A DNA stretch of 64,000 nt, taken from the NCBI GenBank assembly GCA_001464625.1, contig LNFJ01000151.1, positions 1 through 64,000 of the forward strand. The letters are read 5' to 3'. Origin of the DNA: Bacteroidia bacterium Ga0077558. GTDB taxonomy: Bacteria > Bacteroidota > Bacteroidia > Chitinophagales > Chitinophagaceae. Positions 1-64,000 of the stretch are shown piece after piece (positions within the stretch are counted from its first letter, which is position 1; the number at the start of each line of letters is the position of its first letter). Under the pieces are notes generated by a model. That model saw nothing but the letters and a program-made list of their open reading frames with translations, was not told where the DNA came from and searched no databases. The position numbers and the translations under genes are program-made.

Positions 1-866
1 GAAGAAACAAATGCTTTATCGAGTATTTCTTTCTTTACGAGTTTGTAAGAATGTACAGCCTGGTGCCATTTAAAAAGATCTTCAACAGTAGAAAGAAGAG
101 AACCTGCAGCATAAGGCTGTGTCATACTAAGGAAATCTGTGTTTGCCACACCGTCTTTTGCCGGTTCATAACCAGAAACCCGGTTTTTAATAAGGGGAAT
201 ATGATCGCCATAATAAGAATTTGTCATTCCCAGCGGCTTAAAGATATTATCAACAATATACTCAGGGTAAGTTTTACCAGATGCTTTTTCAATAATAAAA
301 CCTAGTAAAATATAACCTGAATTATTATAATCCCATTTAGTACCCGGAGCAAAATCCATTGGCTGATTCTTGAAATAGTCAACAAGGGCAGCGGGAGTAA
401 AATCTTTTCGGCGTACCTGGTCGTCCCATTCATTCATGTTGGTATAGCTTTTTATACCCGATGTGTGATTGAGTAATTGCTCAACAGTAATAGTATATCC
501 ATGCGTAGGATAGTCGGGAATAAACTTTTTTATATCGTCCTGCAGGTCTAGTTTGCCTTTTTCGAGTAATTGTAATATGGCCACAGCCGTAAATTGTTTG
601 CTGATGGAACCGATACGAAAAACATTATCAATTTGCATCGGAACATTTAACTCCAGGTTGGCCATACCCATTGCTTTCTTGTAAATGACTGTTCCTTTCC
701 GGGCTATTAATGCTGTAGCACCTGTTTCATTGGATTTATAAACGGTAGCCAAAAGCTTATCAATTTTTCCAAATAGTTCGGTATCGGCTTTAGATATTGG
801 CTGCGCATTCAAATAGGTGGAAAATAGCAGGGATAGCACAAGTGAAAAACAAATAGTGATTTTCAT
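1..866 (-). CDS. Serine hydrolase, beta-lactamase class C family (partial, 3' end outside window)
   Basis: The reading frame starts at an ATG (864-866) and runs off the left edge, so the C-terminus is missing. A signal peptide (about residues 1-21, ending LNAQ) predicts export. The S12/class C fold is shown by the SxxK motif SISK (residues 87-90, nucleophile Ser87) and a YxN motif YNN (180-182). These proteins are usually D-peptidases or esterases rather than true beta-lactamases; the substrate cannot be told. A second member of the family lies at 53584-54818, unlinked to this one. Confidence 0.85.
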   Translation of the reverse strand, partial: MKITICFSLVLSLLFSTYLNAQPISKADTELFGKIDKLLATVYKSNETGATALIARKGTVIYKKAMGMANLELNVPMQIDNVFRIGSISKQFTAVAILQLLEKGKLDLQDDIKKFIPDYPTHGYTITVEQLLNHTSGIKSYTNMNEWDDQVRRKDFTPAALVDYFKNQPMDFAPGTKWDYNNSGYILLGFIIEKASGKTYPEYIVDNIFKPLGMTNSYYGDHIPLIKNRVSGYEPAKDGVANTDFLSMTQPYAAGSLLSTVEDLFKWHQAVHSYKLVKKEILDKAFVS

Positions 867-1015
867 GTTGACTGGTTTATTAGTTGGTGAAGTAAAATTA
901 TGCTAATGGAATAATATATAACATATAGAATAATTTAATGGTTACTGCACAAGTATGATTTTTGGCTAAGCTGCTGGTTGGATAATAAGGGAAATATTTG
1001 GAAACTAACAATCGT

Positions 1016-1023
1016 TATCTTTG
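1016..1023 (+). promoter_or_regulatory. Bacteroidota -7 promoter box for the thiolase gene
   Basis: TATCTTTG matches the TAnnTTTG consensus exactly and lies 21 nt before the chosen ATG at 1045. A TTTG at 997-1000 could be the -33 element, although its 15-nt spacing is short. Confidence 0.6.
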
Positions 1024-1044
1024 CGGCCAAATAATTACATCTAT

Positions 1045-2223
1045 ATGAAGGAAGTATATATTATCTCGGCTGTTCGTACTCCTATGGGAAGTTTTGGTGG
1101 TTCTTTAAAAGTATTATCGGCCACACAGTTAGGTGCAATAGCTATAAAAGGTGCATTGGCAAAAGCAGGTATTAAACCTGAACAAGTGCAGGATGTATTG
1201 ATGGGTTGTGTAATACAAGCTAACCTGGGACAAGCTCCGGCGAGGCAAGCCGCAAAATTTGCAGGACTGCCAAATGAAGTTAATTGTACAACAGTAAATA
1301 AAGTCTGCGCCAGTGGTATGAAAGCCATTGCTCAGGCTGCACAGAGTATTATGCTTGGTGATGCGGATATTGTAATAGCAGGAGGTATGGAAAGTATGAG
1401 TAATGTTCCTTTTTATGCTGATAGCACAAGATGGGGAAATAAATATGGCAACGTATCATTAATAGATGGCCTGGCAAAAGATGGCTTGACAGATGTATAT
1501 GATGGTAAAGCAATGGGAAATGCTGCTGAATTGTGTGCAAAGGAATGCGGGATCAGCAGAGAAGACCAGGACCATTTTGCCATTGAAAGTTATAAACGTT
1601 CACAGGCTGCCTGGGAGGCTGGAAAATTTGATAATGAAATCGTACCAGTTGAAATTCCTCAACGTAAAGGCGATCCAATTGTTTTTGCAAAAGACGAAGA
1701 GCCGTTCAATGTAAAGTTTGATAAAATTGCAACGCTTAATCCTGCATTTATAAAAGATGGAACAGTAACAGCTGCCAATGCATCAACCATGAATGATGGT
1801 GCTGCGGCATTAGTTTTAATGAGTAAAGAAAAAGCAGAAGAACTAGGATTAAAGCCTATCGCAAAAATAAGGTCGTTTGCGGATGCGGAACAAGCACCAG
1901 AATGGTTTACTACAAGTCCTGCGATAGCAGTACCTAAAGCAGTTGCGAAGGCAGGGTTAAAAATGGAAGACATCAGCTATTGGGAATTGAACGAAGCGTT
2001 TGCAGTTGTAGGTATCGAAAATAGTAAACGAATGAAACTGGATCCATCAAAAGTGAATATACATGGGGGAGCTGTCTCCTTGGGTCATCCTCTTGGGTGC
2101 AGTGGTGCAAGAATAATCGTTACATTAATTAATGTACTAAAAGCTAATAATGCAAAGTATGGAGCCGCAGGTATTTGTAATGGCGGAGGTGGTGCATCAG
2201 CAATGGTGATTGAAAACTTGTAA
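1045..2223 (+). CDS. Acetyl-CoA C-acyltransferase (thiolase)
   Basis: A 392-residue protein of normal thiolase II length. It condenses two acetyl-CoA to acetoacetyl-CoA, or performs the reverse thiolysis. The acyl-accepting cysteine is C88 in VNKVCASGMKA. The GGMESMS segment, NEAFA, GGAVSLGHPLGCSGARI (catalytic His) and the C-terminal CNGGGGAS (second catalytic Cys) are all present. ATG 1045 is preferred over an in-frame TTG at 1021 because that TTG overlaps the -7 promoter box. It is single and followed by a terminator, so biosynthetic versus degradative use cannot be decided. Confidence 0.93.
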   Translation: MKEVYIISAVRTPMGSFGGSLKVLSATQLGAIAIKGALAKAGIKPEQVQDVLMGCVIQANLGQAPARQAAKFAGLPNEVNCTTVNKVCASGMKAIAQAAQSIMLGDADIVIAGGMESMSNVPFYADSTRWGNKYGNVSLIDGLAKDGLTDVYDGKAMGNAAELCAKECGISREDQDHFAIESYKRSQAAWEAGKFDNEIVPVEIPQRKGDPIVFAKDEEPFNVKFDKIATLNPAFIKDGTVTAANASTMNDGAAALVLMSKEKAEELGLKPIAKIRSFADAEQAPEWFTTSPAIAVPKAVAKAGLKMEDISYWELNEAFAVVGIENSKRMKLDPSKVNIHGGAVSLGHPLGCSGARIIVTLINVLKANNAKYGAAGICNGGGGASAMVIENL

Positions 2224-2241
2224 TTTACTTCATAATAAATG

Positions 2242-2270
2242 AAAGCTTCCTGATTGCGGGAAGCTTTTTA
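2242..2270 (+). terminator. Rho-independent terminator after thiolase
   Basis: A 9-bp stem AAAGCTTCC / GGAAGCTTT (2242-2250 and 2259-2267) with an 8-nt loop, followed by a short T-rich run. Confidence 0.7.
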
Positions 2271-2289
2271 TATTTTAATACCTTTCAGT

Positions 2290-2808
2290 ATGTCAATAGA
2301 AATACGATACGCTACTATTGCAGATGCAGTACTGATTGCAGACATGAGCCGACAGACTTTTTATGAAACCTTTGTTGAGCATAACACAAAGGAGGATATG
2401 GATAAGTTCATGAACGAACAATTTACCCGTGAACAATTGATAAGAGAAGTAGGTACTACAGGTAATATCTTTTTATTAGCAATTGATAATAAAGTGCCGG
2501 TTGGTTATGTAAGAATGAGGGATGGAGAAAACCGTATCGAATTTGCCGGTAAATCATCTATCGAAGTAGCAAGAATTTATGCACTAAAATCCGTTATCGG
2601 AAAAGGAGTTGGAAAAGCACTACTGCAAAAATGTATTGATATAGCAGTGGAAGCAAGCAAAGAAATCATATGGCTAGGAGTATGGGAAAAAAATGACCGG
2701 GCAATTGCTTTCTATAACAAATTCGGATTTGAAAAATTTGCCAGCCATGATTTTGTATTGGGCAATGATGTACAAAGAGATTGGCTAATGAAAAAAGTAA
2801 TCCAATGA
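2290..2808 (+). CDS. GNAT family N-acetyltransferase
   Basis: A 172-residue single-domain protein of the GNAT fold, which moves an acetyl group from acetyl-CoA to an amine. Visible signs are the N-terminal IEIRYATIADA strand-helix, the acetyl-CoA pyrophosphate loop IGKGVGKALL, and the late WLGVWEKNDRAIAFYNKFGF segment typical of the family. ATG 2290 is chosen; an in-frame TTG at 2254 lies inside the terminator of the previous gene. The substrate is unknown. Confidence 0.85.
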   Translation: MSIEIRYATIADAVLIADMSRQTFYETFVEHNTKEDMDKFMNEQFTREQLIREVGTTGNIFLLAIDNKVPVGYVRMRDGENRIEFAGKSSIEVARIYALKSVIGKGVGKALLQKCIDIAVEASKEIIWLGVWEKNDRAIAFYNKFGFEKFASHDFVLGNDVQRDWLMKKVIQ

Positions 2809-2906
2809 TTTTTTTCTTTTTTTTGTTTGTCATTTAAAATTTTTGATGCTTTTGTTTTAAATTATGTAATTTATTGTAAAACAGTTCTGTAAAATAAGGA
2901 TGACTA

Positions 2907-4145
2907 ATGACAACTGACATAATTAATATCAAACTACTGGTAAATGCCCGACCAATCAATCAACTACTTCGTGGAAAAGAACTGGCACAACTACCTTGTA
3001 TCGAAAACGCCTATTTAACTATCGAGGATGGAATAATTTCAGAATATGGACTTATGTCTGAAATCAAAAATCAAAAATCAAAAATCAAAAATACTATTGA
3101 TGCTTCCGGACAATTCATCCTTCCTGCCTGGTGCGATTCGCATACCCACCTTGTTTTTGCTGCCAGCAGGGAAGAAGAATTTGTAGATAAAATAAAGGGG
3201 TTAAGTTATGCTGATATTGCTGCAAAGGGTGGTGGTATTTTAAATTCTGCCAATAAATTAAATGCAGCTACAGAAGATGAACTTTTTAATTCAGCATGGA
3301 AAAGATTAAAAGAAGTAAGCAAATTGGGAACGGGTGCTATTGAAATAAAAAGTGGTTATGGATTAACAGTAGAAGGGGAATTAAAAATGTTGCGGGTAAT
3401 TAAAAGGTTGAAAGAAAAATCAAAATTATGTATTAAAGCCACTTTTTTGGGGGCACATACATACCCGCTGGCTTATAAAGATAATCACCAGGGATACATT
3501 GATGTAATAATTAACGAAATGCTGCCGGTAATTGCCAAAGAAAAACTGGCAGATTATATTGATGTGTTTTGCGAAAATGGATTCTTTTCTGCAGCAGAAA
3601 CAGAAACTATTTGTAAAGCGGGTATGGAGGTTGGATTAAAACCAAAAATTCATGCTAACCAATTAAATTTATCTGGAGGTACACAAGTGGGAGTGAAGCT
3701 TGGAGCAATTAGTGTTGACCATTTAGAAACAATGGATGAGGATGCAATTAAATCCTTGGCTGGTTCTGATACTATTGGTACACTATTACCAACGGCAGCT
3801 TTTTTTCTTCGAATGCCATTTCAACCAGCGAGAGAATTAATTGATGCAGGATGTGTAATTGCATTGGCATCCGATTATAATCCCGGATCATCGCCATCCG
3901 GAAATATGAATTTGGTAGTCGCTATGAGTTGTATTCAAATGAAAATGTTACCGGAAGAAGCAATTAATGCTGGGACCATTAACGGAGCATATGCAATGGA
4001 ATTGCAAAATGAAGTTGGTAGTATTGCAGCAGGTAAAAAAGCGAACTTGATTTTTACAAAGCCAATTTCGTCTATTGCTTATTTACCTTATGCCTTTGGC
4101 TCAAATTGTATTGATAAGGTAATGATTGCCGGAGAATTTCTATAA
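2907..4145 (+). CDS. hutI: Imidazolonepropionase
   Basis: Amidohydrolase of histidine degradation that opens 4-imidazolone-5-propanoate to N-formimino-L-glutamate. The 412-residue length fits. The metal motif HTH (residues 79-81 in WCDSHTHLVFA), EIKSGYG, FLGAHTYP, the HANQLNLSGG metal histidine and SDYNPGSSPSGNM are all seen. Odd feature: residues about 52-63 (EIKNQKSKIKN) are encoded by a heptanucleotide tandem repeat (3061-3092) in a normally variable surface loop before IDASGQ. Later steps of the pathway are encoded at 6736 and 8477; hutH and hutU are not in the window. Confidence 0.95.
   Translation: MTTDIINIKLLVNARPINQLLRGKELAQLPCIENAYLTIEDGIISEYGLMSEIKNQKSKIKNTIDASGQFILPAWCDSHTHLVFAASREEEFVDKIKGLSYADIAAKGGGILNSANKLNAATEDELFNSAWKRLKEVSKLGTGAIEIKSGYGLTVEGELKMLRVIKRLKEKSKLCIKATFLGAHTYPLAYKDNHQGYIDVIINEMLPVIAKEKLADYIDVFCENGFFSAAETETICKAGMEVGLKPKIHANQLNLSGGTQVGVKLGAISVDHLETMDEDAIKSLAGSDTIGTLLPTAAFFLRMPFQPARELIDAGCVIALASDYNPGSSPSGNMNLVVAMSCIQMKMLPEEAINAGTINGAYAMELQNEVGSIAAGKKANLIFTKPISSIAYLPYAFGSNCIDKVMIAGEFL
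3061..3092 (+). repeat. Heptanucleotide tandem repeat inside hutI
   Basis: The TC dinucleotide recurs exactly every 7 nt (3064, 3071, 3078, 3085) in an A-rich background, about 4.6 copies of AAATCAA. Seven is not a multiple of three, so gain or loss of one unit would frameshift hutI. Confidence 0.9.
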
Positions 4146-4156
4146 ATGTATAGGCT

Positions 4157-4549
4157 ATGAAATATTTTATTTTGGTTGTACTACTAAATCTTTTCGCCGT
4201 AATTTCTTTTTCGCAAAGCAGTTCTGTTGATTGCAGTGAATTTAAAACGGGTGAGTTTGCTTACCGGGATTCCGGTACAAATACTATCTGGACTATTAAA
4301 AGAACTTCAAAGCATCAAACCGAGAAGAATGAAAAAGACGGTATTGTCATAAAAAATAAAATTAAATGGTTATCTCCTTGCGAATATCAATTGACACAAA
4401 CCTGGACAAATAGCAAGTCGCTTAAAAAAAGAAATAATAGCTCATTGAATTATGTAATAGTTTCAATGGCAGGCGATTCTTATAGTTATAGTTGCAATTG
4501 CAGTGATGGTACTATAAGAGGCGGAACTGTAGTTAAAATGCCTCGTTGA
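4157..4549 (+). CDS. Small secreted protein of unknown function
   Basis: A 130-residue protein with a clear signal peptide (about residues 1-19, LFAVISFSQ). The mature part has cysteines in the first conserved stretch (VDCSEFKTGEFAY), in LSPCEYQLTQTW, and a final SCNCSDGT pair, so disulphides are possible. It reads like a small beta-rich secreted protein, but I do not recognise a named function. It starts 11 nt after hutI, so the two may be co-transcribed; no role in histidine use is implied. Confidence 0.7.
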   Translation: MKYFILVVLLNLFAVISFSQSSSVDCSEFKTGEFAYRDSGTNTIWTIKRTSKHQTEKNEKDGIVIKNKIKWLSPCEYQLTQTWTNSKSLKKRNNSSLNYVIVSMAGDSYSYSCNCSDGTIRGGTVVKMPR

Positions 4550-4614
4550 TTAACTTCGCTCTAATTTATCTATAAAATAATGCTCTTCTAATCAGGTAAA
4601 CGGGATACTTGTTG

Positions 4615-4622
4615 TATTTTCG
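4615..4622 (+). promoter_or_regulatory. -7 promoter box before the membrane recombinase-family gene
   Basis: TATTTTCG fits TAnnTTYG and lies 5 nt before the ATG at 4628, implying a very short leader. Confidence 0.45.
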
Positions 4623-4627
4623 GAGCA

Positions 4628-6673
4628 ATGGCGATATTGAGATTAAAGAAGAATAAACCCGGCTTTTTTGAGCAATTAATTGTAGACAATGTTATACTGC
4701 CAGCTCATGACCGTAAAAAAGGTTTAGAATTTCTGATTGCCCTTTTTTCCGAAGTAAGACCTGCACCCGGCAAGATCAAAAAGAATGCGGAAAAAAACCT
4801 CCTGCATGTTACAGAGATGATAAAGCAACACAAAGTTGTGTTAGCGAATACACAGCATGCTTTAATTGCTCAATTACTCAGCACCGACCTTACCGCTGCC
4901 ATCACAGAAAGTGGTATTCCACTGGCAAGAGGATTTTGGCAGGAATTATCTAATCGTATTAAGCATAAGTTGCTTCCCACATTGCAGGATGAAAACGATT
5001 TTCTCTACGTTATCAATAATGTTTTTTTCAAAAAAAGCGATTATATCTGGGTTGAAACAATTCCCCGGCAAGCCTGGGTTGATTTTTTTGAAGCGATTGG
5101 ATTTAGTTTCAGTCCACGGCATAATTCTTTAAAAAGGGAATTGATACAGGCGTTAAAAATTCTTTCCTTTCAGGTGGCACAGTTAGGCCTTGAAAAGGAA
5201 GTATTAAGTTATTTACCCGGAGATGAGCAATATAAAGACACTTCGTTTGTATTACAGAATTATAAAGTACACCAGGTAGAAAAGCAATTGATGGAGAGTA
5301 GCGGCTTTACTGACATTGCAATCGTCTCCAGTGAATTAAAAAATATAATCGATGATTGTTATGAATTGATCGACCATATCCGGGAAAGTCACTCAGAAAA
5401 GGGAGCCAGTATACAGCAAACTTATTTGTTACTGATACTCACCAATCGATTGGAAAGAATGCAGTTGGTAATGGATGTTCTGGATGCGGATAATAAATTT
5501 GATACAGGTCGTTTTGTAGAAGTGTTCCGTTTGTTATTGCGAAATGAAAAAAGAAAGAACAGTATCCGAGAATTTTTATCTCAAGGCGTTGGCTACCTCG
5601 CTTACCAGATAGCAGAACATAAAGGCTGCAAAGGGCACATGTATATTACAAGTACCCGAAAAGAATATTATAGAATGATTATTAGTGCTATGTGGGGAGG
5701 ACTCATCATTTGTTTTGTTGCCATTTTTAAAAACTTAATTGGCAAATTAAAACTGGCGCCTTTTCCACAAGGATTTTTATACAGTGTTAATTATAGCATT
5801 GGGTTCATCATGATTGAGAACACTGGTTCAACCCTTGCTACCAAACAACCGGCATTTACTGCCAGTGCTGTTGCGAGTTCATTGGATACAAAAAAGCATG
5901 GCGAGCCGGATTTGGATAACCTCGCTGCTACCATTGCGAAAGTATCCAGAAGCCAGATAGCTTCTTTCTTTGGGAATCTCATTATCGTTTTTCCCATTAC
6001 ATTTTTAATGGCAATGGGTTATGATATGTTGTTCCATCAGAAAATAGCAGAAGGGGATGCTGCCATGAGAATGTTGAGAGAGCAGCACCCCTGGAGAAGT
6101 CTTTCCTTGTTATATGCCTGCTTTACAGGGTTCTTTTTATTTGCCAGTGGTATCATTGCCGGTTACTGGCAAAATAAAATTCGTTATGGCCAAATTAAAG
6201 ACCGGTTAAAAGAACATCCTGCATTAAAGTTTTCTATGTCGCCTAAGCGATTAGATAAACTGGCTGGCTGGGTAGAAAGAAATTTTGGTGCATTGATGGG
6301 CAATATTTCTTTGGGGTTTTTTCTTGGCTTTGCGGGCATACTCGGCAAGATATTAGGTTTACCTTTTGATATTCGTCATATCACTATCTCTGCAGGTAAT
6401 ACAGCCATTGGTGTTTATGGAATGGGAGTAGAAAATATTCCACCTTATTTTTTACTTGCTGTTTTAGGTGGAGTGTTAGCAATTGGTTTTTTAAATTTCC
6501 TTACCAGCTTCTCGTTGGCTTTTTTAGTAGCTGTCAAATCAAGGGGTATTCGTTTTGCGCAGTATCCCCGTTTCTTTAGAATATTGGGACGGTATTTCCT
6601 CAAACATCCAAGAGAGTTCGTATTGCCTACCAAAAAAATCATTGAACCGCTGTATAAGCCATTAGGGAAATAA
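4628..6673 (+). CDS. 'Site-specific recombinase' (Gcr-type) family membrane protein
   Basis: A 681-residue protein resembling the Pfam SpecificRecomb family, named after Neisseria gcr. Residues 1-340 are soluble and helical. From about residue 350 there are several hydrophobic spans (WGGLIICFVAIFKNLI, FFGNLIIVFPITFLMAMGY, LLYACFTGFFLFASGIIAG, LGFFLGFAGILGKILGLP, FLLAVLGGVLAIGFLNFL). A conserved family segment is MIENTGSTLATKQPAFTASA. No serine or tyrosine recombinase catalytic motif is visible, so the family name is probably misleading and an inner-membrane role is more likely. It sits between hutI and ftcD without obvious link. Confidence 0.75.
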   Translation: MAILRLKKNKPGFFEQLIVDNVILPAHDRKKGLEFLIALFSEVRPAPGKIKKNAEKNLLHVTEMIKQHKVVLANTQHALIAQLLSTDLTAAITESGIPLARGFWQELSNRIKHKLLPTLQDENDFLYVINNVFFKKSDYIWVETIPRQAWVDFFEAIGFSFSPRHNSLKRELIQALKILSFQVAQLGLEKEVLSYLPGDEQYKDTSFVLQNYKVHQVEKQLMESSGFTDIAIVSSELKNIIDDCYELIDHIRESHSEKGASIQQTYLLLILTNRLERMQLVMDVLDADNKFDTGRFVEVFRLLLRNEKRKNSIREFLSQGVGYLAYQIAEHKGCKGHMYITSTRKEYYRMIISAMWGGLIICFVAIFKNLIGKLKLAPFPQGFLYSVNYSIGFIMIENTGSTLATKQPAFTASAVASSLDTKKHGEPDLDNLAATIAKVSRSQIASFFGNLIIVFPITFLMAMGYDMLFHQKIAEGDAAMRMLREQHPWRSLSLLYACFTGFFLFASGIIAGYWQNKIRYGQIKDRLKEHPALKFSMSPKRLDKLAGWVERNFGALMGNISLGFFLGFAGILGKILGLPFDIRHITISAGNTAIGVYGMGVENIPPYFLLAVLGGVLAIGFLNFLTSFSLAFLVAVKSRGIRFAQYPRFFRILGRYFLKHPREFVLPTKKIIEPLYKPLGK

Positions 6674-6735
6674 TTCTATTCTTTTAAAATCCACCGACAA
6701 GGTTTTCAATATCTTAGCAAGATAAATACTCAGGT

Positions 6736-8391
6736 ATGCAACCGATTATCGAATGTGTTCCCAATTTTAGCGAAGGCAATGATTTAAATATCATCAAACA
6801 AATTACTGATCAGATAGAAACAGTAGAAGGTGTTCGATTGCTGAATGTAGATCCGGGAAAAGCAACGAACCGAACAGTAGTAACTTTTGTGGGTCATCCC
6901 GAAGCAGTAATAGAAGCTGCATTTTTAGCCATTAAAAAAGCTGGTGAATTAATTGACATGAGCAAACACAAAGGCGAACATCCAAGAATGGGTGCTACAG
7001 ATGTTTGTCCATTAATTCCCATTGCCAATATCAGCATGGAAGAAACGGCGAAGTATGCACAACAATTAGCAAAAAGAGTAGGAGAGGAATTGGCACTGCC
7101 TGTTTATTTATACGAAGCAGCACAACCCAATAAAGAAAGAAATAATTTATCAGTAATACGGGCTGGCGAATACGAAGGTTTCTTTAAAAAAATAAAATTG
7201 CCGGAATGGAAACCTGACTTTGGCCCGGCTGTATTTGATGCGAAGAGAGGCGGAACAGTGATTGGTGCAAGAGATTTTTTAGTAGCGTATAATATCAATC
7301 TCAATACAACTTCTACCAGAAGAGCCAATGCCATTGCATTTGATGTACGGGAAGCAGGTAGAAAAATAAAGAATGAACAAGGTGAAGATATTGTTCAACC
7401 CGGCACATTGAAATCAGTAAAAGCTATTGGTTGGTTTATTGAAGAATATGGAGTGGCACAAATCTCCATGAATCTCACTAATATCAATGTAACACCGGTT
7501 CATATTGCATTTGATGAGGTTTGTAAAAAAGCTGATGCAAGAGGAATAAGAGTAACCGGGAGTGAGTTGGTTGGTCTTGTGCCATTAAATTCATTATTAG
7601 AAGCGGGTAGATATTTTCTAAAAAAACAAAAACGTTCCACCGGTGTAACAGAAAAAGAATTGATAAAGATCGCTGTCAAGTCAATGGGCCTTGATGAACT
7701 CGGACCGTTTAAACCGGAAGAAAGAATTATTGAATACATGCTCTACAACAAAGCCGATAGTAAGTTGGTAAGCATGACCCTGACTGATTTTGCTGACGAA
7801 ACGGCCAGTGAAAGTCCGGCGCCGGGTGGTGGTTCTATTTCTGCTTATGTTGGTGCATTGGGTATCTCGCTGGCAACAATGGTAGCTAATCTTTCTTCGC
7901 ATAAAAAAGGTTGGGATGACCGCTGGGAGGAGTTTAGTACATGGGCGGAAGTAGGTGAAAAGTATAAAAATGAATTAGTGAAATTGGTAGATGCAGATAC
8001 AAAAGCATTTAATTTAATTATGACGGCTTTTAGTTTACCTAAATCAACCGAGGAAGAAAAAATAACAAGAAAAACAGCGATCCAGGAAGCTACAAAATTT
8101 GCTATTGAAATACCTTTTAAAGTAATGCAGGCAGCTTTTTCCAGTATGGATGTGATAAAGGCAATGGCGGAGATCGGCAATCCCAACTCAGTGTCGGATG
8201 CCGGGGTGGGTGCTTTATGTGCCCGCAGTGCCGTGATGGGGGCCTTTATGAATGTGCGGATCAATGCGGCTGGTTATGAGGATAAGAATTTTGTGGACGA
8301 AATCATTGCGAAAGGAAGGGAGATTGAGAATAAAACTTTAGCTTTAGAAGCACAGATTTTAAAAGTGGTGAATGATAAAATTGGAGTGTAA
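6736..8391 (+). CDS. ftcD: Bifunctional glutamate formimidoyltransferase / formimidoyl-THF cyclodeaminase
   Basis: A 551-residue fusion. Residues 1 to about 330 are the formiminotransferase (IIECVPNFSEGND, VGHPEAV, MSKHKGEHPRMGATDVCP, LTNINVTPVH). Residues about 350-551 are the helical cyclodeaminase (FADETASESPAPGGGSISAYVGALG). It transfers the formimino group of N-formiminoglutamate to tetrahydrofolate and releases ammonia, giving 5,10-methenyl-THF and glutamate. It follows hutI in the pathway and precedes the formimidoylglutamase by 85 nt. Confidence 0.93.
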   Translation: MQPIIECVPNFSEGNDLNIIKQITDQIETVEGVRLLNVDPGKATNRTVVTFVGHPEAVIEAAFLAIKKAGELIDMSKHKGEHPRMGATDVCPLIPIANISMEETAKYAQQLAKRVGEELALPVYLYEAAQPNKERNNLSVIRAGEYEGFFKKIKLPEWKPDFGPAVFDAKRGGTVIGARDFLVAYNINLNTTSTRRANAIAFDVREAGRKIKNEQGEDIVQPGTLKSVKAIGWFIEEYGVAQISMNLTNINVTPVHIAFDEVCKKADARGIRVTGSELVGLVPLNSLLEAGRYFLKKQKRSTGVTEKELIKIAVKSMGLDELGPFKPEERIIEYMLYNKADSKLVSMTLTDFADETASESPAPGGGSISAYVGALGISLATMVANLSSHKKGWDDRWEEFSTWAEVGEKYKNELVKLVDADTKAFNLIMTAFSLPKSTEEEKITRKTAIQEATKFAIEIPFKVMQAAFSSMDVIKAMAEIGNPNSVSDAGVGALCARSAVMGAFMNVRINAAGYEDKNFVDEIIAKGREIENKTLALEAQILKVVNDKIGV

Positions 8392-8428
8392 GAAAATTAA
8401 CTGTGTGGGCAAAGAGTTAATATGAATA

Positions 8429-8458
8429 ACACTTTGTGTTCTTTGTGTTTATGTGGAA
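8429..8458. repeat. CACAAAG-type intergenic filler
   Basis: A run built of TTTGTGT words (CTTTGTGTTCTTTGTGTTTA) between ftcD and the next gene. It resembles half of the larger hairpin-like element at 12489-12570. Confidence 0.4.
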
Positions 8459-8476
8459 TAACTTTAAAACTTTTTC

Positions 8477-9577
8477 ATGGAAAATATAGAAACAAAACCA
8501 GCAGGTAGCGAAGTAAAATCGGCTGTAATGCGGCACCTGAAAATGTATAGTAAGCAGGATGTATTATCGTTAACGAAAATCCGCCGGTTTGAAACTAAAC
8601 TTGGTGAAAGGCTGCAGGTGGTAAACAATTCAGCCGATATAGAAAAATCCATCGCTGCATCTTCTGCCAGGTATGTATTGTTTGGTGTACCGGAAGATTT
8701 GGGTGCCAAAGGAAACTATGGCATAGGCGGTGCTGATACGTTATGGATTCCATTTTTACAAAGTTTACTGAATATTCAAAGCAATGATTTTTTTGATGGG
8801 GGTGAAATATTGCTCGTCGGACATTTTGATTTTGGCGATATGCAATATCTCATCGATACAACAGCGAGAGGGGAGGAAGAAAAAATTGAAGCCTACCGTC
8901 ATGCTGTAATTGCTATTGATGATGAAGTAGAACATTTGACTAAGATCATTACAGAAGCCAAAAAAATCCCAATTGTAATTGGTGGAGGTCATAATAATAC
9001 ATACCCATTAATAAAAGGAGCGGCAAAAGGCTGGCATAAAGCCGGTGTACTTCCGTTAGCACAAATTAATTGCATCAACTTAGATGCTCATGCCGATTAT
9101 CGTCCATTGGAAGGAAGACACAGCGGCAATGCATTTCGCTATGCAGAAGAAGATGGTTACTTACAGAAATATTGTGTAGTAGGGTTACATGAAAACTACC
9201 TGCCGCAAAATGTATGGATTGATATGGTGAACAATCCGTTTATTGATTGCATCACCTTCGAAGATATTTTTGTACATGAGAAAAGAACATTTATGCAAGC
9301 AGTTTCTCATGCCACCGGATTTACAGAAGATACATTGACCGGTATTGATCTCGACCTTGACTCCATTCAAAATACATTGAGTAGTGCAATGACACCGGTA
9401 GGTATTTCGCCCATGCATGCACGGCAATATATTTCTTTTGCAGCTGCAGATAGCAAACCAGCATACCTGCACATCTGCGAAGGGGCAACCCGGTTATCGG
9501 ATGGCAGAACCGATGCTACAAGTGGTAAATTGATCAGCTACCTCGTAAGTGATTTTATAAAAGGAATGGCTTTGTAG
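8477..9577 (+). CDS. hutG: Formimidoylglutamase (arginase/ureohydrolase family)
   Basis: A 366-residue ureohydrolase. The binuclear metal motifs are VIGGGHNN (His ligand), NLDAHADYRP (DAHxD) and GIDLDLDSI (DxDxD). Bacteroidota proteins of this type beside hut genes are assigned as formimidoylglutamase, which hydrolyses N-formiminoglutamate to glutamate and formamide. It then overlaps functionally with FtcD at the same branch point. Agmatinase-like activity is an alternative; the assignment rests on context. Confidence 0.8.
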   Translation: MENIETKPAGSEVKSAVMRHLKMYSKQDVLSLTKIRRFETKLGERLQVVNNSADIEKSIAASSARYVLFGVPEDLGAKGNYGIGGADTLWIPFLQSLLNIQSNDFFDGGEILLVGHFDFGDMQYLIDTTARGEEEKIEAYRHAVIAIDDEVEHLTKIITEAKKIPIVIGGGHNNTYPLIKGAAKGWHKAGVLPLAQINCINLDAHADYRPLEGRHSGNAFRYAEEDGYLQKYCVVGLHENYLPQNVWIDMVNNPFIDCITFEDIFVHEKRTFMQAVSHATGFTEDTLTGIDLDLDSIQNTLSSAMTPVGISPMHARQYISFAAADSKPAYLHICEGATRLSDGRTDATSGKLISYLVSDFIKGMAL

Positions 9578-9595
9578 TTTTACCAATAGATGTAT

Positions 9596-9629
9596 AAAAA
9601 AAATGCACTCAATTGAGTGCATTTTTTTA
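9596..9629. terminator. Bidirectional terminator
   Basis: Perfect inverted repeat with ATGCACTC and GAGTGCAT arms around AATT, flanked by an A-run on the left and a T-run on the right. It serves both the hutG-like gene (+) and the convergent SH3 gene (-). Confidence 0.85.
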
Positions 9630-9644
9630 TTTAGTTACATGATC

Positions 9645-10070
9645 TTATGCTTCAACAGGTGTTAAATACTGTGTGTAGCTATAACCCTCTTCGCCATCAT
9701 CAGTTTTTATTACCCACCATTGGTCATTTTCTTTTCTAACCAACGTAACAATTTCATGACGGGCAGCTTTGCCAATTATTTCATCATTGGTGCTTGGCCC
9801 TTTTCGAATGTTAAGATTACTACGGTTGGTAGTTATTTTTAATTTAGCACCTTCCAGTACGCCACTAACACTGTTGATGTTCATCACCAGGTCGCCGGAA
9901 GCATAATCAGGGTCAATTTTTTCATATAGATCCCATAATTGTTGCTTGGTAGTGCCGTTAGCAGAACCGTCTATATACAGAACACCATCTTGTTCTCTAA
10001 CCAATAAGTCTTGAGTCCCTGCAGCAGTTGCAGCATCTACTATTTCTTGATATTTATTTTGTAATGACAT
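9645..10070 (-). CDS. SH3-domain protein with a BON-like N-terminal region
   Basis: A 141-residue protein. Residues about 1-70 (VREQDGVLYIDGSANGTTKQQLW) resemble the BON-like half of LysM/BON proteins. Residues about 75-138 are a bacterial SH3 domain (NLNIRKGPSTNDEIIGKAARHEIVTLV ... WWVIKTDDGEEGYSYTQYL), expected to bind peptidoglycan or protein. No signal peptide is visible. ATG 10070 is chosen over an in-frame TTG at 10085 because GGAG lies just upstream. It follows the BON lipoprotein gene by 21 nt, probably one operon. Confidence 0.8.
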   Translation of the reverse strand: MSLQNKYQEIVDAATAAGTQDLLVREQDGVLYIDGSANGTTKQQLWDLYEKIDPDYASGDLVMNINSVSGVLEGAKLKITTNRSNLNIRKGPSTNDEIIGKAARHEIVTLVRKENDQWWVIKTDDGEEGYSYTQYLTPVEA

Positions 10071-10091
10071 GATTTTTTTCTCCAATTAATT

Positions 10092-10592
10092 TTAGTTATT
10101 AGTTAAACCAGCTACATCTACTTTTTTAGGTTTTAATGCCTGCAAGGCCATCATTAATTTTTGACGATCAGCTTTTGCAATTTTACCGGTTACTGATATA
10201 ATGCCATCCTTTACGGTAGCACTAACACCCGGGAAAGCTTTTAAGGCATCATTTACTGCACTGGTTAATGGATCGTCGGCTGCAATAGTTGGTGGCGGAG
10301 GGGGCGGAACCACCGTCAGGTTGTTTACTACAGATTTTACTCCTTTCACAGCGGCGGCTGTTTTTTCGCAAGATGCTTTGCACATATCATCCTTACATTC
10401 TCCGGAGAGAGTGGCTACACCATCTTTTACATCAACCATTGTTACAGTAGACATGGGTTCAGCTTTTAAAGCCGTTTCAACAGCTGCTTTAATGTCTGCA
10501 TCACTTTGTTTCTTTTTACAGCCGGTAATGCTGGCACCAAGCAAGGCTATGGCACAAACCATTAGCAGAATGCGGGGAAGTTTGAGTTTCAT
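10092..10592 (-). CDS. BON-domain lipoprotein
   Basis: A 166-residue lipoprotein with lipobox LLGASITGC at about residues 17-25, so it should sit in the envelope. Two BON domains flank a proline-rich linker (PPPPPP): the first about 30-95 with an inserted DDMCKASC segment, the second about 105-163 (VSATVKDGIISVTGKIA). BON domains are thought to bind phospholipid. ATG 10592 is chosen over an upstream in-frame start because it gives a normal signal peptide. Likely operon with the SH3 gene. Confidence 0.85.
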   Translation of the reverse strand: MKLKLPRILLMVCAIALLGASITGCKKKQSDADIKAAVETALKAEPMSTVTMVDVKDGVATLSGECKDDMCKASCEKTAAAVKGVKSVVNNLTVVPPPPPPTIAADDPLTSAVNDALKAFPGVSATVKDGIISVTGKIAKADRQKLMMALQALKPKKVDVAGLTNN

Positions 10593-10629
10593 GATTTTTA
10601 TTTTTTTATTTGTGTGAATTGAGGACAAA

Positions 10630-10637
10630 CGAATATA
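10630..10637 (-). promoter_or_regulatory. -7 promoter box of the BON/SH3 operon
   Basis: On the minus strand this reads TATATTCG (TAnnTTCG variant), 37 nt before the BON lipoprotein ATG. Confidence 0.45.
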
Positions 10638-10704
10638 GAGTTTTAAGAAGAAAAAAGGATTTCTAATTATTCGTTTGCGGCATCATTTATGTAGGCCAAT
10701 GTCA

Positions 10705-12450
10705 TCAGAAAACCGGGCCGTATAATTTTACTTCACTCTTTTCAAATGCTTTTTTAAAACGCAAATGTAATTTACTTGCTTCCGCAGTTTGCTGTTCCGC
10801 TACGGCTACCTGCCATAGGCCAAACAAAGCCCAGCCATTTTCATTGTTGTTTTGCAGATCTTTAAGCAATATATTTTTTGCATTGGTTAGCTTACCAGCT
10901 TTTATAAACGCATTACCTAAATATTGTTTGGGATTCAGCATCCAGTCCCTCGGTTCATTGTACACCATTTTTTCTTCCGTATCAACAGCTAATTGAAACA
11001 AGTCAATAGCCTCATCATACTTTTTTTCTTTTAATGCAATTGTTCCGGATAAAATACTTTCTGCAACAACAGCCCCTTCAATAGCTGCGGAGAAAGGGGA
11101 AAGTGGAATTTGCAAACTGCTATCCTTCATCAAATCCTGCATTTGCTGTAATTCGTTCTTCGCTGCTGCTAAATCAGTTCGCTGAGCCAATGCCATTCCT
11201 TTTCCAAAATGATATAAAATATTGGCATACACCTGTGCTTTATCAGGTTGTTGCATAGCAAGTAATTCATTCCAATTGCCAAAGCGAATATGTACAAGTA
11301 CCGGTGTCATATAAACATATTGTATATAACTACCCAATGCACCGGGTATTGATAAGTAATCAGCAGGGATACTTTTCACAGTTTCCTTTGCTGCCCAAAC
11401 AGAATAAGCAGAACGACCTGCAAGCATCGAATTATTTGTTTGCATATGCAGGTTGTGGATGATATACAGAAAAGCATTTGCAGTCACAGCCTCATACAGC
11501 GGAATAACTTTCTGGTAACTGTTCACTGCATTTTCATTTACCGTAATTCCTTTTTCATATTGGCCGGTACGCAGGTATATATGAGATGGCATATGAACGG
11601 TATGCGAAAGACCCGGAGTTAATTTTCCTAGCCTGTCTGCACTTGGTAAAGCTTTGTCTGCAAATGGTGAAGGTTCCATAACATGTATATAATAATGATT
11701 AGCACCGGGATGGTTGGGCGTTTTCGCTAATAATTTTTCCAACACTTCACGGATCAATGGTGTCCATGGTTTAGGAGTGCCATCAATTTTCCATAAATCC
11801 CAGGGATGCTCCAGCATCATTGCATCGGCATACAACGCTTCAGCATCAGCATGTGCTGGAAATTTTTCATAACAACGTTTCATCATCTCCGTGTACAATT
11901 TATTCAAACTGGCACGGTTGGCATCGGCAGAGTCTGCTGTATAGCGAACTGCCATTGCATCTATCAATGCATTTTCCAGATTACTTGCAGTATTGGCTAA
12001 CTCTTTTGCTTTTGCAGTTGCAGCTAGTGCTTCTGGTGATGCGGCATAGCCCAAATCATTAATGTTCGGGCCATAAGCCAACGCCTGTGCCCAATAAACT
12101 ATCGCACAATTGGGGTCAAACTTCGCCGCTTTTTTAAATGAAGCCATCGCTTCGATGATGTGAAAGCTGTAGTACATATTAATACCCTGGTTAAAATAAA
12201 ACTGGGCACTATCATTATTGGTACTGATTTTCCATTTGTAATTTCCTGCGCCGGGTATGGGTGGAATATCTGATTCTGCCAGCCATTCTTTCAGCTCATC
12301 CCAGTCAGGACTGCAGCCAATTGTTTTTAATCGTTTGTAATCGGGACTTGCGGCTAGGTAAACTTTTTGGTGGGTAGAATTTTTAATTCTGAAGGCAAGT
12401 AGTGCAGTGGCAAATGCCAGCACGGTCAGCAATAGAAAACTGAACTTCAT
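10705..12450 (-). CDS. TPR-containing exported protein
   Basis: A 581-residue protein with an N-terminal hydrophobic segment (FLLLTVLAFATALLAF), probably a signal anchor or signal peptide. TPR-like helical pairs are visible (AQFYFNQGINMYYSFHIIEAMASFKKAAKFDPNCAIVYW, and ALKEKKYDEAIDLFQLAVDTEEKM near the C-terminus). The central HPWDLW, HPGANHYYIHVME and HTVHMPSHIYLRTGQYEKG segments are typical of a widespread uncharacterised TPR family. The role is unknown; TPRs mediate protein contacts. Confidence 0.8.
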   Translation of the reverse strand: MKFSFLLLTVLAFATALLAFRIKNSTHQKVYLAASPDYKRLKTIGCSPDWDELKEWLAESDIPPIPGAGNYKWKISTNNDSAQFYFNQGINMYYSFHIIEAMASFKKAAKFDPNCAIVYWAQALAYGPNINDLGYAASPEALAATAKAKELANTASNLENALIDAMAVRYTADSADANRASLNKLYTEMMKRCYEKFPAHADAEALYADAMMLEHPWDLWKIDGTPKPWTPLIREVLEKLLAKTPNHPGANHYYIHVMEPSPFADKALPSADRLGKLTPGLSHTVHMPSHIYLRTGQYEKGITVNENAVNSYQKVIPLYEAVTANAFLYIIHNLHMQTNNSMLAGRSAYSVWAAKETVKSIPADYLSIPGALGSYIQYVYMTPVLVHIRFGNWNELLAMQQPDKAQVYANILYHFGKGMALAQRTDLAAAKNELQQMQDLMKDSSLQIPLSPFSAAIEGAVVAESILSGTIALKEKKYDEAIDLFQLAVDTEEKMVYNEPRDWMLNPKQYLGNAFIKAGKLTNAKNILLKDLQNNNENGWALFGLWQVAVAEQQTAEASKLHLRFKKAFEKSEVKLYGPVF

Positions 12451-12488
12451 GGTTGTTGGTTTAGGCCATCAAAAGTTAGTGAATTTTT

Positions 12489-12570
12489 TTAAACCATGAG
12501 GCACTGAAGACACGGTGATACACAGAGTATTTTCCGTGCTGCTTTGTGTGCTCTGTGCCTACTTGGTTAA
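12489..12570. repeat. Imperfect inverted-repeat intergenic element
   Basis: About 82 nt whose two halves are roughly complementary: the left arm TTAAACCATGAGGCACTG pairs with the right arm ending CTGTGCCTACTTGGTTAA. It lies between the TPR and ABC-F genes and may also work as a weak terminator for ABC-F on the minus strand. Confidence 0.6.
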
Positions 12571-12575
12571 TGTAT

Positions 12576-14585
12576 TTACTTATTCTCCAACTCCATTATC
12601 CGTTCAAATATTTCTTCATATTCAGCATTCAATACGGACAACTCATCAGCTACTTTTTTTAACGCCTTTTCAGCTTCAATAAATTTTGTTCTGTCTGAAT
12701 ATACTGCCGGATCAATCAACGATGCTTCCAATTCCGTTTTATTTGCATTCAACTTTGCAATTTGTTCTTCCAGCTGCTGAAATTGCTTTTGCACTTTCTG
12801 CAATTCCTTTTTGGCATCCTTATCTATTGCCGTATTCACCACCGGCTTTGCAACTACGGGTGCAGACTTAACTTGTTCAGCCGCTTTAGTTGAATCATTC
12901 GACTTGCCAGACTTCTGATTCTTTCCTCCCGACTCCTTACTCCCGGCTCCTGACTCAGCCTTCTTCCTATCCGCTTCCTGCTTCGCCATTCTTTCTTTCC
13001 AGGCTACCCATTCTTCGTATCCACCTTTAAATTCTTTTATTTCATGATCAACGATCTCCCAAATTTTGTTCGCTGTTTTTGAAACAAAATAACGGTCGTG
13101 ACTTACAAGGATAATACTGCCTTCATACTTCGTCAATGCATCGATCAGCAGATCGCAGCTATGCATATCTAAGTGGTTCGTAGGTTCATCCAGCATTAAG
13201 AAGTTCGCTTTACTCACAATTACTTTTGCCAGTGCAACTCTTGCTTTCTCCCCTCCACTTAATATTTTAATTTTCTTATCGCTATCATCTCCACTAAATA
13301 AAAAGCAACCTAACAAGCCTCGTAGTTCCAGTTCATTCATCTGGCTGCCACATTCTTTCATTTCATCAAGAATAGTGTTGTTTACATTCAATGCTTCCAA
13401 CTGGTGTTGCGCATAGAAACTTTCTTCTACATTATGTCCCCATTTACGTTCACCCACACTAAAACTTTCTACACCGGCAATGATACGCAGCAGGGTAGAC
13501 TTTCCTTTTCCGTTTGCACCGATCAAAGCGATCTTATCGCCACGGTCAATTTCTATAGAAGAATTTTCAATAATCACATTATCGCCAAATGCTTTGGATA
13601 CATTGTTCAATTCCACCAACACTTTACCAGGCGTTTTATCTACCCTGAAGTTGATGCGGATATTCGGTCGTTCAATTTCAGCATCTTCAATCCGTTCCAG
13701 CTTATCCAATTTCTTCATGATGCTTTGCGCCATAGCAGCCTTACTGGCTTTGGCTCTAAAACGTTCTACCAATCTCTCATTCTGGCGGATATAATCCTGC
13801 TGATTTTCGTACGCCTTCTGCTGCATTTCAACCCGAATGGCTTTTTCCTTTTCGTAGTAATCATAATTACCATTGTAGATATGCAACTGCTGTTGGTACA
13901 CTTCCACAATTTTGGTAACCATACGGTTCAGGAAATATTTATCGTGACTTACGATCACCACAGAGCCCTGGTAGTGCAACAAATATTTTTCTAACCATTC
14001 AATGGATGGAAGATCTAAGTGGTTCGTCGGTTCATCCATCAATAACAGATCCGGTTGCTGCAAGATCATTTTTGCCAGCAAAACTCTCATTCTCCAGCCT
14101 CCACTAAATTCTTTATACGGTCTGTTTAGGTCGGCATTCGCAAAGCCCAATCCCTGCAATACTTCTTCAGTTTGGTGATGGATATTATAACCGCCGAGTG
14201 TTTCTAACTCATGTAGCTTATCGCTATACTCATGTAATGTTTTTTCGTCACCGGTTTTTTCTAATTCAATTCCGAGTACTTCAATTTCTTTTTCTAATTG
14301 CAATATTTTTTCAAAAGCAGACAAAGCCACTTGTAAAATAGAATCGTTGGTGTCAAAACTCAGCAGATCCTGGTGCAGGTAACCAACGGAAGTAGTGCGG
14401 CTTCTTTCCACCGTACCGGCAGATGGCTGGTATTCACCCACCAAAAGTTTCAACAGAGTTGATTTTCCTGTTCCGTTATACCCAATAAGTCCAATACGTT
14501 CACCGGGTTGAATATGCCAGGTGGCTTCTTCAACAATTGCCCTTGCACCAAATTCGAAAGTCACATTTTGTAATCCTGCCAGCAT
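12576..14585 (-). CDS. ABC-F family ATPase
   Basis: A 669-residue tandem ABC ATPase with no membrane segment. First domain: Walker A GYNGTGKST (about 35-43), signature FSGGWRMR, Walker B LLLMDEPTNHLD. Second domain: Walker A GANGKGKST, signature LSGGEKARVALAK, Walker B FLMLDEPTNHLD. An ABC-F linker lies between them, and the C-terminal coiled coil (about 600-669) is Uup-like. Such proteins act on the ribosome in translation or quality control. ATG 14585 is used; upstream in-frame codons are rejected because the -7 box lies there. Confidence 0.92.
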   Translation of the reverse strand: MLAGLQNVTFEFGARAIVEEATWHIQPGERIGLIGYNGTGKSTLLKLLVGEYQPSAGTVERSRTTSVGYLHQDLLSFDTNDSILQVALSAFEKILQLEKEIEVLGIELEKTGDEKTLHEYSDKLHELETLGGYNIHHQTEEVLQGLGFANADLNRPYKEFSGGWRMRVLLAKMILQQPDLLLMDEPTNHLDLPSIEWLEKYLLHYQGSVVIVSHDKYFLNRMVTKIVEVYQQQLHIYNGNYDYYEKEKAIRVEMQQKAYENQQDYIRQNERLVERFRAKASKAAMAQSIMKKLDKLERIEDAEIERPNIRINFRVDKTPGKVLVELNNVSKAFGDNVIIENSSIEIDRGDKIALIGANGKGKSTLLRIIAGVESFSVGERKWGHNVEESFYAQHQLEALNVNNTILDEMKECGSQMNELELRGLLGCFLFSGDDSDKKIKILSGGEKARVALAKVIVSKANFLMLDEPTNHLDMHSCDLLIDALTKYEGSIILVSHDRYFVSKTANKIWEIVDHEIKEFKGGYEEWVAWKERMAKQEADRKKAESGAGSKESGGKNQKSGKSNDSTKAAEQVKSAPVVAKPVVNTAIDKDAKKELQKVQKQFQQLEEQIAKLNANKTELEASLIDPAVYSDRTKFIEAEKALKKVADELSVLNAEYEEIFERIMELENK

Positions 14586-14602
14586 AGTAGTTAAATGAGG
14601 CG

Positions 14603-14610
14603 CAAATTTA
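14603..14610 (-). promoter_or_regulatory. -7 promoter box of the ABC-F gene
   Basis: Minus-strand TAAATTTG, an exact TAnnTTTG match, 17 nt before the ATG. It supports the internal start at 14585. Confidence 0.6.
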
Positions 14611-14699
14611 ACCCCTGATTGCACAGAAATGGGATTTTTTTTGTTTAATATTCTCCAATTAAATGGGTTTTTACTGCTTCTAAAAATGATTAACGCAGA

Positions 14700-14719
14700 C
14701 CTGCCTCTCGGCAGACAGG
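14700..14719. repeat. Dispersed palindromic repeat, copy 1
   Basis: CCTGCCTCTCGGCAGACAGG, an imperfect palindrome that differs from the copy at 18033-18052 by one base. Confidence 0.75.
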
Positions 14720-14801
14720 TTATCGGGGCTTCTGCCAATATGAAGAAATTCTAAATATTCGGGAAATCATGTAAATCACTCCTAATCCTATGATCCGTGG
14801 T

Positions 14802-14809
14802 TATCTTTG
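14802..14809 (+). promoter_or_regulatory. -7 promoter box of the DUF3347/TonB operon
   Basis: TATCTTTG, an exact TAnnTTTG match, 22 nt upstream of the ATG at 14832. It makes the TonB gene downstream part of the same likely transcript. Confidence 0.6.
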
Positions 14810-14831
14810 ATCCAAATTGTTAAGTACCTGC

Positions 14832-15539
14832 ATGAAAAAGGTAATCGACATCCTCGGCATTTTGTTACCCGCCCTTATCATCATTCTTGGAATTATCAGG
14901 GTATTTGTACAGAAAACAAAAGGCGTAAATGGCCTCACCATGCTTTTTGCCATTCTTTTATTATTGGTGGGACTTGTGAGGTATTATGTTTTTCCCGGCA
15001 ATAATGGTTCAAAGAATAACGAACCGAAACCATTGCCACTCGCCGTTAGCAAACACAGCACAGCTTTTAATCAATCTCTGCAACAAGTGCTGGAAAAATA
15101 TTATGGAACTACAGCCGCTTTTATAAAAGCCGACACCGTTGCCATCAATCAATCCGCTGCGGCATTACAAATGGCATTGGATAGTTTTAAAATTGATGAA
15201 TTGAATGTTGATACTCTCATTTATCAAACGGCATTACAGCCTTATCAAAATGCTAAAGCAGAGATCAATACTATAATTGCCACGCAATCGCTTAATGAAA
15301 AAAAGGCATCGTTCAACAGGTTGTCCAACGAACTCTTTACTTTATTAAGCACTGCCCGTTATGATTTGGCAAAATTATACTGGCAGGAGTGTAGCACTGC
15401 GTTTGGAGAAGATGGCCCTGCCGGCAATTGGTTAAGTCCCGAAGAAAAATCCACCAACCCATACGGAAGCAAAGAAGACTGTGCAGATATAAAAACAAGT
15501 ATAAATTTCGTAGCAACAGATACAACCAAAAAACTTTAA
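14832..15539 (+). CDS. DUF3347 domain membrane protein
   Basis: A 235-residue protein. Residues about 1-57 contain two hydrophobic spans (ILGILLPALIIILGIIRVFV and LTMLFAILLLLVGLVRYYVF). The rest resembles DUF3347, a helical domain found in or beside Bacteroidota cation-efflux proteins: FNQSLQQVLEKYYG, then the ending CSTAFGEDGPAGNWLSPEEKSTNPY, which matches the family's C-terminal block. Function is unproven; a metal-related role is inferred from relatives. The TonB receptor gene starts 15 nt downstream. Confidence 0.75.
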   Translation: MKKVIDILGILLPALIIILGIIRVFVQKTKGVNGLTMLFAILLLLVGLVRYYVFPGNNGSKNNEPKPLPLAVSKHSTAFNQSLQQVLEKYYGTTAAFIKADTVAINQSAAALQMALDSFKIDELNVDTLIYQTALQPYQNAKAEINTIIATQSLNEKKASFNRLSNELFTLLSTARYDLAKLYWQECSTAFGEDGPAGNWLSPEEKSTNPYGSKEDCADIKTSINFVATDTTKKL

Positions 15540-15554
15540 TATTGTTATTCCCTC

Positions 15555-17927
15555 ATGCGTAAGATAACCAGTGTAGTCATCCTTATTCTTCTCACCAACA
15601 TCGTTTTTTCACAAAACGCCGATAATAAAATCAACCGATTCACTATTAACGGTTACGTAAAAGACAGTCTTTCCGGCGAATCCATCATGGGGGCTACCAT
15701 CGCAGTAAACGGACAATCAAAAGGAGTAACCAGTAATCAATACGGTTTTTATTCTATTACGTTGGATGAAGGTACTTACAGCATTGCCGTGTCGCATATA
15801 AGCTACCTCGGCAAAACAATCTCCGTTGAGTTAAAAGATAACCAGTCCATCAATTTCGATCTGTTATCAAGAGCCGATGCCATTGGAGAAGTAATAGTGT
15901 ACAGCAAACGAAGAGATGCTAATGTTAAGAATGCGCAGATGGGACGGATAGAACTCACCATGGCGCAGGTAAAAAATATTCCGGCCTTTATGGGAGAAAT
16001 TGATCTGCTCAAAGCATTACAACTATTACCCGGTGTTCGCAATGCAGGCGAGGGCAACGCCGGTTTCTTTGTTCGTGGTGGTGGCCCCGATCAAAATCTT
16101 ATCATTTTGGATGATGCCGTAGTGTACAATCCCGGTCACTTATTTGGGTTCTTCTCCGTATTTAATTCAGATGCTATTAAAAATGTATCGTTGATAAAAG
16201 GAGGCATGCCGGCACAATATGGCGGACGACTATCTTCTGTGGTGGATGTAACCATGAAGGATGGTAACATCAATAAATTTCAGGCAGAAGGTGGCATCGG
16301 TGTCATTGCTTCCCGTTTTTCTGTGCAAGGCCCTATAAAAAAAGACAAAGCTTCTTTCATTTTATCTGCCCGCCGCACATATGTAGATGCGTTGGCCAAA
16401 CCATTTATTAAAAAGAGCAGCGATGCCTACGGCTCCGGTTATTATTTCTACGATGTAAATGCAAAAGTAAATTATCGCTTTTCCGAAAAAGACCGTTTGT
16501 ACATCAGCGGTTATTTCGGCAGAGATGTGTTTGATTTTGCCAGTGCCAAGCGAACCTTCAAAACCAATATTCCCTGGGGAAATTCAACGGCAACCGTTCG
16601 GTGGAACCATGTATTCAACCGTCGTCTTTTCTCCAACACTACGTTGGTGTACAACGATTATAAATTCAAATTTTCTGCAGCGCAGGAAAATTTTGAAATA
16701 GGTCTTTCATCCGGTATTAAAGACGGAACTTTTAAAACCGATTTCGATTATTACCCATTGCCCAATCACAAATTAAAGTTTGGCGGATTGGTAACTTATC
16801 ACAAATTCATTCCCAATGTAGTATCAGGCCGGCAGGATTCGTTGGTGTTTACTCCCAATAACGAAGGCAACAAATTTGCAGCAGAAACCGCCGTGTATTT
16901 GCAGGATGATTGGGAAATAGGAGAGAAGTGGAAAATAAATTACGGACTTCGCTACAGCACCTTCACACAAATTGGCCCGTATAAAAAATATATAAAAGAT
17001 GCTGATGGAAACAAACTCGACAGCACATCTTACAAAAGTTTTGAACCCGTAAAAACCTATGGTGGGTTGGAACCACGCATTACGCTGCGCTATGCATTAA
17101 ACGATGAAACATCTTTAAAAGCGGCCGTTACCCGCAACTACCAGTACATACATCTGGTAAGCAATTCCGGCAATACATTACCAACCGATCTGTGGGTGCC
17201 GAGTACCTACCTGGTAAAACCACAAATAAGCTGGCTCTATGCAGCAGGCTTATTTAAGAATTTTGATGATAACAAATATGAAACCTCGCTGGAAGTGTAT
17301 TATAAAGACATGCAGAACCAGGTAGATTATAAAGAAGGCTACACACCATCCCTCGCTGATCCTGAAGATGAATTTGTATTTGGCAAAGGCTGGGCCTATG
17401 GTGCTGAGTTATTGGTCAATAAAACCAAAGGACAATTCACCGGTTGGGTAGGGTACACCTTATCATGGACCTGGAGAAAATTTACGCAGCTAAATGATGG
17501 CGAAAAATTTCCTACGAAGTATGATCGTCGTCATGATATTTCTATCGTTACTAATTACGAAGCCAATAAAAAATGGAAGTTCGGAGCCGTGTTTGTATAT
17601 GGCACCGGCAATGCCATTACGTTGCCCGAACGATTTTATATTATCAACGGAGTGTTGACACAGGAGTACAGCAAGCTCAATCAATACCGCATGAAAGCCT
17701 ACCATCGCTTAGATCTATCGGCAACGCTTACACCCACACCCAAAAAACCAAAACGGGTCAGCAGCTATTGGGTATTTAGTATATACAATGTGTACAGCCG
17801 CCTCAATCCCTATTTCATTTATTTCGACCAGAACGGCAGCCCCGCCACCGGCGATTTAAAAATAGAAACCAGGCAGGTATCATTGTTTCCGATACTACCC
17901 GCAGTTACGTGGAATTTTAAATTCTAA
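15555..17927 (+). CDS. TonB-dependent receptor with carboxypeptidase-D-like N-terminal domain
   Basis: A 790-residue outer-membrane receptor. Signal peptide about 1-19 (ending NIVFSQ). A CarboxypepD_reg-like domain spans about 28-110 (INGYVKDSLSGESIMGATIAVNG). The plug domain is about 115-230 (VRNAGEGNAGFFVRGGGPDQNLIILDDA), and the rest is beta-barrel ending in the aromatic NFKF. It imports an unknown ligand with TonB energy. No SusD partner is adjacent, so it is not a standard polysaccharide-utilisation pair. The small barrel and upstream DUF3347 gene make a metal or cofactor substrate possible, but this is inference. Confidence 0.9.
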   Translation: MRKITSVVILILLTNIVFSQNADNKINRFTINGYVKDSLSGESIMGATIAVNGQSKGVTSNQYGFYSITLDEGTYSIAVSHISYLGKTISVELKDNQSINFDLLSRADAIGEVIVYSKRRDANVKNAQMGRIELTMAQVKNIPAFMGEIDLLKALQLLPGVRNAGEGNAGFFVRGGGPDQNLIILDDAVVYNPGHLFGFFSVFNSDAIKNVSLIKGGMPAQYGGRLSSVVDVTMKDGNINKFQAEGGIGVIASRFSVQGPIKKDKASFILSARRTYVDALAKPFIKKSSDAYGSGYYFYDVNAKVNYRFSEKDRLYISGYFGRDVFDFASAKRTFKTNIPWGNSTATVRWNHVFNRRLFSNTTLVYNDYKFKFSAAQENFEIGLSSGIKDGTFKTDFDYYPLPNHKLKFGGLVTYHKFIPNVVSGRQDSLVFTPNNEGNKFAAETAVYLQDDWEIGEKWKINYGLRYSTFTQIGPYKKYIKDADGNKLDSTSYKSFEPVKTYGGLEPRITLRYALNDETSLKAAVTRNYQYIHLVSNSGNTLPTDLWVPSTYLVKPQISWLYAAGLFKNFDDNKYETSLEVYYKDMQNQVDYKEGYTPSLADPEDEFVFGKGWAYGAELLVNKTKGQFTGWVGYTLSWTWRKFTQLNDGEKFPTKYDRRHDISIVTNYEANKKWKFGAVFVYGTGNAITLPERFYIINGVLTQEYSKLNQYRMKAYHRLDLSATLTPTPKKPKRVSSYWVFSIYNVYSRLNPYFIYFDQNGSPATGDLKIETRQVSLFPILPAVTWNFKF

Positions 17928-18263
17928 CACCAAGTGTAAGAAGACTATTACATCCCCTCTTTGGAGGGCGGGAAGTATTTAGCTTTAAAGAAATCTGAGA
18001 AAGGGTGGGTCGTATTTATATACCTAGCTGCACCTGCCTGTCGGCAGACAGGTTACTACTATAATCGTCTGTTGCGTCACACTCTTCTAGGTTTTGTAAT
18101 TTTACTGAGCATATGCGAAATTGTTACTTCATTCTCAAAATTCACATTTACTAAGTATTTTGATAATATCAAAGGAGAAGAATTTACCTTAATAAAGAAC
18201 TATTTAAGGAAAACCAAATAGTCAAGTAAAAATTTTAACTTGTTCCTTTCTAAAAAAATCTAA
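17928..18263. other. Gene-free stretch with filler repeats, AT-rich towards the OLD gene
   Basis: 336 nt without a convincing gene. It holds a CCCCTC/GAGGG filler hairpin near 17954-17968 and the palindrome at 18033-18052. From about 18060 it becomes AT-rich like the gene that follows. An 86-codon frame here is rejected because it reads straight through the palindrome. Confidence 0.6.
18033..18052. repeat. Dispersed palindromic repeat, copy 2
   Basis: CCTGCCTGTCGGCAGACAGG, a palindrome with only purine/pyrimidine transitions between arms. It marks the left side of the AT-rich OLD-nuclease segment. Confidence 0.75.
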
Positions 18264-20150
18264 ATGTTAAGTAAACTTTACTTGGATAAAAAATTGTATG
18301 AGGGTTACAATCTTTTAAATGATGAATATTGTTTAAGCGGTTTAGGGAGAGTTAATGTATTTATCGGGCAAAACAATTCAGGAAAAAGTCGATTTCTTCG
18401 AAAATTATTTGTAGATAATCATTTTGAGTTCGATCTGAAAAAGCATGCTTTTGAAAAACTAGTTAATTTAATTAGAGAAAAAAAGGTTGAGATAAGAGGA
18501 ATGTTAGATTCAGTGCATATAAATGAGGCTGGCGAAACCTTTAAGCGTATAGACCTACTTTCTAGTCAGGTAAAGAGATTTAAGATTGGAGAAGTTAAAA
18601 AAGATATTGATAAAGTTAAGGAAGTGGCTTCTTATTACTTGTCATTAACTAAATACGGGGGCTGGAGTAATCAGACAGGTTATCATTCTACAAGTTCTCC
18701 AGATAGGCTAATCCCAAACGTAAAAAAAATTGGAAGGGAATTAATGGACATGGTAGATGAATTATTCCCAACTGATTTTGATTATAAAATAGATAGGATT
18801 TATATCCCTATGCTTAAAGGGTTGAGGCCAATTCAAATTGGACCCGGAGATAAATTTGAAGATCATAACGATAATTATAAGTTAAGGACCATAAGAGATT
18901 ATTTTCAAGAAGAGAAACTTGTTGGTAATGGCGAAGAAATATTTACGGGACTAAAATTGTATGAGGATACCAAAAAACTATTACTTGGTGATAAGCTTGG
19001 TCGAGAGAGAATCAAGAAATTTGAAGAGTTTTTAAGTCAAAATTTTTTCGATAATCAAGAAATTACATTAATACCTGACATAAATAATGATGTTTTATTA
19101 ATAGGAATAGGTGAAGAAGAAAGGCCAGTTTATCAACTTGGAGATGGCATTCAGTCGGTTATAATTCTACTATATCCATTATTTTTTAGTCAAGATAAAA
19201 ATCTAATGGTATTTATTGAAGAGCCTGAGAATTCTTTGCATCCAGGAATGCAAAGAATTTTTTTAGAAACACTTATGAAGGAAGAGTTTAAAAGTTTTCA
19301 ATTTTTTATAACCACTCACTCTAACCATTTTCTTGATATTACATTGGATTTAGAGAACATTTCAATTTATACTTTTAAAAAGAATAAAGTGAAAAACTCT
19401 AATGAATTTTCATATTTAATTGAGAATACTTCAAATGACGATATAAAAGTTTTGGACTTAATTGGAGCAAGAAATGCTTCAGTTTTTTTGAGTAATTGTA
19501 CAATTTGGGTTGAGGGAATAACTGATAGGCTCTATTTAAAAACTTATCTTGACGTATATCAAAAGCATTTATGCGATACGGGAAAGCTAAAGTCAGCATA
19601 CAAGGAAGATTTTAATTATTCCTTTATTGAATATGGTGGAGGTAATTTAGTTCATTGGTCATTTACAAATGAACTTGGGTGGGAGAAGATTCAGGCTGCT
19701 CGAATTAGTTCTAAAATTTTTGTTATTGCGGATAGAGATAGTTCTGACGAAAAACCCAATTCAGCGAAAGGATTAAGACTGGCTCAGCTCAAAGAAAAGT
19801 TGGGAGAAAGATTTGAAATTGTTGGAGGAAGAGAAATTGAGAATATTCTTAGTGAACAAGTGTTAATAAAATCTATATGCATTCTTGAAGGTAAAAACTC
19901 TCCGAAATTAGAATATGACTTAAAAAAAATTAAATTTAAAAAATATCAAAACCAGAAATTGGGAAAATATATTCAGACTAATTTTACCCATCTTAATAGA
20001 AATTATGAAGCCAAAAGTGGTACTATTTATTGTAAAATGGAATTTTGTAAAGCTTCAATTTCTATAATTAAATCTATTGAAGATTTTAGCGAAGAGGCAA
20101 TGAGGGTAACTGAGAAAATGTTTCATTTTATTAAGAGTTCCAATGAATAA
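18264..20150 (+). CDS. OLD-family ATPase/TOPRIM nuclease
   Basis: A 628-residue protein with an N-terminal ABC/AAA ATPase and a C-terminal TOPRIM nuclease, the overcoming-lysogenization-defect architecture. Walker A is GQNNSGKS (35-42), the signature-like LGDGIQS 292-298, Walker B LMVFIEEP (314-321) and the H-loop THSNH around His352. TOPRIM residues are E417 (WVEGITD) and D490/D492 (IADRDSSD). OLD proteins act in phage defence, alone or with a UvrD-like helicase (Gabija); no helicase gene is adjacent. The gene is visibly more AT-rich than its neighbours, consistent with transfer. Confidence 0.85.
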   Translation: MLSKLYLDKKLYEGYNLLNDEYCLSGLGRVNVFIGQNNSGKSRFLRKLFVDNHFEFDLKKHAFEKLVNLIREKKVEIRGMLDSVHINEAGETFKRIDLLSSQVKRFKIGEVKKDIDKVKEVASYYLSLTKYGGWSNQTGYHSTSSPDRLIPNVKKIGRELMDMVDELFPTDFDYKIDRIYIPMLKGLRPIQIGPGDKFEDHNDNYKLRTIRDYFQEEKLVGNGEEIFTGLKLYEDTKKLLLGDKLGRERIKKFEEFLSQNFFDNQEITLIPDINNDVLLIGIGEEERPVYQLGDGIQSVIILLYPLFFSQDKNLMVFIEEPENSLHPGMQRIFLETLMKEEFKSFQFFITTHSNHFLDITLDLENISIYTFKKNKVKNSNEFSYLIENTSNDDIKVLDLIGARNASVFLSNCTIWVEGITDRLYLKTYLDVYQKHLCDTGKLKSAYKEDFNYSFIEYGGGNLVHWSFTNELGWEKIQAARISSKIFVIADRDSSDEKPNSAKGLRLAQLKEKLGERFEIVGGREIENILSEQVLIKSICILEGKNSPKLEYDLKKIKFKKYQNQKLGKYIQTNFTHLNRNYEAKSGTIYCKMEFCKASISIIKSIEDFSEEAMRVTEKMFHFIKSSNE

Positions 20151-20261
20151 CTTTGTTTCTTCGGTCATGAAAGGTGTTCGCTGAAAACATCATTTATCGG
20201 TGTCTCGGCCAGAAATTGATTAACACTAAGAACCCATCCACACCAAAAAAACTAAAACCCC

Positions 20262-20834
20262 ATGCGAAAAATAATCTCCTTCATGCACATATCCTTAGAC
20301 GGTTTTGTAGCAGGGCCCAACGGAGAAATGGACTGGATAAAAATTAATGATGAAATTTTTGATCATGTCGAAAAGCGAATAGGCCAGGGAGATACTGCAT
20401 TATATGGAAGAGTAACTTACCAGATGATGGAAAATTACTGGCCTACCGCAGCAGACAAGCCCAATCCTACCAAACACGACATTAACCACTCAAAGTGGTA
20501 TAGTAAAGTGCACAAAGTTGTTTTATCAAAAACAATGAAAGATGAAAGCCCGACTAACACAACTATTATTAGCGACAATCTTACCGACAGTATAAATAAA
20601 ATAAAACAAGGGGAAGGGGAGGATATCCTGCTTTTTGGTAGTCCCACAGCAACCCATGCACTCATACAGCAAAACTTAATTGACGGCTACTGGCTATTTG
20701 TAAATCCTATTATTCTTGGGCAGGGCATTCCATTGTTTACAGACATTAAAGACAAAATAAAATTAAATTTGGTAACTACCCGGCAATTTACCTGCGGGGT
20801 AACAGAGCTCAATTATTTAGTGGACAGAAAATAA
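20262..20834 (+). CDS. Dihydrofolate reductase family protein (RibD C-terminal-like)
   Basis: A 190-residue NADPH-type reductase fold. Conserved signs are MHISLDGFVAGPNGEMDW, the TALYGRVTYQMM strand-helix, and the late ILLFGSPTATHALIQQNLIDGYWLFVNPIILGQGIPLF block shared with the RibD C-terminal domain. It is too divergent to be the folate enzyme FolA, and the substrate is unknown. ATG 20262 is the natural start. Confidence 0.85.
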   Translation: MRKIISFMHISLDGFVAGPNGEMDWIKINDEIFDHVEKRIGQGDTALYGRVTYQMMENYWPTAADKPNPTKHDINHSKWYSKVHKVVLSKTMKDESPTNTTIISDNLTDSINKIKQGEGEDILLFGSPTATHALIQQNLIDGYWLFVNPIILGQGIPLFTDIKDKIKLNLVTTRQFTCGVTELNYLVDRK

Positions 20835-20880
20835 CAAACGAGCCGCAATTGTTTACGAATTCCTTAAAAATATTGTTTAT

Positions 20881-20888
20881 TATATTTG
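20881..20888 (+). promoter_or_regulatory. -7 promoter box before the TTG-start lipoprotein
   Basis: TATATTTG matches TAnnTTTG exactly and lies 15 nt before the TTG start at 20904, supporting that start. Confidence 0.55.
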
Positions 20889-20903
20889 AGTATCGCATAG
20901 AAT

Positions 20904-21566
20904 TTGAAACACTGCATTTATATATTAACCCTTATACTTTTCTATTCTTGCAACAACAATACGAGCAAGGAAAATGAGCCGGTACTAACCAACAAACCCA
21001 AGCCTAATCAAGTACCAGTTGACAGTGTGTTTACATTTCACTATCAAACAGACTTCTCTGACAAAAACATTGTCAACAAATCAGGTAACAAGGTTGATTT
21101 ACTGTTCAATGGTATAGACAATTATTTTGGGGGGCAGAAAAGTTCAATTGTGGGTTTTGGGAGTGAATGTATGGGGTGTCTACCTGTTCAAGAATTTAAT
21201 GGAGGGCTACTATTTGGGAAAAGACTTCTTATAACCTCTGATAGCATAAAGTACTATAAAAATAATTTTGATATTCCAGACAGCACTGATCAATTAAAAC
21301 TCTTCTCAGACAATGGAGAAAAAGTAAATCCCAAGTTTAATTTTCAAGACGGGCAAGGAAGCATAAATTATATTGGCATTTCTTGTAATGACGCTAACTT
21401 TTATAAAGTACGTTTAACGTTCCCATCTGGTGCTATTATGGTTGACAGTTTAATTAACGCTTCATTTTTCGAATATGACTTAGACGCAAACGGACGGAAT
21501 GAGCAATATCTAATGGGTTTAAGAAATTGCAGTCAAGAACTTGCTATTTTACGAATAAGGAAGTAA
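20904..21566 (+). CDS. Putative lipoprotein of unknown function (TTG start)
   Basis: A 220-residue protein. The only upstream start after an in-frame TAG (20898) is TTG 20904, which yields a compact lipoprotein signal with a Cys at residue 16 (ILFYSC). The mature chain begins with an Asn/Lys/Pro linker, then a beta-rich domain with paired cysteines (ECMGCLP) and an acidic segment DLDANGRNEQYL near the C-terminus. I do not recognise the family. Confidence 0.7.
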   Translation: MKHCIYILTLILFYSCNNNTSKENEPVLTNKPKPNQVPVDSVFTFHYQTDFSDKNIVNKSGNKVDLLFNGIDNYFGGQKSSIVGFGSECMGCLPVQEFNGGLLFGKRLLITSDSIKYYKNNFDIPDSTDQLKLFSDNGEKVNPKFNFQDGQGSINYIGISCNDANFYKVRLTFPSGAIMVDSLINASFFEYDLDANGRNEQYLMGLRNCSQELAILRIRK

Positions 21567-21635
21567 AAATTCACGCCTCGGTTGGTGTTTTCTTCCTCCA
21601 ACCGAATAAACAAATATCAACCATTACGCAAAGAA

Positions 21636-22136
21636 TTATTTATTTATCTGCCTCTTTTCATAAACCCCCTTTATCGTTTCTGCCGCAGCTAGAGACTGCA
21701 TCATAACGATCGGAAAATCTGCCGACATCTTTTGCCCGGCACTCGTTTTATAAAACTTCACCAGTTGTTTCAATTCTTTATAAGTAAACCGTTCACGGTA
21801 TATCCATATTACCGCATTGTCAAGCCATTTTCTTCCATCACCCGTTTGCATAAAGGCAGCAAACTTGGCAAACGCAGCAGCAGATATCTCTGCTTTTTGT
21901 TTATCCTCCTCCAATTTATAATCAATCGCTTCATTAATATTAAAGCCGCCTTTTAATTGGCGCAGTTCAATTATTTTATCCGTTACCTTATCATTCGGTA
22001 CCGCAGAAGTATCCAGTTTGTAATTTGTAACGGAGTGGTTTATTTTCTCAAATATAGAGGAGTAACTAGCCGTATCCTTTTGCGCCGAGGCCGATACACT
22101 TAAAAGAAGAATAAAAAATCCAAAGCATTTTTTCAT
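21636..22136 (-). CDS. DUF2059 domain exported protein
   Basis: A 166-residue protein with a signal peptide (ends VSASAQ, about residue 19). The C-terminal block FTYKELKQLVKFYKTSAGQKM followed by a helical tail is the DUF2059 hallmark. Members are small periplasmic proteins of unknown role. It is monocistronic, converging on the lipoprotein gene. Confidence 0.8.
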   Translation of the reverse strand: MKKCFGFFILLLSVSASAQKDTASYSSIFEKINHSVTNYKLDTSAVPNDKVTDKIIELRQLKGGFNINEAIDYKLEEDKQKAEISAAAFAKFAAFMQTGDGRKWLDNAVIWIYRERFTYKELKQLVKFYKTSAGQKMSADFPIVMMQSLAAAETIKGVYEKRQINK

Positions 22137-22345
22137 TGGTTGAATGTATTTAGAATACTGTAAAGCAGGTGATAAGTAAATTTATGCCATACAAGCCATA
22201 AATGAGGAAGGTCATATCTTATTTTCCTAAAATGGGTTTACTTTGAACGTTCTGCACCCGGAAGTATTATTGAGTCTCTAAAATCTCATAGTTTCTGTCT
22301 ATCATTAAATAACTTAAATAGATAATTATTTCGGCAAATCATCGA

Positions 22346-22353
22346 TATTTTCG
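22346..22353 (+). promoter_or_regulatory. -7-like box upstream of katG
   Basis: TATTTTCG (TAnnTTCG form), 33 nt before the katG ATG. No OxyR-type palindrome was recognised. Confidence 0.35.
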
Positions 22354-22374
22354 TTAGTAATTTTTAAAATATAA

Positions 22375-24660
<2,286 letters not shown>

Positions 24661-24682
24661 AGCATATTTTGATTATAGATTT

Positions 24683-24716
24683 AAAGGCGGCCTGTAAAGA
24701 GGTCGCCTTTTTTATT
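24683..24716. terminator. Bidirectional terminator between katG and a convergent gene
   Basis: Stem AAAGGCGGCC / GGTCGCCTTT (24683-24692, 24701-24710, one G-T pair) with an 8-nt loop, followed by a T-run. Confidence 0.8.
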
Positions 24717-25326
24717 TTTTGCAACTAAAGTCTAACCAGAGTTGATTAAGGCTTGTCCAAACAGAATGACTAAAAGGTTGTGGTGATAGTTCGTAGAAAA
24801 TAAAGGTCTTCTTATCCTCCGTGCAGGTACTAAGATGCACAATGCAATTCAACGTTATTGGTTTCAGTTGCAAGTAATCCATCATTTCGATAGTGCCGGT
24901 ATAAGTTTCCAGATCACCCTTGCTGGTTATTACTTTTTTGAAAGTAGTTGTTACCGGAATTATTTTCACCGCTGCTTTCTTTGCACTGTCTGTATTAATG
25001 TTAAACAACCCGGTGTAATAATTTTTTAAATCCTCGGCTATTGTATTCTCATCCATTTTTATTTTACCATCCAGGTGCCACAAAAAAGCATAGGACCAAT
25101 ATTCTTCACTTCTTACTTTCGCCCATCCGGGAGTAAAGCGAATATCTTCCACTCCTTTATATAAAATCTGAGGAGCAAAGCCAATGGGGATCTGAAACCG
25201 TTCAATGCCCCAATCTTTTGGTGTGGGCAAATGGTAGGGAGCTTCCCATGTATGTCCATCAAACTCTTCCTGCCCATACATGTTTAGTGATGTGATGCAG
25301 CATATAAAAAGGAGTATATTTTTCAT
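24712..25326 (-). CDS. Exported protein of unknown function
   Basis: A 204-residue protein with a signal peptide (ILLFICCITSLNMYGQ). The mature part contains HTWEAPYHLPTPKDWGIERFQIPI and EDIRFTPGWAKVRSEEYWSYAFLWHL, aromatic-rich conserved-looking blocks I cannot match to a named family. Two Cys in ITLNCIVHLSTCTEDK could form a disulphide. ATG 25326 is chosen over TTG 25332. The stop codon overlaps the shared terminator. Confidence 0.7.
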   Translation of the reverse strand: MKNILLFICCITSLNMYGQEEFDGHTWEAPYHLPTPKDWGIERFQIPIGFAPQILYKGVEDIRFTPGWAKVRSEEYWSYAFLWHLDGKIKMDENTIAEDLKNYYTGLFNINTDSAKKAAVKIIPVTTTFKKVITSKGDLETYTGTIEMMDYLQLKPITLNCIVHLSTCTEDKKTFIFYELSPQPFSHSVWTSLNQLWLDFSCKK

Positions 25327-25535
25327 TTTCAATTTTTAATTGCAGCAATTAAATTAGTTAGAATGTTTGCCTTTTCAATATAAGAAAGGATGAACGGCGC
25401 AAATTCATACCGTTGCTTTAGAGATGATCTGAGCTATTCCTACTATTTATACACAGTTGTTGAAAACCAGTAACAATTAAACGGGTTACCTTCTTTTAAC
25501 TATTGTATTAACGATATCATATAGTCATTTCCGGC

Positions 25536-25543
25536 TATTTTTG
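25536..25543 (+). promoter_or_regulatory. -7 promoter box of the CBM48-like/HhH gene
   Basis: TATTTTTG, an exact TAnnTTTG match, giving a leader of about 50 nt before ATG 25598. Confidence 0.55.
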
Positions 25544-25597
25544 CCGAAAATCCACGATTTCTTGCCTTTCTTTTTATTGTAAAACAACAAATTTATT

Positions 25598-26194
25598 ATG
25601 GCGACAAAAGTAACATTTACGCTTTCAGCGGATGTGGTTGCAGATGCAACAGAAGGTTTATTATTGGGCGAGTTCAACAATTGGGACCAGACCAATGGTA
25701 TTAGTTTGAAAAAGCAAAAGGATGGTTCTTTAAAAGCAATTGCCAGCCTGGAAGCAGGTAGAACATACCAATACCGCTATTTGCTGAGTGATGGCAGATG
25801 GGTAAATGATGACAAAGCAGCAACATTTGCGTTTGCACATGAATTTGCAGTGGAAAATTGTGTAATAACAGTACCAGCTGTGGAACCAAAAGAAGTGAAA
25901 GCAAAAAAAGCTCCAGTAAAAAAAGCTGAACCTAAAGTAACCACTGCAGATGACCTTACTAAGATTGAAGGCATTGGTAAAAAGATCAATGAGCTATTAG
26001 CTGCAGAAAATATAGTATCGTATAAAGAGTTGTCCAAACTATCTGCAAAAAAACTGAAAGCAATTTTGGAAGCAGCAGGATCTAAATTTGCTATGCATAA
26101 CCCAACATCATGGCCTAAACAAGCTAAACTGGCTGCAGCGGGCAAATGGGATGAACTGGCTACTCTGCAAAAAGAACTGATAGCAGGAAAATAA
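25598..26194 (+). CDS. CBM48/isoamylase-N-like domain fused to a helix-hairpin-helix domain
   Basis: A 198-residue cytoplasmic protein. Residues 1 to about 90 look like a glycogen-binding early-set domain (LLLGEFNNWDQTNGISLKK, YQYRYLLSDGRWVND). A Lys/Ala-rich linker (about 98-115) leads to a helix-hairpin-helix unit (DDLTKIEGIGKKINELLAAENIVSYKELS) and a short SAKKLKAILEAAG tail. The HhH normally binds nucleic acid or mediates contacts. A carbohydrate-sensing and nucleic-acid pairing is unusual and the function is unknown. Confidence 0.75.
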   Translation: MATKVTFTLSADVVADATEGLLLGEFNNWDQTNGISLKKQKDGSLKAIASLEAGRTYQYRYLLSDGRWVNDDKAATFAFAHEFAVENCVITVPAVEPKEVKAKKAPVKKAEPKVTTADDLTKIEGIGKKINELLAAENIVSYKELSKLSAKKLKAILEAAGSKFAMHNPTSWPKQAKLAAAGKWDELATLQKELIAGK

Positions 26195-26215
26195 TTTTCT
26201 TATTATATATTTTTC

Positions 26216-26250
26216 AATGTCAACCTTGGATAAATTTCAGGGTTGACATT
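26216..26250. terminator. Hairpin downstream of the CBM48-like/HhH gene
   Basis: A 10-bp perfect stem AATGTCAACC / GGTTGACATT with a 15-nt loop. The T-tract after it is weak, so termination is probable but not certain. Confidence 0.5.
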
Positions 26251-26309
26251 GTTATTCATTGTTGCCTGCTGCTTTTAATTTTTTTCTTTAGTTGTTAATT
26301 TGATCTATC

Positions 26310-26414
26310 ATGTCACTAATTCAGTTAGCTTATCTGCAAATGTGGAGCAGCGAACAGGACCCTGAATGGTGCGACGCAACGAAGCTGCTAGTAGTACAAC
26401 AGCTGGGTAAATAA
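26310..26414 (+). CDS. Possible 34-residue small protein upstream of prfB
   Basis: ATG to TAA, 34 codons, with ordinary protein-like composition (MWSSEQDPEWCDATKLLVV). It lies between the hairpin at 26216-26250 and the prfB promoter and has no recognisable domain. It could be chance. Confidence 0.2.
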   Translation: MSLIQLAYLQMWSSEQDPEWCDATKLLVVQQLGK

Positions 26415-26454
26415 CCATCTACAAATCAACTCATTTCCCAATCATCAAATCGCC

Positions 26455-26462
26455 TACCTTTG
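26455..26462 (+). promoter_or_regulatory. -7 promoter box immediately before prfB
   Basis: TACCTTTG, an exact TAnnTTTG match only 4 nt before the ATG at 26467. Transcription would begin at or next to the start codon, suggesting a nearly leaderless mRNA. Confidence 0.6.
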
Positions 26463-26466
26463 CGCC

Positions 26467-27559
26467 ATGACAATCGAAAAATTGAATGATATGCGGTCCC
26501 GCATTGCCGGGGTAAGGAGGTTTCTTTGACGTCGAAAACCGACGATATAAAATTGAAGAAGACAAGCAGCTTTCGTTAAGTCCCGGTTTTTGGGACGACA
26601 ACAAAAGGGCTACCGAAATTCTTAAAAACACCAAGGTAAATGAGTATTGGGTGAAGCTCTATGAGACGGCTGAAACGTCGGTAGAGGATTTTGCTGTACT
26701 CTTCGAATTCTGGAAGGGTGGCGATGCCACCGAAGAGGAAACGAAGGAGGCTTATGATAAAGCATTGGTGGTATTGGATGATGCGGAATTTAAGGCTACT
26801 CTTAATGAACCTGAAGATGAACTGAATGGTGTATTACAAATTAATTCAGGTGCTGGTGGTACTGAAAGCCAGGACTGGGCAGAAATGCTGGCCCGTATGT
26901 ACCGCATGTATGGCGAAAAGCAGGGCTGGAAAGTAACCGAACTAGATTGGCAATGGGGTGATGGTGCTGGAATAAAAACCTGTACGCTGCAATTTGACGG
27001 GCCTTTTGCCTATGGCTTTTTAAAAGCAGAGAGTGGTGTACACCGCCTGGTTCGTATTTCACCCTTTGATAGTAATGCAAGGCGACATACATCTTTTGTA
27101 AGTGTGTATGCATACCCGTTAGTGGACGACACGATCAATATTGAAATAAATCCCGCAGATGTAAAAATGGAAACATCACGCAGTGGTGGTGCCGGTGGAC
27201 AGAATGTAAACAAAGTAGAAACGAAAGTACAGTTAACGCATATTCCAACTGGTATCGTAGTGGTTTGTCAGCAGGATAGAAGTCAGTTAGGCAATAGAGA
27301 ACTGGCGATGCAGATGCTGAAAAGCCGTTTGTATGAAATGGAATTACAAAAACGTAATGCATTAAAAGATGCTACGAATGCGAAGAAGAAAAAGATAGAG
27401 TGGGGCAGCCAGATACGTTCGTATGTTTTTCATCCGTATAAAATGATCAAAGATCATCGTACTGATTTTGAAGTAGGAAACGTAGGGCCGGTGATGGATG
27501 GAGAGTTGGATGGATTTATTAAGGCGTATTTGATGAGTGAAAAGGAAACGGAGGGATAA
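26467..27559 (+). CDS. prfB: Peptide chain release factor 2, with programmed +1 frameshift
   Basis: Two frames are joined: 26467-26526, then 26528-27559, giving 363 residues. The first frame meets an in-frame TGA (26527-26529) after the Leu codon CTT. An internal AGGAGG (26515-26520) sits 3 nt before the CTT, the classic geometry for ribosome slippage. RF2 releases peptides at UGA and UAA, so the shift is autoregulatory. The GGQ motif ([14 protein letters not shown]) is intact, and domain I and the SPF-like region are normal. The second-frame ATG at 26651 is internal. Confidence 0.95.
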
Positions 27560-27593
27560 TTTGGAAATGTGGTGATGTGCTGATTTGGAAATG
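27559..27593. repeat. Short direct repeat after prfB
   Basis: ATTTGGAAATG occurs twice (27559-27569 and 27583-27593). It is related, in reverse complement, to the CCAAAT words flanking the next gene. Confidence 0.5.
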
Positions 27594-27646
27594 AGAGTTT
27601 GAAAGGAATTTGATTATTAAAATTTTTATTTTCGTAATCGATAATT

Positions 27647-27669
27647 ATCAAATTGTCAAATCTCCAAAT
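27647..27669 (+). repeat. Direct repeat, left copy, flanking the IVP gene
   Basis: A 23-nt sequence containing TCAAATCTCCAAAT, matching 28044-28066 at 22 of 23 positions. Confidence 0.8.
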
Positions 27670-27677
27670 CACTCTCC

Positions 27678-28037
27678 ATGCAAGGAAACAAAGAAAAGAA
27701 CCTGATTGTAGATCTTACTTTTGATTTTGCATTAAAGATTATTAAATATACAGGGCTGCTTGAAAAAGATAGGAAGTTTGTGTTGGCAACTCAGTTACTT
27801 AAATCGGGAACAAGTATTGGTGCAAATGTGAGAGAAGCACAGAATGCAGAAAGCAAACCTGATTTTATACATAAAATGAAAATAGCGGCTAAAGAAGCTG
27901 ATGAAACCGAATATTGGCTATTGCTTTGTGATAAGACAGATGGATACCCGGATTGTAAAGAATTAATTGAGGATTGTGCTTCGATAATCAGGGTGCTATC
28001 AAAAATAATAGCTTCTTCGAAAAACAAGACTAATTAA
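27678..28037 (+). CDS. Four-helix bundle protein (23S rRNA intervening-sequence protein family)
   Basis: A 119-residue all-helical protein of the IVP/S23 family, recognised by LIVDLTFDFALKIIKY, LATQLLKSGTSIGANVREAQNAESKPDFIHKMKIAAKEADETEYWL. These small proteins form a four-helix bundle and are scattered among Bacteroidota genomes; their role is unclear. Here the gene is tightly bounded by 23-nt direct repeats and lies between prfB and pruA, so it looks like an inserted cassette. Confidence 0.88.
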   Translation: MQGNKEKNLIVDLTFDFALKIIKYTGLLEKDRKFVLATQLLKSGTSIGANVREAQNAESKPDFIHKMKIAAKEADETEYWLLLCDKTDGYPDCKELIEDCASIIRVLSKIIASSKNKTN

Positions 28038-28043
28038 CTCATC

Positions 28044-28066
28044 ATCAAATTATCAAATCTCCAAAT
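28044..28066 (+). repeat. Direct repeat, right copy, flanking the IVP gene
   Basis: Begins 7 nt after the IVP stop codon and ends 9 nt before the pruA ATG. See the left copy at 27647-27669. Confidence 0.8.
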
Positions 28067-28075
28067 TTTTACATC

Positions 28076-29707
28076 ATGTCAATTGGAACTTTCTCTTACC
28101 CCATGCCGGTAAACGAACCAGTTCTTTCGTATGGGCCAAATAGCCCGGAAAAGAAACGTTTAAAAGAAGTACTTGCTGAATTAAAGAAGAAAGAAGTTGA
28201 TGTGCCAATGTATATTGGCAGTAAAGAAGTAAGGACCGGTAAAAAAGTTTCCATGCATCCGCCGCATGAAACAAAACATACACTCGGCTATTTTCATGCA
28301 GGAGAAGAGAAGCATGTGCACCAGGCCATAGAAGCTGCATTAGCTGCAAAAGAAGCTTGGGCCAACATGAGTTGGGAAAACCGGGCGGGTATATTTTTAA
28401 AAGCTGCTGACTTGATGGCGACAAAGTATCGTCCGTATATGAATGGTACTACCATGCTCGGCCAAAGCAAGAATGCTTACCAGGCAGAGATTGATGCTGC
28501 TTGCGAGTTGATTGATTTCTTACGTTTCAATGTTCATTTTTTGTCTGAGATATATAAGCAGCAACCAATCAGCAGTCCGGGTATGCACAATAGAATGGAG
28601 TACCGTCCGCTGGAAGGATTTGTTTTAGCGATAACTCCTTTCAATTTTACTGCTATTGGTGGCAACCTGCCAACATCTGCTGCTATGTGTGGTAATGTGG
28701 TTGTTTGGAAACCAGCCAACACACAAGTGTATTCAGCGCAAATGACGATGCGTATTTTAAAAGAAGCTGGTTTACCTGATGGAGTTATCAATTTGATCTA
28801 TGTTGATGGCCCAACGATTGGTAAAGTATGTTTCAACCATAAAGATTTTGCTGGGGTACATTTTACAGGATCAACAGGTGTATTTAATAATATGTGGGAA
28901 ACGATTGGTAAGAATATGTCGAATTACAAATCGTATCCAAGAATAGTAGGAGAGACCGGCGGTAAAGATTTTGTGGTGGCACATAAAAGTGCTGACCCGG
29001 ATGTGGTAGCTACAGCATTGCTTCGCGGTGCATTCGAATTCCAAGGACAAAAATGTTCGGCTGCATCAAGAGCATATATTCCATCGAACATTGCTGAAGA
29101 AGTAAAGAAAAAACTAATAGCCGGGGTGAAGAGTTTCAAAATGGGTACAGTAGAAGATTTTACCAATTTTGTGAATGCAGTAATTGATGAAAAAAGTTTC
29201 AATAATATCAAGCGATATATTGATAATGCCAAAAAAGATCCAAAAGCAGAAATATGGGTGGGTGGAAAATGCGATAGCAAAGATGGTTGGTTTGTACAAC
29301 CCACAGTGATAGAAGCCAAGAATCCGAAGTATGTAACGATGTGTGAAGAGATATTTGGACCAGTCTTGACTGTTTATATTTATCCGGCCAATAGTTTTGA
29401 AAAAACATTGGAGTTGGTGGATACGACTTCTCCTTATGCATTAACAGGATCTATCATTTCCACAGACAGGGCTGCAGTTGAATTAGCGGTAAATAAATTA
29501 CGAAACGCAGCGGGTAATTTTTATGTCAACGATAAACCCACCGGTGCAGTAGTAGGCCAGCAACCATTTGGTGGTGCCAGAGCTAGTGGTACTAACGATA
29601 AAGCAGGTTCTATTTTGAATTTGTATCGTTGGTTAAGTGCAAGAACTATCAAAGAAACATTTAATCCGCCAACAGATTATGGCTATCCGTTTATGCAGGA
29701 GAAATAA
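28076..29707 (+). CDS. pruA: 1-pyrroline-5-carboxylate dehydrogenase
   Basis: A 543-residue aldehyde dehydrogenase that oxidises glutamate semialdehyde to glutamate with NAD+ in proline degradation. The general-base Glu is E293 (VGETGGKDF) and the catalytic Cys is C327 (EFQGQKCSAASRAY). ITPFNFTAIGGN and the C-terminal QQPFGGARASGTNDKAG also match the monofunctional P5C dehydrogenase. No proline dehydrogenase gene is in the window. An inserted-looking cassette lies directly upstream. Confidence 0.95.
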   Translation: MSIGTFSYPMPVNEPVLSYGPNSPEKKRLKEVLAELKKKEVDVPMYIGSKEVRTGKKVSMHPPHETKHTLGYFHAGEEKHVHQAIEAALAAKEAWANMSWENRAGIFLKAADLMATKYRPYMNGTTMLGQSKNAYQAEIDAACELIDFLRFNVHFLSEIYKQQPISSPGMHNRMEYRPLEGFVLAITPFNFTAIGGNLPTSAAMCGNVVVWKPANTQVYSAQMTMRILKEAGLPDGVINLIYVDGPTIGKVCFNHKDFAGVHFTGSTGVFNNMWETIGKNMSNYKSYPRIVGETGGKDFVVAHKSADPDVVATALLRGAFEFQGQKCSAASRAYIPSNIAEEVKKKLIAGVKSFKMGTVEDFTNFVNAVIDEKSFNNIKRYIDNAKKDPKAEIWVGGKCDSKDGWFVQPTVIEAKNPKYVTMCEEIFGPVLTVYIYPANSFEKTLELVDTTSPYALTGSIISTDRAAVELAVNKLRNAAGNFYVNDKPTGAVVGQQPFGGARASGTNDKAGSILNLYRWLSARTIKETFNPPTDYGYPFMQEK

Positions 29708-29727
29708 TAAACAAATTGAAATCATCT

Positions 29728-29763
29728 AAAATTGCCGGGATTGTTTATCCCGGCAATTTTTTG
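29728..29763 (+). terminator. Terminator after pruA
   Basis: A 13-bp stem AAAATTGCCGGGA / TCCCGGCAATTTT with a 7-nt loop and a T-run. It is nearly identical to the hairpin at 30573-30607. Confidence 0.9.
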
Positions 29764-29958
29764 CTTTATACTTCGACACTATATTGATTAAAAAAGCTGG
29801 GATGCACGGAGCAAAAAATCCCAAAGGGGGAATTGGGGAGTATTTTACCAAGAATAGTAATGCAATAACCAATAAAATTTGTTAGTTACCGTGTTCTCTA
29901 CTTATGGATGATCGTGGCACCGTATTTGGCAACCCTGTGTAAATCAATAACAAATTTT

Positions 29959-30552
29959 ATGAAAAAAATCATTTTAGTTTTTACCGTAGTCCTATCTTCT
30001 GTTCTGGTTAATGCCCAGGTAACTTTTGGTATTAAAGCCGGCTTAAACAATTCAACCTTGGGTGGTGATGATGCTGATATTTCCGGGAAAAAATCAAATA
30101 CGGGATTTAATGTTGGTGTAATAGCAGGTATTCCTTTAAGTACAAATTTTGTATTTCAACCTGAAATTATGTATTCAGCAAACCAGGGTATGGAGTTCAG
30201 ACCTACTTCAAATACTGAAACGAACTATAACCTTAACTATGTTAATATCCCATTGATGTTAAAATACAAGGCTAGTGGATTTTATGGAGAAGCAGGGCCT
30301 TATTTTGGTTTCCTCACATCTGGAAAGATCAAAACAAAAACTGGTTCATCTACCACAGAAACTGATATCAAAGACAGTTTTGACGGAACAGATATGGGAG
30401 TTGCATTAGGAACTGGTTATGTAATGAATTCGGGATTAGGTTTTGGTGTTCGTTATAATATGGGTCTTCAGAATATTTATGATGCAACAAGTCCTGAATT
30501 TAAAAACAGGTATTGGCAGGTAAATTTGATTTATATGTTTTCTAAGAAATAA
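29959..30552 (+). CDS. Outer-membrane beta-barrel (porin family) protein, copy A
   Basis: A 197-residue OMP_b-brl_2-type barrel. Signal peptide ends VLVNAQ (about residue 20), then alternating barrel strands (VTFGIKAGLNNSTLGG ... YWQVNLIYMFSKK). It is a clear paralogue of the protein at 33298 (shared KSNTGFN, NYNLNYVN/INVPLML, SGFYGEAGP). ATG 29959 is chosen; the upstream in-frame extension has no signal-like sequence. Its role is unknown, probably a small channel or structural barrel. Confidence 0.87.
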   Translation: MKKIILVFTVVLSSVLVNAQVTFGIKAGLNNSTLGGDDADISGKKSNTGFNVGVIAGIPLSTNFVFQPEIMYSANQGMEFRPTSNTETNYNLNYVNIPLMLKYKASGFYGEAGPYFGFLTSGKIKTKTGSSTTETDIKDSFDGTDMGVALGTGYVMNSGLGFGVRYNMGLQNIYDATSPEFKNRYWQVNLIYMFSKK

Positions 30553-30572
30553 ATTAGTCATCATTAAATCAT

Positions 30573-30607
30573 AAAAATTGCCGGGTTATTTATCCCGGCA
30601 ATTTTTT
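30573..30607 (+). terminator. Terminator after barrel copy A, overlapping the caspase gene end
   Basis: Stem AAAAATTGCCGGG / CCCGGCAATTTTT, nearly identical to 29728-29763. On the opposite strand this DNA encodes the last residues (KNCRDK) and stop of the caspase protein. Confidence 0.88.
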
Positions 30608-32898
30608 ATATAAGCACTGTACTCTGGCAAATCTTTAAAGGCTTTTTTCAAACTTTTTAGATCGGCGCAGGTAATATAGCCGGCTTCTTTAATTTCCTTC
30701 ATAAGCGGAAACGCTTCTTTCATCTTATCTGAATTAAGGTAGGAAGTGGCAAGAAATGACATTACCTGGTATTTCCCGGGACCCTTGTATGCCGGCAATC
30801 TTTCAATAACTACTTGTTGTGCAGTTTCTGTGTCCCCGTTTTCTTCTAAATAATCAGATAGATTTTGGAGGTAAAAAAATTGTAAAGGCGCCAAGTCAAC
30901 AGCTTTTCTGTAAAATAATTCCGTCGAATCCGAATCTGATACCTCATCCTTATAATAATTGCCCAGCGTATAATAATAATCAGCAGAGTCGTAGTTGTTT
31001 CTTAATAAAAGTTTTACAGAGTCAAGTGAAACAAGTGATAATGATAAGCCTGAAAATTCGTATTCGAACCGAAGTCTGAGCAATCTCAATTCAACAGAGT
31101 CGTTATACTTCTTTAATCTGCTAATTAATGATACCGCAACGGCAGTGTCTTTTTTGTCAATTGCATAGTCATACAGTGAAAAATATGGGGTCATGTCGTC
31201 GGGAAAAAGATCTATTGATTTTATAAGGTAGTCAATTGCCTTTTTTTCTTGTTTCAACTCAATAGCATACTCAGCTAAATTTTGCAAAATGCATTTGGTG
31301 CATTCAAATGTATTGTAGTGCGGATCTTTCAACAATACTTCTTCGTAGTATTGAATTGCTTTGATATAATTCTTTTTGTTGGCATAACAGGAGCCTAAAT
31401 GATATTTTGGCATTAACCAACCGGGGCTTTTGCTAATGGCCTTTTCGAGTAGCTGAATAGCTTTTGACCAATTTTCTTTTCTAATTTCTACAGTGGCTTT
31501 CGCTGTTAGCAGGTAAGCTGCTTCGGGTTCTTCTTTAATAGCTGAGTCAATAATAAGCTCAAGTTTAGCTGGTGTAACTTGGTTTTCTGTTTCAGCAAAC
31601 CACAATGCTTTTCCCTGTACAAATAAATAACGTTTCAAGTTTTTCAGGTACTTCTCATTGGGAAGCCGGAGATCATTATTCTGCAATACCTGTTCAATCA
31701 GGTCAACACCTTCATCAAATTGTTTTTCGGATACCAGCTTTTTTCCAATAAAAGAATTGTTGACTATTTCCTGCGCATTATTCATCAATGCAGCCAACAA
31801 GTCGGAGTTGGCTTGCAAAATAAAATCTGTATCTGCAGTGCACTTTTTTAATTGCTGGTACAAAACTGTTGCTGATTCTTTACCGGAAAAGCCAAATCGT
31901 TTTTCATTGATGGCCTTAGTCATTTCGGTGAAATAGTAATTGCAACTGTCGTCAGGTATTTTAAAGTGTTGCCTCCCAATAATACTATTTCCGCCTGTCT
32001 TTTGTATTGTCTGGGTAACCGGTGCTTTCAATGTTGCAAGCACTGTTGAGAATTTATTTGGGCCTTCAAAAATCGGCTGCTGTTTATTATTCGTTTCTTT
32101 TGCCACATTACTGCCTACATACATTTCCAGTTCGGCTAATGTTATGGTTGAATCTTTGTTGGTATCGGCATCTCCATTTAACCCATTGATAAGAAAATAA
32201 GAAAACACACCTCTTCCGTTTCCCCATTTTTTATCTTCGTACGACAACTGACCGGGTTGTGAGCTTAGGATCTTTATTTCGTTTTTCCACATGCCGCTAA
32301 TAGCGGCCGCAGCAAATTCAGCACCTTTAATTCCACCAGCTAATTTTCCGGACCGGCAGGCATCTGTAATTAGAATTACTTTAATGTCTTTACTTAGAAG
32401 AGTTACAAATACATCTTTTAAATCGTTAACAGCAACAGCACCTCCCCAATAATTGTCAGAATAAGTATCGTTTGTCAACAGGTACCCTTTATTTAAAACT
32501 TCCGGTGATTCGACATCACCGTGGCCTGAAAAAAAGAAAAGTAGATTGTCACCGGGTTTTAATGACGATGCGATTCTTGTAAGCTGTGTAATCAGGTCGC
32601 CCCGTTTTGCTTTTTCGTTTACCAGCAAGGTAATATCTTCTTTCTTAATATTCCAAAAACCTGAAGTAGCCAGGTAGTCGGCGAAAACCTGAGCATCTTT
32701 ATCAGCATAATGCAGCGAATCTATAAACTGGTATTTGGAAATCCCTACAACTAATGCCTTTGTTTTTCCCTGCCTGATATTTTCTTTCTCAGCAACAATA
32801 AGGCCTTTAGGTGTTTGTGCTAAACCAGCGGAATAAAAAAAGGAAATGCCTGTTAGGAATAGGAAAGGAAGAGCATACCTGAATTTTTTAAGTGGCAT
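30586..32898 (-). CDS. Secreted caspase-like (C14) protease with TPR repeats
   Basis: A 770-residue protein. Signal peptide about 1-28 (FFYSAGLAQ). The C14/metacaspase-type domain spans about 45-285, with catalytic His126 (FFFSGHGD) and Cys181 (ILITDACRSG). An EF-hand-like loop DTNKDSTITLAE (245-256) has the calcium positions D, N, D, T, T, E. Residues about 330-770 form TPR repeats (ALMPKYHLGSCYANKKNYIKAIQYYEEVLLKDP). Such bacterial proteins may act in signalling or programmed death; here export predicts a periplasmic site. It lies between two paralogous barrels. Confidence 0.88.
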   Translation of the reverse strand: MPLKKFRYALPFLFLTGISFFYSAGLAQTPKGLIVAEKENIRQGKTKALVVGISKYQFIDSLHYADKDAQVFADYLATSGFWNIKKEDITLLVNEKAKRGDLITQLTRIASSLKPGDNLLFFFSGHGDVESPEVLNKGYLLTNDTYSDNYWGGAVAVNDLKDVFVTLLSKDIKVILITDACRSGKLAGGIKGAEFAAAAISGMWKNEIKILSSQPGQLSYEDKKWGNGRGVFSYFLINGLNGDADTNKDSTITLAELEMYVGSNVAKETNNKQQPIFEGPNKFSTVLATLKAPVTQTIQKTGGNSIIGRQHFKIPDDSCNYYFTEMTKAINEKRFGFSGKESATVLYQQLKKCTADTDFILQANSDLLAALMNNAQEIVNNSFIGKKLVSEKQFDEGVDLIEQVLQNNDLRLPNEKYLKNLKRYLFVQGKALWFAETENQVTPAKLELIIDSAIKEEPEAAYLLTAKATVEIRKENWSKAIQLLEKAISKSPGWLMPKYHLGSCYANKKNYIKAIQYYEEVLLKDPHYNTFECTKCILQNLAEYAIELKQEKKAIDYLIKSIDLFPDDMTPYFSLYDYAIDKKDTAVAVSLISRLKKYNDSVELRLLRLRFEYEFSGLSLSLVSLDSVKLLLRNNYDSADYYYTLGNYYKDEVSDSDSTELFYRKAVDLAPLQFFYLQNLSDYLEENGDTETAQQVVIERLPAYKGPGKYQVMSFLATSYLNSDKMKEAFPLMKEIKEAGYITCADLKSLKKAFKDLPEYSAYIKNCRDK

Positions 32899-33228
32899 GA
32901 TTTAAAGTTACTCAATAAATTATAAGAGTAATATTTTAAATATGGCATTTTTTAGTTCTGTTTCAAGGCATTTCAACCATATAAGGGTGTTAAAGCTGCA
33001 ACTAAAAGCAAACTGATTTTTATTTTTACTTACACTTATTTGTCTGTTGCAATAATCAAAAAACTATTTTATCCGCCTACCTATTACCGTTACTTGTTTT
33101 GCAATTGAAACTTTGGTGACTTGTCAAATTTTATTGTGTAGTAGGGTAAATACTTGTAATAAATACCTGTTTAAGTATTCCCCGCCTGTACATAATTGCT
33201 TTTTTTCTTATCCTTAACTAATTAAAGC
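32899..33228. other. Gene-free stretch between caspase gene and barrel copy B
   Basis: Part of a 399-nt divergent intergenic region. Apart from the barrel promoter (33229-33259) I see only AT-rich sequence and a short inverted repeat AATACTT/AAGTATT (about 33150-33180). No gene is evident. Confidence 0.5.
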
Positions 33229-33259
33229 TTTGCAATGTAAAAATGCTGCCGTAATTTTG
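33229..33259 (+). promoter_or_regulatory. Complete -33/-7 promoter of barrel copy B
   Basis: TTTG at 33229-33232, a 19-nt spacer, and TAATTTTG at 33252-33259. This is the best full match to the Bacteroidota promoter in the window, with a leader of about 35 nt before ATG 33298. Confidence 0.75.
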
Positions 33260-33297
33260 CAGCCGATTAATAAAAATCATAACCTAAACACATTTTT

Positions 33298-33900
33298 ATG
33301 AAAAAAGTACTATTCGTAGCTGTATTAGCAACAACTACATTTATTGCACAAGCACAGGTGAAATTTGGCGTTAAAGCCGGTGTAAACATCTCTAACTGGG
33401 GTGGTAAAGACGCAGATGAACTTGAAGGAAAGAAATCTAACACAGGTTTCAATATTGCAGGTCTTGCAAACATTCCATTTAGCGAAAATTTTTCATTCCA
33501 ACCTGAACTGCAATTTTCAATTAGCCAGGGTATTGAGTTCAGAGAAGCTCCACTTGAAGTTAATTACAATTTGAATTACATCAATGTTCCATTGATGCTT
33601 CAATTTAACAAATCAGGTTTTTTTGCAGAAGCTGGTCCGCAAGTTGGTTTTTTAGTGACAGGGAAAGTAAAAACTACTGATGGTACAAATACTGAAGAAA
33701 TGGATGTGAAAGACGAACTTAATGCAATTGATTTCGGTGTTAACCTTGGTGCTGGCTACATAACAAACTCGGGTTTTGGTTTCGGAGCCCGTTATAACTT
33801 TGGTATGTCAAACATTATTGATCAAGATAATACAGAAGTTAAAAACCGTATATTTTCTATCAACCTTATTTACATGTTTGGTGGTAAAAAGTCTAAATAA
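33298..33900 (+). CDS. Outer-membrane beta-barrel (porin family) protein, copy B
   Basis: A 200-residue paralogue of the barrel at 29959, with signal peptide ending FIAQAQ (about 20) and the same order of conserved pieces (VKFGVKAGVNISNWGG, KKSNTGFN, NYNLNYINVPLMLQF, SGFFAEAGPQVGF). It has its own strong promoter and its own terminator (33921-33950). The duplication flanks the caspase gene in the same orientation as copy A. Confidence 0.87.
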   Translation: MKKVLFVAVLATTTFIAQAQVKFGVKAGVNISNWGGKDADELEGKKSNTGFNIAGLANIPFSENFSFQPELQFSISQGIEFREAPLEVNYNLNYINVPLMLQFNKSGFFAEAGPQVGFLVTGKVKTTDGTNTEEMDVKDELNAIDFGVNLGAGYITNSGFGFGARYNFGMSNIIDQDNTEVKNRIFSINLIYMFGGKKSK

Positions 33901-33920
33901 TTGTAGAATTTATTTTCTTT

Positions 33921-33950
33921 CAAAGGCCGGAATTTTCCGGCCTTTGTGTT
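33921..33950 (+). terminator. Terminator after barrel copy B
   Basis: Perfect inverted repeat CAAAGGCCGGAA / TTCCGGCCTTTG (33921-33932, 33935-33946) followed by a T-rich run. Confidence 0.85.
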
Positions 33951-33956
33951 TTGTGA

Positions 33957-33964
33957 TATATTTG
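33957..33964 (+). promoter_or_regulatory. -7 promoter box of the pyrR-like gene
   Basis: TATATTTG, an exact TAnnTTTG match, 22 nt before the TTG start. Confidence 0.6.
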
Positions 33965-33986
33965 TACAAGCATAAAATAATTATAC

Positions 33987-34496
33987 TTGAAAACAATATT
34001 AACTGGCACTCAATTAACCGAAGCAATTAATGTATTGGTTAGTAAAATAAATGTGGCTCATCCCACTTTAACAGATGTTGTTTTTGTAGGTATTCAGCAG
34101 GGGGGTGTTGTAGTTGGTAATGATATGATAGAGGCTTTACAACAGCTTCATGCAACAGAAACAGTTCAATACGGCCAACTGGATATTACTTTTTACCGGG
34201 ATGATATCAGAAATGAAATCCTCACCCCCGATACCATGAATCTTCCCTTTGCCATAGAAAATAAAACAGTGGTATTGATAGATGATGTGTTGTTTACAGG
34301 CCGTACTATCAAAGCTGCCCTGGATGTACTCCTTGATTATGGCAGGCCAGCCAAAGTGGAATTATGTGTGTTGGTAGACAGGAAAGAGCATCGTCAGTTC
34401 CCCATACAGGCTGATTATGTGGGGTTAACGGTACAAACAAATAAAGCAGATAAAGTGAAACTGGTGAACAAAGAAGTAGTGCTTATCAGCAACTAA
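33987..34496 (+). CDS. pyrR: PyrR-type phosphoribosyltransferase (TTG start)
   Basis: A 169-residue protein of the bifunctional pyr operon regulator/uracil phosphoribosyltransferase type. The PRPP loop is VVLIDDVLFTGRTIKAAL (about 93-110), with GIQQGGVVVG and RKEHRQFPIQADYVG as in PyrR. TTG 33987 is the only start after an in-frame TAA (33978) that keeps the N-terminal KTILTGTQLTEAI. In Bacteroidota it may be a phosphoribosyltransferase rather than an RNA-binding attenuator; I saw no clear pyr attenuator here. pyrB follows 55 nt later. Confidence 0.87.
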   Translation: MKTILTGTQLTEAINVLVSKINVAHPTLTDVVFVGIQQGGVVVGNDMIEALQQLHATETVQYGQLDITFYRDDIRNEILTPDTMNLPFAIENKTVVLIDDVLFTGRTIKAALDVLLDYGRPAKVELCVLVDRKEHRQFPIQADYVGLTVQTNKADKVKLVNKEVVLISN

Positions 34497-34536
34497 AGAT
34501 TTTTTGATAAACTATACAACCTGTGGCTAAATCCTC

Positions 34537-34544
34537 TAATTTCG
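34537..34544 (+). promoter_or_regulatory. -7-like box upstream of pyrB
   Basis: TAATTTCG (TAnnTTCG form), 7 nt before the pyrB ATG. Confidence 0.4.
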
Positions 34545-34551
34545 CTTTTTA

Positions 34552-35475
34552 ATGCAACTATCCACTCGTCATCTGCTGGGCATTAAGAACCTCACCAAAG
34601 AAGATATTTCATTAATTCTATCTACAGCAGCTCAATTTAAAGAAGTTTTACAACGGCCTGTTAAGAAAGTTCCATCACTTAGAGATGTTACGATCGTAAA
34701 TCTTTTTTACGAAAATTCCACCCGAACCCGATTTTCTTTTGAGCTGGCAGAAAAACGATTAAGTGCTGATACGATCAATTTTGCTTCTTCTTCATCTTCT
34801 GCTGCAAAAGGCGAAACTTTATTGGATACTGTCAATAACATACTGTCCATGAAAGTGGATATGGTGGTAATGCGACATAGTGCCAGCGGTGCTCCGCATT
34901 TTTTAGCACAGCATATTCCTGCAGCAATTATTAATGCGGGTGATGGAATTAATGAACATCCCACACAAGGATTGTTAGATGCTTTTTCCATACAGGAAAA
35001 AACAGGAGCTTTAGCAGGCAGAAAAGTAGCCATCATTGGCGACATCATGCATAGCCGGGTGGCACAAAGTAATATTTACTTGTTGAAAAAAATGGGAGCT
35101 GATGTAACCGTTTGCGGCCCGCCCACTTTAATTCCTAAATATATTGGTGAGGCATTAGGTGTAAGTGTAAATTATAATCTGAAAGAAACATTAGAATGGT
35201 GCGATGTAGCGAATGTGCTGCGAATTCAGCTGGAAAGGCAGAACCAGGCATTATTTTCCTCTTTGAGAGAATATAGTTTGGCTTACGGTATTAACAGAAA
35301 CTTACTGGATAGCCTCCACAAAGAAATCGTTATAATGCATCCCGGGCCAATTAACAGGGGAGTGGAGTTAGATAGTGATGTGGCTGACTCCAAACAATCC
35401 ATTATCTTACAGCAAGTAGAGAATGGAGTAGCAGTTAGGATGGCAGTACTTTATTTATTATCTGGTAAAAACTAA
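34552..35475 (+). CDS. pyrB: Aspartate carbamoyltransferase catalytic chain
   Basis: A 307-residue enzyme that joins carbamoyl phosphate and aspartate in pyrimidine synthesis. Carbamoyl-phosphate motif FYENSTRTRFSFE, then HPTQGLLDAFS and the late MHPGPINRGVE are all present. No regulatory chain pyrI is nearby. It follows the pyrR-like gene. Confidence 0.95.
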   Translation: MQLSTRHLLGIKNLTKEDISLILSTAAQFKEVLQRPVKKVPSLRDVTIVNLFYENSTRTRFSFELAEKRLSADTINFASSSSSAAKGETLLDTVNNILSMKVDMVVMRHSASGAPHFLAQHIPAAIINAGDGINEHPTQGLLDAFSIQEKTGALAGRKVAIIGDIMHSRVAQSNIYLLKKMGADVTVCGPPTLIPKYIGEALGVSVNYNLKETLEWCDVANVLRIQLERQNQALFSSLREYSLAYGINRNLLDSLHKEIVIMHPGPINRGVELDSDVADSKQSIILQQVENGVAVRMAVLYLLSGKN

Positions 35476-35481
35476 TTTAAT

Positions 35482-35552
35482 AAGTACGAATTAAGAAATA
35501 CGAAGTACGTTGCGTACTTTCAAACTCTATCGTACTACTTACTTTTAACTTC
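35482..35552. repeat. GTAC/TACGAA word-like filler between pyrB and coaD
   Basis: Built from near-repeated words (AAGTACGAATTAAG, ATACGAAGTACG, CGTACTTTC, CGTACTACTTA), forming small hairpins such as GAAGTACG-TTG-CGTACTTTC. Confidence 0.6.
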
Positions 35553-35561
35553 CTATTTGTT

Positions 35562-36032
35562 ATGGCTCGTATCTGCTTATTTCCTGGAACCTTTGATCCG
35601 CTTACACTCGGTCATGTAGATATTATCAACAGGGCATTACCCTTGTTTGATAAAATAGTAGTAGGTATTGGTTTAAATGCTGCCAAAGCACCCATGTTTT
35701 CTCCTGATCAGCGATTACAATGGATTAAAGATATTTATAAAGATGAGGACAGGGTAGAAGGCGCCGTATATGAAGGGTTGACTATTAATTTTTGTAAAAC
35801 AATTGGGGCTCATTTTATTTTGAGGGGGATTCGCTACGTCAGCGATTTTGAATATGAAAAAACAATTGCTGATGCTAACCGTACGCTGGATAAAAATATA
35901 GAAACCGTTTTCCTCACAGGTGAGCCTAAATACACATCCGTTGCTTCTACCATTGTTCGGGATATTATTCGTAATGGTGGTGATGCAGCTCCATTCTTAC
36001 CCGAAGTTGTTTCAAAATCTCTTGAAAAATAA
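35562..36032 (+). CDS. coaD: Phosphopantetheine adenylyltransferase
   Basis: A 156-residue nucleotidyltransferase in coenzyme A synthesis. The nucleotidyltransferase motif is GTFDPLTLGH (TxGH), with ILRGIRYVSDFEYE and EPKYTSVASTIVRDI for the second active-site half. The thioesterase gene begins 6 nt downstream, so the two are probably one transcript. Confidence 0.95.
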   Translation: MARICLFPGTFDPLTLGHVDIINRALPLFDKIVVGIGLNAAKAPMFSPDQRLQWIKDIYKDEDRVEGAVYEGLTINFCKTIGAHFILRGIRYVSDFEYEKTIADANRTLDKNIETVFLTGEPKYTSVASTIVRDIIRNGGDAAPFLPEVVSKSLEK

Positions 36033-36038
36033 TGTAGT

Positions 36039-36491
36039 ATGTCAATCTGGTTTAACAAAGAACTTTTACTAAGCGATTTCAATCAATTTGGCAAAGGCAC
36101 CATGGGTGAACATATCGGTATTGAATGGGAAGAGCTGGGAGATGATTTTCTAAAAGCAAAAATGCCCGTGGATCATCGTACCATACAACCGTATGGATTG
36201 TTACATGGTGGAGCTTCCTGTGTATTGGCAGAAACGATTGGAAGTGTAGCTTCTGCCATGGTAATTGATCATGCATCTTTTCAATGTGTGGGGCTTGAAA
36301 TAAATGCGAATCATATTCATAGTGCAACAGCAGGATTTGTAACAGGTATTGCCAGGCCATTGCACCTCGGCAGAAGCACCCATGTGTGGGATATAAAAAT
36401 CTTTAATGAAAATGATAAAATGGTATGTGTAAGTCGCCTGACTGTTGCTATAATTGAAAAAAGGGATTTTAGCAAACCAAGGTCGTTGTAA
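36039..36491 (+). CDS. PaaI-type hotdog thioesterase
   Basis: A 150-residue hotdog-fold acyl-CoA thioesterase. The PaaI/YdiI active-site block is present: RTIQPYGLLHGGASCVLAETIGS, followed by VGLEINANHIHSA and HLGRSTHVWDI. A menaquinone (DHNA-CoA) or aryl-CoA substrate is possible but not shown. It follows coaD closely. Confidence 0.88.
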   Translation: MSIWFNKELLLSDFNQFGKGTMGEHIGIEWEELGDDFLKAKMPVDHRTIQPYGLLHGGASCVLAETIGSVASAMVIDHASFQCVGLEINANHIHSATAGFVTGIARPLHLGRSTHVWDIKIFNENDKMVCVSRLTVAIIEKRDFSKPRSL

Positions 36492-36500
36492 AGCCCAGCC

Positions 36501-36530
36501 TCCCCACCCTCCGAAGGAGGGCTTTAAGTC
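36501..36530. terminator. Hairpin between thioesterase and Nudix genes
   Basis: CCCTCC-GAA-GGAGGG stem inside AAAGCCC...GGGCTTT arms. It is also one of the CCTCC/GGAGG filler hairpins common in this window. Confidence 0.55.
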
Positions 36531-36616
36531 GTTTATATTTTGTCAGTTACTCAAGTAAATAAATGCATAAATAGCAAACCCTGCTATTTTTTGGAATATT
36601 CCTGATCCACTTACAT

Positions 36617-37246
36617 TTAAAGTTTATTACTATACACTTGTATTACATCAATGACTGAAGGAAAACACTCTGGAAAAAATGCCGGGGCTTCTTTTAAACC
36701 CAGCCATTTAATTTCTTCAATACCTTCATCTGTTTGCGGCACTAATTGTTGTTCACCTTTTACTTTCATTGTGTACCAATGCGATTCTTTCAGCACAAAT
36801 TTTGTTCCTTCATGATAGGTATGATAAGTAATAATTAATGGAGCAATAAGCTTTACCTCGGATAGCCCGGTTTCTTCCTCTACTTCCCGCACTGCACATA
36901 CTTCCAGGCTTTCACCTTTATCTAATTTTCCTTTAGGCAAATCCCATTTTCCTCTTCTGTAGATCAGGAGTATTTCTTCCTTTTCATTTTCCACTATACC
37001 ACCGGCTGCTTGTATGATAGTAAATTTTTTATAAAAGGCTTTTTGTAATTCCTTTAGATCCGGATGGTAAAAAACGCCGGCATGTACTTTCTCCAATTGC
37101 ATTTCATGTATCATAGCTTTCACCGTATGGCTATCCAGTTCATCAATAAAAATGGCATCATCATGATGAACAAACGGTTCGATTTCTCCATCAATTGTAT
37201 CGCACAAATAGAGAGGCTTGTTGTCAAAATAAATCTTGATGTACAT
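36617..37246 (-). CDS. Nudix hydrolase
   Basis: A 209-residue protein. A complete Nudix box spans residues 106-128 (starts GKLDKGESLEV, ends REVEEETGL). The N-terminal 75 residues form an extra domain (MYIKIYFDNKPLYLCD) found in Bacteroidota relatives. It hydrolyses an unidentified nucleoside diphosphate derivative. It converges on the thioesterase gene and diverges from pyrE. Confidence 0.9.
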   Translation of the reverse strand: MYIKIYFDNKPLYLCDTIDGEIEPFVHHDDAIFIDELDSHTVKAMIHEMQLEKVHAGVFYHPDLKELQKAFYKKFTIIQAAGGIVENEKEEILLIYRRGKWDLPKGKLDKGESLEVCAVREVEEETGLSEVKLIAPLIITYHTYHEGTKFVLKESHWYTMKVKGEQQLVPQTDEGIEEIKWLGLKEAPAFFPECFPSVIDVIQVYSNKL

Positions 37247-37293
37247 AACTGATATAGCTCAATATTTAAATTCTAAATCATCAAATACTTTTG

Positions 37294-37340
37294 AAAGTTA
37301 CGAATTAAAGTCTCGTAACTCATAGCTCGCAGCTCACTGC
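37294..37340. repeat. Word-like filler upstream of pyrE
   Basis: A run of GTAACT/GAGCT-type words (GTTACGAATTAAAG, CTCGTAACTC, AGCTCGCAGCTCAC), partly self-complementary. Confidence 0.45.
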
Positions 37341-37347
37341 TTTTTTT

Positions 37348-37355
37348 TACCTTCG
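37348..37355 (+). promoter_or_regulatory. -7 promoter box immediately before pyrE
   Basis: TACCTTCG (TAnnTTCG) only 4 nt before ATG 37360, predicting a nearly leaderless transcript as at prfB and serA. Confidence 0.5.
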
Positions 37356-37359
37356 CTGT

Positions 37360-37995
37360 ATGACAGATGCCAAAGCCGTTGCCGAAAAATTGTTACAAGT
37401 AAACGCCGTTAAATTAAGTCCCGATCAGCCTTATACCTGGGCCAGCGGTTGGAAAAGCCCGATTTACTGTGATAATAGAAAAGTGCTATCATTTCCTTTC
37501 ATCAGGGATTATATTAAGTCCGAAATGTGCAATGTAGTTTTTGAAAAATTTCCGGAAGCAGAAATACTTGCGGGAGTAGCAACAGCCGGCATAGCCTGGG
37601 GTGCCATGGCTGCGGATCAATTAAAGCTTCCTTATATCTATGTTCGTCCAAAACCCAAAGAACATGGATTGGGTAATCAGATAGAAGGACATTATGAAAA
37701 AGGGCAGAAGGTGGTGGTAATAGAAGACCTTGTTTCTACCGGTAAGAGCAGCTTGCAGGTGGTGGATGTATTAAAAGCACAGGGATTGGAAGTGATTGGA
37801 ATGGTGTCCATTTTTACTTATGGCTTTGCCGCTGCAACGGAAGCTTTCGCTACTAACTCATTGACCTACTATTCGCTTACCACTTATGCTGATTTGATAG
37901 AATCTGCTATTCAAAAAGGGATTGTTTCAGTTGACCAGCAAGATATTTTGTTAAAGTGGAGAGATGATCCGGCTAACTGGGAAGGCAATTCGTAA
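37360..37995 (+). CDS. pyrE: Orotate phosphoribosyltransferase
   Basis: A 211-residue enzyme that makes orotidine 5'-phosphate from orotate and PRPP. The PRPP-binding motif VVVIEDLVSTGKSSLQ is clear, with GVATAGIAWGAMAADQL and the YVRPKPKEHGLGNQIEG loop. It lies 1.9 kb from pyrB, with CoA and Nudix genes between. Confidence 0.95.
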   Translation: MTDAKAVAEKLLQVNAVKLSPDQPYTWASGWKSPIYCDNRKVLSFPFIRDYIKSEMCNVVFEKFPEAEILAGVATAGIAWGAMAADQLKLPYIYVRPKPKEHGLGNQIEGHYEKGQKVVVIEDLVSTGKSSLQVVDVLKAQGLEVIGMVSIFTYGFAAATEAFATNSLTYYSLTTYADLIESAIQKGIVSVDQQDILLKWRDDPANWEGNS

Positions 37996-38014
37996 TTTTA
38001 GACTCAAATAAAAA

Positions 38015-38410
38015 ATGATGGTAAAAAAGATTTTATTCTCTATTATAGCTGTAATCGGAATGTCCATTGCCGGGTTCTCGCAAACAAAGGCATTGGTACA
38101 AGCAACAATAAAAACGCCTACGGCTCTCTGCCAAAGCTGTAAAGAAAGAATTGAAGCCTACCTGAAGCGGTATGACGGAGTAACTGAGATAAACGTAAAC
38201 TTCAGAAAAGGCGAGACGAAGGTTAAATACCATACAGACCGTACGGATATTGAGCAGATAAAAACAGCTATTGCAAATGCTGGTTATGATGCAGATGATA
38301 TTCCTGCAACAGAAGATATGTACAAAAGACTACCGAAAAGCTGCAAAAAACCTGAAGATGGTGGTGGTCATCCTAAACCAAAAACACCGCCACCTCCACC
38401 GCAACAATAA
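38015..38410 (+). CDS. Secreted heavy-metal-associated (HMA) domain protein
   Basis: A 131-residue protein with a signal peptide (about 1-22, IGMSIAGFSQ) and one HMA/ferredoxin-like fold (about 28-95). The metal site is the CxxC of LCQSCKE, and GYDADD closes the domain. The tail is proline-rich (PPPPPQQ). It probably binds copper or another soft metal in the periplasm. Tandem ATGs at 38015 and 38018 are both possible. It follows pyrE by 19 nt. Confidence 0.85.
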   Translation: MMVKKILFSIIAVIGMSIAGFSQTKALVQATIKTPTALCQSCKERIEAYLKRYDGVTEINVNFRKGETKVKYHTDRTDIEQIKTAIANAGYDADDIPATEDMYKRLPKSCKKPEDGGGHPKPKTPPPPPQQ

Positions 38411-38415
38411 ATTAC

Positions 38416-38445
38416 AACCCTCCATTACCGGAGGGTTTCTTATTT
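38416..38445. terminator. Terminator shared by HMA and LEA2-like genes
   Basis: Stem AACCCTCC / GGAGGGTT (38416-38423, 38430-38437) with a 6-nt loop, followed by TTTCTTATTTT. Confidence 0.75.
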
Positions 38446-38904
38446 TAATAAAGCTGCAATATTCTGCTTACCCTCGTAATTGATAGGATAATTAATATAA
38501 ACAAAACTCTTTCCCACTTTTGCCACGCCTTTTACTCTTAGCATTACTTCATTACTCAGAAAAGCTGCAAACGAATTTTTGAGCAGTTTACCCATATCCA
38601 CTTTTAGTTTAACAGGTAAATAGAAAGAATCTCTTGCCGGAATATGTATTAAACTGTCCATGGAAAACATACCCAGTACATTGCCATCGATCCAGGCCTC
38701 ACCCTGCACTTCTTTTAGTTTCAGTTTAGAATTGTTGGGGTTAAAATAATACAGATTAAGTGACAGGGTAGATTCCTTTACGCCGAGCTTATCAAGATTA
38801 ATATTATCAATTCGTTTAAAGTCAGGCTCCTTAAAAGAATTACAGGAGGGTAGATAAAATCCCAAACCCATCAGACAAAAGAGATAAACCAACCGACCTT
38901 GCAT
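38440..38904 (-). CDS. LEA type 2-like lipoprotein
   Basis: A 154-residue lipoprotein (lipobox region YLPSC, Cys about 21) with a single beta-sandwich typical of LEA2/water-stress domains (STLSLNLYYFNPNNSKLKLKEVQGEAWIDG). Bacterial members are envelope proteins of unknown function. It converges on the HMA gene. Confidence 0.8.
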   Translation of the reverse strand: MQGRLVYLFCLMGLGFYLPSCNSFKEPDFKRIDNINLDKLGVKESTLSLNLYYFNPNNSKLKLKEVQGEAWIDGNVLGMFSMDSLIHIPARDSFYLPVKLKVDMGKLLKNSFAAFLSNEVMLRVKGVAKVGKSFVYINYPINYEGKQNIAALLK

Positions 38905-39623
38905 ACTACATTTATTTTTTGCAAAATAGGGGAAAGGAACGTCTGCTTCCTGCTTTCTTGTAAATACCGGAAACAGTCAGTTATCCACAAAAACTCTTAC
39001 CAACTATTTTAGGGGCTACGAAACTAATAGTAAAAGCCCTATTGCGGTAATGTGCAGGGTAGGCGGGAAGCCAATATTAAATAGCTAACCATTTTAGATT
39101 GTTTTTGGGAAAACTGGGATATAATACCCCTTAATAATTTCATATTCTATTACTAATTTATTTAGAATAGTTGTTTTTTAAAGTAATTCATCGAAAGCTA
39201 ATTTATTTAGCTATATTTTTTTATATTTTATATTGTTTATTAGTACTTTAAATTAGTAGAATAAACTTAATAATTCATAATTTTTTAGTACTAATGTTAT
39301 TATTTGACGATTATTTATACTACTCTAATTTATTAGCATTTTATAGTATTAATTAATGATTATCAATTATATTTAACACTTATTGATGTATTAACTAGAT
39401 ATAAAAATTAGAATAGATATTATTTTATATGTATAGAGAAAAGTGAAATAGGGAATTATGATTTGAATTATAATTAAAAGCTCATAACTCCCTCATTACC
39501 GTATAAATACGACTGATGTTTACTGGCAACTATTTATCCAGATAGCTGGTAAATCCCTAGTATTTTAACTTTCTATTTTGTAGATTAGCATCTCTTTCTT
39601 CACGATTCAGGACTTTGGACCCA
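38905..39623. other. Very AT-rich divergent intergenic region with DnaA-box-like sites
   Basis: 719 nt without a gene. A perfect DnaA-box match TTATCCACA lies at 38981-38989, and a one-mismatch TTATCCAGA at 39534-39542. Between them, about 39120-39480 is extremely AT-rich and holds three CTAATTTATT(T)AG copies (39153, 39198, 39325) and two TTAGTACT copies (39240, 39285). It could be an origin-like region or an AT-rich promoter region of the adhesin gene. Confidence 0.6.
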
Positions 39624-42600
39624 ATGAGAAAATTTTACCTTCTAAGTACCCTTGTACTAGCCATGCTTTGTGGTAGTACCTCTTATGCTCAAGATTTTTC
39701 TAACAAAGGAAAAGATTTTTGGGTAGCCTATGGTTACCATCAGGCAATGTCTCCAGGAGGGGGCAATGGCCAACAAATGGTTTTATACTTTGCGGCAGAT
39801 CAGGCTGCAGTGGTAAATGTTTCCATTCCGTCTACTGGTTATTTTCAAAGTTATAACGTGCCTGCTAACTCGGTGGTTACTTCTAACCCTATTCCTAAAG
39901 CAGGTGCACAAGATGCCCGGTTAACCGCTGCTTCTAATTTTCCGGAAAATAAAGGTATACATATTACCAGCGATAAGCCTATTGTAGCTTATGCCCATAT
40001 TTATAATCAAAGTGTATCCGGAGCTACAATATTGTTCCCAACTGCTACATTAGGTAAGGAATATTATTCGGTCAACTATACTAATATTTCTAACACACCA
40101 AGCTCACATTGCTGGTTTTATGTTATTGCTGCTGATGCAGGATCAACAACGGTAGAAATAACTCCTAGTGCACCTACAACACTTGGACATCCTGCAGGAG
40201 TGCCTTTTACTGTTACGTTAACGCAGGGGCAGGTTTATAATGTAATGGGAACAGTTAGTGGTAATACCGGGGTCGATTTAACTGGTTCAACCATAAGGTC
40301 AATAAATACAGGAGGTGGTTGTAAACGGATTGGTGTTTTTTCAGGTAGTGGACGAATTAGCATTACATGTACAGGAGGCTCCAGTTCCTCGGATAATTAT
40401 ATGGTACAGGCATTCCCCAAATCTGCCTGGGGTAAAAGATATCTTACGGCAACTTCGGGCGGCAACCAGCAAAATAATATTTACCGAATTTGTGTTTCAA
40501 ATCCTGCAACAGTTGTTACTTTAAATGGTGCTCCTATTGGATTACCATTACAAGGTGGGTTTTACTACGAAATAGCGGCATCAAACACCCCAAAATTGAT
40601 TGAAGCAGATCAGCCTATCATGGTAGCACAGTATCTTACTTCCAGAGGAGCTTGTGGTAATGGTAATGGTAATGGAGATCCCGAAGTAATTTATTTAAGT
40701 CCGGTGGAGCAAAACATCAATAAGGTTTTATGGAATGCAACACCAAATTTTTCAATACTTGAACATTATTTTAATGCTGTTGTCCCTAATGGCGGAACAG
40801 GGATTAGTTCCTTTAGATTGGATGGTAATCCTCTACCTCTGGGTTCTTTTATTACACATCCGCAAGACCCCAATTATTCTTATGTAAAATTCTCTGTAGG
40901 AGCAGGGCCACATACAATTCTATCCGATTCTGGTTTTAATGCTATTGCATATGGGTATGGTGATGCAGAATCATATGGTTACAATGCCGGTACAAATATT
41001 AAAGATATCTATCAATACATATCTGTTCAAAACCCGGCTGCTACCGTTAATTTTCCTGCTGCTTGTAAGGACATCCCTTTCAATTTCACCATGACATTTC
41101 CTTACCAGCCGACAAGTATTGAATGGGATTTAGGAACCCTGGGAACTTTTTCAATGCCAGACCCCAGTATTTATTATACAGGACCAATTGTTGTTGCCGG
41201 AAAAACATTACACCAATATCGTATTCCAACTCCTTATACAATAACTGTAGCAGGAACTTACCCGATTAAATTAACAGCAACTAACCCTACACCGGATGGC
41301 TGTGGCGGTGTGCAGGAAATTGAATTTGATCTGCAGGTTTTTGATAAGCCTTTAGCAGATTTTAATTTTGCAACTTCTGGTTGTGTAAATAGCCCGGTTA
41401 ATTTTACAGAAAATAACACATCAACCAGGGCCATTACCGATAGACATTGGAATTTTGCCGATGCTTCACCTTTTGGAACAACAGCTAATCCAACGCATAC
41501 GTATACAGCACCGGGTTCTTATGAGGTGAAGTTTACTTATACAAACGATATTGGTTGCGTAGCAGATACAGCCCGTAAAACTGTAGTAATCACTAATCCT
41601 CCCGTTGCAGATTTTAGTCATGCAGGTCCATACTGTGTTGGTAGTCCTGTAAATTTTACAGATTTATCGACAGCAATTCCGGGAGGCACCTATGCATGGA
41701 ATTTTGGAGATGGAAGTCCGATCAGTAATGTTCAAAACCCAACGCATACTTATGCAACGGCAGGACCATTCACTGTTTCATTAACTGTAACATCAGCCTC
41801 TGGTTGTGTTAGCTTACCTATAACTAAAAACATTACTGTAAATCCAAAACCCACGGCTGATTTTGCTTTACCTGTTGCTTGTTTACCAGTTGGAGCAGCT
41901 CAATTCAATGATGGTTCCACTCCGGGTGCAGGAAATACAATTACTACCTGGGCATGGACTTTTGGGGATGCAGGAACTGCCAACACACAAAACCCTTTAC
42001 ATAATTATACAACAGCAGGTCCTTTTACTGTTGGTCTTACTGTTACTACCAACACAGGTTGCACTGATACAAGAACGCAAACACTTAGTACAGTTTATGC
42101 TGAACCACAAGCGGCCTTTACAGCACCATTGGATGTTTGCCTGGGTTCTACAGTAAACTTTACAGATGGAAGTAGTGCGCCGGGAAATTCAGTTACACAA
42201 TGGAGATGGGATTTTGGAGATGGAAGCCCGATCAGTAATATTCAAAACCCAACGCATACCTATACCACTGCAGGTCCTTTTACAGTAACATTGAATGTTA
42301 CTTCCGCAGCAGGTTGTGCCACTGTAAATAATTCTGCTACCAGAACAGTTAATGTAAGAACATTACCAACTGCCAATGTAATTGGTGCGGCCACTGTTTG
42401 TCAAAATGGTACAGAGCCAACTATTACATTTACCGGTGCTGGCGGTACAGCACCCTATACTTTCACTTATTCTATTGATAATGGTTCGGGACCTGTTGTT
42501 CAGGCACCGGTAACAACCGTATCCGGAAACTCAAGAACTATAAATGTACCAACTGCTGTTGCAGGTACTTTCAGGTATGCTTTAGTAAATGTTCAGGAAG

Positions 42601-44840
42601 GAAGCACTGCTTCCTGTAGCCAGGCGCAAACAGGATTTGTTGATGTATTGGTAAGGCCATTACCAGGTGCTACCATAACAGGTGCTACGGAGGTTTGTGT
42701 TAATGCTCCTTCGCCAACTATTACGTTTACTGGTTCCAATGGAGTTGCACCATATACCTTCCATTATCGAATTAATAGCGGACCTATTCAAACGATTGTT
42801 ACAACCGTTGGTAACACAGTTACTGTTGCGGTTCCAACAACGGGTACTGGTACATTCACCTATGAATTAGTGGATGTTCAGGAAAGCAGTACAAATAGTT
42901 GTTTACGAACTTTTACACCTGCTTCTTTAACCGCTGCCGTTACTGTAAAACAATTACCTACTGCTACTATCATTGGCTCCGCAGATGTTTGCCTGAATGC
43001 AGCAACGCATAATATAACATTTACCGGGGCAGGTGGTACATCGCCTTATCAATTCCGGTATAGAATTGTTGGAGATCCAACGCCTTTCTATACAGCAACT
43101 ACAATAGCTCCATCAAATACTGTTAATGTGCCGGTGCAAACCAATGTGGCCGGAACCTTTACGTACCAATTGTTAAGTGTGCAAGAGGGTGGTGTTAGTG
43201 CTTGTGCACAACCACAAACTGGTTCTGTCACAACTACTATTAATCCATTACCAACAGCCAACTTTGCGCCTTCAGCCATTATTTGTGAGGACAGGGTAAT
43301 ATCATTTAATGATTTATCTGTACCCGGTGCTGGTAACATTGTATCATGGGCCTGGAATTTTGGTGACCCGAATGCATCATCATCTAACCCCAATACATCA
43401 ACAGATCAGAACCCATCACATATTTATACAGTTGCAGGAGATTACGAAATTAAACTTATTGTTACTACCGATAAAGGTTGCGAAAGTATTGAGGTTTCTA
43501 AATCAATTACAGTCAATGTAAATCCTACTGCTGATTTTACTCCTCCGCTTGCATGTGTGGCAGATGTAAATGCACAGTTTACTGATTTGGGTACTGTTAA
43601 CCCTGGAACTGTTACAGGCTGGGATTGGAATTTCGGCGACCCAAATTCAAATGGCGCAAATCCTAATACATCAACGGTAAAAAATCCTACCCATCATTTT
43701 ACAGTGGCAGGACCTTATACGGTACGGCAAATTGTAATCAGTAATACTGGTTGCAGAGACACTACGTCAAAAACATTTACGGTGAACGATTTACCGGTTT
43801 CCAATTTTACTATTGAAAATGTGGGCTCCGTTTGTTCCAATCAATCTATTACTATTAAGGATGCTGCAACAACTGCCTTTGGAGCAATAACAAAACTGGA
43901 AATATTCTGGGATTACCTGAATGATCCTACTGCTAAAACAACAGATGCAACACCTGTTGCCGGAAAATTATATACTAACAACTATGCTGAATTTGGTACT
44001 CCTGCAACCAGAACATTCCGTATCCGGTATGTAGCCTATACAGGAGATAATTGTATTAGCTCCTTTGAGAGAGATGTTACTTTACTGGCCACACCAACCC
44101 TAGCTTTTGCACCGGTGCCCGGTATTTGTTCCGATGTACCGGCATTCCAGATAACACAGGCACAATTAGTAAATGCATTGCCGGGTGGCCCTGCTTTATT
44201 TAGTGGTAATGGTGTATCACCTACTGGTTTGTTTAATCCTGCAGTAGCAGGAGTGGGTACACATGTTATTCGTTATTCTTATACAGGTACTAATGGTTGC
44301 AGTAATTTCCTGGAGCAACCCATTGAAGTTTATCCTGATCCTGTTTTAAATGCAGGACCTGATAAAGTGGTATTAGAAGGTGGACAGGTAATGTTAACTC
44401 CAGCTTCAAATATTGGTTTAACGATTACTTATTTATGGACGCCAGCATTAGGGTTAAATGATCCAACATCACCATTCCCCATTGCATCCCCTGCTACGGA
44501 CAGAACTTATACACTTACTGTTACTTCAGATAAAGGATGCACTGACAGTGATGATGTTTTTGTAAAAGTGTTGAAGAATCCGTTGATACCAAATATTTTC
44601 AGCCCGAATGGCGACGGAGTGCATGATAGATGGGCAATTGCTTATTTAGAAAGCTATCCGGGTTGTACAGTGGATATCTACAACCGCTATGGACAGTTGG
44701 TGTACCGTTCAGTTGGTTATGCCACAGCATGGGATGGAAAAGCAAACGGAAAAGATGTACCGGTAGGTACTTATTACTATGTAATTGATCCTAAAAATGG
44801 CCGTGGTAAGTTATCCGGTTATGTAGATGTAATACGATAA
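39624..44840 (+). CDS. Giant PKD-repeat adhesin with T9SS type B (CHU_C) sorting domain
   Basis: A 1738-residue secreted protein. Signal peptide about 1-22 (GSTSYAQ). The N-terminal about 450 residues resemble an IgGFc-binding-type domain (NKGKDFWVAYGYHQ, GIHITSDKPIVAYAH). The middle has about six PKD domains (WNFGDGSPISNVQNPTHTY type) and three similar SprB-like units starting LPTA/LPGA with TITFTGAGGTAPY. The C-terminus (SPNGDGVHDRW ... YVDVIR) is a CHU_C gliding-motility sorting domain for type IX secretion. ATG 39624 is chosen over TTG 39615. It likely acts on the cell surface in adhesion or gliding. Confidence 0.92.
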   Translation: MRKFYLLSTLVLAMLCGSTSYAQDFSNKGKDFWVAYGYHQAMSPGGGNGQQMVLYFAADQAAVVNVSIPSTGYFQSYNVPANSVVTSNPIPKAGAQDARLTAASNFPENKGIHITSDKPIVAYAHIYNQSVSGATILFPTATLGKEYYSVNYTNISNTPSSHCWFYVIAADAGSTTVEITPSAPTTLGHPAGVPFTVTLTQGQVYNVMGTVSGNTGVDLTGSTIRSINTGGGCKRIGVFSGSGRISITCTGGSSSSDNYMVQAFPKSAWGKRYLTATSGGNQQNNIYRICVSNPATVVTLNGAPIGLPLQGGFYYEIAASNTPKLIEADQPIMVAQYLTSRGACGNGNGNGDPEVIYLSPVEQNINKVLWNATPNFSILEHYFNAVVPNGGTGISSFRLDGNPLPLGSFITHPQDPNYSYVKFSVGAGPHTILSDSGFNAIAYGYGDAESYGYNAGTNIKDIYQYISVQNPAATVNFPAACKDIPFNFTMTFPYQPTSIEWDLGTLGTFSMPDPSIYYTGPIVVAGKTLHQYRIPTPYTITVAGTYPIKLTATNPTPDGCGGVQEIEFDLQVFDKPLADFNFATSGCVNSPVNFTENNTSTRAITDRHWNFADASPFGTTANPTHTYTAPGSYEVKFTYTNDIGCVADTARKTVVITNPPVADFSHAGPYCVGSPVNFTDLSTAIPGGTYAWNFGDGSPISNVQNPTHTYATAGPFTVSLTVTSASGCVSLPITKNITVNPKPTADFALPVACLPVGAAQFNDGSTPGAGNTITTWAWTFGDAGTANTQNPLHNYTTAGPFTVGLTVTTNTGCTDTRTQTLSTVYAEPQAAFTAPLDVCLGSTVNFTDGSSAPGNSVTQWRWDFGDGSPISNIQNPTHTYTTAGPFTVTLNVTSAAGCATVNNSATRTVNVRTLPTANVIGAATVCQNGTEPTITFTGAGGTAPYTFTYSIDNGSGPVVQAPVTTVSGNSRTINVPTAVAGTFRYALVNVQEGSTASCSQAQTGFVDVLVRPLPGATITGATEVCVNAPSPTITFTGSNGVAPYTFHYRINSGPIQTIVTTVGNTVTVAVPTTGTGTFTYELVDVQESSTNSCLRTFTPASLTAAVTVKQLPTATIIGSADVCLNAATHNITFTGAGGTSPYQFRYRIVGDPTPFYTATTIAPSNTVNVPVQTNVAGTFTYQLLSVQEGGVSACAQPQTGSVTTTINPLPTANFAPSAIICEDRVISFNDLSVPGAGNIVSWAWNFGDPNASSSNPNTSTDQNPSHIYTVAGDYEIKLIVTTDKGCESIEVSKSITVNVNPTADFTPPLACVADVNAQFTDLGTVNPGTVTGWDWNFGDPNSNGANPNTSTVKNPTHHFTVAGPYTVRQIVISNTGCRDTTSKTFTVNDLPVSNFTIENVGSVCSNQSITIKDAATTAFGAITKLEIFWDYLNDPTAKTTDATPVAGKLYTNNYAEFGTPATRTFRIRYVAYTGDNCISSFERDVTLLATPTLAFAPVPGICSDVPAFQITQAQLVNALPGGPALFSGNGVSPTGLFNPAVAGVGTHVIRYSYTGTNGCSNFLEQPIEVYPDPVLNAGPDKVVLEGGQVMLTPASNIGLTITYLWTPALGLNDPTSPFPIASPATDRTYTLTVTSDKGCTDSDDVFVKVLKNPLIPNIFSPNGDGVHDRWAIAYLESYPGCTVDIYNRYGQLVYRSVGYATAWDGKANGKDVPVGTYYYVIDPKNGRGKLSGYVDVIR
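41701..41749 (+). repeat. PKD-coding direct repeat, copy 1
   Basis: 49 nt encoding DFGDGSPISN-type sequence. Copy 2 is at 42211-42259, identical but for 2 positions and 510 nt (170 codons) away. Confidence 0.8.
42211..42259 (+). repeat. PKD-coding direct repeat, copy 2
   Basis: See 41701-41749. Identity at synonymous positions suggests recent duplication or gene conversion. Confidence 0.8.
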
Positions 44841-44849
44841 ACAAAAGTA

Positions 44850-45920
44850 TTGAGCCAAAAAAAGCAAACAGTGAAAAAGATTTTTATTACAGCAGCAATG
44901 ATTTGTTCCGGTGTACTGGCCATAGGGCAACAACGTCCGCATTATACCCAGTATGTCATCAACCCATTTATAATTAATCCAGCCCTTACCGGAATTGAAA
45001 ACTATACAGATTTAAAAATGGCGGTACGAGATCAGTGGGTAGGTATTAACGGGGCGCCGAAAACAGTTTACTTAACTGTTCATGCGCCATTGGGAAAAGG
45101 AGATGATTATGCTACTTCTGCTACATCATTTGAAGTGCCGGGACAAAATCCAAGAGGACAGGCTTATTGGAGAAATTATACAGCGGCAGAACCTCACCAT
45201 GGAGTTGGATTGCAAATAATAAATGATCAAACAGGAAGTTTTCGTTTTCTTACAGCCAGTGCTACCTATGCCTATCATCTTGGTTTGAATGCAACTACCA
45301 ATCTATCTGGCGGTTTTTCTGCTGGTATTACTAAAGTAAGTATCGACAGAAGCAAACACAGCTTTGATGGTAATGGAGATCCTTCTGATCCTGCTTTAGG
45401 CTCTGCTTTCACCGGTGAGCTTACTAAAACGAGACCTAATTTAGGTGTAGGACTTTGGTTATATTCCCGTGACTATTTTGCCGGGTTTTCTGTACAGCAG
45501 GTAATACCGCAAACACTCAGTTTTGTAGACGATAATCCTTCTATACTACAGCAGGGAAAATTTGTTCCGCATATTTTTATGACGGCTGGTGTTCGCTTTT
45601 TGTTATCAGAAGATATCAATATGATCCCTTCATTAATGGTTAAATATATTAAAGGAAGTTCCATCAGGGAATTTCAACCAGAAGCAAATGTGAAGTTGCA
45701 GTATCAGGATTTATTCTGGCTGGGTGGAAGTTATCGTTACCAGGATGGTTATGCTGGTATGATTGGGTTGAATGTAAAAAACACATTTAATGTTAGCTAT
45801 GCATTCGATAGAACCAATGCAAATTCTCAACTAAATGATTTTAGCCGTGGCACACATGAAATTGTATTTGGTTTCTTATTAGGAAACAAGTACAGCCAGG
45901 CATGCCCCAGATGTTATTAA
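44850..45920 (+). CDS. Type IX secretion PorP/SprF family membrane protein
   Basis: A PorP/SprF-type outer-membrane beta-barrel that helps deliver a partner adhesin to the surface. Family marks are QRPHYTQYVINPFIINPALTGIENYTDLKMAVRDQWVGI and barrel strands to the end. There is no ATG at the N-terminus: TTG 44850 (356 residues) or GTG 44871 (349 residues, starting KKIFITAAMICSG) are possible, and the GTG gives a tighter signal peptide. The frame continues directly from the adhesin, with only its stop and 9 nt between. The pairing with a CHU_C adhesin is the known SprB-SprF arrangement. Confidence 0.9.
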   Translation: MSQKKQTVKKIFITAAMICSGVLAIGQQRPHYTQYVINPFIINPALTGIENYTDLKMAVRDQWVGINGAPKTVYLTVHAPLGKGDDYATSATSFEVPGQNPRGQAYWRNYTAAEPHHGVGLQIINDQTGSFRFLTASATYAYHLGLNATTNLSGGFSAGITKVSIDRSKHSFDGNGDPSDPALGSAFTGELTKTRPNLGVGLWLYSRDYFAGFSVQQVIPQTLSFVDDNPSILQQGKFVPHIFMTAGVRFLLSEDINMIPSLMVKYIKGSSIREFQPEANVKLQYQDLFWLGGSYRYQDGYAGMIGLNVKNTFNVSYAFDRTNANSQLNDFSRGTHEIVFGFLLGNKYSQACPRCY

Positions 45921-45950
45921 TACAAAAAGACGGAAGAAAAATAATTGTTG

Positions 45951-45980
45951 AATGCCGGACTCAGGTTCGGCATTTATTAT
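45951..45980 (+). terminator. Terminator after the PorP/SprF gene
   Basis: Stem AATGCCG / CGGCATT (45951-45957, 45968-45974) followed by TATTATTTG. Confidence 0.6.
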
Positions 45981-46032
45981 TTGTACCAAAAAAGGATGAA
46001 GAGGCAAAGAGAAAATAAGAAAGTTAAAGGAA

Positions 46033-47739
46033 TTACAGGCGAACAATTTTCTTAGCCCTGATAGCTTTTACTTCATTTAAAGCCCTTAACGCATCTTTTC
46101 TTCCTTGCTCAATACGTTTTAAAGAAACATCTGTATCAGGAATACTTTTTACATCGTTCTCAATAAGAGTACTTTCTATTTTTTGAAGTTGAGAAAGGGC
46201 TTGACGGTAAACTGATTGAATACTATCAATTCTAACTTGCTGTACTGCATTAGCAAGCTGTGCATTTACATTTTCCCAATCTACATTATTATATGCGAGG
46301 CGAAGATTGTTTTCCCATTCCTTCCAATCGATATTATTGATCTCCTTTTCGTACGTAGCTTTTAATTTTTCTTTTTCACTTTCCGTAAATACCTCAGCCA
46401 TTGTTTTCTCTACATATTTCCATTGGGCACTTTCTAATACTTTTTTTGATGCTTCCAAAGCAACCTGCACTTGATCTTCCTGGTATTTTTTTAACTCCGG
46501 AACTTCTTCCACAATGTCAATACCTGCTTGTCTAAAAGCGGAGTTAGCATAGGAAATAGGAAATGCAGCAGGTATAGGCTCAGCCTCTGCAGCAACAAAA
46601 CTTTCGGTTTCAACTGCATCTTTTCGTTTTGTGCTGGCATCAGCAATATGATTAACTACTGGTTCAACTGCTGGTAAATAATCCCCTTTTTCATACCCAT
46701 CAAAGAAGTTGAAAGAAGATGATACATCTCCAATTGAGTTTACCTTATTACCGGAAGGTTGTTTGCTTATAATAAGAACAGCATTTAATAGAAATACGAT
46801 CAACAAACCGGTAAATAAACCCGCCACCCGTTGAAAAGAAAATAATTGTTTTTTCTCCACACCCAGTATTGATTCAACACGGTTCAACAGGTCATTTCTT
46901 TTACCAGAAGCAGCAATTGCTAACGGCTTATTAATATGACTTGTTCTTTCTAATGTAAGCAGGGCAGAAGCATACTCATGCGATTGGTATTGAAACTGCA
47001 ATACCATATCATCACAACTCTTTTCTCTTTCTCTTTCTACAATTCTTACAAAGGCTTTTACAAAAGGGTTGAAATACAATACTGTCTTTATCAAATTAAT
47101 GATAAGGTTGATAAAGTAATCGTACCGTTTGATATGTGAAAGCTCATGCAACAATACGGCTTCCAGTTGCGGAGGCGTTAGATGATTGATTGCGGCTAAA
47201 GGAACTAGTATAACCGGCTTTAAAAATCCGATCGTAACGGGAGACGAGACCAGTTCTGAAACCCAGATGTTTACTTTTTTCTTTATGCTCATCTGGCCGG
47301 CAATTCTGGTAATAAACATTCTCCATTCAACATTTATCTTGGTTAAGCCATGTTTGCGGATGATCTGCACATAGCGATAATTCCGGATGAAACCCAGTAA
47401 GGGTATCACCAAAAGAATAAGATATAAGACAGATGCTATGGGAAGAATTTGTTTTAACCAACCGCCTAAGGCAGGATTTTCGTGGGTATTAATTAGTACT
47501 GATGATAATGAACCCTCATTCACTGCATTACTGGTATATACAGTAACAAAAGTGTAAACAAACCAGGCAAAGCCAGTCATTAATAGCGATGATGCTAATA
47601 AGCTTTTTGTTGAAGCCCTTGAGCTGCTGAACATAGCAGTTATAACCTGGTAAACTACCCAGAGTAATGCAAGTTGCCAAAGGCTGTTTAATACAGCCCA
47701 ACCCAGGGATTGAAAAAAATTGGCCTGGCCGCTGGTCAT
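46033..47739 (-). CDS. BlaR1/MecR1-type M56 sensor protease
   Basis: A 568-residue membrane protein. Four transmembrane spans lie in the first 110 and around 310-325 residues. The zinc protease motif HELSH is at 198-202, with EREREKSCDDM supplying the further ligand. The long C-terminal part (about 330-568) is helical and coiled rather than the penicillin-binding sensor domain of true BlaR1, so the signal is unknown. It is 6 nt downstream of the BlaI-type gene, one operon. Confidence 0.88.
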   Translation of the reverse strand: MTSGQANFFQSLGWAVLNSLWQLALLWVVYQVITAMFSSSRASTKSLLASSLLMTGFAWFVYTFVTVYTSNAVNEGSLSSVLINTHENPALGGWLKQILPIASVLYLILLVIPLLGFIRNYRYVQIIRKHGLTKINVEWRMFITRIAGQMSIKKKVNIWVSELVSSPVTIGFLKPVILVPLAAINHLTPPQLEAVLLHELSHIKRYDYFINLIINLIKTVLYFNPFVKAFVRIVEREREKSCDDMVLQFQYQSHEYASALLTLERTSHINKPLAIAASGKRNDLLNRVESILGVEKKQLFSFQRVAGLFTGLLIVFLLNAVLIISKQPSGNKVNSIGDVSSSFNFFDGYEKGDYLPAVEPVVNHIADASTKRKDAVETESFVAAEAEPIPAAFPISYANSAFRQAGIDIVEEVPELKKYQEDQVQVALEASKKVLESAQWKYVEKTMAEVFTESEKEKLKATYEKEINNIDWKEWENNLRLAYNNVDWENVNAQLANAVQQVRIDSIQSVYRQALSQLQKIESTLIENDVKSIPDTDVSLKRIEQGRKDALRALNEVKAIRAKKIVRL

Positions 47740-47745
47740 GGTTTA

Positions 47746-48132
47746 TTATTTTTTAAGGCTGTCGAGTAATTGCTGAATTTTCTCCAGTTCCTCACGGCTT
47801 GCCTTATGGCTATCATCACCCAGGGCTTGAATAACAAGCTGGGTAGGAGAACCACCAAACAAACTATCGATCATCTTACCTAAAATATGCTTTTGTGTTT
47901 TTTCCTTGTTCACCGCTGCCTGGTACACATGGGTACGCATTGAATCGTCTCTCTTCACAATGCCTTTTTCGTTCATGATCTGCATCAGCTTAAGGGTAGT
48001 AGTATAACCAGCCTCTTTTGTTTTAGCCAGTTCTTCATGCACTTCCCGTACGGTAGCCAAACCCCTTGACCAAAGGATCTGTAGTATCTCTAATTCACTT
48101 TCTGTAGGCTTTATCAATTTAGGTGCTGACAT
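47746..48132 (-). CDS. BlaI/MecI/CopY family transcriptional repressor
   Basis: A 128-residue winged-helix repressor (KPTESELEILQILWSRGLATVREVHEELAK, YTTTLKLMQIMNEKGIVKRD) with a C-terminal dimerisation helix region. In this family the linked M56 protease cleaves the repressor on signal. ATG 48132 fits the family's length; the longer frame starts upstream of the promoter. A palindromic site sits in its own promoter (48158-48173), suggesting autoregulation. No beta-lactamase gene is adjacent. Confidence 0.9.
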   Translation of the reverse strand: MSAPKLIKPTESELEILQILWSRGLATVREVHEELAKTKEAGYTTTLKLMQIMNEKGIVKRDDSMRTHVYQAAVNKEKTQKHILGKMIDSLFGGSPTQLVIQALGDDSHKASREELEKIQQLLDSLKK

Positions 48133-48151
48133 AGTTTTCCGATTTATAGCC

Positions 48152-48184
48152 CGAATATACGACCTTTTTCGTAAGACGAACAAA
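48152..48184 (-). promoter_or_regulatory. Promoter and candidate operator of the BlaI/BlaR1-type operon
   Basis: On the minus strand: TTTG (48181-48184), 21-nt spacer, TATATTCG (48152-48159). Inside it is the palindrome TACGA-N6-TCGTA (48158-48173), overlapping the -7 box, a plausible repressor operator. Confidence 0.6.
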
Positions 48185-48308
48185 TCCTAACGGTATTTAG
48201 TTTTTTTTAACATGGATTAACAAGTGTGACGGGGCAGGGCTAAAAAGGTTACAGCTAGCATTTATTGAATTGATACGTCTATTTTTACACCTATTATTAT
48301 TACAATAA

Positions 48309-48851
48309 ATGCCCACCTCCGAACAAGCAATTGAACAAACAAAAAAATGGATCAACGAGGTGGTGGTTGGCTGTAACTTCTGTCCCTTTGCTGCCCGGGT
48401 GGTAAAACAACAAGCCATTCACTTCCAGGTAGAAAACAGCAGCGATTTAAAATCATGCCTTACGGCATTTATGGTAGAATTACAACGGTTAGATAATAAT
48501 GAAACCATCGAAACGAGTTTTCTCATCCTTCCCAATTCCTTCAGCGATTTTAATGAATACCTTGATCTGGTGGACAAAGCAGAAACACTATTAAAGAAAA
48601 ACGGATACGAAGGCATTTATCAAGTCGCCAGTTTTCATCCACATTATTTATTTGCAGGTTCATCAGCAACAGATGCCGCCAACTATACCAACCGCTCGGT
48701 TTACCCCATGCTGCATTTGTTACGGGAAGAAAGTATCGACCAAGCATTGAAACATTACACATCTCCTGAAAACATTCCCGAACGCAATATCAATTTCGCA
48801 AGAGAAAAGGGTTTAGTGTATATGAAGATGCTGCGGGATGCATGTGTGTGA
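48309..48851 (+). CDS. DUF1415 family protein
   Basis: A 180-residue protein with the family's conserved CNFCPFA near the N-terminus and YQVASFHPHYLFAGS and NRSVYPMLHLLREES blocks. Members are small cytoplasmic proteins of unknown function. It runs divergent from the BlaI-type operon. Confidence 0.88.
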   Translation: MPTSEQAIEQTKKWINEVVVGCNFCPFAARVVKQQAIHFQVENSSDLKSCLTAFMVELQRLDNNETIETSFLILPNSFSDFNEYLDLVDKAETLLKKNGYEGIYQVASFHPHYLFAGSSATDAANYTNRSVYPMLHLLREESIDQALKHYTSPENIPERNINFAREKGLVYMKMLRDACV

Positions 48852-48918
48852 GTTTCTAGTTACGGGTTTCGGGTTTGGCGTGAAGAATTAAAAGGTCATT
48901 TGTATTTGATTAGCCCAT

Positions 48919-48951
48919 AAAAAAAGCCCCACTGTAGAAACAGCAGGACTT
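48919..48951 (-). terminator. Terminator of the membrane pyrophosphatase gene
   Basis: On the minus strand a 12-bp stem with several G-T pairs (48924-48935 and 48940-48951, 4-nt loop), followed by a run of T. Confidence 0.7.
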
Positions 48952-49016
48952 CTTGTAATGGTTCTGATTAAGATCTTTACTTGCAGGACAAAGCCTTGGC
49001 GTAGTCCTGTAAAAAA

Positions 49017-51245
49017 TTATTTATACTGTACCGTATTCGCTTTGTTTACCGCAGCGATTGGTTTAGCCTTTATTTCAATTTTATTTTGTTTTACTTCCAC
49101 CGTTGCACTTTTCTTCGCAGCGATCTGCGCCAGACTCGGTGCAATTACTAATGAAACAATAGACATCAATTTAATAAGGATGTTCATAGACGGACCTGAA
49201 GTATCTTTAAAAGGATCACCCACTGTATCACCCGTTACAGATGCTTTATGTGGTTCAGATTTTTTGTAGAACATCTCACCATTTATTTCAACACCTTTTT
49301 CAAATGATTTCTTGGCATTATCCCAGGCACCACCAGCATTGTTCTGGAACATTCCCATCAATACACCACTCACTGTAGCACCAGCTAAAAATCCACCTAA
49401 TGCTTCTGCACCAAGACCCGGCATAAAACCAATGATCAATGGAGAGATGATAGCAATAGCACCCGGCAACATCATCTTCTTAATAGACGCCTGTGTAGAG
49501 ATGGCAACACATTTATCATATTCAGGTTTCCCTGTCCCTTCCATAATACCCGGAATAGTGCGGAACTGGCGGCGAACTTCTTCTACCATCGCCATCGCTG
49601 CTTCTCCCACTGCACGGATACACAAGGCAGAGAAGATGAACGGAACCATTGCACCTACAAATAAGCAGGCCAACACATTCGCTTTATAAATATCAATACC
49701 TGTAATACCGGCCACACCAACAAAAGCTGCAAACAAAGCCAATGCTGTTAATGCAGCAGAAGCAATAGCAAATCCTTTTCCTGAAGCAGCAGTTGTATTA
49801 CCAACGGCATCCAATACGTCTGTTTTTTCTCTTACATCACTTGGAAGTTCACTCATCTCAGCAATACCACCTGCATTGTCAGCAATAGGACCGAAAGCAT
49901 CAATCGCTAATTGCATAGCCGTAGTAGCCATCATACCGGCAGCAGCAATCGCTACACCGTATAATCCGGCACACTCATAAGAACCCCAGATACCACCAGC
50001 CAAAACTAATATTGGTAAAAAGGTAGATTCCATTCCTATTGCCAAACCACCAATTACGTTAGTAGCATGACCCGTTGATGATTGACGGATAATAGATTTA
50101 ACCGGACGTTTGCCCATCGCTGTATAATACTCAGTAATGATGCTCATTAAAGCACCTACTACCAAACCAACACCAATAGCACCAAGCACACCCCATTTGG
50201 TAAATATTACACCACGCAGTTCCATAGCTTCCGGCAACAGCCAGTACACTAATCCTGCAGCAGCAATTGCAGTAAGGATCATTGAGCCCCAGTTACCCAT
50301 GTTCAATGCCTTTTGCACCGTATGTGTATTGATACCCGCCGTTTCGCTGATGCGAACGAACAAAGTACCAACGATAGAAAATAAAATACCAACACCTGCA
50401 ATCAACATTGGCAATACAACAGGAGAGAAGCCATTTAAAATATCTACACCTGCAAAAACAGTGGTTTGTTGTCCCAATACAATTGTAGCAAGTACCGTAG
50501 CCACGTAAGATCCGAACAAGTCAGCACCCATACCAGCCACATCACCTACGTTGTCACCAACGTTATCAGCAATAGTTGCCGGGTTACGGGGATCGTCTTC
50601 AGGAATACCTGCTTCCACTTTACCTACCAGGTCAGCACCTACGTCGGCAGCTTTGGTATAGATACCGCCGCCTACACGGGCAAACAAGGCTATTGATTCT
50701 GCACCCAATGAAAATCCAGTAAGCACTTCAATTGTTTTCAGCATTTCTGCATCACCAATCGCAGCATCCGGGGCAAACAGTTGTTTTAATACAATGTACA
50801 ATCCACCCAAACCAAGCACCGCCAAACCTGCCACACCAACACCCATCACCGCACCTCCGGTAAATGATACGTTCAATGCTTTCTTTAAACTGGTACGGGC
50901 CGCTTGTGCCGTACGAACATTGGCTTTCGTTGCCGCTCTCATACCAATATAACCAGCCACTGCACTAAGCACAGCACCAATTACAAAAGCAATAGCGATT
51001 GACCAGTGGGAGTGAGGGTTCGCCTGCGCCATTACAGCCAGCAGAATACCAACTATCACCACAAAGTAGCCCAACACTTTCCATTCAGCTTTCAAAAAGG
51101 CCATCGCACCTTCAGCAATATATTTGCTGATCTCTTTCATGCGGTCGGTTCCCGCATCTTGTTTTGCTACCCATCTAAATTTGATCCAGGTATAAAGCAA
51201 ACCAATAATTCCCATAGCCGGGATTGCGTAAATCAATTTGTCCAT
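49017..51245 (-). CDS. hppA: Membrane-bound ion-translocating pyrophosphatase
   Basis: A 742-residue multi-span pump that couples pyrophosphate hydrolysis to H+ or Na+ export. The pyrophosphate-binding block [44 protein letters not shown] is intact. The potassium-type marker reads [10 protein letters not shown], with Ala where K+-independent enzymes have Lys, so it is probably K+-dependent. Na+ or H+ transport cannot be told by eye. ATG 51245 is used. A 51-residue tail after the last span is basic. Confidence 0.95.
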
Positions 51246-51300
51246 AAGAGTTGATTCTTAATCAAAATTTAATAGAAAAAGCGGCTTTTTCGCCGGGCGG

Positions 51301-51308
51301 CAAAGATA
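51301..51308 (-). promoter_or_regulatory. -7 promoter box of hppA
   Basis: Minus-strand TATCTTTG, exact consensus, giving a leader of about 50 nt. A short CGGC-GAAAAA-GCCG hairpin followed by CTTTTT lies in that leader, an attenuator-like shape. Confidence 0.55.
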
Positions 51309-51992
51309 GGGGAAGGCCACCAAATTTTGAGGCAGGAAATTAGGCTGAAAATCAGGGATTTTATAGGCAAACCCTGAGCCTGTCGAAGGGTGGTCCAACT
51401 TGGCTAAATAGAAGATTTTTTGTTTGCTATCGTCTGGTTCATTGGGCATCGTTCCTTGCGTCGCACATTTCAACTTTAGTAACACGGATGAACAAATACA
51501 ACCCACCCCATTTTCCTGAAATCTAAAAGTCAATTAATTCGCCCCTCCGAGGAGGGGAAGAAGCAATTAATTTGAATCTTACTATACCAGTTTTATAAAA
51601 CTTTAAATAAGGAAATAAGTTTCTTTAGTACACTTCCCCTCCTTGGAGGGCCATTGAGGGAAACAAAAAACTATAAGAAATCGGGGTGGGTTGGCCTCAT
51701 CGGTCTGGCGACTAGTAGTAAGTTGATAAACTAAAAACTGTTTACAGTGGTTTGAACAGTACCAATAACACCTCACCCTAAAAGCATTCACTTGTAGTGA
51801 AATCTTCGCCACTCTCTCCTCAAGGATAGGGAATCAGTGTCCTCGAAAATCGAAGACACCATGGGATGAGGTCTAAGCTGCGAAAAAATGATACTATTTT
51901 TAAAACGATTTAAAGCCACTCCTTCGGAGGCAACCGAGGGGTGTTACTTTAATGAACACCGGCCAAGGCGAAATGTAATCCTTACTTACTAT
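51309..51992. other. Repeat-rich gene-free region
   Basis: No convincing gene in the 747 nt between hppA and the NAD(P)HX repair gene. It is packed with CCCCTCC/GGAGGGG hairpin words (51541, 51646, 51920), GGGGTGGGTT and CACCTCACCCTAAAAG-type words, and a GAGCCTGTCGAAGGG element. Frames that run through it translate the repeats and are rejected. Confidence 0.65.
51372..51390. repeat. CCCTGAGCCTGTCGAAGGG element
   Basis: A partly self-complementary 19-nt sequence (CCCT/AGGG ends) known as a widely dispersed intergenic repeat in many bacteria. One copy is seen here. Confidence 0.7.
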
Positions 51993-53501
51993 TTAGTACT
52001 GAATTAATTGGTAAGCTGGCCCCAAATTTTTAATTATATCCCCAGCAACCATTGCTTCCATCGAAAGTTCCCGGGCAGCTACATCCCCGGCCAATCCATG
52101 CAGGTAAACACCCAGAATAGCCGTCTCTACAGAGCTATAACCTTGTGCCAGCAACCCAGTTAAAATACCAGTTAATATATCGCCGCTACCAGCAGTGGCC
52201 ATTCCCGGGTTACCAGTATTATTAAAGAAACCTTTTCCATCTGTTGTTGCAATAAAGCTGTGGTGACCTTTTAAAACAATAATACTGTTGAGTTCTTTGG
52301 CTTTTTCCAATGCCAGTTCTATTTTTTCAAAATCGTTGGGGGTTTCTCCAAATAATCGTTCAAACTCTTTTGGATGCGGAGTAAGAATAGAACCAGCCGG
52401 AATTAATTGCAACAAATCTTTTTGTGCTGCTATAATATTTAATGCATCAGCATCCAGTACAATGGGGCTTCTGTAGGAATCAAACAATTCCCGGAGCATC
52501 ATTTTTGTTGCGGCTGCAGTGCCTATACCTGGCCCAATGCCGATTGCTTCATACTTAGTAAGGTCATCATTTATTTTTGTAATGAACTCATTATTTAGAT
52601 CCGTCAATACCATTGCTTCCGGAACACTGGATTGCAAAATTTCATATCCGCATTTTGGAATATGACAGGTAAGAAGACCTGCACCACTTCTCATACATGC
52701 TTTTGCAGATAATACAGCAGCACCCATTTTACCATAACTACCGGCCACTAATAAGGCATGGCCAAAATTTCCTTTATGAGCAAAACGGTTTCTTGGTTTA
52801 TAAATAGAATGAATAATGACTTCATCCACTAATTCAAACCGGGTGAAGGCAGATTGAAAAAAACTATTGTGCAAACCAATATCCAGAATATGTAATTCGC
52901 CAATATATTCCTGGCTTTCAGCAACAAGAAAAGCTGTTTTATAACATTGAAAACTTAAAGTATGTGTTGCCTTTATTGCGGCATTTCCATTTGATGAATG
53001 ATCAACAAATAAACCACTGGGTATATCAATCGAAATAATTTGGCAACGGGAGTTATTAATATGTTCTACCAGTTTTGCTGTTACACCTTCAAGGTTGCGG
53101 TTTAATCCGGATCCGAATAACGCATCAATTACTACTTGTTCTTTTGGTAACGCATGAAACTGTTCTTCGGTTTGTATAAAATGAATATCTGCTTTTGGCA
53201 ATTGATGTAAACGGGCAAGGTTGGTTTGAAAATCATCGGTTCCTTTGTGACCAAATTCAAGAATATAAATTATTACCGGGTAATGCTGTTGCATCAGCAT
53301 TCGGGCAATAGCCAATCCATCACCACCATTATTGCCTTTACCACAAAAAATACTGAAGGCTGCAACATCCGGATATTGCAGTAATAACCACTCCACGCAT
53401 TTAGTAGCCGCCCGTTCCATTAAGTTAATTGATGAAATAGGCTCTTGTTCTATGGTATATTGATCCCAAAGACATAGTTGTTCTACCGAAAGAATTTTCA
53501 T
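51993..53501 (-). CDS. nnr: Bifunctional NAD(P)HX epimerase/dehydratase
   Basis: A 502-residue fusion. Residues 1 to about 215 are the YjeF_N epimerase (FCGKGNNGGDGLAIAR). Residues about 225-502 are the ADP/ATP-dependent dehydratase of the ribokinase-like fold (LTPHPKEFERLFG, NTGNPGMATAGSGDILTGILTGLLAQG). It repairs hydrated NAD(P)H. The gene is single, with a weak upstream context. Confidence 0.94.
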   Translation of the reverse strand: MKILSVEQLCLWDQYTIEQEPISSINLMERAATKCVEWLLLQYPDVAAFSIFCGKGNNGGDGLAIARMLMQQHYPVIIYILEFGHKGTDDFQTNLARLHQLPKADIHFIQTEEQFHALPKEQVVIDALFGSGLNRNLEGVTAKLVEHINNSRCQIISIDIPSGLFVDHSSNGNAAIKATHTLSFQCYKTAFLVAESQEYIGELHILDIGLHNSFFQSAFTRFELVDEVIIHSIYKPRNRFAHKGNFGHALLVAGSYGKMGAAVLSAKACMRSGAGLLTCHIPKCGYEILQSSVPEAMVLTDLNNEFITKINDDLTKYEAIGIGPGIGTAAATKMMLRELFDSYRSPIVLDADALNIIAAQKDLLQLIPAGSILTPHPKEFERLFGETPNDFEKIELALEKAKELNSIIVLKGHHSFIATTDGKGFFNNTGNPGMATAGSGDILTGILTGLLAQGYSSVETAILGVYLHGLAGDVAARELSMEAMVAGDIIKNLGPAYQLIQY

Positions 53502-53583
53502 TGTACCCTAAAGTTGGAGAATATATCCCAAAAAGAAACGAAGAGTCAAAGAAAACTAGTTAATGCTGCTTATTAAGGGGGCT

Positions 53584-54818
53584 CTATTTCTTTGTCTTAG
53601 TTTTTGTTGGAGTAATGATATTCTTCTTTTTAGGGTTAGCAGGGGCTTCATTTTTTGATGGCTGTGTATTTTCTGCATCATCTTCAGCAGATACTTTCTG
53701 CTGTTGGTAGTCGCCAAAAATATCATAACATAAATGCGCAGCACTATAAATACTACGGGTAAATTTATTGCCCAATATTATAATTGTTGCTTTTTCATCA
53801 GTCAATCTAGCAAAAGCAGCATTAAAGCCATGCCATTTGCCAAAATGATAAATGACTTTTTTGTCATTGGGTAATAATTGTAACCGCCAACCCAATCCAT
53901 AATTATGTATCGATGGCTTTTCATGGCTGTACGATGTAAATGCTGAATCGAGCAAGGCAGGAGAAAGTACCTGGTCGGTGTAGAGAGCCTGGTCCCACTT
54001 CAACAGATCCTGCGGCGTAGAATAAATATTTTTATCGCCATAGGTAGCATCGAGGAAATCAAAATCCCAGTAAGTACCATTAGCCGTATAAGAAGGAGTG
54101 GCGGTTAAAGTATCTTTTAAGGTAAATACATAGGTATTCTTCATTTGCAGCGGCGCAAAAAATTTCTGCTGCATATACGCCGGAAAAGTTTGCCCGGTAA
54201 TTTTTTCAACGATCATGGCCAGCAAAACATAATTGGTATTGCAATAATTAAAACGTCCATCTGCACGGCCGGTAGGGTCTGGTATTTTATCCATCATCAT
54301 TTGTACCACATCTTCATTGCGGGCAAATTGTTTATTCCATTTTCCTTTTTCATCCATGCCCCATTTATTATTACTCATAAAGTATAAATAGTTGGGCAGG
54401 CCGCTGCGATGGTTGAGCAACATCTTTACCGTAATGCCGGCATACGGAAAACCGGGAAAGAATTTATTGATGCTATCGTTGAGCGATAATTTTTGTTCCT
54501 GTATCAACCGCAGAATTGCAATACCGGTAAATGTTTTAGTAGTGGAGGCAATATGCATGGAGGTATTAGCGGTAACGGAATCTTTGCTGCGGAGATTGGC
54601 ATAGCCTGCATATTTTTCATAAATAACAGAACCGTTCTTGGCGATAAGAATGCCGCCGTTAAATCCTTTATCCAATAACGTAGTATCAAAGAAACTGCTG
54701 AGCTGGCGAAAGTAATTTCTGAATTCATCTTTACTCAATGCTTCCGGAGTGGGAGGATAATATTGCAATGAATCTTCAGAAAAACAGTCGTTAGTATAAA
54801 TACAAAAATGGTCTTCAA
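53584..54818 (-). CDS. Serine hydrolase, beta-lactamase class C family, with a probable frameshift near its start
   Basis: Catalytic motifs are intact in one frame: SxxK in IASTTKTF, YCN in FNYCNTNY, and HFG near the end. In that frame there is no signal peptide and no ATG. One base out of frame, TTG at 54818 begins a good signal peptide (KTIFVFILTTVF), and adding one T to the T5 run at 54780-54784 (minus strand) joins it to SEDSLQYY. So a one-base deletion or an assembly error is likely. If real, export of this D-peptidase/esterase-like protein is lost. Confidence 0.75.
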
Positions 54819-54948
54819 GCAATAGGTTTTTGAATTGTGGCAAAATAAAAGGCTGAATCCGGGAGTGAAGCGTTTAGTTTTCCCCATAATGGTGTCAAAT
54901 GTTAATAGCATTATTAGTGCATTGCAATCAACTGCTTTATTGAGATAG

Positions 54949-54956
54949 TATATTTG
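54949..54956 (+). promoter_or_regulatory. -7 promoter box immediately before serA
   Basis: TATATTTG, exact consensus, only 4 nt before ATG 54961, predicting a nearly leaderless transcript. Confidence 0.6.
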
Positions 54957-54960
54957 TAAT

Positions 54961-56199
54961 ATGGCAAAAGCAGGCAAAACAAGTTACCCGAAAGAAAAAA
55001 TCAAAATACTTTTCCTCGAAAACATTAGTGATGTAGCCGTAAAGAATTTTCAGCGACATGGATATGTGCAAACGGAAAAAATTTCGAAAGCTCTCACCGA
55101 AGAACAGTTAATAGAAGAAATTAAAGACGTACATATTCTGGGCATCCGTTCCAAAACGCAGATCACCAAAAACATTCTGGATGCTGCAAAAAAGTTACAG
55201 GCCATAGGTTGTTTTTGTATTGGAGTAAACCAGGTAGACCTGAAAGCCGCTACAAAAAATGGTGTGGTGGTTTTTAATGCGCCTTATTCTAATACAAGAT
55301 CAGTGGCCGAATTGGTAATTGGTCTTGCGATTATGCTGATCCGCCGCATACCAGATAAAAATAAAGCTGCACATGAAGGCATCTGGATGAAGGATGCAAA
55401 AGGTAGTTTTGAATTGCGGGGAAAAACATTGGGCATTATTGGCTATGGCAATATCGGCAGCCAGGTAAGTGTACTGGCAGAAGCATTAGGCATGAAAGTG
55501 TTGTTTTATGATACGGAAACAAAACTTCCGTTAGGTAATGCAAGCGATGGAAAAACATTAAAGGAAGTGCTGAGTAAATCGGATGTGGTGACCTTGCATG
55601 TGCCAGAAACATCACAAACAAAAAACCTGATCAATAAAACCAATCTTAAATATTTTAAGAAGGGTGCGATATTGATAAACTACGCAAGGGGAGAAGTGGT
55701 AGACCTTGATGCGCTACGCACTGCCATTATTGATGAAGCGATTGGTGGAGCAGCTATTGATGTATTTCCATGGGAGCCGGAGAAAAATGGAGATCGTTTT
55801 CAAACGCCGTTGCAGGATCTGCCGAATGTAATACTTACACCACATATTGGTGGCTCCACCGAAGAGGCACAACAAAATATTGGTGAAGATGTAAGTGTGA
55901 AGTTGTTTAATTATTTGGAAAAAGGAATCACTTTCGGTTCGCATACTGTTCCTGCACTGGCATTACCACCGCAGGAGGGTAGTCACCGTATTTTGCATAT
56001 TCATAATAATGTGCCGGGTGTATTATCAGAAATAAATACACAGCTTTCTAAATTCAAGATCAATATACTGGGGCAATACCTGAAAACAAACGAAGCAATC
56101 GGCTACGTGGTGCTGGATGTAGATAAGCAATTATCTGCACAGGCATTGGGATTGCTGAAAGAAGTGAAGGCGACGATCAAGGTGAGGATGTTGTATTGA
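54961..56199 (+). CDS. serA: D-3-phosphoglycerate dehydrogenase
   Basis: A 412-residue NAD-dependent oxidoreductase that starts serine synthesis. NAD loop GIIGYGNIGSQVS; active-site Arg in NYARGEVVD, and Glu/His in AAIDVFPWEPE and LTPHIGGSTEEAQ. A C-terminal ACT domain (about 338-412) should bind serine for feedback control. No serB or serC is adjacent. The predicted promoter almost touches the start codon. Confidence 0.95.
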   Translation: MAKAGKTSYPKEKIKILFLENISDVAVKNFQRHGYVQTEKISKALTEEQLIEEIKDVHILGIRSKTQITKNILDAAKKLQAIGCFCIGVNQVDLKAATKNGVVVFNAPYSNTRSVAELVIGLAIMLIRRIPDKNKAAHEGIWMKDAKGSFELRGKTLGIIGYGNIGSQVSVLAEALGMKVLFYDTETKLPLGNASDGKTLKEVLSKSDVVTLHVPETSQTKNLINKTNLKYFKKGAILINYARGEVVDLDALRTAIIDEAIGGAAIDVFPWEPEKNGDRFQTPLQDLPNVILTPHIGGSTEEAQQNIGEDVSVKLFNYLEKGITFGSHTVPALALPPQEGSHRILHIHNNVPGVLSEINTQLSKFKINILGQYLKTNEAIGYVVLDVDKQLSAQALGLLKEVKATIKVRMLY

Positions 56200-56248
56200 T
56201 GACTGTTTCAAAACCAAGCCCAATCTAGCTGCTATTATATTTTCCTAA

Positions 56249-56270
56249 ATTTTCAATAATTATTGAAAAT
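56249..56270. promoter_or_regulatory. Perfect 22-nt palindrome (candidate operator) in the ndh promoter
   Basis: Half-site ATTTTCAATAA is followed directly by its exact reverse complement TTATTGAAAAT. It ends 4 nt before the -7 box, so a bound regulator would cover the -33 to -7 spacer. It could resemble a CRP/FNR-type site. Confidence 0.65.
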
Positions 56271-56274
56271 AGTG

Positions 56275-56282
56275 TAAATTTG
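56275..56282 (+). promoter_or_regulatory. -7 promoter box of ndh
   Basis: TAAATTTG, exact TAnnTTTG match, 19 nt before ATG 56302. Confidence 0.6.
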
Positions 56283-56301
56283 TGTTGTCAAATAGAAATG
56301 T

Positions 56302-57591
56302 ATGAAAGTAGTAATAGTAGGTGCAGGTTTTGGAGGACTAAAACTGGCCCGCAGATTAAATAATAAGGCCGGCTTTGAAGTAGTATTAGTTGACCGGTTT
56401 AATTATCACCAGTTCCAACCTTTATTTTACCAGGTGGCCACAGCAGGATTAGATGCCAGTAATATTTCATTTCCGTTGCGGAAAGTGTTTCACAAAACAA
56501 ATAATGTAAGAATACGGTTAGCGGAGCTGCAACAAGTGGTAGCATCGGAGAATAAAATTATTACAGACACTGAAGAAATAAGCTATGATGTACTGGTTAT
56601 AGCAACAGGTGCTGACACCAATTTCTTCGGCAATACACAAATGGCAGAAAATGCTTTTCCAATGAAATCCACGGTGGAAGCATTACAACTTCGCTACCGG
56701 CTGCTGCAAAATTTTGAAAACGCATTAACAGTAACCGATAAAGCGGAGCTGCAACGACGGATGAATTTTGTAATTGTGGGAGGTGGGCCAACAGGAGTGG
56801 AGCTATCCGGTGCATTGGCGGAAATGAAAAAATATGTATTACCGAAAGATTACCCGGAGCTTGATTTTTCTCAGATGAATATTTATTTGTTAGAAGGTAC
56901 AGCCAAGACCTTATCAACCATGAATGAAAAATCATCTGCCAAATCGCAGAAATATTTGGAACGGTTAGGAGTGAAGGTGATGACTAATACTTTAGTAAAA
57001 GAATATGACGGCAATAGCGTAACATTAAGTGATGGCAACACAATTACCGCAGCTACAGTAATATGGGCAGCGGGTATAAAAGGAAATGTACCGGAAGGAA
57101 TTGATCAGTCATTAATAGCCCGGGGCAATAGGATAAAAATTAATCAGCGTTGCCAGGTAAACGGGTATGATAATATATATGCTATCGGAGATATTGCTTA
57201 TATGGAAACGGAAAAATTTCCGAACGGCCATCCGCAGGTGGCACCGGTTGCCATGCAGCAAGCGGATCTTATCGCCGGCAACTTAAAATTAATTGAACGC
57301 AAGGGAGATCTGAGTCAGCAATATGAATTTGTATATAATGATAAAGGGGCAATGGCTACTGTAGGTAGAAATCTTGCGGTGGTTGATGTGCCGAAACCTA
57401 AATTACATTTCGGCGGTTTTTTTGCGTGGATGATCTGGATGGGCCTGCACCTGATGTTAATACTTGGTGTGAAGAACAGGTTCTTTGTTTTCAGTAACTG
57501 GTTATATAATTATATTACGTACGATCAGAATTTGCGGTTGATATTTAAGGAGTTTAATAAAACTGAAAAGCATGAAACTCATCATTCCTGA
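56302..57591 (+). CDS. ndh: Type II NADH dehydrogenase
   Basis: A 429-residue FAD enzyme that passes electrons from NADH to quinone without pumping. FAD loop VIVGAGFGGLKLARRL, NADH loop VIVGGGPTGVELSGAL, and NIYAIGDIAYME for FAD are clear. The C-terminal amphipathic region (FAWMIWMGLHLMLILG) should bind the membrane. The next gene overlaps its end by 20 nt, so they are coupled. A palindrome in the promoter suggests regulation. Confidence 0.93.
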   Translation: MKVVIVGAGFGGLKLARRLNNKAGFEVVLVDRFNYHQFQPLFYQVATAGLDASNISFPLRKVFHKTNNVRIRLAELQQVVASENKIITDTEEISYDVLVIATGADTNFFGNTQMAENAFPMKSTVEALQLRYRLLQNFENALTVTDKAELQRRMNFVIVGGGPTGVELSGALAEMKKYVLPKDYPELDFSQMNIYLLEGTAKTLSTMNEKSSAKSQKYLERLGVKVMTNTLVKEYDGNSVTLSDGNTITAATVIWAAGIKGNVPEGIDQSLIARGNRIKINQRCQVNGYDNIYAIGDIAYMETEKFPNGHPQVAPVAMQQADLIAGNLKLIERKGDLSQQYEFVYNDKGAMATVGRNLAVVDVPKPKLHFGGFFAWMIWMGLHLMLILGVKNRFFVFSNWLYNYITYDQNLRLIFKEFNKTEKHETHHS

Positions 57592-58015
57592 TTGGCTAAT
57601 TATCGCAGGTGGTATCGGGCAGATATTTACGGCCATTATATATCCATACATCCGACATGTTGTTTTTGATTGGTATAATGATATTAAGAAATTGAAACCA
57701 CTGAACCAGGAGATCGCAAAAACATATGGACGATATATACAAGGACTTAATTTTTCATTTGGCCTTATATCAATATTGTTAGCATCGGATCTAAAGAATC
57801 AATCTGCATTGGCTATTGCAATAACAGGATTGATAGCCGCTTACTGGATAGGAAAAGTGCTTACACAATTTGCTTATTACCCAATGTATGAAATTCCTAA
57901 AAAAGCAATATTTAAGATCGGAGAGATAGCAATGAATACCTTATTTATATCATTCGCTGTGGTATTTGCCTGTCTATTTATTTTTAATCTAATGGGATAT
58001 ATTAAAACGCATTAA
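57572..58015 (+). CDS. Small membrane protein overlapping ndh
   Basis: A 147-residue protein with about four transmembrane spans (LIIAGGIGQIFTAIIYPY, FSFGLISILLAS, LAIAITGLIAAYWIGKVL, LFISFAVVFACLFIFNLM). The start codon lies inside ndh, 20 nt before its stop, in another frame, which points to translational coupling. I do not recognise a family; a role in the NDH-2 membrane environment is inference from position only. Confidence 0.75.
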   Translation: MKLIIPDWLIIAGGIGQIFTAIIYPYIRHVVFDWYNDIKKLKPLNQEIAKTYGRYIQGLNFSFGLISILLASDLKNQSALAIAITGLIAAYWIGKVLTQFAYYPMYEIPKKAIFKIGEIAMNTLFISFAVVFACLFIFNLMGYIKTH

Positions 58016-58022
58016 AAATTAC

Positions 58023-58535
58023 TTATTTCTCTTTCAAAATTTTCCGGGCTCTTGATTTGAAAGCAGCCGATTCATTATCCCATTTATCTTGAATAATCGT
58101 TTTTATCTCGGGTAGAATATCAGGATATTGCTTGGCCAGTTGTTGTAATACGGCCAATGAAAATGCTTTGATGGCAGGTTTTTCCGTGGGAGAAATAATA
58201 TAATTAAAACAAGTGTTCATTATTTCACCATGAAATTTTTCAGGAATAGAAACATTTTGTAAGAGACGCAGTGTGTTTCGCTTGACGGCAGTATGCAATG
58301 TTGGTTTGTGCAGATTTTTTAATAGCCGGGAGAAATGTTTCTGTATAAAAGACGGGTGGGCTTCCACTGCAAAACTTAAAGGCCAGCCAGCCCGTTGAAT
58401 AACAATGGGGTCATTATCATCCAGGAACAGTTCCAAAAGTTGATTAAAGCGAAGCTGGTTGTTAGCAATCCAGGTTACAATTTTTACACAATTCGCTTTG
58501 GAATGTTCAGCGAGTATAGTTTCTCGTAAATTCAT
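58023..58535 (-). CDS. Helical (HEAT-like) protein of unknown function
   Basis: A 170-residue all-helical protein with HEAT-like helix pairs (NQLLELFLDDNDPIVIQRAGWPLSFAVEAHPSFIQKHF, KRNTLRLLQNVSIPEKFHGEI). Its ATG overlaps the stop of the upstream lipoprotein by one base (TAATG), so the pair is coupled. Function unknown. Confidence 0.75.
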   Translation of the reverse strand: MNLRETILAEHSKANCVKIVTWIANNQLRFNQLLELFLDDNDPIVIQRAGWPLSFAVEAHPSFIQKHFSRLLKNLHKPTLHTAVKRNTLRLLQNVSIPEKFHGEIMNTCFNYIISPTEKPAIKAFSLAVLQQLAKQYPDILPEIKTIIQDKWDNESAAFKSRARKILKEK

Positions 58536-59068
58536 TAATTAGGAACATAGCGGCTGCCAACTAATATCATTTCACCTTTGGTTAGTTCCATGCTTTTCAA
58601 TTTAACGATATGGCAAACTATGGAATTACCACGGGTGGTATTTGGGATCTTTACGGTTTTCTTTCCACCGGGTTCTATATTCTGCACGGTGTAATAATCA
58701 GTTCTGTATTCTTTACCATCTGCCAGCAAAATACTTACTTCAACAAATGCTTTTTGAATGGTGGCATCGGGTAAAGTATTTTCAACCGTTACAGCACCAT
58801 TGGTAATGCCACCGGCAGCACCGGCACTTGTAAAAGTGGCTTTGGAAACAAGATGATTATCAATATTCATTAGAATATCATCTGGTTCTGTCCCAATATC
58901 TAATCCACGGGTTGTTCCTGAAGGTGCAGAATTTGTATCAGGTTTTTTTTTGTCGCTTACATTTACAGAATCTACTGAGTTGTCTTTGTCAACTTTATTT
59001 TCTGCATCACCACAAGAAGTAATTATTAATCCTGATGCTATAATTAGAAGAAAATATTTCTTAAGCAT
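58535..59068 (-). CDS. Lipoprotein of unknown function
   Basis: A 177-residue protein with lipobox LIITSC (Cys about 18) and a polar, Asp/Ser-rich linker before a beta-rich domain (TFTSAGAAGGITNGAVTVENTLPDATIQKAFVEVSILLADG). ATG 59068 is used; an upstream in-frame GTG adds a non-signal sequence. It is co-expressed with the HEAT-like gene. I do not recognise it. Confidence 0.72.
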   Translation of the reverse strand: MLKKYFLLIIASGLIITSCGDAENKVDKDNSVDSVNVSDKKKPDTNSAPSGTTRGLDIGTEPDDILMNIDNHLVSKATFTSAGAAGGITNGAVTVENTLPDATIQKAFVEVSILLADGKEYRTDYYTVQNIEPGGKKTVKIPNTTRGNSIVCHIVKLKSMELTKGEMILVGSRYVPN

Positions 59069-59186
59069 AGTAATATGTTTAACGTATGTAATGCAAGTTA
59101 CAGTTGGCAATATGCCTATCCAATACCCGATTCCCACAAATGTAACAGATTTTGTCTTATAATATATATTATGTTAAACAGGCACA

Positions 59187-59217
59187 CGGGGAGGCGGAAC
59201 GGGAATACAAAAAAATA
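59187..59217. repeat. Left inverted repeat of the HEPN element
   Basis: Contains GGAACGGG-N4-CAAAAAAATA. The reverse complement of 60501-60530 contains GGAACGGG-N3-TT-type spacing then CAAAAAAATA, an imperfect match. Confidence 0.5.
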
Positions 59218-59263
59218 GCTGGGCTTCTGACCTACCGGCGGTATAGTTCGGGACTATGGCGTA

Positions 59264-60223
59264 TTAAGTGAAGATTAAATCGTTTAAAAAATCGTCTAAC
59301 TTAGATGAAAGAAATTTCTCTGAATCTTCTAGAATAACTTTATTTAGAACCTTTCTCAAAAGTTCGTCTGCATTGGATGATACAATTTTCAAGTATTCGT
59401 TTTTGCCATTTTTAAGCTGTTGCCCGTGAGAAAACTTCGACCGAATACCATAAATTTCTTTTGAAAGCATATAATTTGATTTCTTGTTATCCTGACCCCC
59501 TCCTAAATAAAACGCAACCCTTTCAGACACTTTATGTGTTATTTCATTAGTATCTGTTGTAAATAGGCATTCAAGAACATTGACGTATGTAGATATTTTA
59601 GCAGGAAGAAACGAATTGTGCCTTGCCATCACTAGAAAACTCAATGCTCTTTCTATTCTATTAGTCTTACTGTGGTCAACGAAATGATAGGGAGAATCAT
59701 GAACTCTTTGCCCAGTATTAAGAGGCGGCACATCGCTACTAAGTTTTTGTTCTATTTCGCTAATCTTTGCATTTATTTCTACCGCCTTATCTATATCATT
59801 AATCCCAAACGATTCTAATTGATGAAATTCTCCCTTCGAGTTGCTTTTTCCTGCTGTGTCTGAAACCTTATAATATAATTTTTTGTCTTCTTCATGTGTA
59901 TAAATACCGCCGATATTCGCAGCATTATCTTTAATAAACCATAGGCAGTCTAATAAGTTATTGAGTTTGGAACGAATTCGCAGTGTTTCTTTTGCAAGAG
60001 ACTCGCTATTGTCAACAGGATAACATTTTACGAAATAAGGCCATTTGAGAAACATTTCAACTGTGATTAGTCCAATCTGTTCTATAAATTCCAAATTAAA
60101 ATGTTCTTTATACAGCTTGCCATCATCTAGCGGGAAAACTATTGCGCCGCTATCTAATTCCAGGTCTTTACATGAAGGATCAAGTATAATATCCCGTAGT
60201 GGGCATACTGTTATAGCTTTCAT
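59264..60223 (-). CDS. ApeA-like HEPN domain protein (putative RNase)
   Basis: A 319-residue protein. The C-terminal half is a HEPN fold with the ribonuclease motif R261-x4-H266 (IRSKFSHG), preceded by ALSFLVMARHNSFLPAKISTYVNVLECLFTTD and VSERVAFYLGG as in ApeA-like HEPN domains. The N-terminal half (about 1-170) is an unrecognised sensor-like part. HEPN proteins often cleave RNA in phage defence. It is AT-rich, alone, and bounded by inverted repeats. ATG 60223 is chosen; a longer frame extends upstream. Confidence 0.8.
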   Translation of the reverse strand: MKAITVCPLRDIILDPSCKDLELDSGAIVFPLDDGKLYKEHFNLEFIEQIGLITVEMFLKWPYFVKCYPVDNSESLAKETLRIRSKLNNLLDCLWFIKDNAANIGGIYTHEEDKKLYYKVSDTAGKSNSKGEFHQLESFGINDIDKAVEINAKISEIEQKLSSDVPPLNTGQRVHDSPYHFVDHSKTNRIERALSFLVMARHNSFLPAKISTYVNVLECLFTTDTNEITHKVSERVAFYLGGGQDNKKSNYMLSKEIYGIRSKFSHGQQLKNGKNEYLKIVSSNADELLRKVLNKVILEDSEKFLSSKLDDFLNDLIFT

Positions 60224-60434
60224 TTTCGCCAATTTGATTAGGCGAATAAGATAAAGATTTTTTAATAATAAACGTTTTAGTTGCCTCAGTGATAAAATAT
60301 TCAACATCAATGCGCCCGTCATTCCATCCAACACATCTCTGGGCAAGCTCACATAACTTTTGCCAAACACCACTATCACCATCCCCTTGCGGGTTTAGTG
60401 CATTATTAGTGGTATCGTCCTTCGGACTATCCAC
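60180..60434 (-). CDS. Possible small ORF overlapping the HEPN gene start
   Basis: An 84-residue frame from GTG 60434, directly after an in-frame TGA, overlapping the HEPN start by 44 nt in another frame. The middle (VWQKLCELAQRCVGWNDGRIDVEYFITEATK) looks protein-like, but no domain is recognised. It could be a partner gene or a chance frame. Confidence 0.25.
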   Translation of the reverse strand: MDSPKDDTTNNALNPQGDGDSGVWQKLCELAQRCVGWNDGRIDVEYFITEATKTFIIKKSLSYSPNQIGENESYNSMPTTGYYT

Positions 60435-60500
60435 TCATCCGTAAAATTTGGGTATTTAACTCTCTACCAACGAAGTCGGCTTCGCCTCCTAATTCCTTTT

Positions 60501-60530
60501 TATTTTTTTGAACCCCGTTCCACTCTCCCG
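60501..60530. repeat. Right inverted repeat of the HEPN element
   Basis: Reads TATTTTTTTGAACCCCGTTC on the plus strand and then a CTCCCG end, complementary in large part to 59187-59217. Confidence 0.5.
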
Positions 60531-60582
60531 CCTATCGACTTGCTCATCTTCGTGTTAATTGATTTGATAATACAGAATTAAA

Positions 60583-60614
60583 ATAAGAAAAGCTACAGTT
60601 AAGTAGCTTTTCTT
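60583..60614 (-). terminator. Terminator of the gyrA-TPR transcript
   Basis: Minus-strand stem AAAAGCTAC / GTAGCTTTT (60588-60596, 60603-60611) with a 6-nt loop and following CTTATTTT. Confidence 0.75.
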
Positions 60615-60641
60615 AAGAACCAATTATTTAAAAGGTTCATT

Positions 60642-61985
60642 TTATTTAATAGAGTCATATCTCTCTGCCCACTTCTTTTCTTCTGCTGTATATTTTGCAA
60701 GGTCAGCTGGTTTTCCTTTTGACTGTACTTTTTTGAATGCAAAAATATCAGCCAGGTAGCTGGCGGCTTTTTTATACTGTTGTTTTGTTCTGCTATCAAT
60801 ATCCGGACGGGCAGCAAATATTGCACAAGCTTTTTCGTAAGGCTCTCTGGCTTGTTCTAATGTTTCGCCATATTGTTTGTCAAGTGCCTCCCGTTTAGCA
60901 ACATCTTCTTTAGAAGCCATAGTGCCTGGCTTAGTTCTCTTCTTTGTATCTTCTGCATGTGCTTCTCTCGCATCATTTACTTTTACCGCTTTATTAATGA
61001 AATGGTCACCAAGAAAAAGATAAGCAACTTCAGATTCAGGTTTTGCAACAGCCGCTTTATTGAATGCAGCAACCATTCTTTTTTCTAATTCTTCAGCGTT
61101 TGCCGGTAACACAGGATTTTCCACACGGGAGTTTAAAGTGTCATATATTATTTCCCCTGCAATTTGATTGGCTTTGTAATTATTCGGATCAGTAGCCAAT
61201 ATTTCATCCAGTGCTTTTAATTTTCCATCAAAACTTTCTACAAGGCCAACAGCAAAGTCAACTTTGTCATAGTTAAAGTATTCACTCTCCGGATACAATT
61301 GCTTACCCAGTGCTTTATATTTTTCAAATGCGGTATAATCTTTTTTGCCAAAATAATAGCTAACTAAAAAACGGTACACACTTTCAAAACCTTCGCCTTT
61401 AATATTATTGTCGGCCAAACGTTGGTAATGCTTTACAGCTTCTTCCTTATTATCGCTGCTTTCCGCTGTAACGCCAGCTAATATCAACACATTGGTATCA
61501 AGCGTTGCCGTCAGTACTTTTTTATTAATAAGTATATCAGATAACTCAACTGCTTTTTTAAATTTTTCGTAAGCTGCTTTCCAATCTTTTGCGGCGTAGT
61601 CATTATAACCTGCAGAGTAATAACCTGAGTAAAGATTGATAGGACCGTTTTGATAAATAGGGTCAGAAACAAGACTCATTTCAGGGTCCATTTCTCTGTA
61701 CTTCTTAAAAGCCGCATCAGCTTCTGCTGCTAGTTGGTCGCCGGCGGGAGTATTCTTAGTACCATCTTGTGTGGCCAGTCCGGCATAGATAGTAGTTTTT
61801 AACATGTATGCTTCTGCCTTTGCAGTGAATTTTGCATTGGTCATAGCTTTATCCAGATCTTCTTTTGCCTGCTTATACATATTAAGCAGCAATTTATTTT
61901 TTATGTCCTCATGCTTTTGTGCTTTTACCATAAAAGCCGATAAGCCCATAATGAGTAGCAAGAAACCTTTTTTCATTTTTAGCAT
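60642..61985 (-). CDS. Exported TPR-like protein downstream of gyrA
   Basis: A 447-residue protein with a signal peptide (ends AFMVKAQ, about 23) and TPR-like helical repeats (DYAAKDWKAAYEKFKKAVELSD, EEAVKHYQRLADNNIKGEGFESVYRFLVSYYFGKKDYTAFEKYKALG). It is 21 nt after gyrA, so probably co-transcribed. ATG 61985 and 61976 are both possible. Unknown role. Confidence 0.8.
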   Translation of the reverse strand: MLKMKKGFLLLIMGLSAFMVKAQKHEDIKNKLLLNMYKQAKEDLDKAMTNAKFTAKAEAYMLKTTIYAGLATQDGTKNTPAGDQLAAEADAAFKKYREMDPEMSLVSDPIYQNGPINLYSGYYSAGYNDYAAKDWKAAYEKFKKAVELSDILINKKVLTATLDTNVLILAGVTAESSDNKEEAVKHYQRLADNNIKGEGFESVYRFLVSYYFGKKDYTAFEKYKALGKQLYPESEYFNYDKVDFAVGLVESFDGKLKALDEILATDPNNYKANQIAGEIIYDTLNSRVENPVLPANAEELEKRMVAAFNKAAVAKPESEVAYLFLGDHFINKAVKVNDAREAHAEDTKKRTKPGTMASKEDVAKREALDKQYGETLEQAREPYEKACAIFAARPDIDSRTKQQYKKAASYLADIFAFKKVQSKGKPADLAKYTAEEKKWAERYDSIK

Positions 61986-62006
61986 ATATTAATTAATAAT
62001 AGAAAC

Positions 62007-64000
62007 TTATTCTGTTACGCCCCCTGTAGATGTAGTTTCATCCGCAGAAGTTGCGTTATCGCCATTGGTTGGTTGATCTGTAACAATTGTTGTATCCTCA
62101 TTAACAGGCTGTTCCTGGTCATCTAACTGAGTAATTGCTGCAATTTCGTCGCCTTCATCCAGTTTTATCAATTTTACTCCCTGGGTAGCCCTTCCCTGCT
62201 CACTTATACCGCTAACCGGCATCCGTATTGTAACACCGCTTTTACAAGTGATCATAATATCCTGTGTTTCTGAAACAGCCAATAACCCAACTAAAGAACC
62301 TGTTTTTTCTGTTACACTTATTGTTTTCACTCCTTTTCCTCCCCGGTTAGTATAGCGATATTCATCAACAGCTGTTCTTTTGCCATAGCCTTTTTCACTT
62401 ACTACCAACACTGTCTTAGACGCATCGGTTTCTGGATTTACACAAATCATGCCTACTACTTCATCATTATCATTTTCTACTTCTATACCTGCTACACCAA
62501 TAGCACCACGACCTGTAGCTCTTACTTTTTCTTCGGAGAAGCGAATCGCTCTGCCACTCTTAACAGCCATCATGATCTCTGATTTACCATCGGTCATTCT
62601 TGCTTCCAGCAACTCATCTCCTTCCACAATATTAATGGCATTTACACCTGTTTGACGAGGTCGACTGAAGTCGGTCAGATCAGTTTTTTTAATAATACCT
62701 TTCTTAGTACACAATACAATACTATGTGATTTTACAAACTCTTCATCTTTCAGATCCTGCACATCAATGATAGCTCTTACTTTATCATCTGGCGGAAGCT
62801 GCATCAGGTTTTGAATAGCTCTTCCTTTACCTGTTTTTTCACCTTCCGGAATTTCATACACATTCATCCAGTACACTCTTCCTTTTTCTGTAAAGAAAAG
62901 CATGGTGTGGTGTGTAGAGGCAACAAAGAGATGTTCAATATAATCTTCGTCCCTTGTTTTACCACCAATCACTCCCCTGCCGCCTCTTCGCTGTGCTCTG
63001 TATTCATCAGCAGGTGTACGTTTAATATATCCCAAATGAGAAATAGTGATAACAACATCTTCCTCTTTGATCAGATCTTTTATCTTAACCTCATCATCCA
63101 AATAAGTGATCTCGGTTTTCCTTGCATCGCCGTATTTTTCTTTTATCTCCAGCAATTCATTTTTAATGATCTCGAACCGCATTCCCTCGTTGTTGAGTAT
63201 CTCATTTAAATGGGCAATCAATTTCATTAACTCATCGTACTCTGCTTTGATCTTCTCTCTTTCCATACCTGTCAATCGCTGTAAGCGAAGTTCCAGGATA
63301 GCCTTAGCCTGTATTTCATCTAAACCCCAACCGGCATTGATCAAATTTTCTTTGGCAACTTCCGGAGTAGAGGATGAACGGATCATTCGGATCACTTCAT
63401 CCAAATGGTCTAAAGCGATCAGGTAACCTCGAAGAAGATGAGCTCTTTTTTCAGCTTCCCGCAACTCAAATTTGGTGCGGCGAACCACCACTTCATGACG
63501 AAACTCGACGAACTCGCTGATCAGGTCTTTCAGGTTCAAAGTCTTCGGTCTTCCCTTTACAATGGCAACATTATTTATTCCGTAAGAAGTCTGAAGATCA
63601 GTGAGTTTATAAAGCTGGTTTATAATTACGTTTGCAATAGCATCCCGTTTTAAATCGATCACCAAACGGGTGCCTTCTTTGTTGTTTGACTCGTTATTTA
63701 CATGCGAAATTCCTTCAATTACTTTTTCATTCACCAACTCACCAATCCGGTTAACTAATGTATCCCGGTTTACCTGGTAAGGCACTTCGGTGATGATGAT
63801 CTGATCCCGGCCACTAGCTTTTGTTTCTACGGTAAGTTTTCCTCTAACAACTACACGGCCTCTACCGTAATGCATACCTGCCTTCACTCCTTCCATGCCA
63901 TAGATTACGCCACCCGTTGGAAAATCCGGGGCTTTAACATGCTGCATTAATTCATCAATGGTAATTTCTTTATTGTCGATAAATGCAACACAACCATCGA
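62007..64000 (-). CDS. gyrA: DNA gyrase subunit A (partial, 5' end outside window)
   Basis: The C-terminal about 664 residues of GyrA; the frame enters from the right edge (reading DGCVAFIDNKEITIDELMQH). The GyrA box QRRGGRGVIGG marks it as gyrase rather than topoisomerase IV. The beta-pinwheel blades follow. The last 40 residues are an acidic, Thr/Asp-rich tail (EDTTIVTDQPTNGDN ...) as in many Bacteroidota. The catalytic Tyr lies outside the window. Confidence 0.95.
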   Translation of the reverse strand, partial: DGCVAFIDNKEITIDELMQHVKAPDFPTGGVIYGMEGVKAGMHYGRGRVVVRGKLTVETKASGRDQIIITEVPYQVNRDTLVNRIGELVNEKVIEGISHVNNESNNKEGTRLVIDLKRDAIANVIINQLYKLTDLQTSYGINNVAIVKGRPKTLNLKDLISEFVEFRHEVVVRRTKFELREAEKRAHLLRGYLIALDHLDEVIRMIRSSSTPEVAKENLINAGWGLDEIQAKAILELRLQRLTGMEREKIKAEYDELMKLIAHLNEILNNEGMRFEIIKNELLEIKEKYGDARKTEITYLDDEVKIKDLIKEEDVVITISHLGYIKRTPADEYRAQRRGGRGVIGGKTRDEDYIEHLFVASTHHTMLFFTEKGRVYWMNVYEIPEGEKTGKGRAIQNLMQLPPDDKVRAIIDVQDLKDEEFVKSHSIVLCTKKGIIKKTDLTDFSRPRQTGVNAINIVEGDELLEARMTDGKSEIMMAVKSGRAIRFSEEKVRATGRGAIGVAGIEVENDNDEVVGMICVNPETDASKTVLVVSEKGYGKRTAVDEYRYTNRGGKGVKTISVTEKTGSLVGLLAVSETQDIMITCKSGVTIRMPVSGISEQGRATQGVKLIKLDEGDEIAAITQLDDQEQPVNEDTTIVTDQPTNGDNATSADETTSTGGVTE

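Follow-up and report, generated by a model that had tools for sequence, protein, structure and literature searches.

A HEPN-type gene pair inserted at the chromosomal dif site of a Chitinophagaceae bacterium, a probable decayed member of a class of integrase-free dif cassettes

In the 64,000-nucleotide stretch of contig LNFJ01000151.1 of Bacteroidia bacterium Ga0077558 analyzed here (the window), a 1,406-bp insert (59179..60584, unstranded) holds a HEPN-type gene together with a small partner and adjoins the chromosomal dif site, a location absent from the initial annotation of this DNA. Other Chitinophagaceae carry small integrase-free cassettes at dif, bounded by attachment sites (att) that contain a hairpin. 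We propose, as the probable reading, that the window locus is a decayed, immobilized dif cassette put in by the host XerC/XerD.

The dif site lies at 59152..59179 on the forward strand, with the XerC arm TTGTCTTATAA, the center TATATA, and the XerD arm TTATGTTAAAC. The dif sequence of Escherichia coli, GGTGCGCATAATGTATATTATGTTAAAT, served as the reference. The core motif ATAATNNAYATTATGTTAA is present as a single copy per genome in 313 of 384 genomes of the family, with almost no matches for the reversed control, and the GC skew at the window site changes sign, from +0.12 on the left to -0.18 on the right (a local switch). Moreover, the dif position adjoins a TPR gene in nearly all genomes of the genus that have this region. 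Contig ends were observed close to the dif-side TPR gene in five assemblies (G401:C41, G416:C108, G400:C844, G402:C661, and G412:C42); cassettes or hairpins may break assemblies there. The source genome of the window's contig comprises 4.08 Mb in 196 contigs.

The left junction of the insert falls within dif itself, in the XerD arm. The closest relative, the sister genome G424, is 96% identical to the window over the 600 bp left of the insert and 90% on its right. The match runs to the GTTAAA of the XerD arm, after which G424 has 12 bp (TAGTTGATCCCA) instead of the insert, and the shared edge, TTGTCTTATAA-TATATA-TTATGTTAAA, was read as dif. Empty sites in relatives are thus real: nearly all genomes of the genus are empty at this position, and the HEPN gene is absent there from the sister and from all relatives read, including the distant ones. 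No other member of the genus in the family sample carries the gene. It is hence very improbable that the HEPN pair has long resided at the dif site and was lost from the relatives, with repeats that play no part in movement, even though dif-proximal regions are plastic and relatives of the HEPN gene occur elsewhere in the family (19 of 394 genomes, the window's own included) with no dif link seen.

Ten base pairs from dif begins the left arm of an imperfect inverted repeat (59189..59217, forward strand; GGGAG-GCGGAACGGGAATACAAAAAAATA), whose right arm lies at 60501..60529 on the reverse strand (GGGAGAGTGGAACGGG-GTTCAAAAAAATA). The repeats seen in the initial annotation proved genuine, the local alignment of one arm with the other scoring 36, which at most 1 in 2000 dinucleotide shuffles equaled. 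The gapped motif GGAACGGGN{0,6}CAAAAAAATA occurs in the genome of the window exactly at the two arms and in 2 further places among the 394 family genomes, both within unrelated coding regions. The arms are therefore not general filler repeats, and the repeat ends were not found around other genes. BLAST searches with each insert end against the own genome, and with the left end against the family, returned chance matches only, and an Rfam search gave nothing significant. Two short look-alike hairpins were noted near the insert ends, at 59241-59261 (TATAGTTCGGGACTAT) and 60410-60432 (TATCGTCCTTCGGACTAT).

The earlier view of a compact mobile cassette without a transposase holds for the insert itself, for the empty sites, and for the lack of a recombinase, whereas the repeats are probably not transposon ends, the boundary being dif, 10 bp outside the repeat. 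In Acinetobacter, IS1202-family elements have TGT/ACA ends, lie on the XerC side at a distance of 5 bp, and are accompanied by 5-bp duplications (PMC10132070). The window has GGG ends on the XerD side and no transposase gene, and an IS1202-family identity was rejected. More generally, the main rival reading is that the insert is a transposon-like passenger with the 29-bp arms as terminal repeats, placed beside dif by a transposase encoded elsewhere; we consider this unlikely. Such a passenger would account for the clean repeat beginning 10 bp from dif. Insertion sequences that target dif and have imperfect repeats of 24 to 26 bp exist (PMC10132070), and the genome G289 has the bases up to AGGCACACG without the HEPN insert. 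However, the XerD side, the GGG ends, and the absence of any visible 5-bp duplication around the repeats differ from the IS1202 type, and the repeat ends recur as ends neither in the own genome nor in the 394 family genomes. The inverted repeats are probably the flanks of a dif cassette using host XerC/XerD. Inverted-repeat flanks are also found at three dif cassettes (L154, L190, and L241) and weakly at L219; several true dif cassettes have no significant one.

Between dif and the left arm lies a flank of the AGGCRC type, CAGGCACACG (59179..59188, forward strand), directly 3' of dif. Of 31 dif loci with additional dif-like sites, 10 have this type of flank, against 4 among 110 loci with a single site (Fisher p=3.8e-5), and the flank of the window, ACAGGCACAC, is also found in G289 and at L190. 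In G289, AGGCACACG is present as the plain flank of the right dif, so the motif may belong to the chromosome, in which case the element would start at 59189.

The HEPN-type gene (59264..60223, reverse strand) encodes 319 amino acids: its longest open reading frame would give 372 aa, from 60382, but the relatives align from the methionine at 60223. The R261-x4-H266 motif reported earlier is exact in this protein (RSKFSHG) and sits in its C-terminal, predicted helical region; R261, S262, H266, and G267 do not vary among the 15 sequences aligned, in which the relatives share 24 to 40% identity with the window protein. From the motif and from plasmid-borne relatives annotated as "HEPN domain-containing protein," the product is presumed to be an RNase, and we infer that it may function in defense. 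The label "ApeA-like" was too strong. The likeness to ApeA consists of an R-x4-H motif in a C-terminal region predicted to be helical and of one 33%-identical relative that matches HEPN_Apea (PF18739) at E=0.005, below the curated cut-off. Unlike ApeA, the window protein matches no Pfam family and no PADLOC ApeA model, and its near relatives match neither a Pfam HEPN model nor a PADLOC ApeA model. A PADLOC match to PtuB (E=1e-4) spans just 60 residues of the window protein and is absent from the relatives; it was set aside. A PDB profile search with the HEPN protein gave no match, and the AlphaFold models (with one and two input sequences, pLDDT 35 and 43; pTM 0.33) were too poor to confirm a HEPN fold, which left their Foldseek matches meaningless. 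The gene was found in none of the GenBank phages searched.

The small gene (60180..60434, reverse strand) encodes at most 84 amino acids, its GTG start being uncertain, and overlaps the start of the HEPN gene by 44 bp. A homologue stands upstream of the HEPN gene in three other genomes (L058, L061, and L066); judged from this conservation, the overlapping frame noticed earlier is real coding sequence and a conserved partner gene. By the search used, most HEPN relatives have no such small gene, which is therefore not essential to all of them. The pair could instead be a plain toxin-antitoxin system in which the small protein is the antitoxin, serving to stabilize the cassette and not to counter phages. 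A small gene preceding a predicted RNase, overlapping frames, an order kept in four loci, and a HicA-type toxin gene in another dif cassette all make this an appreciable possibility; the lack of a detected small gene beside most HEPN relatives keeps it on the doubtful side.

The wider setting comes from 110 of the 313 dif loci of the family, which were read over 1.5 to 4 kb on each side. The composite att was defined as an inverted dif copy, a perfect hairpin (12 bp or more), and a direct copy, in this order, within 70 to 200 bp. Many extra dif-like sites were found among these loci, and 10 of the 110, plus the genomes G289, G418, and RBC053, have composite att modules of this kind, with perfect hairpins of 18 to 31 bp. 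They total 19 (16 after duplicate removal) with 0 on reversed sequence, a control that guards solely against chance composition. The cassette rates are indicative, since the same loci served to develop the search, the att definition, and the counts. The composite atts bound integrase-free cassettes of 0.5 to 1.5 kb. G289 (Chitinophagaceae bacterium IBVUCB2) and G418 (UBA2789) belong to the window's genus and carry different inserts at the same dif, and the metagenome-assembled genome (MAG) RBC053 has another insert at dif. The att of G289 folds at -40 kcal/mol (z=-10.4), and many cassette hairpins have GCGATTTTT...AAAAATCGC in common. Most of the genomes sampled are MAGs, and assemblies break at hairpins; in G418, both hairpins contain N's.

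The cassettes contain one to a few small open reading frames, with no recombinase recognized. Their proteins mostly match nothing, the exceptions being one HicA toxin, DUF1737 in two, and one HEPN-like protein. Several loci deserve separate mention. The dif cassette L154:592-1510 encodes a HEPN-like protein (RNKFAH) with matches to Csx1/Csm6 (E=0.001) and RiboL-PSP-HEPN (0.01). L211:2922-3990, between two dif-like sites, holds a HicB/HicA-like pair (HicA by Pfam, E=0.0006; HicB by eye). In the dif array L096:2100-4500 of RBC053, an 807-bp cassette stands twice in tandem and is followed by a different third cassette. By eye, one cargo type recurs among the small proteins without an assigned family, a soluble N-terminal part with a C-terminal membrane helix (L177, L190, L191, L218, L240, L241, and L242).

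How the window insert relates to this class depends on its right end. The insert lies at the chromosomal dif and contains no recombinase open reading frame, and the host genome encodes one XerD over the curated cut-off plus two further Xer-like proteins. The only intact dif-like site in the window is the left one; at the right end there is no second dif and no GCGATTTT hairpin, and a strict test for a composite att across the window found none. A possible degenerate, inverted att remnant (ATAATACAGAATTA) lies at 60541..60584 on the reverse strand, a weak match without hairpin or right-hand dif. Its similarity to the att of L219 has p=0.0006, and its composite score is weak, with p=0.013 against window segments and p=0.038 against AT-matched ones. 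The idea that this end held a direct dif lacking 4 bp was rejected (composite score p=0.15), the inverted remnant being weakly favored. With the right composite att missing or degenerate, membership of the dif cassette class is likely only. The dif junction, the AGGCACAC flank, the inverted-repeat flanks, the size, and the absence of a recombinase, set against the missing right dif and hairpin, point to a decayed member.

The same arrangement is found in tailed phages. A hairpin search of IMG/VR returned five viral contigs (L252, L253, L254, L255, and L256) in which dif-like sites lie beside the conserved GCGATTTTT hairpin and small cargo genes stand between phage genes. At least two of the five, L252 and L253, are clearly tailed phages from their head-tail genes, and a further tailed-phage contig, L245, was found through the inverted att. 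In its cassette (L245:7700-8420), the two halves of the hairpin enclose the two att copies, a layout that a circle cut at the hairpin loop would give. The insert protein of L253 resembles, by eye, the DUF1737-type protein of chromosomal cassettes. That tailed-phage contigs contain the cassette arrangement suggests how the cassettes may be transferred.

Three known systems come close to these cassettes. Like CTX-type single-stranded DNA (ssDNA) phages and the Bacteroidetes microvirus prophages BMV4-6, which carry an extra inverted dif-like sequence (PMC3091885), they sit at dif without an integrase of their own, and intact cassettes have a second, inverted dif-like copy near one end, which fits a folded ssDNA att. 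Unlike those phages, they measure 0.5 to 1.5 kb, hold one or a few small genes, none recognized as a capsid, replication, or secretion gene, and have a long perfect hairpin between the att copies, the window copy being without the right att. The dif (pdif) modules of Acinetobacter reside mainly on plasmids and have plain pdif sites (PMC6449649, PMC12907356). The likeness there is to small Xer-bounded accessory units, some with toxin-antitoxin genes, arrayed and without a recombinase; in contrast, the cassettes have a composite hairpin att and are located either in tailed phages or at the dif of the chromosome, and the window has one intact Xer site, not the two that bound such a module. Integron cassettes, too, consist of a single gene with a folded attachment site and accumulate at one place in the chromosome, at times as tandem copies (as at L096). 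Here, though, that place is dif, and nothing implies an integron integrase, so this is a resemblance only. No description of hairpin-att dif cassettes in Bacteroidota was seen among the open PMC papers that the literature searches listed, and we provisionally regard these short cassettes as a new form, with known dif modules and Xer-exploiting phages as their nearest counterparts.

We propose a model in which the att of the element would recombine with the host dif through host XerC/XerD and so enter the chromosome. As ssDNA, the two att copies would pair into a XerC substrate, whose stem the inverted-repeat flanks may extend. By analogy with CTX-type phages, a circular single-stranded cassette could fold in this way before replication resolves the product. 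The window element would have kept its left end, with a working dif, the AGGCACAC flank, and the repeat, whereas nothing, or no more than a remnant, would be left of its hairpin and right dif; the element would thus probably be locked in place. The HEPN protein would most likely be a metal-independent RNase, triggered by phage or stress and modulated by the small protein.

If this is true, the locus would represent capture of a one-gene unit without a dedicated integrase, built on the recombination site that is conserved best in the chromosome, and this in a family whose dif biology is little studied. The action of XerC/XerD on folded single-stranded sites beyond vibrio phages would also become testable. 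As the cargo so far consists mostly of unknown small proteins, along with two HEPN-type genes and one HicA-type gene, dif would be a place to seek new defense or toxin genes. Tentatively, and with somewhat less than even confidence, Chitinophagaceae and their tailed phages may share an integron-like system in which dif captures folded-att genes through XerC/XerD, the phages act as carriers, and the HEPN pair of the window is a decayed example.
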